IMG/VR virus record: IMGVR_UViG_3300036832_000642
Coordinates: 1-25,865 of that record
DNA length: 25,865 nt
Source of the DNA: a virus
Reading direction: 5' to 3' (one strand)
Positions within the stretch are counted from its first letter, which is position 1. The number at the start of each line of letters is the position of its first letter. A model generated the notes under the pieces. That model saw only the letters and a program-made list of their open reading frames with translations. It was not told the origin of the DNA and ran no database searches. A program made the position numbers and the translations under genes. Shown here piece by piece: positions 1-25,865 of the stretch.

Positions 1-1
1 C

Positions 2-1426
2 GGCCAGTTCGCCGGCCAGCCGCTCGAGCTCGAGGAGTGGCAGCTCTCGATGATGGGCGAGGCGCTCGCCGAGACGGCCACGGAGGAGTCGTACTGGCGG
101 ACGGTCGTGCTCGTGATCCCGAAGAAGAACGGGAAGACGAGCCTGCTCGCCGCGTTCGGGCTCTACCACCTGCTCGAGGCCGTCGGCGCCCCGGAGATTC
201 TCCTCGCGGCCGCGACCGACAAGCAGGCGGGCCGGCTCTACGACACCGCCGTCCGGTTCGTCCGCTCCGACCCGTGGCTCTCCGCTCGCGTCGTGCTGCG
301 CGAGCACGAGGGCGCCATCGCCCGCGCCGACGGCTTCGGCGTCCTCTACCGCGTCAGCGCCGACTCGGGCGCCGCCTCAGGCTACGGGCCGTCGCTCGTC
401 GTCGCCGACGAGCTCGCCGACTGGCACACGCCGAGGCGCCGGCGGACGTGGGGGAACATCGCGACGGCCGGCCAGATGATCCGGCCGCAGGCGCACGTCT
501 TCGCGATCTCGACCGCCGGCGAGCCGGCCGAGCGGATCGACGGCATCCTGGGCCAGCTCATCGACCGGAACGAGCTCGAGGGCGAGCTCGAGCGCGTTCA
601 TCGCGCTCTCACGATCAGCCGGAACCACCCGGGCCGGACGCTCGTCTACAACTACGACGCGCGCACGAACGATCCGGGCGACCTAGACGCGATCAAGGCC
701 GCGAATCCGGCGTCGTGGGTCACGCGGGAGCGGCTTGCCGAGACGGCCGCGAGCCCGAGCCTGACGCCCGGCCGGTTCCTTCAGCTCCACGGCTGCGTCT
801 GGACGACGTCCGAGGCCGGGTTCCTTGAGCTTGAGACGTGGCGGGCGCTCGCGCAGGAGGACGCGGAGCTCGCCGAGCGGGACGAGCTGACGCTCGGGTT
901 CCGCGGCAGCGGCGACGGCTGCGCCCTGGTCGGCTGCCGCCGCAGCGACGGCGTCCTGTTCACGCTCGGCCTGTGGGAGCCCGGCGTCTCGACGTTCGTC
1001 GAGCCGGCCGACGTCGACGCGGAGTTCGCCGAGGCGTGGGAGCGGTTCCAGGTCGCGACCGTCTACGTCTCGACGACGTTCGACTGGCGCACGCTCGTCG
1101 ACGGCTGGCGGCTCGAGCTCGGCAAGCGCGCCGTCGTCGACGTCGACCTTGCGAGGCCGGCGCCGGCGACGAGCACGGCGACGCAGCGGTTCCGAGCCGA
1201 CGCGCTCGCCGGCCGCATCCACCACGACGGCAGCCCGGCGCTCGCCCGGCACATCGCGGCCGCGCAGCTCGCACGCGCCCGGAACCTGCTCTACCTCGTC
1301 GCGCCGAGCCGCGGCGACTCGTCGATCGCCGGCGCGTTCGCTGCGATGCTCGCGTGGGAGGCGAACTGCGACACGCCGCTGCAGGCCGAGGACGACGCCG
1401 ACCGCGAGGAGTGGGGGTTCTACTGA
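2..1426 (+). CDS. terL: Terminase large subunit (TerL), 5' partial
   Basis: Motor ATPase that translocates DNA into the prohead and normally cuts it. The frame is open to the left edge and the residues before the first ATG (position 50) already look like terminase (FAGQPLELEEWQ), so the true start lies outside the window. A terminase-type Walker A (PKKNGKT, about nt 119-139), a Walker B (VVADE, about 398-412) and an ISTAG coupling motif (about 506-520) are visible. The C-terminal half keeps the nuclease-domain layout (HHDG, then a final helix), but the positions that usually carry catalytic acids read FRGS (899-910), VYVSTTFDW (1061-1087) and SIAGA (1322-1336) instead of FDGS, DP and ID. The ATPase assignment is secure; nuclease activity is doubtful. 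Confidence 0.93.
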   Translation, partial: GQFAGQPLELEEWQLSMMGEALAETATEESYWRTVVLVIPKKNGKTSLLAAFGLYHLLEAVGAPEILLAAATDKQAGRLYDTAVRFVRSDPWLSARVVLREHEGAIARADGFGVLYRVSADSGAASGYGPSLVVADELADWHTPRRRRTWGNIATAGQMIRPQAHVFAISTAGEPAERIDGILGQLIDRNELEGELERVHRALTISRNHPGRTLVYNYDARTNDPGDLDAIKAANPASWVTRERLAETAASPSLTPGRFLQLHGCVWTTSEAGFLELETWRALAQEDAELAERDELTLGFRGSGDGCALVGCRRSDGVLFTLGLWEPGVSTFVEPADVDAEFAEAWERFQVATVYVSTTFDWRTLVDGWRLELGKRAVVDVDLARPAPATSTATQRFRADALAGRIHHDGSPALARHIAAAQLARARNLLYLVAPSRGDSSIAGAFAAMLAWEANCDTPLQAEDDADREEWGFY

Positions 1427-1434
1427 GCGCGCTG

Positions 1435-2940
1435 ATGCCGCAGGCGCCGCCGGCGCTGCCGCGCTCGGCAGACCGCACCCCGGAGGACTGGCGGGACTGG
1501 CTCGGCGCGCTCCTGAACATGCGCGCGGCCGAGACGGCGTTCTACGAGAATTACTACGCCGGCCGGCACCCGCTGCAGTTCGCGACCTCCAAGTTCCGGG
1601 AGGCGTTCGGGTCGATGTTCGGCGCGTTCGCCGACAACTGGTGCCAGATCGTCGTCGACTGCGCCGTCGAGCGGCTACGGATCACTGGCTTCCGCGACAA
1701 CTCTGGCGTTAGCGACGCCGCCTGGGCTATCTGGCAGGACAACCGGCTCGACAGCCAGAGCGTCATCGCGCACACGGAGGCCGGGAAGTGCGGCCGCGCG
1801 TTTCTGCTCGTCGACCCGAACGGCGGCGAGCCGCGCATCACGGTCGAGCATGCCTCGCAGGTCATCGTCGCGTCCGATCCGGGCGACCGGCAGGCGCGGC
1901 TCGCGGCGCTCAAGCGCTGGGCCGGCGACGATGGCTACGCCTACGCGACGCTCTACCTGCCCGACCTGGTGCTCAAGTGGGAGTCGAAGGAGCCGATCGC
2001 GTCGTCGGCGACGCGCGCCGCCGGCGTGACCTGGGTGCCGCTCGTCGAGGGCTTCAACTCGCTCGGCGTTGTGCCCGTCATCCCGCTCGAGAACAAGCCG
2101 GGGCTCCTCGGCGACACGCACTCTGACCTCGAGCCGGCGATCCCGGAACAGAACGCGATCAACAAGCTCTCGACCGACATGATCGTCACGTCTGAGTACG
2201 GCGCGTTCCCGCAGCGCGTCGTCACCGGCGTCAGCGTCCCGAAAGACCCGGAGACCGGCCGGCCGCTGATCGATGAGACGGAGATGAAGGCCGCTATGTC
2301 GCGGCTCATCACGTTCAAGCCGCCCGACGCTCGCGTGACGTCGCTGCCTGCCGCCGACCTCAACAACTTCGTCGTAGCGATCGAGAACTTCGTCACGCAC
2401 CTGGCTGCGCAGACGAGGACGCCGCCGCACTACCTCCTCGCCAAGCTCGTGAACATGAGCGGCGACGCGCTCTCCGTCGCCGAGGCCGGCCTCGTCTCGA
2501 AGTGCCGGCAGAAGATCCAGTTCTTCAGCGACTCGTGGGAGGAGGCGATGGAGCTCGCGCTCCAGGCGGCCGGCAACGATGGCGCCGACTGCGAGGCGAT
2601 ATGGGCGAACCCCGAGCGGGTCGCGCAGGGACAGCTCGTCGACGCCGCGGTCAAGAAGAAGACGCTCGGGATTCCGCTGCCGGTCATCTGGCTCGAGCTC
2701 GGCTACACGCCCGAGCAGATCGCCGAGATGGTCAAGGTCGAGGAGGCGGCCGAGGAGCGGCGACTCGAAGCTGCCGCGCAGGCCGAGGCGGCCGCCGCCC
2801 GCGAGGTGCTCACCTCGACGCCGGCGTCCGAGGCGGCCGCTCCTCCGGGCGAGCCGATCCCCGCGCCCGCGCCGCCGCCGGCGGCGCCAGGGCCGCCGAG
2901 GCCGGCGGCGCCACCCCCACCACCGCCACGACCGAGTTAG
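1435..2940 (+). CDS. Portal protein, SPP1 Gp6-like
   Basis: Dodecameric portal at the capsid vertex through which DNA enters and leaves; it docks TerL and the head-tail connectors. The 501-residue product has the Phage_prot_Gp6 pattern: a segment on access by the tail end (NWCQIVVDCAVERLRITGFR), a VDPNGGEPRITVEH strand region, and the LGVVPVIPLENKP plus DLEPAIPEQNAINKL core typical of the family. The last 70 or so residues are an Ala/Glu coiled helix followed by a Pro/Ala-rich tail that looks disordered. The start is the ATG 8 bases after the terL stop. An in-frame GTG at 1411 would overlap terL and add eight residues. Its place between terL and the scaffold agrees with the call. Confidence 0.9.
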   Translation: MPQAPPALPRSADRTPEDWRDWLGALLNMRAAETAFYENYYAGRHPLQFATSKFREAFGSMFGAFADNWCQIVVDCAVERLRITGFRDNSGVSDAAWAIWQDNRLDSQSVIAHTEAGKCGRAFLLVDPNGGEPRITVEHASQVIVASDPGDRQARLAALKRWAGDDGYAYATLYLPDLVLKWESKEPIASSATRAAGVTWVPLVEGFNSLGVVPVIPLENKPGLLGDTHSDLEPAIPEQNAINKLSTDMIVTSEYGAFPQRVVTGVSVPKDPETGRPLIDETEMKAAMSRLITFKPPDARVTSLPAADLNNFVVAIENFVTHLAAQTRTPPHYLLAKLVNMSGDALSVAEAGLVSKCRQKIQFFSDSWEEAMELALQAAGNDGADCEAIWANPERVAQGQLVDAAVKKKTLGIPLPVIWLELGYTPEQIAEMVKVEEAAEERRLEAAAQAEAAAAREVLTSTPASEAAAPPGEPIPAPAPPPAAPGPPRPAAPPPPPPRPS

Positions 2941-2950
2941 GAGGGGCTAG

Positions 2951-3496
2951 ATGGTCGAACCATCACCCGAAACCGCAGCCGCCGAGGGCCAGGAGCCCGC
3001 GGCCGTGGAGGGCCAGGAGCCCGCAGGAGAGAGCGGCACGCCCGACGCTCAGGAGGAGCAGGGCGGCGGCCGCAACTACTCCGAGGCCTACGTCAAGCAG
3101 CTCCGCCGCGAGGCGGCAGCGTCCCGCACCGAAACCGCCGAGCTCAAGGAGCGCGTGGCGGCGTTCGAAGACCGGGACAAGAGCGAGCTCGAGCGGCTCG
3201 TCGCGAAGGCCGAGGCGGAAGCCCGGCGAGCCGACGAGGCCGACCTCCGCGCGACCCGATACGAGGTCGCGGCCGAGCACCAGATCCCCGCGGACACCGC
3301 GAAGCGGCTGTTGACCGCGACGACGCGCGAGGAGATGGAAGCGCAAGCGGAGGAGCTCGCGAAGCTGCTCGCTGACAAGGGCCGACCTCCCACCGTCGGG
3401 TTCGACGGTGGCGCGCGGCAGCCCGTGCCCGAGACGAAGACACCGGAGGAGGCGCACAACGAACTCCTCCTCCGCTCGCTGGGTCGCCGCCCCTGA
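2951..3496 (+). CDS. Capsid scaffolding protein
   Basis: 181-residue highly charged protein placed between portal and capsid, as scaffolds are. The N-terminal 45 residues are Glu/Gly/Pro-rich and contain two copies of EGQEPA; residues about 45-135 form a long Ala/Glu/Arg helix likely to be a coiled coil; the C-terminus ends in a short helical, basic segment (ELLLRSLGRRP) of the kind that binds capsid subunits in other scaffolds. No protease motif is seen and no separate prohead protease is present nearby, so this looks like an SPP1-style removable scaffold rather than a protease fusion. A strong ribosome site (TAGGAGG) precedes the ATG at 2951. Confidence 0.75.
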   Translation: MVEPSPETAAAEGQEPAAVEGQEPAGESGTPDAQEEQGGGRNYSEAYVKQLRREAAASRTETAELKERVAAFEDRDKSELERLVAKAEAEARRADEADLRATRYEVAAEHQIPADTAKRLLTATTREEMEAQAEELAKLLADKGRPPTVGFDGGARQPVPETKTPEEAHNELLLRSLGRRP

Positions 3497-3524
3497 CCCA
3501 CTCAGCGAAAGGTGACGAACCGAG

Positions 3525-4472
3525 ATGGCGAACCAGATCCCGATTGCAGAAAACCCCCCGATTGCAGGTGGGTATCTACTCCCGCCCGAGCAGGGCGAAA
3601 TCCTCACTCAGGCGATCCTCATCGAGTCCGGCGCGATCGCGCTCGCCGGCGACAGCCGCGCAACGAACGCGGTCAAAACGCAGTTCCCGATCTGGCTCGG
3701 CCAGCCGACCGCAGGCGCGGTCGGCGAGGGCGCCGCGAAGCCCGTGACCGGCGCCTCGTTCGGGATCACCTACATCAACGTCAAGAAGTTCGCGAGCATC
3801 GTCCTGTTCACCGACGAGATGCTCGAGGACGTCCAGTCGGGCGACCTCAACGTGCTCGTCGACTCCGGCGTCCGCACGGCGATCAACGACGTCATCGACG
3901 CGAACGCGGTCGGGCTCGCGAAGGGCACGACGATCACCTCTGTGTTCGACTCGACGCTCGCGGCGACGACGGCCACCGTCGAGTACGACCAGACGAAGGC
4001 TGACGGGCTCGCGCTCGCGGTGTCGAAGGCGATGGGCATCCTCGAGGGGAACGGCTACGGCGACCCGGCCAACATGGGCGTGCTGCTCGGCTTCGGCTTC
4101 GCGCAGCTCATCCGTGACGCGCGCTCGTCGTTCGACACCACGGTGCCGGTCTACGGGCCTGGCGCCGCCTGGGGCGGAGGCCGCGACCCGCTCTACGGGC
4201 TGCCCGGGTACACGTCGACGAACCTGACTGTCCCGACCGCGGCGCCCGCCGCGACCGACGTGCTCGGAATCGTCGCCTACCGGCCGAACCTGCACGTCCG
4301 CATCCGCAAGGACGTCACGCTCACGACGTCGAGTGAGGCGACCGTCAACGACGGCGTCACCGACCGCAAGCTGTTCGTCGAGAACCTGACCGCGATCCGG
4401 TACGAGACGCGGATCGCGTTCATGGTTCACGACCTGAACCGCTCGGTCGTGGCGATCAAGAACGCGACCTAG
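3525..4472 (+). CDS. Major capsid protein, HK97 fold
   Basis: 315-residue shell protein of the Phage_capsid (HK97) type. The sequence shows the family order: an N-arm region (GGYLLPPEQGEILTQAI), an E-loop and P-domain region (AGAVGEGAAKPVTGASFG, then ITYINVKKFASIVLFTDEML), a spine helix (VLVDSGVRTAINDVIDANAV) and a C-terminal strand set ending in ENLTAIRYETRIAFMVHD, which is characteristic of actinophage capsids. It follows the scaffold after 28 bases with a weak GAAAGGTGA ribosome site. No Ig-like or decoration domain is fused to it. No cleavage site can be assigned from sequence. Confidence 0.9.
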   Translation: MANQIPIAENPPIAGGYLLPPEQGEILTQAILIESGAIALAGDSRATNAVKTQFPIWLGQPTAGAVGEGAAKPVTGASFGITYINVKKFASIVLFTDEMLEDVQSGDLNVLVDSGVRTAINDVIDANAVGLAKGTTITSVFDSTLAATTATVEYDQTKADGLALAVSKAMGILEGNGYGDPANMGVLLGFGFAQLIRDARSSFDTTVPVYGPGAAWGGGRDPLYGLPGYTSTNLTVPTAAPAATDVLGIVAYRPNLHVRIRKDVTLTTSSEATVNDGVTDRKLFVENLTAIRYETRIAFMVHDLNRSVVAIKNAT

Positions 4473-4482
4473 GAGGCCCACG

Positions 4483-4680
4483 TTGAGCGAAACAGAGCTG
4501 CCCGACCCCGACCCGACGCTCTCGTCGGACGCGGCCGACTCGACCTACGCGCCGTCGTCGACCGACCGCTCGGCGGAGCACCCGCCGCCCGGCCCGGCCG
4601 TCGAGCAAACGCTCGGCAAGCCCGGCAGCGGCGGCACGAAGACGACTAAGAAATCGGCGGGCTCGAGCTCGCTCGCCTGA
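4483..4680 (+). CDS. Small hypothetical head-region protein
   Basis: 65 residues from a TTG start at 4483 that follows a good ribosome site (AGGAGG, 4471-4476). The N-terminal two thirds are acidic and rich in Ser, Pro and Asp; the C-terminus is basic and rich in Lys, Thr and Ser. It is probably disordered. Its stop overlaps the next start (TGATG). The position right after the capsid gene is where head decoration or connector accessory proteins lie, but nothing in the sequence proves such a role. The ribosome site and the tight spacing are the main support. Confidence 0.6.
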   Translation: MSETELPDPDPTLSSDAADSTYAPSSTDRSAEHPPPGPAVEQTLGKPGSGGTKTTKKSAGSSSLA

Positions 4681-4925
4681 TGCCGCTCAGCAGCCCGACG
4701 CCTCCGATCGTCAGCGCTCCGCGGTGGGCGGGCGTCGGGCTGCGAGCCCAGCTCCTCCTCGGCTGGCAGCGGTTCCCGATGCCGTCCTGGCCGGCCGACT
4801 GGTGGCAGCGGAACTACGACCTGCTCTACGAGTACGACGCGCCCGGCACCTGGCCGTGGACTGACCGGATGGCGGGCGTCCCCGGCTGGCCGACCGTCAC
4901 CCACTTCGGAGAGGAGCAGCCGTGA
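4680..4925 (+). CDS. Trp-rich small hypothetical protein
   Basis: 81 residues, starting at an ATG that shares one base with the previous stop and ending in a GTGA overlap with the connector gene. It is unusually rich in tryptophan (W in WAGV, GWQRF, SWPADWWQRN, TWPWTD, GWPTV) and proline. I do not recognise the family. The overlaps on both sides argue for real translational coupling within the head operon. A head-completion or connector accessory role is possible from position only. Confidence 0.6.
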   Translation: MPLSSPTPPIVSAPRWAGVGLRAQLLLGWQRFPMPSWPADWWQRNYDLLYEYDAPGTWPWTDRMAGVPGWPTVTHFGEEQP

Positions 4926-5419
4926 CCGCACCGCCTGTGGTCGGCAGGCCGACCATCGACGACGTCGCGCTGCTCCTGCGAGCCCGGACGAAGGACTCCA
5001 CCGGCGCCGAGGTCGGCACGTTCGACGACGAGACGCGCCCGACCGGCGACCAGGTCGACGCGCACATCGACGCCGCGATGGCGCTCGTCGGCATCCGCTT
5101 CGGGCCGCTCGACAACCTGCCGGTGGAGGCGCAGACGGCGTTCGCGAGCCTCGTCGCCTACCGGGCCGCGCTCAGGGTCGAGAAGTCCTACTTCCCCGAG
5201 CAAGTGCGGAGCGACCGGTCGGCGTACATGCAGCTCCGCGAGGAGTACCTCGACGACCTCGCCGCGTTCACGGAGGCCGTCGCCGGCGGCGGCGGCGCCG
5301 GCGCCGTCCCGGACTACGACATGGCGATGATCCCCGTCGGCTCCTGGACGAGCATCCCCTACTCGTGGATCTGGCGGACAGACCCGGAGCTCGCGTGGCC
5401 GGAGGAGCCCGTCCCGTGA
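4922..5419 (+). CDS. Head-tail connector (adaptor) protein
   Basis: 165 residues from the GTG of a GTGA overlap. The N-terminal part starts with a short helix-forming stretch (PTIDDVALLLRART) and then a helical bundle (DQVDAHIDAAMALVG, then VEAQTAFASLVAYRAALRVEKSYFPEQV) like the HK97 gp6 / SPP1 gp15 adaptors that form the first ring under the portal. A Gly/Ala linker (AGGGGAG, about residues 121-127) leads to a Trp-rich tail (SWTSIPYSWIWRTD). It sits first in the string of connector genes after capsid, as expected. Confidence 0.7.
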   Translation: MTAPPVVGRPTIDDVALLLRARTKDSTGAEVGTFDDETRPTGDQVDAHIDAAMALVGIRFGPLDNLPVEAQTAFASLVAYRAALRVEKSYFPEQVRSDRSAYMQLREEYLDDLAAFTEAVAGGGGAGAVPDYDMAMIPVGSWTSIPYSWIWRTDPELAWPEEPVP

Positions 5420-5862
5420 GGGCTGCGCCCGAGCCGACGATCGAGGTTCGCGGCGCCACGGCGGCGGCCGTCGACCTCAAGCGGCTCGGCGACCGCGGCA
5501 GCGACATACGCCGCGTCTCCGAGAAGGTGAGGGCGGTCTACCGCCGCTCGAACGAGCAGCGGTTCGGCTCGGGCGGCGCCGGCTCCTGGCCGCCGCTGGC
5601 GCCGGCGACGAAGGAGAAGAAGGCGCGCGAAGGCCTCGACCCACGGCCGCTGCGCGAGACGGGCGCGCTCTACCGCAGCCTGACCTCGCCACGAGTTGCC
5701 GGCCAGATCGACGAGCGCGACCCGACGGAGTTCCGGTTCGGCACGACGCTCCCCTACGCCTACGTGCAGACGAAGACGCGCGACCTGATCGAGCTCACCG
5801 CGTCCGACCGCAAGCAGGTCACCGACCTCATCAGCGGCTACATCTCGAGGGCCCAGGCGTGA
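5416..5862 (+). CDS. Tail completion protein, Mu gpG-like (phage virion morphogenesis)
   Basis: 148 residues from a GTG in a GTGA overlap at 5416; longer readings run back into the upstream gene and are not needed. The signature is SWPPLAPATKEKKA followed by RPLRETGALYRSL, matching the W-PL-T-K...L..TG.L..S pattern of the Mu gpG / phage virion morphogenesis family, which acts where tail meets head. The C-terminal part (FRFGTTLPYAYVQ) also fits. It is flanked by other connector-type genes with 4-base overlaps, so the cluster is translated as a unit. Confidence 0.75.
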   Translation: MRAAPEPTIEVRGATAAAVDLKRLGDRGSDIRRVSEKVRAVYRRSNEQRFGSGGAGSWPPLAPATKEKKAREGLDPRPLRETGALYRSLTSPRVAGQIDERDPTEFRFGTTLPYAYVQTKTRDLIELTASDRKQVTDLISGYISRAQA

Positions 5863-6509
5863 GCGTCGCGGAACAGTCGATCTTCGGGCCGATCGTTACT
5901 GGCGGCGACGTCGAGGGCTGGCTGCTCGCGCTGCTGCAGAAGTGGTTCTCGACCTACCTCTCCGAGCTTGAGCGGAACCACGGCCTCGCGGCGTGCACGC
6001 TGCCGCGGCCGCTGAGCTACGAGCTGGGCCCGTCGTTCGACAAGTGGCCCGAAGACCAGGTGCCCGCGGTGCTCGTCAGCTCGCGCGGCACGCTCGACCA
6101 GCCGCGCCGCTACGGCGACGGCTCCTACCGGGCCCGCTGGGCGCTTGAGCCGGGCGTCGTCTGCTCTGCCCGCACGCAGGCCGAAGCGCACAACCTCGCC
6201 ACCCTCTACGGCGCCGCGATCCGGGCGCTGCTCAAGCAGAAGCCGTCGCTCGAAGGGCACGCGAACGGCGTCGTCTGGCTCGGCGAGAGCTACGACGATC
6301 TCGGCTACGACGACAGCCGCTCGCTCTACACCGTGAAGGAGCTGTTCGCGGTCGAGGTCGAGGAGGTCAGCTACGACGGCGCCGGCCCGACCGCGCCCGA
6401 CCCGGGCGACCCGTGCGCCGACTGGCCGCCGTGGCCCGAGGTGCAGACCGTCGAGATCGACGTCGACAACGTCACCGTCGACCAACCGCTACCCGAGGAG
6501 GAGCCGTGA
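5859..6509 (+). CDS. Tail completion / tail terminator-like protein
   Basis: 216 residues, GTG start in a GTGA overlap. It lies immediately upstream of the sheath, the usual place of the tail terminator or neck protein. The sequence has a globular alpha/beta part (residues about 1-165, with VPAVLVSSRGTLDQP and YRARWALEPGVVC strands and a helix ARTQAEAHNLATLYGAAIRALL) and an acidic, Pro-rich C-terminal tail (PTAPDPGDPCADWPPWPE through PLPEEEP). The strand-helix order resembles minor tail terminators of other phages, but I find no diagnostic motif, so the function rests mostly on position. Confidence 0.6.
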   Translation: MSVAEQSIFGPIVTGGDVEGWLLALLQKWFSTYLSELERNHGLAACTLPRPLSYELGPSFDKWPEDQVPAVLVSSRGTLDQPRRYGDGSYRARWALEPGVVCSARTQAEAHNLATLYGAAIRALLKQKPSLEGHANGVVWLGESYDDLGYDDSRSLYTVKELFAVEVEEVSYDGAGPTAPDPGDPCADWPPWPEVQTVEIDVDNVTVDQPLPEEEP

Positions 6510-7819
6510 GACCAGGAGTCGATGTCATCTCCAGGGCGCTGCCGCCGCCGAGGTCGGCGCCGACCGATACCGGCGTCGCGTTCGTTGTCGGTGACACGGC
6601 GACCGGGATCACGCCGGCGCCGCCCGACGTCGGGCTCGTCCGGTCGCTGACCGAGTACGTCGCGACGTTCGGCGACCGCGGCACCGGCACCGGGCAGGCC
6701 ACCTACGACGCCGCCGACGTCTACTTCCGCGAGGGCGGCAACCAGCTCTACGTGTCGCGCACGAACCCCGGAACGGTCGTCGCGGCCGCCGCGTTCGAGG
6801 TGCCGTCCGAGGACGACCTGCAGAAGATGTCGCGGGCCGAGCTGGACGCGCTCGCGACCGACCTCGGGATCGAGCCGTCGCAGTTCGCGACGAAGGGCGA
6901 CGTGATCGAGGCGCTGACGTCGGCGACGCCGGCGGCGCTCGACCCGACGATCACGGCGGCGCTCGACGCGCTGACGAAGGATCTCGGGCCCGGCCAGGTC
7001 TTCATCGCCGACGCGACGCTCGCGGCCGACCCGGCGAACCAGTCGGCGCTGCTCGCGCACGCGCTCGCGAATAACCGCGTCGCGCTGCTGTCGTGCGCCG
7101 ACGGCACCGCCGCCGAGATCGAGGCGGCAGCGACCGCGCTCAACACCGACGCGAACGCCCGCTACGGGGCGCTGTTCGCGCCGTCGGCGACCGTCCCGGG
7201 CGTCGTCGCCGGCACGACCCGCATCGTCCCGTACTCGGCCGTCGAGGCCGGGATCATCGCCCGCAACGACGTCTCTTACTCGCCGAACCAGCCGGCCGCC
7301 GGCGACCTCGGCCAGTCGGTGTTCGCGCTCGACGTGACCGGCCACTACACCGACCTCGAATACCAGCAGCTCAACGACGCCGGCGCGTCGATGGCCAGGT
7401 TGATCTACGGCGGCGTCCGCACCTACGGCTACCGGACGGTCGTCGACCCGGCGTCGCAGCCGCAGTGGCTGCAGTTCGGGTGGGCCCGGCTGAACATGGG
7501 CATCACCGCCGAGGCCGAGGCGATCGGCGAGCACTACGTGTTCTCGCAGCTCGACGGGCGCGGGCACACCCTGAGCGAGTTCGGCGGCGACCTGTCGGCG
7601 ATGCTGCTCGGCTACTACACCGACGACTCGCTGTACGGCACGACGCCCGAGGAGGCATACGACGTCGACGTCGGCTCGTCGGTCAACACGCCCGACACGA
7701 TCGCGAACGGCGAGCTGCACGCCGTGATCTCGGTGCGCATGTCGCCGGATGCCGAGTGGGTCGTGATCGAGATCGTGAAGGTCGCATCGAACCAGGCGCT
7801 GCCCGCCGTGGCGGCGTGA
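6506..7819 (+). CDS. Contractile tail sheath protein with HeH/SAP-like insertion
   Basis: 437 residues from the GTG at 6506 (GTGA overlap). The N-terminus (RPGVDVISRALPPPRSAPTD) and the segment VGLVRSLTEYVATFGDR are typical of Phage_sheath_1 proteins, as is the C-terminal half with SPNQPAAGDLG, LNDAGASMARLIYGGVRTYG and INxR-like ARLNMGI. This protein forms the contracting outer layer of the tail. Residues about 102-138 (EDDLQKMSRAELDALATDLG, then TKGDVIEAL) look like an inserted HeH/SAP helix-extended-loop-helix module, which is not a normal part of the sheath fold. A tube gene follows after a 22-base gap, confirming the tail type. Confidence 0.88.
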   Translation: MRPGVDVISRALPPPRSAPTDTGVAFVVGDTATGITPAPPDVGLVRSLTEYVATFGDRGTGTGQATYDAADVYFREGGNQLYVSRTNPGTVVAAAAFEVPSEDDLQKMSRAELDALATDLGIEPSQFATKGDVIEALTSATPAALDPTITAALDALTKDLGPGQVFIADATLAADPANQSALLAHALANNRVALLSCADGTAAEIEAAATALNTDANARYGALFAPSATVPGVVAGTTRIVPYSAVEAGIIARNDVSYSPNQPAAGDLGQSVFALDVTGHYTDLEYQQLNDAGASMARLIYGGVRTYGYRTVVDPASQPQWLQFGWARLNMGITAEAEAIGEHYVFSQLDGRGHTLSEFGGDLSAMLLGYYTDDSLYGTTPEEAYDVDVGSSVNTPDTIANGELHAVISVRMSPDAEWVVIEIVKVASNQALPAVAA

Positions 7820-7841
7820 CCACCCGAGGAGGTGAACGACC

Positions 7842-8252
7842 ATGCGTAAAGACCAGCACCGCGTGACCGTCGTCGTCGACGGGCGCAAGCTCGGCGTCTG
7901 GGACGTCATGACCGGAGGCGAGACCGACTCCGACGAGCTGAAGTACCGGCCCGGCGGGATGGGCCCGCAGATCTCGCTCGGCGGCGTCGTCACCGTCGGG
8001 CAGCTCATCGTGTCGCGGCTCTACACGCTCGAACGCGACCACCCGCTCGTGCACTGGCTGCTCGGCCGCGTCGGCAAGGGCAAGGCCGTCGTCAACAAGG
8101 CGATCCTCGACCCGGACGGGAACGCCTACGGGAAGCCGCTCGTCACGAAGGGCACGCTCAAGCGGGTGACGCCGCCCGAGGTCGACTCGAACGCGACCGG
8201 CGACGCCGCCGTCATCGAGATCGAGATCACGCCCGAAGGCGTCGTGACCTGA
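7842..8252 (+). CDS. Tail tube protein
   Basis: 136 residues, ATG at 7842 after a strong ribosome site (GAGGAGGTGA). It is placed directly after the sheath, as tube genes are in contractile phages. The sequence is rich in beta strands (HRVTVVVDGRKLGVWDVMTG at the start, DAAVIEIEITPEGVV at the end) and has the GGxxDSDELKYRPGG loop and LVTKGTLKRVTPPEVDS segment seen in actinobacterial contractile-phage tubes. It polymerises into the inner tube around the tape measure. The last base of the stop is the first base of the chaperone start. Confidence 0.82.
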   Translation: MRKDQHRVTVVVDGRKLGVWDVMTGGETDSDELKYRPGGMGPQISLGGVVTVGQLIVSRLYTLERDHPLVHWLLGRVGKGKAVVNKAILDPDGNAYGKPLVTKGTLKRVTPPEVDSNATGDAAVIEIEITPEGVVT

Positions 8253-8833
8253 TGGGCGCCCGCGACGAGCTGGCCGCCGGCGACGGGGCCGCCCTCGGGT
8301 TCGCGGACGACCTCGACGAGGCGCTCGACGACCTCCAGCCGGAGCCGGCCGTCGCCGGCAGCACCGTGCTCGACGCGCTCCGCGCGCACCGCGCATCAAT
8401 GGTCGGCGGCAAGACGACCGACGTCGACGTGCCCGGCTGGGAAGGGCTGCTCGTGCTCCGGTTCGGCGCGACGTCGCCCGACCAGCAGGCGGCGCTCGCC
8501 GAGCGGATCGTGAAGTCGCGCGGCAAGGGCCGGGCGCTCGCCGCCGCGAACGTCGACCTGCTGATCGCCGCGTTCCGGTGCGGGCTCGGCCGCGCCCGCG
8601 TCGGCGACGAGCTGGAGGTGCTGCCCGACGCCGACGGCGACCCGGCCGGCCTGAAGGATCTCGTCGCGATCGTCGGCCTCGGCGAGGCGACGACGGCCCG
8701 CGACGCGATGCGGCGGCTGTTCAGCCTCGCCAACGACCCGGAGGCGGCGCTGAACCAGGCCGGCGGCGAGTGGCACGACTGGGCGGTCAACGAGAACGAG
8801 GAGGCCGATGAGCAGTTCGTGGGGGAACGCTGA
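8252..8833 (+). CDS. Tail assembly chaperone, short (zero-frame) form
   Basis: 193 residues, ATG at 8252 sharing one base with the tube stop. Chaperones of this kind (lambda gpG role) coat the tape measure during tail assembly and lie between tube and tape measure, as here. The N-terminus is acidic (DELAAGDGAALGFADDLDEA); the middle has a compact helical domain (TSPDQQAALAERIVKS to DLLIAAFRCGLGRARVG). The frame ends QFVGER-stop at 8831-8833. A second open frame in the -1 register begins in the same place, so this is probably the non-shifted product of a frameshift pair. Confidence 0.78.
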   Translation: MGARDELAAGDGAALGFADDLDEALDDLQPEPAVAGSTVLDALRAHRASMVGGKTTDVDVPGWEGLLVLRFGATSPDQQAALAERIVKSRGKGRALAAANVDLLIAAFRCGLGRARVGDELEVLPDADGDPAGLKDLVAIVGLGEATTARDAMRRLFSLANDPEAALNQAGGEWHDWAVNENEEADEQFVGER

Positions 8834-9027
8834 CCGGCCTCGTCGACCTGGTCGCCCGCGCCGGGCTCGTCGGGCTGCCCGTCGGCCGCCTCCTCGACGG
8901 CGACCACTCCGAGCAGCTCGCGCTCGCGGCCGCGACGGATCGGGCGTGGAAGCTGCTCGGCGAGCTGCAGCGGAACCAGGCGACGCTGATCGCGAACGCG
9001 ATGGTGAAGGCGAGGCTCGGTGGCTGA
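8252..9027 (+). CDS. Tail assembly chaperone, long form by -1 ribosomal frameshift
   Basis: The -1 frame is closed upstream by a TGA at 8809-8811 and then stays open to the TGA at 9025-9027, encoding TGLVDLVARAGLVGLPVGRL and on to ELQRNQATLIANAMVKARLGG. There is no ATG, GTG or TTG in the first part of this frame, so independent initiation is unlikely. The zero frame reads GTG GGG GAA CGC TGA, giving a slippery G run (GGGGGAA, 8821-8827) within the only window where a shift can work (8812-8830). The predicted junction is QFVGGTLTGL. The long product would have about 258 residues and ends overlapping the tape measure start by 8 bases, just as in lambda G/GT systems. The exact slip codon is inferred. 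Confidence 0.72.
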
Positions 9028-10717
9028 CATCGTCGAGATCATCCTGGCGCTCCGTAACGTGTCGCAGTTCGTGTCGGGGGCGCACGAGGCCGCCGGCGCG
9101 ACCGCCGAGGTGGGCGACAAGGCGGAGCAGGCCGGCAAGAAGTCCAGCCTCGGCGCCAAGGGGCTCCTGAAGTGGGCGGGCGGCGCCGCGGTGATCTACG
9201 GCGCCACCCGCTACGTCAAGGGCGCCGTGTCGGCGACCGAAGACCTCGCGAAGTCGACGCTCGCGGTGTCGCGCACGACCGGCATGGACACCCAGACCTC
9301 GTCGGAGTGGGCGGCGCTGATGAAGGAGCGCGGCGTGTCGACGAAGCAGTTCCAGACGTCGCTGGTGAAGCTCTCGAAGACGATGGAGGCGTCGCGCACC
9401 GGCACCGCGAAGGAGTCGGCGACCGTCGCCGGGCTGCGGAAGCAGATCGACCAGGTCTCGGCCGCCGGCGGCAAGAAGGCGCCGGCCGAGATCGACCGGC
9501 TCTCGAAGGCGATCGCCCGCGCGCAGGGCGCCGGCCAGAAGGCCCGGCTGGTGCTGCAGCAGCTCGGCGTGTCGCAGGCCGACGTCGCGAAGGGCAACAC
9601 CGCCGCCACGCTCTACAAGGTCGCCGACGGGCTCAAGGCGCTCCACAACCCGGCGCAGCGAGCCGCGCTGATGCAGACGCTGTTCGGCCGCTCCGGGCAG
9701 GCGCTCCTCCCGATCCTGATGAAGGGCGCCGCGGGCGTCCGCAAGCTCCTCGCCGAGCAGAAGGCGAACGGCAACTACATCTCCGGCAAGGGCCTCAACA
9801 CGGCGAAGAAGCTGATCGCGCAGCAGCGGGCGCTCGACTCCGCGCTCGCCGGCGTCAAGGTGCAGCTCGGCCAGCAGCTACTCCCGGTCATCCTCCAGGC
9901 CGTGAAGCTGCTCGTCGCGATGCTGAAGGTGATCCAGCCGCTGACGAAGAACGCGACGCTGTTCAAGATCGCGATCGGCGCGCTCGCGCTCGCGTTCATC
10001 GCCTACAAGGCCGCGGTCATCGCGTCGACGATCGCGCAGCTCGGGCTCGACGCGGCGATGCTCCCCACGATCGCGACCGTCGCCGCGATCGCGCTCGGGA
10101 TCGCCGCGCTGATCGCGGTCGGCGTTCTCCTCTACAAGAACTGGGGCGCGGTGAAGCGGATGGCCGGCGAAGCGTGGGCCGCGATCAAGCTCGCGTGGTC
10201 GAAGGTGCTCGACGCGCTGAAGGTCGTCTGGGGCTGGGTGAAGGCGTACTGGCCGCTGCTGCTCGGCATCCTGGTCGGCCCGTTCGGCCTCGCCGTCGGT
10301 GAGATCATCCAGCACTTCGGCGCGATCAAGAAGTTCGTGCTCGGCGTCGTCGCCGACGTGAAGCAGGCGATCCAAGACCTCGTCCAGTACGTCCAGTCGC
10401 TGCCCGGCAAGGTCGGCGGCCTGCTGAAGAAGATTCCCGGCGTGAAGCAAGGCCTCTCGATCGCGCACCGGCTCCACGTCCCGGGCCTGCAGCACGGCGG
10501 CTCGCTGTTCGCCGGCCGCACCGCGCTCGTCGGCGAGCGCGGCCCCGAGCTGATCACCGCCGGCACCGGCCTGACCGTGACACCGCTCGCGCTGCCCGAC
10601 ACGCTCGCCGGCAGCGGGCCCCGCTCGATCGAGGTCGTCGTGCCGGTCATGCTCGACGGCCGCGAGATCGCACGGTCGGTCGCCCGCGTCGGCTCCAACC
10701 AGCTCGCGAGGCGCTGA
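9020..10717 (+). CDS. Tape measure protein (short)
   Basis: 565 residues from a GTG at 9020 that overlaps the frameshift extension of the chaperone. The protein sets tail length and is exported at infection. N-terminal residues 1-60 are helical with Gly/Ala; about 60-290 are amphipathic helices with Gln/Lys (KLSKTMEASRTG, then KKAPAEIDRLSKAIARAQ); about 315-375 and 410-430 are hydrophobic, membrane-like segments (IAIGALALAFIAYKAAVIAS, YWPLLLGILVGPFGLAVG). The C-terminus has the ALVGERGPELITAG motif common in tape measures. By the usual 1.5 Angstrom per residue this would give a tail of roughly 85 nm, which is short. Confidence 0.88.
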   Translation: MADIVEIILALRNVSQFVSGAHEAAGATAEVGDKAEQAGKKSSLGAKGLLKWAGGAAVIYGATRYVKGAVSATEDLAKSTLAVSRTTGMDTQTSSEWAALMKERGVSTKQFQTSLVKLSKTMEASRTGTAKESATVAGLRKQIDQVSAAGGKKAPAEIDRLSKAIARAQGAGQKARLVLQQLGVSQADVAKGNTAATLYKVADGLKALHNPAQRAALMQTLFGRSGQALLPILMKGAAGVRKLLAEQKANGNYISGKGLNTAKKLIAQQRALDSALAGVKVQLGQQLLPVILQAVKLLVAMLKVIQPLTKNATLFKIAIGALALAFIAYKAAVIASTIAQLGLDAAMLPTIATVAAIALGIAALIAVGVLLYKNWGAVKRMAGEAWAAIKLAWSKVLDALKVVWGWVKAYWPLLLGILVGPFGLAVGEIIQHFGAIKKFVLGVVADVKQAIQDLVQYVQSLPGKVGGLLKKIPGVKQGLSIAHRLHVPGLQHGGSLFAGRTALVGERGPELITAGTGLTVTPLALPDTLAGSGPRSIEVVVPVMLDGREIARSVARVGSNQLARR

Positions 10718-10718
10718 C

Positions 10719-11447
10719 GTGCCGGCGCCGCCGCCAGCCGGGTTCGTGCGGATCACGTCCGCCGACCCGCCCGTCGCGATCACCGCCCGCCTCTCCGACG
10801 CCCGCCCGAACGTCACCGCCGGCTACGGCGGCTGGCAGGAGATCGCACGGCCGCGGCGGCGGCCGCTGTCCGTCTGGACGGGCTCCCCGGGGCTCCGCAT
10901 GGATCTCCCGCTCCTACTCGACCGCTTCGCGGCCGGCACCTCGATCGAGCGGCAGATCACGCAGATCGAGTCGCTCGCGCTGCCGACAGCCGCGGACGGG
11001 TCGCCGCCCCGCGTCCGGTTCGCCGCCCGCGGCGGCGCGGTGCCGCATCAGAACCGCGTCTGGGTCGTCGACACGGTCGCCTGGGGCGACGCGCTGATGA
11101 ACCGCGCCGGCGACCGGACACGGCAGCAGGTCACGCTGTCGATGCTCGAATGGATCGCCGACGTCCGCGTGACCGAGAAGGCGACCTCGACGCAGCTCCG
11201 CCGGCAGCAGGCCCGGGCGAAGACGAAGCCGGGCGCCGCGGCGAAGCGCGTCGTCGCCGGCCACGGCCGGCCGAAGTCCGGCGGCCACTCCCGCGCCGCC
11301 GCCGACACGTTCGGCGCCGGCGAAGACCTGCTCTCGATCGCGGCGCGCGAGCTGGGCGACGCCGACCGCTGGATCGAGATCGCGCAGCTCAATAACCTCA
11401 GAGACCCGCGGGCGATCCAGCCCGGGCAGGTGCTCCGGCTCCCGTGA
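10719..11447 (+). CDS. LysM tail protein, XkdP-like
   Basis: 242 residues, GTG start two bases after the tape measure stop. The C-terminus is a LysM peptidoglycan-binding motif ([20 protein letters not shown], then [18 protein letters not shown]). The N-terminal 150 residues carry a tail-tube-initiator-like beta domain ([21 protein letters not shown], then [10 protein letters not shown]). This domain order and its place between tape measure and hub match PBSX XkdP and T4 gp53-type proteins, which join tube to baseplate hub. A basic Lys/Arg/Gly linker (about residues 160-190) separates the two parts. Confidence 0.8.
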
Positions 11448-13339
11448 GCGCGCTCGCGACAACCAGCGACGTCGACGTCGGCGCCGTCATGCTCCAGGTC
11501 GCCGGCAACAAGCTCGGCCGCCTCCGCGTCGACCAGCGCCTCACCGACGGCCGACTCGAACGGACGATGGACGGCGCCTCCACGCTGACGCTCACCGTCG
11601 ACGACACCGACCGGGCGCTGCTCGCCGCCGGCGTGTTCGACAAGCAGATCGACCTGCAGCTCCTCGGCGAATGGTGGCGGCTCGTCCAGGTTGCGAAGCA
11701 GGGCGACACGCTCACGCTCACCTTCGAGGATCGCGCGGTCGCCTACCTGCGGCAGAACACGAAGCCGCGGAAGGCGGCCCGCTCGAAGATGACCCGCGCC
11801 CAGTTCGCGCTGTCGCTCGTCAGGGAGGTGAAGGCCGGCGGCGGGATCAAGTTCGTCTGCCCCGACCTGACCGTGAAGCAGCCGATCGGCACGTCGTCGC
11901 AGAAGGTCACCGCGGCCGCGAAGGCTGCGCCCGCCGGCGGCCAGGGGATCGCCGCCGACGCGAAGGTCACCGTGAAGCACGTTCCCGCGACGTCGGAGCA
12001 GCGCAAGAACGCGGAGCGGGCGCTCGACGTCGCCGCGTCGGTGAACGCCGGGCCCCGCGCGACGCTGGCGCTGATCCAGGCGTGCACCCAGGAATCGTCG
12101 ATCCGCAACCTCAGCTACGGCGACGCAAGCTCGACCGGGATCCTCCAGGTGCTCGCGTCGACCGGCCAATCGATGGGGATCGACCCGCGCGACGTCGAGG
12201 CGTGCTGCAACGCCTTCCTGACCCGCGGCTTCTGGGGCAAGGGGAGCGCGATCACGCTCGCGGCGAAGAACCCGAGCTGGTCGACCGGCCAGGTGGCGCA
12301 GTACACGCAGGGCTCGGCGTACCCGCACGCCTACGACCAGTGGCAGACGGAGGCGCAGAAGTGGCTCGACGCCTACGGCGGCGTCGCCGGCGGCGGCGGC
12401 GGCAGCTTCAGCACGACGACGACCGTCCCGTACCAGTTCCAGCGCGGCGGCACCGCCGGCGCCGCCGAGGACTCGTGGACGTGCCTGCAGCGGCTCGCGT
12501 CCGAGGTCGGGTGGCGCTGCTTCATCGTCGAGGGCGCCTGCTACTTCGTGTCCGAGACCACGCTCGCGACCGCGAAGCCCAGGGCGACCCTGAGCGAGCT
12601 GACGCTTGGCGTCGACACGATCGACTTCGACGTCGACAACGGCAAGGCGACGAGCGAGGCGACCGTCACCGCCCGGATCGTGCGGCTCGGGTTCCCGCCC
12701 GGGTCGGTCGTCGTGCTCGACGACGTCGGCCCCGCGAACGGCCGCTGGCTCGTCCATACCGTCGCGCGAGGCGTGTTCGACGCGCAGGGCACGATCACGC
12801 TCAAGCGCGTGACGGAGCCGCTGCCGGAGCCCGCCGCCAGCACGACGACGACGTCGACCGGCAGCAGCCAGCTCGGGTTCGGCGGCGCCGCCGGGCTCGG
12901 CACCGCCACCCCGGACGTCGACCGGGCCTACCAGGCCGCGAAGGCGATCGACGCGAAGCGCTACCCGTACGTATGGGGCGGCGGCCACGCGCACTGCGGC
13001 ACACCCGACCGCGGCACCGGCCGCGACCCCGGCATCGGCTTCGACTGCTCCGGCTCGACGTGCGCCGTGCTCGCCACCGCCGGCATGGGCTACACGCTCG
13101 GCGGGCCCGCCGACGTGTCGGGCACGATCGCCGCCCGCTGGGGCGCAGCCGGCGAGGGCCAGTACCTGACCGTCTGGGCGAACGCGATCCACGTCTGGAT
13201 GGAGTTCAAGACGTCGGCCGGCGATCAGCACTTCGGCACCGGCGACTGGGGCTCGGACACCGGCACCGGCGGCCCCGCGTTCCAGGCGCGGATGCACACG
13301 AAGGACGGCTTCACCCCTCGACACTGGCCCGGGTCGTGA
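11444..13339 (+). CDS. Baseplate hub with lysozyme-like and NlpC/P60-like domains
   Basis: 631 residues, GTG start in a GTGA overlap. Residues about 1-130 are an XkdQ-like hub domain ([20 protein letters not shown], then [20 protein letters not shown]). A lysozyme/transglycosylase-like domain is inserted at about 185-315: catalytic Glu 217 in [15 protein letters not shown], followed by TGILQVL. The hub fold resumes at about 330-460 ([20 protein letters not shown] to [12 protein letters not shown]). The C-terminus, about 485-631, is NlpC/P60-like, with YPYVWGGGH, Cys 535 in GFDCSGS and His 583 in AIHVWMEF. The protein should sit at the tail tip and locally cut glycan strands and stem peptides at infection. 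Gly-rich and Thr-rich linkers separate domains. Confidence 0.83.
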
Positions 13340-14028
13340 CGACGAAGCTCGCCGACCTGCTCGAACAGCCGACGGCGCCCGTGTCGGCGGTGCACGGCGA
13401 GATCGCGAACACGCCGGCGGACATCGACTCCGACCTGTTCGTCGTCGTGCAGGCGTTCGACGGGTCGCGGCAGCACTGGGGGCCGTGCCGCTGGGTGCCG
13501 TCGAACGGGCTGCCGGCGCAGGGCGACGAGTGCCTGCTGGTGCTGACCGAGGACGACCAGACGCCGTGGGCGCTGACGACCGCGCCCGTCTACGCCGCCG
13601 GCGAGCCCGGCCCCGCGGGCCCGGAAGGGCCGCAGGGGCCGGCCGGCCCGGCGGGCGCTACAGGCGCGACGGGGCCGCCCGGGCCGCAGGGCTCGACCGG
13701 GGCGACGGGGCCGCAAGGCCCGAAGGGCGACCCGGGCGCCGCCGGCGCGACCGGCCCGCAAGGGCCGAAGGGCGACACGGGCGCGACGGGCTCGCAAGGG
13801 CCTCCGGGCGCTACCGGCCCGCAAGGCGCGACCGGGGCTCAAGGCCCGGCCGGGCCGACCGGCGCGACCGGGCCGCCGGGCCCGCAGGGCGCGCCCGGCG
13901 TCGTCGCCGTCTACGAGCAGGCGGCCGAGCCGGTCGGCGCCGTCGTCGGCTCGATCTGGATCACGAGCGACCCGCCGCCGACGTCGATCGCGCTCTACCC
14001 GCCCCTCGTCTACGACGACCTCACATGA
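13336..14028 (+). CDS. Collagen-tailed baseplate spike-like protein
   Basis: 230 residues from the GTG at 13336 (GTGA overlap with the hub). Residues about 1-88 form a beta-rich domain ([20 protein letters not shown], then [18 protein letters not shown]) like the OB-fold spike or DUF2577-type proteins found after hubs. Residues 89-187 are 33 uninterrupted Gly-X-Y triplets, many GPQ, GAT and GPA, predicted to form a trimeric collagen-like stalk. The last 43 residues are a small cap ([20 protein letters not shown]) of a type seen behind phage collagen repeats. The OB part is inferred; the collagen repeat is directly visible. Confidence 0.78.
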
Positions 14029-14267
14029 CCGACGACCGCGACCCGACCACCGACGAGCTAGAGCAGCTCGTCGAGCCGCGCGAGGGGATGGCGGTCGTTC
14101 ATGGGCCCGACGGCGTCTACCTCGGCTGCATCAGCGTCGAGCGCTGGGCTCGGCTCGTCGAGGACGAGCGGGAGCGGCTGCGGGAGCTGGTGCTTGAGGA
14201 GCGGGCGGTCGAGGCGCTTGAGCGGATCGCGACGGCGCTTGAGCTTGTTCGGCGGGTGCGGGGATGA
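14025..14267 (+). CDS. Hypothetical protein between the two collagen genes
   Basis: 80 residues, start and stop both in ATGA overlaps, so the gene is firmly embedded in the operon. The N-terminus is acidic ([20 protein letters not shown]), then a small beta hairpin ([20 protein letters not shown]) and a C-terminal amphipathic helix rich in Glu, Arg and Leu ([20 protein letters not shown]) that could form a coiled coil. I do not recognise a family. A fibre chaperone or fibre-attachment role would fit the position but is not shown by the sequence. Confidence 0.65.
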
Positions 14268-15739
14268 GCGACGAGCCGACCACCACCGCGACGATCGACC
14301 CGCCGCGCGCGATCCGCGTCCGCACGTCGACCGGCTGGGCCGACCTCGCGATCCGCGGCCCCGCCGGCCCGACCGGCGCCACCGGCAACACCGGAGCGAC
14401 CGGCGCGCAGGGCGCGACAGGGCCGCAAGGGCCGCAGGGCCCGAAGGGCGCCGACAGCACCGTTCCCGGCCCGACGGGCCCCGCCGGCCCGACCGGCGCG
14501 ACAGGCGCCCAGGGCGTGAAGGGCGACACCGGCGCGACGGGAGCGACAGGGCCGCAAGGGCCCGCCGGCGCCGCCAGCACCGTCCCCGGCCCGCAGGGCC
14601 CCGCCGGCGCCCAGGGCCCGGCGGGCGCGACCGGCCCGACCGGCCCGCAAGGCCCTGCTGGCCCGGCCACCAACGACCCGCTCAAGGTCGACAAAGACTC
14701 GGTCGTCGTCGCCGGAATCAGACTTGTCGCAAACAAGTTGCTCGCCGCCGACACTCAGCCCGACTTCCAACTTCTGGGTAGCGGCCAAATTATTTGGGGT
14801 AATGGAGGCACCGCGGCGCCCGACGTGACTCTCTATCGCGTTGCCGCCAATGTGCTCGGACTCGGTACACCAACACAGCGTGGAGCGATTCGAGCGTACG
14901 AAGATTCTGCTGCTAGTCCAGCATTTACAACTTTTGTCTCGACTGACACATATGCACGATTTAATTTCACTGGCGATGGCTCACACAATTGGGGGCCGGG
15001 TAACGCTGCTCAAGACACAAATCTCTACCGCAACGGCCCCGGTGATTTGGAAACGGCTGGATTCTTTACTGCCAATCAGGGCCTGTGGGGCGTCGCGACA
15101 AGCGCGAGCGCGATAGGGCTCGGTGTCTACACGACTGGTTACGAGACGATCGCCCTGCTCGGCAGCGGCAGGATCGTGTGGGGCAACGGCACGATCGCGC
15201 CAGGCGACACGAATCTCTATCGAGCGGCGGCGAACTCTCTGAAAACGGACGGCGGTCTCTACGTCGGGGCTGCTGCGATCTCACTGGCGACAGACGGATC
15301 CATCAACGCTTCCAGCTACGTGCGCGCGAACTCGCAGAACCAGGGGGCACCGGCTGGGTACGAGGTCGTGCTCGGCTACATGGGCGGCATGGCGGCGGCG
15401 ATTCAGTTCGGCACCAACAACTCCTGGGATACAAAGCTGTACCGCAACGGCCCGAACTCTCTCAGGACTGATGGCGTTCTTTACGTCGGTTCGAGCCTTG
15501 CGGTCTGTAACGCTGATACCGGGAAGCTCTATTTCGGCTCGGCGCTCGACACGACCCTTTATCGCTCGGCGGCGAACTCGCTTAAGACCGATGGTGGGTT
15601 TGAGATCGCCAAAGATTCCGGAGCGGCAACGTATTCAACTCTCGTTCTCTTCATCAATGGGGTGGGGTCGCGACAGGTCTTGACCGGTGCTGCTGATTCT
15701 GGCGGATCGGGATTCAGGATGTTGAGGGTTGCGAACTGA
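14264..15739 (+). CDS. Collagen-stalk tail fibre with repeated tip
   Basis: 491 residues, ATG in an ATGA overlap. Residues 1-31 are a short attachment region ([17 protein letters not shown]). Residues 32-135 are 32 Gly-X-Y triplets in blocks of 11, 12 and 9, each interrupted by the same STVP. The rest is a receptor-binding tip built of about five related units ending in D-x-LYR (near nt 14822, 15014, 15205, 15428 and 15548), with conserved WGNG before and N-L-T-GG-YVG after. From about nt 14700 base composition falls clearly below the neighbours and codons such as AAT, TTT and GAA become common, suggesting that the tip was acquired separately. The protein probably binds the host surface. Confidence 0.82.
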
Positions 15740-15930
15740 TGAGCTATCGGCCGTACAAGTTCTTGGTCGTTCCTGTCGTGCAGGAGGTCGACGACGAGGG
15801 CATGGTCGTGCAGGAGCTACAACCGGAACAGCCGGTTTCGGTGTTCGGGATCGAGGGGCTTCGCCGGTTCGCGGACACGTTCGAGAATGATCTACTCGCC
15901 CGTCAAAACGGAGGAGTCAATGCCAGTTGA
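15739..15930 (+). CDS. Small hypothetical protein
   Basis: 63 residues with an ATG that overlaps the fibre stop by one base. The N-terminal half is a beta-like stretch (SYRPYKFLVVPVVQEVDDEG) and the second half is helical (IEGLRRFADTFENDLLARQN). I do not recognise the family. It is a small soluble protein by composition. It precedes the zinc-ribbon gene whose ATG (15920) lies 11 bases inside this one, so it is likely translated in the same operon. Confidence 0.6.
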   Translation: MSYRPYKFLVVPVVQEVDDEGMVVQELQPEQPVSVFGIEGLRRFADTFENDLLARQNGGVNAS

Positions 15931-16165
15931 ACAAGCAATCGTGCTTCACATCGTTTGCGACAACAGCGCCTGTCCCGGCAATACACGCGACCCGACAGAC
16001 CGGGCGGGCTGGATGTTCGTGAACCGGGAGGTGTACGGCTCACCAACCGAGCAGTTCGTCTATTGCTGCGCCGAGTGTTCCGGGACGATGCAGGCCGTCC
16101 CGATCCCGCCGCCGGCCGGGCCGCCGATCGAGCTGCCACCGCCCGAACCCGAACGGTCAGCGTGA
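15920..16165 (+). CDS. Small zinc-ribbon-like protein
   Basis: 81 residues from the ATG at 15920, which has a GAGGAG ribosome site 3 bases upstream; the longer open frame back to 15887 overlaps the previous gene. It shows two paired-cysteine motifs, CDNSAC (residues about 13-18) and CCAEC (about 49-53), spaced as in small zinc ribbons, with a GWMFVNREVYG strand between. The C-terminus is Pro-rich. Similar two-CxxC proteins occur beside baseplate genes in actinobacterial phages, but the role is unknown. Zinc binding is inferred from the cysteines. Confidence 0.68.
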   Translation: MPVEQAIVLHIVCDNSACPGNTRDPTDRAGWMFVNREVYGSPTEQFVYCCAECSGTMQAVPIPPPAGPPIELPPPEPERSA

Positions 16166-16482
16166 CGGTCGTTCCGCATTTCGCGTTGCCGTTCCGGTTC
16201 GCGAACCCGCAGGCCGCCGTGTCCGAGCAGGACTCGCTCGACGAGATCGCCGACTGCGTCTACGCCGTGCTCGTCTGCCCGGTCGGCTTCCGCGTTGAGC
16301 TGCCCGCGTTCGGGCTGCCCGACCCGACCTTCTCGATGCCGAGCCCCGACCTCGACGAGATCCGCGGCGCGGTCGAGACCTGGGAGCCCCGCGCCGCCGC
16401 GGTGCTCGACGGGCGACCCGACGCGATCGACGAGCTGGTCGCGCACGTCGAGACCTACGTCCAGATCAGATCGGAGGCGTAA
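16162..16482 (+). CDS. Baseplate wedge protein, gpW/gp25-like
   Basis: 106 residues, GTG start in a GTGA overlap. The family signature is an early Asp/Ser-rich helix region (SEQDSLDEIADCVYAVLVCP) followed by R-VELPAFGLPDPTF, the P-x-FG motif of T4 gp25 / P2 gpW, then the helix DEIRGAVETWEPRAAAVLD. These proteins start sheath assembly at the baseplate wedge and are lysozyme-like only in name. The call is supported by the J-like and I-like genes that follow in the conserved W-J-I order. Confidence 0.83.
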   Translation: MTVVPHFALPFRFANPQAAVSEQDSLDEIADCVYAVLVCPVGFRVELPAFGLPDPTFSMPSPDLDEIRGAVETWEPRAAAVLDGRPDAIDELVAHVETYVQIRSEA

Positions 16483-16487
16483 CCCCG

Positions 16488-17669
16488 ATGTCGAGCTACA
16501 TCCCCGTGCCCGTCGACACCGAGCCCGTCGACCTCGCCGGCGAAGCGTTCGACTACCTGCAGGCCCAGGTGCCCGGGTGGCTGCCGGCCGACGGCAACCT
16601 GGAGACCTGGCTCGTCGAGGCGCTCGCGCAGATCGCCGGCGAGCTGCGCTCGCTCGTCGCGCTCGTGCCCGATGCGATCTTCGGCTACTACGGCGCGTCG
16701 ATCCTCGCGCTGCCGCCCTACGCGGCGGTGCAGGCGGTCGCGCTGACGTCGTGGACGATGGTCGACGCGGCCGGCTACACCGTGCAGGCGGGCACCGTGA
16801 TCGCGGTCACGCCGCCGGCGTCGCAGACGGGCTACGCCTTCGCGCTCGACGCCGACCTCGTGATCCCGGCCGGGCAGACGACCGTCAGCGGCGTCGACTG
16901 CCGCGCGCTCGAAGCCGGCGCCGCCGCGACCGGTCTCACCGGCACCGTCGCGGTGATCGACCAGCTCCAGTTCGTCTCCGGCGTCACGCTCAACTCGCCG
17001 ACGTCGGGCGGCCAGGACGCCGAGACGACCGACGCCTACCTCTCCCGGCTCTCGGCGCTGCTGACGCTGCTGACGCCGCGGCCGATCCTGCCGCAGGACT
17101 TCGCGGTGCTCGCGCAGCGGTCGATCCCCGCGGTCGCCCGCGCCGTCGCCGTCGACCTCTACAACCCAGGGCCGCCCGTCGACACGAACTGTCCGCGCTG
17201 CGTGTCGGTCGTCGTCTGCGACCCCGGCGGGCAGCCGCTGACACCGACCGACAAGCAGGCCGTCGACGACCTGCTCCAGCAGGCGCGCGAGGCGAACTTC
17301 CTCGTGTTCGTGCTCGACCCGACCTACACGACGATCGATGCCAGCTTCGACGTGCAGAGCTACCCGGGCTACGACCCGGCCGACGTCGCCGCCCGCGTCA
17401 CCGCGCAGCTCCAGAGCTACCTGTCGCCGGGCAACTGGGGGCTGCCGCCCTACGGCGACACGTCAGCGCGAAGCTGGATCAACATCACCAGCGTCCGCTA
17501 CCTCGAAGTCGCCGAGCAGGTCAACCGCGTCGACGGCGTCCACTACATCAACACGCTCGCGCTCGCCGCCGGCGGCGGCGCACAGGGCCAGGCCGACGTC
17601 GCGCTCGCCGGCGTCGCCCCACTCACCGAGCCGGGCGCGATCACCGGGGCGGCGCACGCCGAGACATGA
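16488..17669 (+). CDS. Baseplate J-like protein (gp47/JayE)
   Basis: 393 residues, ATG at 16488 with a GGAGG site at 16473. The N-terminal helical part (EAFDYLQAQVPGWLPADGNL, then WLVEALAQIAGELRSLV) and the classic J segment (GYTVQAGTVIAVTPP, VDCRALEAGAAATGL, then TSGGQDAETTDAYLSRL) are visible; this last stretch matches the G..DAE.DeayR.R core of the family. The C-terminal third (VARVTAQLQSYLSPGNWGL, then INITSVRYLEVAEQVNRVDG) is also typical. It forms the wedge of the baseplate together with gp25 and gpI and triggers sheath contraction. Confidence 0.88.
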   Translation: MSSYIPVPVDTEPVDLAGEAFDYLQAQVPGWLPADGNLETWLVEALAQIAGELRSLVALVPDAIFGYYGASILALPPYAAVQAVALTSWTMVDAAGYTVQAGTVIAVTPPASQTGYAFALDADLVIPAGQTTVSGVDCRALEAGAAATGLTGTVAVIDQLQFVSGVTLNSPTSGGQDAETTDAYLSRLSALLTLLTPRPILPQDFAVLAQRSIPAVARAVAVDLYNPGPPVDTNCPRCVSVVVCDPGGQPLTPTDKQAVDDLLQQAREANFLVFVLDPTYTTIDASFDVQSYPGYDPADVAARVTAQLQSYLSPGNWGLPPYGDTSARSWINITSVRYLEVAEQVNRVDGVHYINTLALAAGGGAQGQADVALAGVAPLTEPGAITGAAHAET

Positions 17670-18388
17670 GCGCGCTCCCCCGCAGCTACCCGGACCTGCA
17701 CCGGCTCCCGCTGTCCGGGTCGGTGCGCGACCTGCCCGACCCGCCGACCGCACTGGCGCCCGACACGTTCGCCGCCCGCCTCTACGGGATGCTCGCGCCG
17801 CTCGCGCAGCTCGACCCGGACGCCGGCTGGTCGCTGCTGATCCTCCACAACGCGATCGGCGTCATGTACCAGCTCGTCGAGGACTGGGTTCGCGACACCG
17901 CCGACGGGCCCGGCTGGTCGCTGCTGATGGACGCCGACCGCTGCCCGAACGAGGCGCTGCCGTGGCTCGGCCAGTTCGCCGGCGTGCGCGTGCTCCCCGG
18001 CTCCGACGCGGACGCGCAGCGCGCCCGCGTCAAGTCAACCGACGGGTTCCGCCGCGGCACCCGCGCCGCGCTCGTCGGCGCCGCCCAGGCGACGCTCACC
18101 GGCGCCAAGACCGTCGTGTTCCGCGAGCGCGACGGCGCCGAGATGGGCTACCCGAACCCGCCCGAGGTCGCCTACTGCCTAACCGTCATCACCTACACCG
18201 CGCAGACGCCCGACCCGACCGCGACGCTCAACGCGCTCATCGCGCAGAAGCCCGGCGGGATCATCCTTCAGTACCGGACGGCGGCCGGCCAGGACTACCA
18301 GAGCGTGAAGGACGGCTACGCGACCTACGCGCTCGTCGCGTCCACCTACCACGACTACATCGCGCTCGCAAACGACGAGCCCGGCTGA
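17666..18388 (+). CDS. Tail protein I-like baseplate protein
   Basis: 240 residues from the ATG at 17666 (ATGA overlap with gpJ). The segment MDADRCPNEALPWLGQFAGV is the characteristic CP...LPWLA motif of P2 gpI / Tail_P2_I, preceded by a helical region where the other family members have theirs (ILHNAIGVMYQLVEDWVRD) and followed by RARVKSTDGFRRGTRAALVG, the R...I......GT family motif. gpI joins the wedge to the tail fibres, and a fibre gene follows directly. Upstream in-frame ORF extensions are shadows of the J gene. Confidence 0.84.
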   Translation: MSALPRSYPDLHRLPLSGSVRDLPDPPTALAPDTFAARLYGMLAPLAQLDPDAGWSLLILHNAIGVMYQLVEDWVRDTADGPGWSLLMDADRCPNEALPWLGQFAGVRVLPGSDADAQRARVKSTDGFRRGTRAALVGAAQATLTGAKTVVFRERDGAEMGYPNPPEVAYCLTVITYTAQTPDPTATLNALIAQKPGGIILQYRTAAGQDYQSVKDGYATYALVASTYHDYIALANDEPG

Positions 18389-18399
18389 GAGGAGGGCCG

Positions 18400-19137
18400 A
18401 TGGGAGCTACGACACCGAAGTACGCGCTGCGCTACCCGGTCGCGACCGATCCCGCCGACGTCCCGACCGACATGCACAACCTCGCCCTCGACACCGAAGC
18501 GGCGATCACGACGGCCGCGGTGCCGGCGGTCGTGAACGGGTCGTGGCTCAAGGGCGTTGGCGGCGCCGCCGTTTGGAGCACGATCGCCGCTGCCGATCTC
18601 CCGCCGCAGGCCGTTCCCGGCTACGGCACGACGCTTCCGGCGAGCCCGACCGACGGGCAAGAGTTCGTGCTCGTCGACTCGGCGACGACCCCGACCTACA
18701 AATGGCGGTTCCGTTACAACGCCGGCTCGACGGCAACGTACAAGTGGGAGTTCGTCGGGGGGCATCCTGCGCTCCTCGCGGGCGGCAGCCTCACCACAAA
18801 CTCGGCCACTCCCATCGTGCTAGCGGGTTCGCCGAAGTTCACGGTTCCGCGTAACGGCGAATATATGTTTCTGTACGGCTGCGATATATCAATCAGCGAC
18901 CCGTTCTCCGGGGCCTATCAGGGAGTTTTCCAACCCTATTTGGCCGGTTTGCTCATCGGCTACGGAGCGTTGTTTGTGCCCTCGGCAGCGAACGCACGGG
19001 CGGTAGTTTCGTCCGTCGCTTTCCCGGTCGCGGCTACCGCTGGGCAAGTTGTCGATATGCGAGCCTCCGTGAATGCCGTGATTAACACCATTTTCCAGAG
19101 TGCGTGGATGGAAGTTCAGCCGACGAGGGTGTCATGA
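18400..19137 (+). CDS. Tail fibre / receptor-binding protein
   Basis: 245 residues, ATG at 18400 after AGAGGAGGG. The N-terminus (MGATTPKYALRYPVATDPAD, then VPTDMHNLALDTEAAIT) is a common fibre-attachment module of actinobacterial phages. Residues about 68-125 contain a beta region (DGQEFVLVDSATTPTYKWRF, YNAGSTATYKWEFVGG) found in other tail proteins. The C-terminal part from about residue 127 (nt 18780) is lower in GC, uses codons rare elsewhere (ATA, TTT, TAT) and looks like a jelly-roll-like beta domain, probably the receptor-binding tip. It follows gpI as fibre genes do. Confidence 0.78.
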   Translation: MGATTPKYALRYPVATDPADVPTDMHNLALDTEAAITTAAVPAVVNGSWLKGVGGAAVWSTIAAADLPPQAVPGYGTTLPASPTDGQEFVLVDSATTPTYKWRFRYNAGSTATYKWEFVGGHPALLAGGSLTTNSATPIVLAGSPKFTVPRNGEYMFLYGCDISISDPFSGAYQGVFQPYLAGLLIGYGALFVPSAANARAVVSSVAFPVAATAGQVVDMRASVNAVINTIFQSAWMEVQPTRVS

Positions 19138-19383
19138 ACATGACGGTGGCGATCACGCTCGGGGCGGGCGACGACCCGCTCGCGAAGTCGGCGCAGCAGC
19201 TCGCCGACGAGTTCCTCACGACCGCCGGCGGCCGTGAGGGACGAGTTCCTCACGACCGCCGGCGGCGACCCCGCCAAAGACCTCGTCTCCGTCACGATCA
19301 CCGCCGCCGGCCATGCCGGCGGAATCAGCGGGCCGCCGACGACGCCGCCGCCGCCGACGCCGACGCCGACGACGCCCGAGTAA
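19134..19383 (+). pseudogene. Small ORF broken by a 34-bp insertion
   Basis: An ATG at 19134 (ATGA overlap) opens a frame reading MNMTVAITLGAGDD and so on to DEFLTTAGG. A 27-bp sequence occurs twice (19206-19232 and 19240-19266), 34 bases apart, and 34 is not a multiple of 3. After it the original frame becomes Arg-rich nonsense to 19433. If one copy plus the 7-base spacer is removed, the frame continues smoothly as DPAKDLVSVTITAAGHAGG, then a Pro/Thr-rich tail, to the TAA at 19381-19383, giving 71 residues. The gene was therefore probably intact once. The function is unknown; a GTG at 19234 in the second frame has no ribosome site. Confidence 0.65.
19206..19266. repeat. 27-bp direct repeat, period 34
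   Basis: Two identical copies (19206-19232 and 19240-19266) beginning GACGAGTTCCTCACGACC, separated by 7 bases. They lie inside the small ORF above and shift its frame. Probably a duplication by replication slippage or recombination; an assembly or read artefact cannot be excluded. Confidence 0.9.
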
Positions 19384-19413
19384 CCACCGCCCGACAACCG
19401 AAGGAGGTCACCC

Positions 19414-19551
19414 GTGGAGACACCGACGACTGATCCGCCGACCGCGCCCAACCCGATCGGCCCGCCCGGCGAGCCCGAGCCCGAGCCCGACGAGACGACG
19501 ATCGAGCCGACCGAGCCCGACGACGACGACGACGATGTCGACTCCGACTGA
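19414..19551 (+). CDS. Small acidic Pro/Asp-rich protein
   Basis: 45 residues from a GTG with a textbook ribosome site (AAGGAGG, 19401-19407, six bases upstream). The protein is nearly all Pro, Glu, Asp and Thr (PPGEPEPEPDETTIEPTEP, then a run of Asp) and must be disordered. The DNA contains GAGCCC and GAC microsatellite runs. I see no homologue to name. The ribosome site is the main reason to accept it. Confidence 0.55.
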   Translation: METPTTDPPTAPNPIGPPGEPEPEPDETTIEPTEPDDDDDDVDSD

Positions 19552-19681
19552 GCCCGAGCGCGACCTTGACAAGCGCGAGGTCGAGTGGCCTCCTCCGCGC
19601 CCCGACGCGGAGGAGGAGCCGGCCGAGCCGTGGGCCCGCCGAGACGACGACGGCAGCCGGGAGTGGCCGTGGCGGCGCTGA
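19535..19681 (+). CDS. Small charged hypothetical protein
   Basis: 48 residues from an ATG inside the end of the previous small ORF, in another frame. It reads MSTPTEPERDLDKREVEWPP and ends SREWPWRR. No ribosome site is visible, so translation would need coupling to the upstream ORF. It overlaps the amidase start by 13 bases. Composition is charged and Pro/Trp-rich. This is the least certain gene of the late operon. Confidence 0.4.
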   Translation: MSTPTEPERDLDKREVEWPPPRPDAEEEPAEPWARRDDDGSREWPWRR

Positions 19682-20478
19682 CGCGGAAGCCGATCCCGAG
19701 CCCGAACTACTCCAGCCGCGGCGGCGCGACCGTTCGCCTGATCGTTTTGCACACCGCCGAGGGTGCCCGCACGATCGAGGAGCTGGGCAACTTCTTCGCG
19801 TCGTCGTCGAGCGGCGTGTCGTCGCACGTCGGGATCGACGACACGCCCGGCACGATCGCGGAGTACGTCAAGCGGCCGAACAAGGCGTGGACGGCAGCGA
19901 ACGCGAACCCGGTCGCGGTGCAGGTCGAGCTGTGCGCGTTCGCGGAGTGGTCGCCCGACGAGTGGAGCCGCCACCCGGACATGCTCGAAAACACGGCCCG
20001 CTGGATCGCCGAGGAGGCCGCCTACTTCGGGATCCCGATCGAGAAGCTCACCGCCGCGGAAGCGCAGGGCTCCGGCCGCGGCGTCTGCCAGCACAACGAC
20101 CTCGGTGCGATGGGTGGCGGCCACTGGGACTGCGGCGGCGGGTTCCCGATCGACGACGTCCTAGACATGGCGCGAGGAGGAGGAGGCGACGACGAGATGG
20201 GCTACCCCGAATGGTATTGGCAGTGGTCGAACTGGTATCTCACGACCGACCGCGACGCGGCCAAGCGGCCGGCCGGCGTCCCGACGACGATCCCGGAGTG
20301 GGCGTGGGACGCCAACGACGAGATCGCGCGCATCGGCGGCCGGTACGGGATGACCGGCGACGAGCGCGACTGGCTGGACTGGTACCTCGCCGGCAAGAAG
20401 GGCGAACGACCCGACGTCCCGGACGCGATCCCGGACCGCTGGTGGGACGACGAGCGCTGGGCGCTCGCACGAGAGTGA
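19669..20478 (+). CDS. Endolysin: N-acetylmuramoyl-L-alanine amidase (Amidase_2/PGRP type)
   Basis: Cell wall hydrolase for host lysis, cutting the bond between muramic acid and the stem peptide. From the GTG at 19669 (GGGAG five bases upstream; GTG 19663 is an alternative) it has 269 residues. The zinc-site motifs are visible: His 28 in VLHTAEG, His 142 in CQHNDLG and a GHWDCGG segment (Asp 154, Cys 155) where Amidase_2 enzymes have their third ligand, with Cys as in T7 lysozyme. After residue about 175 comes a C-terminal region of two Trp-rich repeats of about 45 residues, each with WYL, then RP, VP and IP-x-WWD/WAWD, probably a cell-wall-binding module. The holin-like genes follow directly. 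No signal peptide is seen. Confidence 0.86.
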   Translation: MAALTRKPIPSPNYSSRGGATVRLIVLHTAEGARTIEELGNFFASSSSGVSSHVGIDDTPGTIAEYVKRPNKAWTAANANPVAVQVELCAFAEWSPDEWSRHPDMLENTARWIAEEAAYFGIPIEKLTAAEAQGSGRGVCQHNDLGAMGGGHWDCGGGFPIDDVLDMARGGGGDDEMGYPEWYWQWSNWYLTTDRDAAKRPAGVPTTIPEWAWDANDEIARIGGRYGMTGDERDWLDWYLAGKKGERPDVPDAIPDRWWDDERWALARE

Positions 20479-20484
20479 CCGCCG

Positions 20485-20661
20485 GTGAGCCCGCTCCGGC
20501 GGCAGGTCTACTTGATCCTGTGCGGCGTCGCCGCGCTCACGCTCGCGGTGATCGTGCTCGTCCTCAACCGCGACACGAGTAGCGACCTGCTCGCGGTGCT
20601 CGGCATCGTCGGCGCGATCGCGATCATCGTCGTCTCGCTCCCGCCCGGCAACGGCAAGTGA
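20485..20661 (+). CDS. Holin-like protein with two membrane helices
   Basis: 58 residues, GTG at 20485. It has a basic N-terminus (SPLRRQ), a first hydrophobic helix (VYLILCGVAALTLAVIVLVL), a short polar loop (NRDTSSDL), a second helix (LAVLGIVGAIAIIVVSLP) and a short C-tail. Size, two-helix layout and position right after the endolysin are those of class II holins, which open the membrane at the end of the lytic cycle. It is too short to appear in most gene calls. The next gene starts in a GTGA overlap. Confidence 0.72.
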   Translation: MSPLRRQVYLILCGVAALTLAVIVLVLNRDTSSDLLAVLGIVGAIAIIVVSLPPGNGK

Positions 20662-20882
20662 TCCTGGCGGAGCTCGACTTCCGCGTCATACTCGTGCTCG
20701 CGGTCGTCGTCGTGATCGCGATCGGCCTCGGCGTCCGGCTGCTCAGCCGCGACCGGGACGTGCGCCGGACGCGCTACGGGTTCTTCGTCGAGCGCGACCG
20801 CTACGACGACGAGCCCGAGCCGCCGCCCGAGCTCGAGGACACCCAGGAGCTCGAGCCGCCCGACCCGCCCGGCTGGCAGTAG
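20658..20882 (+). CDS. Single-span membrane protein, possible second holin or lysis regulator
   Basis: 74 residues from the GTG of a GTGA overlap with the holin-like gene. One hydrophobic helix (FRVILVLAVVVVIAIGLGVR) near the N-terminus is followed by a basic patch (RRTRYGF) and an acidic, Pro-rich cytoplasmic-type tail (DDEPEPPPELEDTQELEPPD). Many actinophages pair a two-helix holin with a single-span protein like this. It could be a second holin, an antiholin or an unrelated membrane protein. It is the last gene of the rightward late operon, and a hairpin follows. Confidence 0.62.
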   Translation: MILAELDFRVILVLAVVVVIAIGLGVRLLSRDRDVRRTRYGFFVERDRYDDEPEPPPELEDTQELEPPDPPGWQ

Positions 20883-20907
20883 CACCGGCGCGGACGGCGC
20901 TACTGCC
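20875..20907. terminator. Hairpin between convergent operons
   Basis: A perfect 9-bp inverted repeat, GGCAGTAGC (20875-20883) and GCTACTGCC (20899-20907), with a GC-rich 15-base loop that can add three more pairs. It begins in the last codons of the membrane protein and faces the end of the leftward toxin-antitoxin operon. There is no T-run, so it is a terminator by position and structure only. Confidence 0.55.
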
Positions 20908-20948
20908 ACTCGGCGATCACCCTTACGCCGTAGCCGGCGGCACTTGGC

Positions 20949-21227
20949 TCAGCTCGGCAGATAGGCGTTGAGCGCGCGGCGGACGATCTCGCTCGGCGTC
21001 GCCTGCTCACGCTCAGCGACCTCATCCAGACGGCTACGCAGAGCCCGGTCGAGGCGAACCTGGACGACAGGCGAAGGCCCCTCGCCGCTCAGCGACGGAC
21101 GCCCGCGCGGGCGAAGCGACTCCGGGTCGTAGCCGCCCTCGGCCTCGTCGGCGAGCTCCTGGATCAGCTCGTCGGTGATCGGCCGGCCGTCCCTCATGTG
21201 CCCGTAGGTCTTCCTCTTCTCAGTCAT
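20949..21227 (-). CDS. Antitoxin, ribbon-helix-helix (CopG-like)
   Basis: 92 residues. The C-terminal 40 residues are a ribbon-helix-helix domain: a strand (SPVVQVRLD) followed by helix (RALRSRLDEVAEREQ) and then TPSEIVRRALNAYL, the usual second helix. The N-terminal half (ITDELIQELADEAEGGYDPE, then RPRGRPSL) is acidic and then basic and would hold the toxin-binding part. Its ATG overlaps the stop of the upstream toxin gene by 4 bases, so the pair is co-transcribed with the toxin first. The dimer should repress its own promoter near 21475. Confidence 0.78.
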   Translation of the reverse strand: MTEKRKTYGHMRDGRPITDELIQELADEAEGGYDPESLRPRGRPSLSGEGPSPVVQVRLDRALRSRLDEVAEREQATPSEIVRRALNAYLPS

Positions 21228-21463
21228 GGCAGCAGGTGCAGGTAGCTCCTGCGGATCGGCATGGCGTGGATAGCAATCGGTTCCTCCTCGTCTTCGGCGG
21301 GCCAGAGCACGACGACTTCGAGCACGCGCGCCTGCCGGTCGAACCCGAGATGCAGGAACCGTTGGTCATCGCCGAGGTCGAGAACGACGAGCGGATGCTC
21401 AACGGCGTGTTGGATGTCCTCGTCAGGGATGCCGTGTCTGCGCGCTGATTCATGAACCCTCAC
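21224..21463 (-). CDS. Toxin of a type II toxin-antitoxin pair, RelE/BrnT superfamily-like
   Basis: 79 residues from a GTG. The pattern HESARRHGIPDEDIQHAVEH, LDLGDDQRFLHLGFDRQARV, LEVVVLW and IAIHAMPIRRSYLHLLP is that of small toxins paired with ribbon-helix-helix proteins in actinobacteria; the final H-A-M-P-x-R-x-Y element resembles the catalytic end of BrnT/DUF4258-type RNases. Toxin-first order, as in BrnTA, agrees. RNase action is inferred from the superfamily. The GTG lies about where transcription should begin, suggesting a leaderless message. Confidence 0.72.
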   Translation of the reverse strand: MRVHESARRHGIPDEDIQHAVEHPLVVLDLGDDQRFLHLGFDRQARVLEVVVLWPAEDEEEPIAIHAMPIRRSYLHLLP

Positions 21464-21490
21464 CCACTTATTGTACTACGCAAGTCGGGT
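21461..21490 (-). promoter_or_regulatory. Promoter and likely operator of the toxin-antitoxin operon
   Basis: On the minus strand a good -10 box (TACAAT, 21475 to 21470) with an extended GTAG before it; the -35 is weak. The first base, seven downstream, would be 21463, the G of the toxin start codon. An imperfect inverted repeat (CACCCACTT at 21461-21469 and AAGTCGGGTG at 21482-21491 on the plus strand) flanks the -10 box and would suit an RHH repressor. Confidence 0.5.
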
Positions 21491-21563
21491 GAAGCGGATG
21501 ACCCGTTCGGAGGATTCTCCGGCTGGCTAGCCTCCCGGTCGGCCGGGGCCGGCTCACGGCGCT

Positions 21564-22337
21564 TCATGACGTTGTGCGGAACATATTGCGCGATTTTAGT
21601 TCCGCTTTGCGCTTTCGGGCTGCGCGGTCTGACACACCCCATCGTTCGGCGAGCTTCCCCGTGTCGCCGCCGAACTCGGCGACGTCTTTCGCCCACTGCT
21701 CATGGTCCCCGGCAGGTCGTCCGGGGCCACGTGCGACGAGCTTGCCCAGCTGGTCGACGAGGTAACGGAGCTCGTCCGGCCCGACCACGTCCGCTTGGGT
21801 GCGGCGCGCGAGGACGTCGAGCTCACGCCGTCGCCGCGCGGAGATCCGTCGGGCACGTTCGTTGCGGGCGTTCTCTTCGAGCGAGCCGCCGTGGGCCTGT
21901 CTGGCGCGGACGCGGGGGGAGAGCGGCGGGCTGCGCAGCTCCTCGGTCTCGCCGCGTGTCCAACCGAGACGCCTCGCCCGCTCCAGAAGCGTTTCCGGTG
22001 TCGGTGCGCGCCAGGCCTCCGACGCCTGCGCGAGCGTTCGTCTCCTGCCGCTGTTCGCTTCCCGATCCATCATCGCGGCAAGGTCACCGCCCTTCCGTGT
22101 GTAAGCGAGCACCCGAGAGACGTCCTCGTGGCTGAGATCGCAACTGATCAGGAAATAGTCGAGCTCGCACTCCAGCCATCTCTCCGTGCCGAGCGCGGTT
22201 CGATACGTGCGCCACGCACCCGACTCCGCGATCGCGACGACCTCGTCGGTGAGCTCGCCGAGGCGTGAGAGGTTGCGCGCCTCCCCCATGAAACGGACGA
22301 CCTTCTCGCCAGCCTCGTCGAGGAACGGCTCGCTCAC
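21564..22337 (-). CDS. Basic protein with C-terminal HTH-like segment, partner of the HNH-helicase
   Basis: 257 residues, GTG start in a GTGA overlap with the helicase stop, so the two are translationally coupled. I do not recognise the family. Residues about 1-95 are helical and fairly hydrophobic (GAWRTYRTALGTERWLECEL, then DYFLISCDLSHEDVSRVLAY). The centre (residues about 125-180) is very Arg-rich (ARNERARRISARRRRELDVL), possibly nucleic-acid binding. The C-terminus (AEFGGDTGKLAERWGVSDRA) reads like a helix-turn-helix. It is the last gene of the accessory operon. DNA or RNA binding is inferred; no catalytic motif is seen. Confidence 0.7.
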   Translation of the reverse strand: MSEPFLDEAGEKVVRFMGEARNLSRLGELTDEVVAIAESGAWRTYRTALGTERWLECELDYFLISCDLSHEDVSRVLAYTRKGGDLAAMMDREANSGRRRTLAQASEAWRAPTPETLLERARRLGWTRGETEELRSPPLSPRVRARQAHGGSLEENARNERARRISARRRRELDVLARRTQADVVGPDELRYLVDQLGKLVARGPGRPAGDHEQWAKDVAEFGGDTGKLAERWGVSDRAARKRKAELKSRNMFRTTS

Positions 22338-24388
22338 AGCGGCGGCTCGCCCCTCTGATGGAAACGCTTCGCGTAGTCGAGCGAGCGCGTGAGCTGCGCG
22401 GTGCCCGCAGTACCGCGCTTGCCGTTAGGAATCGCCCCGGCGCTGTTGACCAGATGGACGTACTGCTGGATCGGCGTGAGAGACGGGTCTTTCCGCGCGA
22501 GAGCGGCCCAGCGGCGGTCCAGCTGGTTCAGCTGCGTCATCAGGATCGTCGCCTCCTCCTCAATCGTCGCCCTCACCGTCGCGACGCCCGCGTCCTGGAC
22601 CTCGGCGTCAGGAGCGACTGTGTCGAACGGGCGAGCCTGCAGCAGGTCGCGGATCGTGCGCTGACCGCTGATGATGATCCGCGGATGGAAAACCTCGGGC
22701 ACGTTCGCCTGCCTGAGGTGCGGCTCGAGCATCGCCGCGATCGCAGCGTCCATGTCCTCGTGAGAGCCGTCGGCGTACGCGACGGTCACCGTCTCCTCGC
22801 CCCTCTCGGCATCAGTGAGAACGAACCGGCGCATCAGCGGCCGCGAGACCCACTCCTGCTCGCCCTCGCGACGAACGACCTGCGGCTCGTCCTCGTGCAG
22901 GATCTCGTGCGTGTAAGGGGCCATATACAAGACGAGCTCTCTCACCAGGGCGGGCGAGTCGGGCAGCACGACCATGGCGGGCAGCACGTACCCGAGCTCG
23001 CGCTCGCGGTCGGTCACGCGCATCGCCCGGGCGGTCACCTGACGGACGTAAAGCGAGGTGAGCTTGTTCGACGCGTAGCCGACGACCGCGATCTCCGGGC
23101 AGTCGTATCCCTCGCCGGCCATGTCCACGGTGCAGAGCACTCCTGGTCGCTTCTGGTTGCGGAAGTGCTCGAGCGCGGCCTGGGCGTCGTCCTCACGACT
23201 GACGGCGAGCACGGCGAGCGGCTGCCGACCGCGCTCACGCATCTGCCTGTTGACCTCGTCACGAAAAGCCGTTGCCTGATCCTGGCTCGCCGCCACAATC
23301 AGCGCTTTCGCGTGATATGCGCCGAGTGCCCGATGCGCCTTCTCGAGGAGATCGAGGACGGAGCTCACGAAGGCTTCCAGCCACTCGTCGATCGTCGCGA
23401 GTTCACGCACCGCCGCACGGGCGGGCTTCTCGTCGAGGTCGCTCAGGTTGCCCTCGACGAACGTGAGCTCGGCGTAGTCCGCAACACGAACCTTCGCGTC
23501 GAGCCGGTAGAGATCGACTGAGCGCAGCTGGCCGGCGAGGATCAGCTCCTCGACCGTCACGGTCGCGTCCACGAGCGACGTGATCTTCCCCTCGTCGTCG
23601 GGTGCGGAGTAACGGACGGTCGAGATCCGCTCCCGCGGCTGCGACCGCCAGAGCGTTCCCGAGACGTTGAGGATGCCGGCGACGCGGATATCGCCTGTCT
23701 CGACATCGCCGGCGAGCTCGGCGACGGCGCGAGCCCAGGCCTTGTGCCCCTTCTCGGGATCCTGGCCAAGATGATGAGGCTCGTCGAGCACGAGCAGAGT
23801 CGGGGTTCTGTGGACCTGCGTCATGTGAGCTTCGAGCATGTCCCGGTTCGCCAACGACTGATAGGTGACGACGACCCCGTGTTGACCCGGCCGCTCGACG
23901 GCCGAGTGCGGCTTCAAGTCGACGTGTCGGGCAGATCCGAGCGCGGCCGCCCACTGTTTGCCGAGGCCGCGGCGCGGCACGAGCACGACCATGCGCTCGA
24001 CCAGGCCCATGTCCCGCAGCGTCTCGAACACGAGAGACGCGAAGATCGTCTTGCCGGCGCCGGGCGCGGCCGAAAGCGTGGCAGCGCCCCTCCGAACGAT
24101 CGCGTCGACTACGCGGTCGATCTCACGCAGTTGCCACTGGCGCGGCATGAGCCGCGGGTCGCGCACATCCCGCGCGCCAAGAATCAGGTTGCAGCGCGAG
24201 CACCACGCCTCCAGATTCGACTCGTCGTCGATCCCGCCGTGCGCTCGAGCGCGAAGGTGAGACTCATGGAAGGTCTCGATCGTGATCGCTGTCGGGCACC
24301 GGCCGTCGTGGCCACCGCACGCGCCTTCGCACTGACATCGCCCGCCCGCACGTGCAAGGACCCGCTCTCGGCGTGCACGTCTTGTCAT
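22334..24388 (-). CDS. HNH nuclease - SF2 helicase fusion
   Basis: 684 residues, ATG at 24388 with a weak TAAGG ribosome site. The N-terminal 70 residues are an HNH-type domain: Cys 18, 20, 24 and 31, His 41 and 44, HGG at 50-52, Asn 58 in SNLEAWC, then Cys 63 and 66, ending CSRCN (an HNN variant). Residues about 80-460 are a superfamily 2 helicase of the ResIII/DEAD type: MPRQWQLREI, Walker A AAPGAGKT (107-114), LDEPHH (201-206), SGTLWR (243-248), VDMAGEGYDCPEI (421-433) and QVTARAMRV (450-458). The last 220 residues are unfamiliar. An ATP-driven enzyme that moves on DNA and cuts it is expected. It may be a defence or exclusion protein, given its place in the prophage accessory operon; this role is inferred. 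Confidence 0.85.
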   Translation of the reverse strand: MTRRARRERVLARAGGRCQCEGACGGHDGRCPTAITIETFHESHLRARAHGGIDDESNLEAWCSRCNLILGARDVRDPRLMPRQWQLREIDRVVDAIVRRGAATLSAAPGAGKTIFASLVFETLRDMGLVERMVVLVPRRGLGKQWAAALGSARHVDLKPHSAVERPGQHGVVVTYQSLANRDMLEAHMTQVHRTPTLLVLDEPHHLGQDPEKGHKAWARAVAELAGDVETGDIRVAGILNVSGTLWRSQPRERISTVRYSAPDDEGKITSLVDATVTVEELILAGQLRSVDLYRLDAKVRVADYAELTFVEGNLSDLDEKPARAAVRELATIDEWLEAFVSSVLDLLEKAHRALGAYHAKALIVAASQDQATAFRDEVNRQMRERGRQPLAVLAVSREDDAQAALEHFRNQKRPGVLCTVDMAGEGYDCPEIAVVGYASNKLTSLYVRQVTARAMRVTDRERELGYVLPAMVVLPDSPALVRELVLYMAPYTHEILHEDEPQVVRREGEQEWVSRPLMRRFVLTDAERGEETVTVAYADGSHEDMDAAIAAMLEPHLRQANVPEVFHPRIIISGQRTIRDLLQARPFDTVAPDAEVQDAGVATVRATIEEEATILMTQLNQLDRRWAALARKDPSLTPIQQYVHLVNSAGAIPNGKRGTAGTAQLTRSLDYAKRFHQRGEPPL

Positions 24389-24395
24389 CGGGGCC

Positions 24396-24680
24396 TTAGG
24401 TGATCTGCTTCTTCAGCAGATCGGCCTTCTGGAGCAGGTAGACGGTTGCGTGGTGGTCGGGTGCACTCGTGCCTGCGACCCACCGGTTGACCTTCCGCGC
24501 CTGCGTAGCCTCGATGAAGCCGTCACGGGCGAGCAGGTTTGCGAGCTGGCCGGCTGTCGAGGTGCCGAGTTCGCCCATCACGACTTGCATGAACCGCACG
24601 ACAGCTTCATCCGTAAGGTCGTTCGGGGCAGGCATCTCTGCCACGACGATAGTGGCGTCGCTTCCGGCCCACAATGACAT
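24396..24680 (-). CDS. Small HTH regulator-like protein, first gene of the accessory operon
   Basis: 94 residues from the ATG at 24680; the longer open frame to 24908 crosses the regulatory region and has no coding character. The sequence (STAGQLANLLARDGFIEATQ, then ARKVNRWVAGTSAPDHHATV and YLLQKADLL) resembles compact XRE-like HTH proteins in which RWxxGxSxP follows the recognition helix. It would act as a Cro-like or local regulator. It lies 7 bases upstream of the HNH-helicase and diverges from the repressor. Its last codons form an 8-bp hairpin. Confidence 0.66.
   Translation of the reverse strand: MSLWAGSDATIVVAEMPAPNDLTDEAVVRFMQVVMGELGTSTAGQLANLLARDGFIEATQARKVNRWVAGTSAPDHHATVYLLQKADLLKKQIT
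24402..24422. promoter_or_regulatory. 8-bp hairpin at the HTH-helicase junction
   Basis: Perfect inverted repeat GATCTGCT (24402-24409) and AGCAGATC (24415-24422) with a 5-base loop. In the leftward transcript it falls in the last codons of the HTH gene, just before the weak helicase ribosome site. It may attenuate or couple helicase expression. No U-run follows. Confidence 0.5.
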
Positions 24681-24703
24681 AGCTGGCTGACCAAAGTACC
24701 ATA
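24674..24703. promoter_or_regulatory. Overlapping divergent promoter candidates
   Basis: Rightward: ATGACA (24674-24679), a 17-base spacer and TACCAT (24697-24702), close to the consensus sigma-70 pattern. Leftward: TATGGT on the minus strand (24703 to 24698) as a -10 box, with a poor -35. They overlap, so a repressor could favour one direction over the other. Inference from motifs only. Confidence 0.4.
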
Positions 24704-24941
24704 CGGTGAGCGTCGCCTTTCTGTGGCGGACGGAGGCGGCGGACATGGACGACGGACTGCGGCGCAGTCGGTCAGGGGTCAGTGGGAGGGGGATATGGCA
24801 CGTGACCCACAGGCAGCGCAGACCGGGTGGCGGAAGGTCGCCAGAATGCGCCAGACGCCGCCAGTTTCCGCCACGAAAGCCGCTGAGAGCGGCAAGCGCG
24901 AGTTGCAAGGTCGGCGAGCCGGGTCGAGCCTACGCGACCTG
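24681..24941. promoter_or_regulatory. Regulatory region between HTH gene and repressor, with operator-like repeats
   Basis: About 260 bases that do not look coding (third-position GC drops to ordinary values in any frame). It holds the divergent promoters, an 8-mer GTGGCGGA three times (24723, 24827 and, inverted, 24867-24874), an inverted repeat TGGCG-N6-CGCCA (24828-24843) and the four 10-bp repeats listed below. Most likely the lysogeny switch operators. An alternative repressor start at 24795, with a GGAGG-like site, would put part of it inside a gene. Confidence 0.5.
24839..24878. repeat. Four tandem 10-bp iterons, CGCCAG-N4
   Basis: CGCCAG starts at 24839, 24849 and 24859, and CGCCAC at 24869, exactly one helical turn apart. 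The four following bases vary. The period is not a multiple of three, so codon constraint does not explain it. Likely stacked binding sites on one face of the DNA. Confidence 0.75.
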
Positions 24942-25253
24942 ATGGCTCGCCGCGATGTCGTAATCCAAGTAGAGGACACTGGAACGCTCGTCAGGCTCGA
25001 GACGCTCGGGGCACGGCTGGAATACGCCCGGCTCTACCGGAGGCTGTCACGGCTCCAGCTCGCGCGCGCCGCCGGCTACCTGAGCGACACGACCGTCCGC
25101 CGCTACGAGACGCCGGGCGCGGTCGCGCAGCCGCAGATCCGCGTCGTGAGCCGCTTCGCGGAGGCGCTCGGCTGCGACCACATCTGGCTGATGGTCGGCC
25201 GCGGCGCGCCGAACTGGCAAGAGAGACGCCGCGACGCCCGGAGCCGCACGTGA
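24942..25253 (+). CDS. XRE-family repressor
   Basis: 103 residues from the ATG at 24942. The HTH core is LGARLEYARLYRRLSRLQLA, then RAAGYLSDTTVRRYETPG and RVVSRFAEALGCDHIWLMVG, the usual Cro/C1-type five-helix layout with a short basic C-terminus. It lies at the head of a repressor-xis-int run and divergent from the HTH-helicase operon, as a prophage repressor would. Upstream in-frame ATGs at 24846 and 24795 (the latter with a GGAGG-like site) are possible starts; the added residues are not conserved-looking and cover the iterons, so the shorter form is preferred. There is no peptidase domain for RecA-dependent cleavage. Confidence 0.75.
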   Translation: MARRDVVIQVEDTGTLVRLETLGARLEYARLYRRLSRLQLARAAGYLSDTTVRRYETPGAVAQPQIRVVSRFAEALGCDHIWLMVGRGAPNWQERRRDARSRT

Positions 25254-25441
25254 CCTTCGTGCAGCAACCCGTGTATCTCACCCGGCAGGAGGCAGCCGAC
25301 TACGCCCGCCTCAGCCTCTCGACGATCAAGCGCGCGCTCCGTGCCGGCGAGCTGCACGCCGTCGGCAGCCGCGGCCGCGTCCGCATCCGGCCCGAATGGG
25401 TCGAGGCGTGGCTCGAGCGACGCAACGACCGCCTAGAATGA
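25250..25441 (+). CDS. xis: Excisionase / MerR-like DNA-binding protein
   Basis: 63 residues, GTG start in a GTGA overlap with the repressor. A winged-helix HTH_17 domain covers nearly all of it: VYLTRQEAADYARLSLSTIK, then RALRAGELHAVGSRGRVRIR and PEWVEAWLERR. Such proteins bend attachment-site DNA to direct integrase toward excision. The integrase begins 36 bases downstream. It could instead be a regulator of int, since the family does both. Confidence 0.85.
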   Translation: MTFVQQPVYLTRQEAADYARLSLSTIKRALRAGELHAVGSRGRVRIRPEWVEAWLERRNDRLE

Positions 25442-25446
25442 GCGCT

Positions 25447-25486
25447 CCTCTACAACTCACCTCTAGGAGGCTCAGAGTGTCCTCTA
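25447..25486. repeat. Three CCTCTA direct repeats around the integrase start
   Basis: CCTCTA begins at 25447, 25460 and 25481. The first and last extend to CCTCTACAACTC and CCTCTACCACTC (11 of 12). They surround the integrase ribosome site (AGGAGG, 25465-25470) and GTG (25477). Possible binding sites for Xis or the arm domain of integrase; chance is not excluded. Confidence 0.4.
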
Positions 25487-25865
25487 CCACTCTCCCTCGT
25501 GGCGTCGACCGCCACGGCAACCGTTTCCGCGGCCGCGTGCGCGGCTTCCCCCCCGAGACGTTCGACACCGCCGACGAAGCCGAGGACTACGTCCGCGAGT
25601 GCAAGCGGCGCAAGCGGCAGGGCATCCTCGTCCCGCCCGCCCGGCGCGAGCTGCAGGTCAGGCTCGTCCGTGACGTCGCTGGCGAGGTCCTCGACCGGCT
25701 CGCGACCGTCGGCGGCCGGCAGCGCCGCCCCTACTCCGACGCCGGGATGGGCGAGGCGCGCAAGGCCGCCCGCCCGTGGGCCGGCGACGCGAAAAGCAGT
25801 TCAAGTGTTTTTCCGGCCGACGGCCGCGGCGTTCCGTTCGCCGACCTGCCGCTCGCCGCGCTCCG
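25477..25865 (+). CDS. int: Tyrosine integrase, 3' truncated by window edge
   Basis: The first 129 residues are present, from a GTG with a strong AGGAGG site. The start GVDRHGNRFRGRVRGFPPET followed by FDTADEAEDYVRECKRRKRQ is the AP2-like arm-DNA-binding domain found at the N-terminus of actinophage tyrosine integrases; the core-binding and catalytic domains would lie beyond the window. The call therefore rests on this domain plus the excisionase next to it. A serine integrase is unlikely, as its catalytic domain would already be visible here. A short AT-richer patch (about 25791-25815) is of no known meaning. Confidence 0.78.
   Translation, partial: MSSTTLPRGVDRHGNRFRGRVRGFPPETFDTADEAEDYVRECKRRKRQGILVPPARRELQVRLVRDVAGEVLDRLATVGGRQRRPYSDAGMGEARKAARPWAGDAKSSSSVFPADGRGVPFADLPLAAL

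Follow-up and report, generated by a model that had tools for sequence, protein, structure and literature searches.

The locus and its setting

Does the fusion of an HNH domain to an SF2 helicase, encoded leftward near the right end of the IMG/VR record IMGVR_UViG_3300036832_000642, belong to a module that interferes with foreign DNA, or to the replication and repair of the phage that carries it? The whole record (25,865 bases) was analysed and is called the window here. It is a contractile-tail phage or prophage fragment whose structural and endolysin genes (terminase, portal, head, sheath, tape measure, baseplate, fibre and endolysin) are on the + strand. Sequence upstream of the terminase is absent from the record, and replication genes may lie there. 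The profiled stretch (15-25.9 kb) is GC-rich, and its composition gives no sign of a recent import of the region.

The right end of the window consists of a lysogeny region with a divergent repressor-like HTH gene (24723..25253, + strand; the true start is probably internal, at about 24943), an excisionase-like HTH_17 gene found in the Pfam/PHROG scan (25250..25441, + strand), and an apparent integrase start that is cut by the contig end, recognised by eye and without a significant match. The region separating the divergent HTH genes holds three direct repeats of 15 nt (CGCCAG-type, 10 bp spacing, 24827-24874) and an inverted repeat (GTGGCGGAA/TTCCGCCAC), together a possible operator. Adjoining the leftward genes on the other side, overlapping small genes (20949-21463, - strand) are likely a toxin-antitoxin cassette, with a ribbon-helix-helix antitoxin candidate (RHH_1, above cutoff) and a weak BrnT-like toxin candidate (Pfam E 0.004, below cutoff).

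The ORF coordinates agree exactly with the arrangement described in an earlier, sequence-only reading: three leftward ORFs joined by a 7-base gap (24389-24395) and a four-base GTGA start-stop overlap (22334..22337, - strand), short overlaps at the latter junction being found in most relatives. The outermost ORF, upstream of the helicase gene, encodes a possible HTH protein of 94 aa (24396..24680, - strand; ATG at 24680, stop at 24396). Its start is uncertain, as an in-frame TTG at 24908 would give 170 aa. The ORF thus exists as described, but its HTH nature was judged by eye only (best PHROG E 0.019) and Pfam gives no match. The gene has no relatives, its two matches amounting to merely 19 residues shared with a phage structural-region protein. 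On this comparison it is a lineage-specific local gene outside the conserved module, and of the supposed three-gene operon only the other two genes remain as a conserved unit. The claim that the operon is regulated by its own HTH gene falls with it, the 94-aa gene not being conserved with the pair. In three phages a small HTH-like gene directly follows the partner gene as an optional third gene (L003, 4950-5165; L015, the same as L005, 7448-7708; L017, the same as L007, 8480-8710).

The HNH-SF2 protein

The central gene (22334..24388, - strand) encodes a protein of 684 aa that was divided, using Pfam, alignment and a structure model, into an HNH domain (residues 1-78 approximately; 24155..24388, - strand; Pfam and an alignment of 18 sequences), a two-lobe motor (79-480) and a variable C-terminal extension (481-684). 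The Pfam HNH match is barely over its cutoff (22.1 versus 21.4 bits), and ResIII matches with 43.6 bits (E 4e-11). The motor contains Walker A (motif I, AAPGAGKT, residues 107-114; 24047..24070, - strand), of which residues 108-110 and 112-114 are invariant; an aligned motif II reading DEPHH (202-206; 23771..23785, - strand), with the P found only in the window protein and DEVHH in the other aligned relatives; an SGT motif (243-245); motif V (VDMAGEGYDCP); and an aligned motif VI with both arginines (QVTARAMR, Q450..R454..R457; 23018..23041, - strand). K113, D202, E203, H205, Q450, R454 and R457 are invariant in the 18 aligned sequences. The proposed fusion of an HNH domain with an SF2 helicase carrying all main motifs is hence borne out by the Pfam matches as well as by the invariance of the catalytic residues in 18 relatives. 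Relatives share 37-64% identity over nearly the full length, a resemblance that exceeds chance.

Within the HNH domain, H44, N58, N67, C18, C63 and C66 are invariant in 18 of 18 sequences and C31 is conserved in 17 of 18; C18, C31, C63 and C66 are the Zn cysteines. At position 43, just before the catalytic His, all 18 sequences have Ser or Ala in place of the usual Asp. In endonuclease VII and ZRANB3 this position holds a metal-binding Asp, which in ZRANB3 is essential, D1020A killing activity (PMC5481773); in I-PpoI, a single Asn is the protein ligand of the one bound metal (PMC11092635). We take the HNH domain of the window branch to be an altered nuclease that is probably active. The absent Asp could also mean that the nuclease is weak or dead, which counts against a role in interference.

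The structure model of the motor (pLDDT 81) matches EcoR124I HsdR, RadD, XPB, SNF2 remodellers and the Type ISP enzyme LlaBIII, matches that would place the 684-aa protein in the dsDNA-translocase group. Its best PHROG match is the phage 'DNA helicase' family phrog_16, and its PADLOC matches are weak and confined to motor segments; both results speak against interference.

The partner protein

The downstream gene (21564..22337, - strand) encodes an Arg-rich protein of 257 aa, examined by alignment and structure model and called the partner here. Its N-terminal domain is conserved and carries an EFDYFL motif (ELDYFL in the window), and its C-terminus is variable and HTH-like. No match was obtained in Pfam, PHROG, NCBIfam or PADLOC. 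In the model (pLDDT 88.6), helices predominate, accompanied by a small hairpin, and those at the C-terminus form an HTH-like group. It retrieves nothing at E <= 0.001 from PDB or BFVD; the partner thus appears to represent an orphan family of new fold. The initial description as an HTH-like protein of no recognised family therefore stands as to the missing family match and the helices in the model, but not for the family as a whole: the HTH-like C-terminus is absent in about five of 19 partner relatives, which locates the core function of the partner in the N-terminal domain with the EFDYFL motif.

Conservation of the pair

The partner adjoins the helicase in every relative found, namely in 13 further viral contigs and in three MAGs of the window branch (Chloroflexi, Microbacteriaceae and Acidobacteria). 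Six of the viral loci were found first, four by a wider helicase search and three by a partner-only search of IMG/VR; in all three of the latter, the helicase gene lies immediately upstream. The partner is encoded directly downstream of the helicase, mostly overlapping or nearly so. No other gene is common to more than three of the window-branch loci. In an all-against-all comparison of flanking genes from both branches described here, the helicase occurs in all loci and the window-type partner in 17 (the partner of L034 is present, yet was skipped by the gene caller), followed by a cluster of four sister partners and then by clusters of three members. The distance matrices of helicase and partner correlate (r 0.74, Mantel p 0.0005). 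The expectation that the genes for the 684- and 257-residue proteins are kept together was confirmed by the HMM and neighbour survey at every locus found. Each member combines an N-terminal HNH on a ResIII/SF2 motor with a partner encoded downstream, and the sequence comparisons firmly support the anatomy and pairing of a helicase-partner pair as the real unit. Among 396 Actinomycetota and 247 Acidobacteriota genomes, none outside the seed genomes yielded a further convincing partner, which indicates that the window branch is rare.

Four copies of the pair (L009, L010, L011 and L052) lie on short contigs of one Microbacteriaceae MAG; they are divergent and differ in their partner C-termini.

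A sister branch and relatives without HNH

A scan of IMG/VR for the wider family yielded 75 loci. Sister HNH-SF2 proteins are encoded on Streptomyces plasmids and in the Saccharomonospora phage PIS 136, the only cultured phage in which the sister pair was found. They have the same HNH, ResIII motor and C-terminal extension as the window protein and a partner of about 200 aa overlapping or adjacent downstream, with a related N-terminal domain and a different C-terminus. The sister HNH keeps the Asp, where the window branch has Ser or Ala, and sister and window proteins share about 24-30% identity. The helicases match as full-length profiles (E 5e-60); the partner N-terminal domains match with E 1.5e-5 when 31 sister sequences are used and with E 0.0042 when four are used. 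The sister proteins are annotated as DEAD/DEAH helicase or HNH endonuclease and are unnamed; the branch shows similarity to TIGR04095, a Dnd restriction helicase (E 1e-16), and to PbeA.

On a Streptomyces yangpuensis plasmid (L047), the annotated helicase start probably misses an upstream in-frame HNH part (about 4867-5137). Contig 45 of G119 (L061, 148-771) carries a sister partner beside an integrase and an excisionase. No helicase lies upstream, and on the partner's other side the contig stops.

An all-frame HMM search detects a partner in 36 of 37 HNH-fused loci versus five of 17 HNH-less loci (Fisher p 2e-7). After a hand check the counts are 38 of 38 versus four of 13, with L102 corrected to a variant HNH, L119 recognised as the window-family locus L030 with its own partner, and the truncated or doubtful loci L091, L112 and L118 left out. 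Among 39 HNH-fused loci, no gene other than the partner recurs in more than four. The presence of the partner thus goes with the HNH domain and not with the motor, a pattern suggesting control or targeting of the nuclease by the partner.

Genomic position and mobility

Within the window branch, the pair lies opposite to the main coding strand with its lytic genes in 11 of 14 viral loci. By codon counts, ten of these fall below 0.4 on the strand of the pair and L018, where integrase and HTH share that strand and the tail genes are opposite, is borderline at 0.56; the orientation counts come from a simple gene caller, a point against interference. HNH-less relatives are on the main strand in eight of eight loci. 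An integrase lies near the pair in six loci (L002, L006, L008, L018, L019 and L021) and probably in the window. The Acidobacteria pair (L012/L054) resides on a chromosomal island with a serine recombinase, and sister copies reside on plasmids. The same island (L054, 10956-13319) holds, between its XRE gene and the pair, a linked group of two or three genes, one of them for a P-loop ATPase; these are a possible further cargo system, with no clear PADLOC match.

Positions within phages vary: the pair is found between terminase and portal (L030), between terminase and replication initiator (L003), or divergent from RecT, YqaJ or replication genes (L004, L005 and L007). Several carrier phages own separate initiators, RecT or RusA. 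Other loci point away from interference. In L028 the pair follows a replication gene within the main operon. In L052 a window-type pair is divergent from a repressor gene, and an excisionase gene follows the pair on a sibling contig, which together give a layout like that of early lytic genes. Finally, two Microbacteriaceae MAG contigs carry other HNH-SF2 helicases with partner (L059, 482-3396, 774 aa; L060, 373-3719, 850 aa) directly upstream of closely similar genes for a 91-aa protein, a replication initiator and an SSB; here the pair is a swapped unit heading a replication operon. The 774-aa variant has no match in IMG/VR.

The accessory position mostly opposite to the lytic genes, which the sequence-only reading had taken as typical of prophage-borne defence, thus recurs in 11 of 14 viral loci. 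The contrary evidence named there, homologues mainly within replication modules, is found in part in the wider family (L059/L060 and L028). The varied positions, the opposite strand and the presence of separate replication genes in carriers together indicate that the pair behaves as accessory cargo.

Comparison with known systems

A nuclease combined with an SF2 motor is a recurring theme in defence and in fork processing. As had been supposed from the letters, no named system fits: PADLOC, NCBIfam and Pfam provide no adequate match, and membership in a known defence system is rejected on this ground. HsdR, LlaBIII and the Dnd/Pbe helicases share motor fold and ResIII similarity with the 684-aa protein but carry nuclease domains of their own, where the latter has the HNH. 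Type I and type III restriction-modification found no support, since Pfam and PHROG showed neither methyltransferase nor specificity functions among the genes scanned around the window pair (the contig lacks its upstream end). Dnd/Pbe defence was likewise discarded, as the PbeA match covers a motor segment only (E 1e-8); no phosphorothioation genes were found beside the window pair, and PADLOC found no further Pbe/Dnd proteins among the five proteins scanned.

Hachiman consists of the nuclease gene HamA beside the SF2 helicase HamB, and Septu of the ABC-type ATPase PtuA and the separate HNH protein PtuB. Their two-gene layout of nuclease and NTPase resembles the pair, but in the window one chain unites nuclease and motor, and the partner belongs to a new family. 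The PADLOC models of Hachiman and Septu match neither protein. Hachiman was excluded since neither the helicase nor four nearby proteins scanned matched its models, and Septu since the motor is SF2 and the HNH is in the same chain.

Outside defence, the eukaryotic SNF2-HNH protein ZRANB3 likewise has an SF2 motor and a Zn-HNH in one chain, with nuclease activity coupled to ATP hydrolysis (PMC5481773). It differs by its C-terminal HNH, its binding of PCNA and the presence of the catalytic Asp. We know of no partner of this kind for ZRANB3. In T4, the SF2 branch helicase UvsW and the junction nuclease endonuclease VII work on shared DNA intermediates (PMC3016281); they differ from the pair as separate genes of the replication programme, and any likeness would be one of function.

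Function of the pair

Domains, motifs, pairing, co-variation and mobility establish a portable two-gene module of mobile elements. For its function we favour interference with foreign DNA over branched-DNA processing in phage replication, on account of the opposed strand, the vicinity of integrase and repressor genes, and the copies on island and plasmids. That the pair is a carried defence or superinfection-exclusion module would, judged from the comparisons above, have a probability of about 0.5. In this mechanism, the first protein would move along dsDNA as an ATP-driven translocase like HsdR, RadD and XPB and carry its HNH nuclease at the N-terminus; the second, a partner with a new fold whose translation is coupled to that of the first, very probably binds the first or controls it and, in many copies, very probably binds DNA as well. 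A resident prophage, plasmid or island would most likely express the pair. The complex might then load on incoming or competing DNA, told apart by structure, ends or missing host features rather than by a known modification, translocate, and nick or cut it. We infer the cleavage, the antiviral role and the part of the partner as regulator or targeting subunit from these comparisons. PADLOC found no clear known defence genes beside the copies tested, which counts against this interpretation.

The strongest competitor, to which we give noticeably less credence, is phage DNA metabolism. Here the pair would do in one piece the work of UvsW plus endonuclease VII during recombination-dependent replication or repair, with the motor regressing forks or migrating branches, the HNH cutting junctions, and the partner acting as loader or branch-binding factor. 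The phrog_16 match and the L059/L060 operons with initiator and SSB agree with it, as do the HNH-less relatives, which are often found with SbcCD-like, RecT or replication genes, and the sister loci near DnaB, RusA, RecT or YqaJ (names assigned by eye). In T4, UvsW regresses forks that endonuclease VII cuts (PMC3016281), and the SF2-HNH protein ZRANB3 is a structure-specific nuclease that depends on ATP and has endonuclease VII as its nearest relative in fold (PMC5481773). A component of replication is, however, harder to reconcile with the varying position and mostly opposed strand, with carriers that already hold initiators, RecT or RusA, with the copies on island and plasmids, and with a partner that follows the HNH domain instead of the motor.

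Two further explanations appear improbable. The frequent integrase, excisionase and repressor genes nearby would suit an accessory of lysogeny that aids excision, integration or inheritance of the element, but these integrases are of different types, and pairs between terminase and portal (L030) or between terminase and replication genes (L003) fit poorly. Slightly less probable still is selfish homing or exclusion, by which the HNH would cut pair-free relatives so that the cassette spreads. The HNH domain itself, the insertion at unrelated positions and the swapped versions that precede very similar genes in L059/L060 are compatible with homing; against it, a search with a nearby tail gene led to one distant locus and to no empty site in the same phage, and, to our knowledge, homing enzymes require neither a dsDNA motor nor a partner.

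Interference thus remains the favoured function. The pair is a new, unnamed variant of the theme of nuclease plus SF2 motor with an orphan partner family: a fixed combination of an HNH-translocase with a small partner that has neither family name nor known fold was absent from the libraries and papers searched. The wider proposition, somewhat short of even odds in our judgement, is that it represents an undescribed class of mobile interference in phages, plasmids and islands of several phyla, in which an HNH dsDNA translocase would be joined by a new-fold partner as sensor or switch of the nuclease. If the pair acts in defence, it adds a prophage- and plasmid-borne system in which the HNH, Walker A and EFDYFL residues are directly testable. 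If its role is in DNA metabolism, the fusion would be the bacterial equivalent, in one chain, of UvsW plus endonuclease VII or of ZRANB3. In both cases the orphan partner family would gain its first function.
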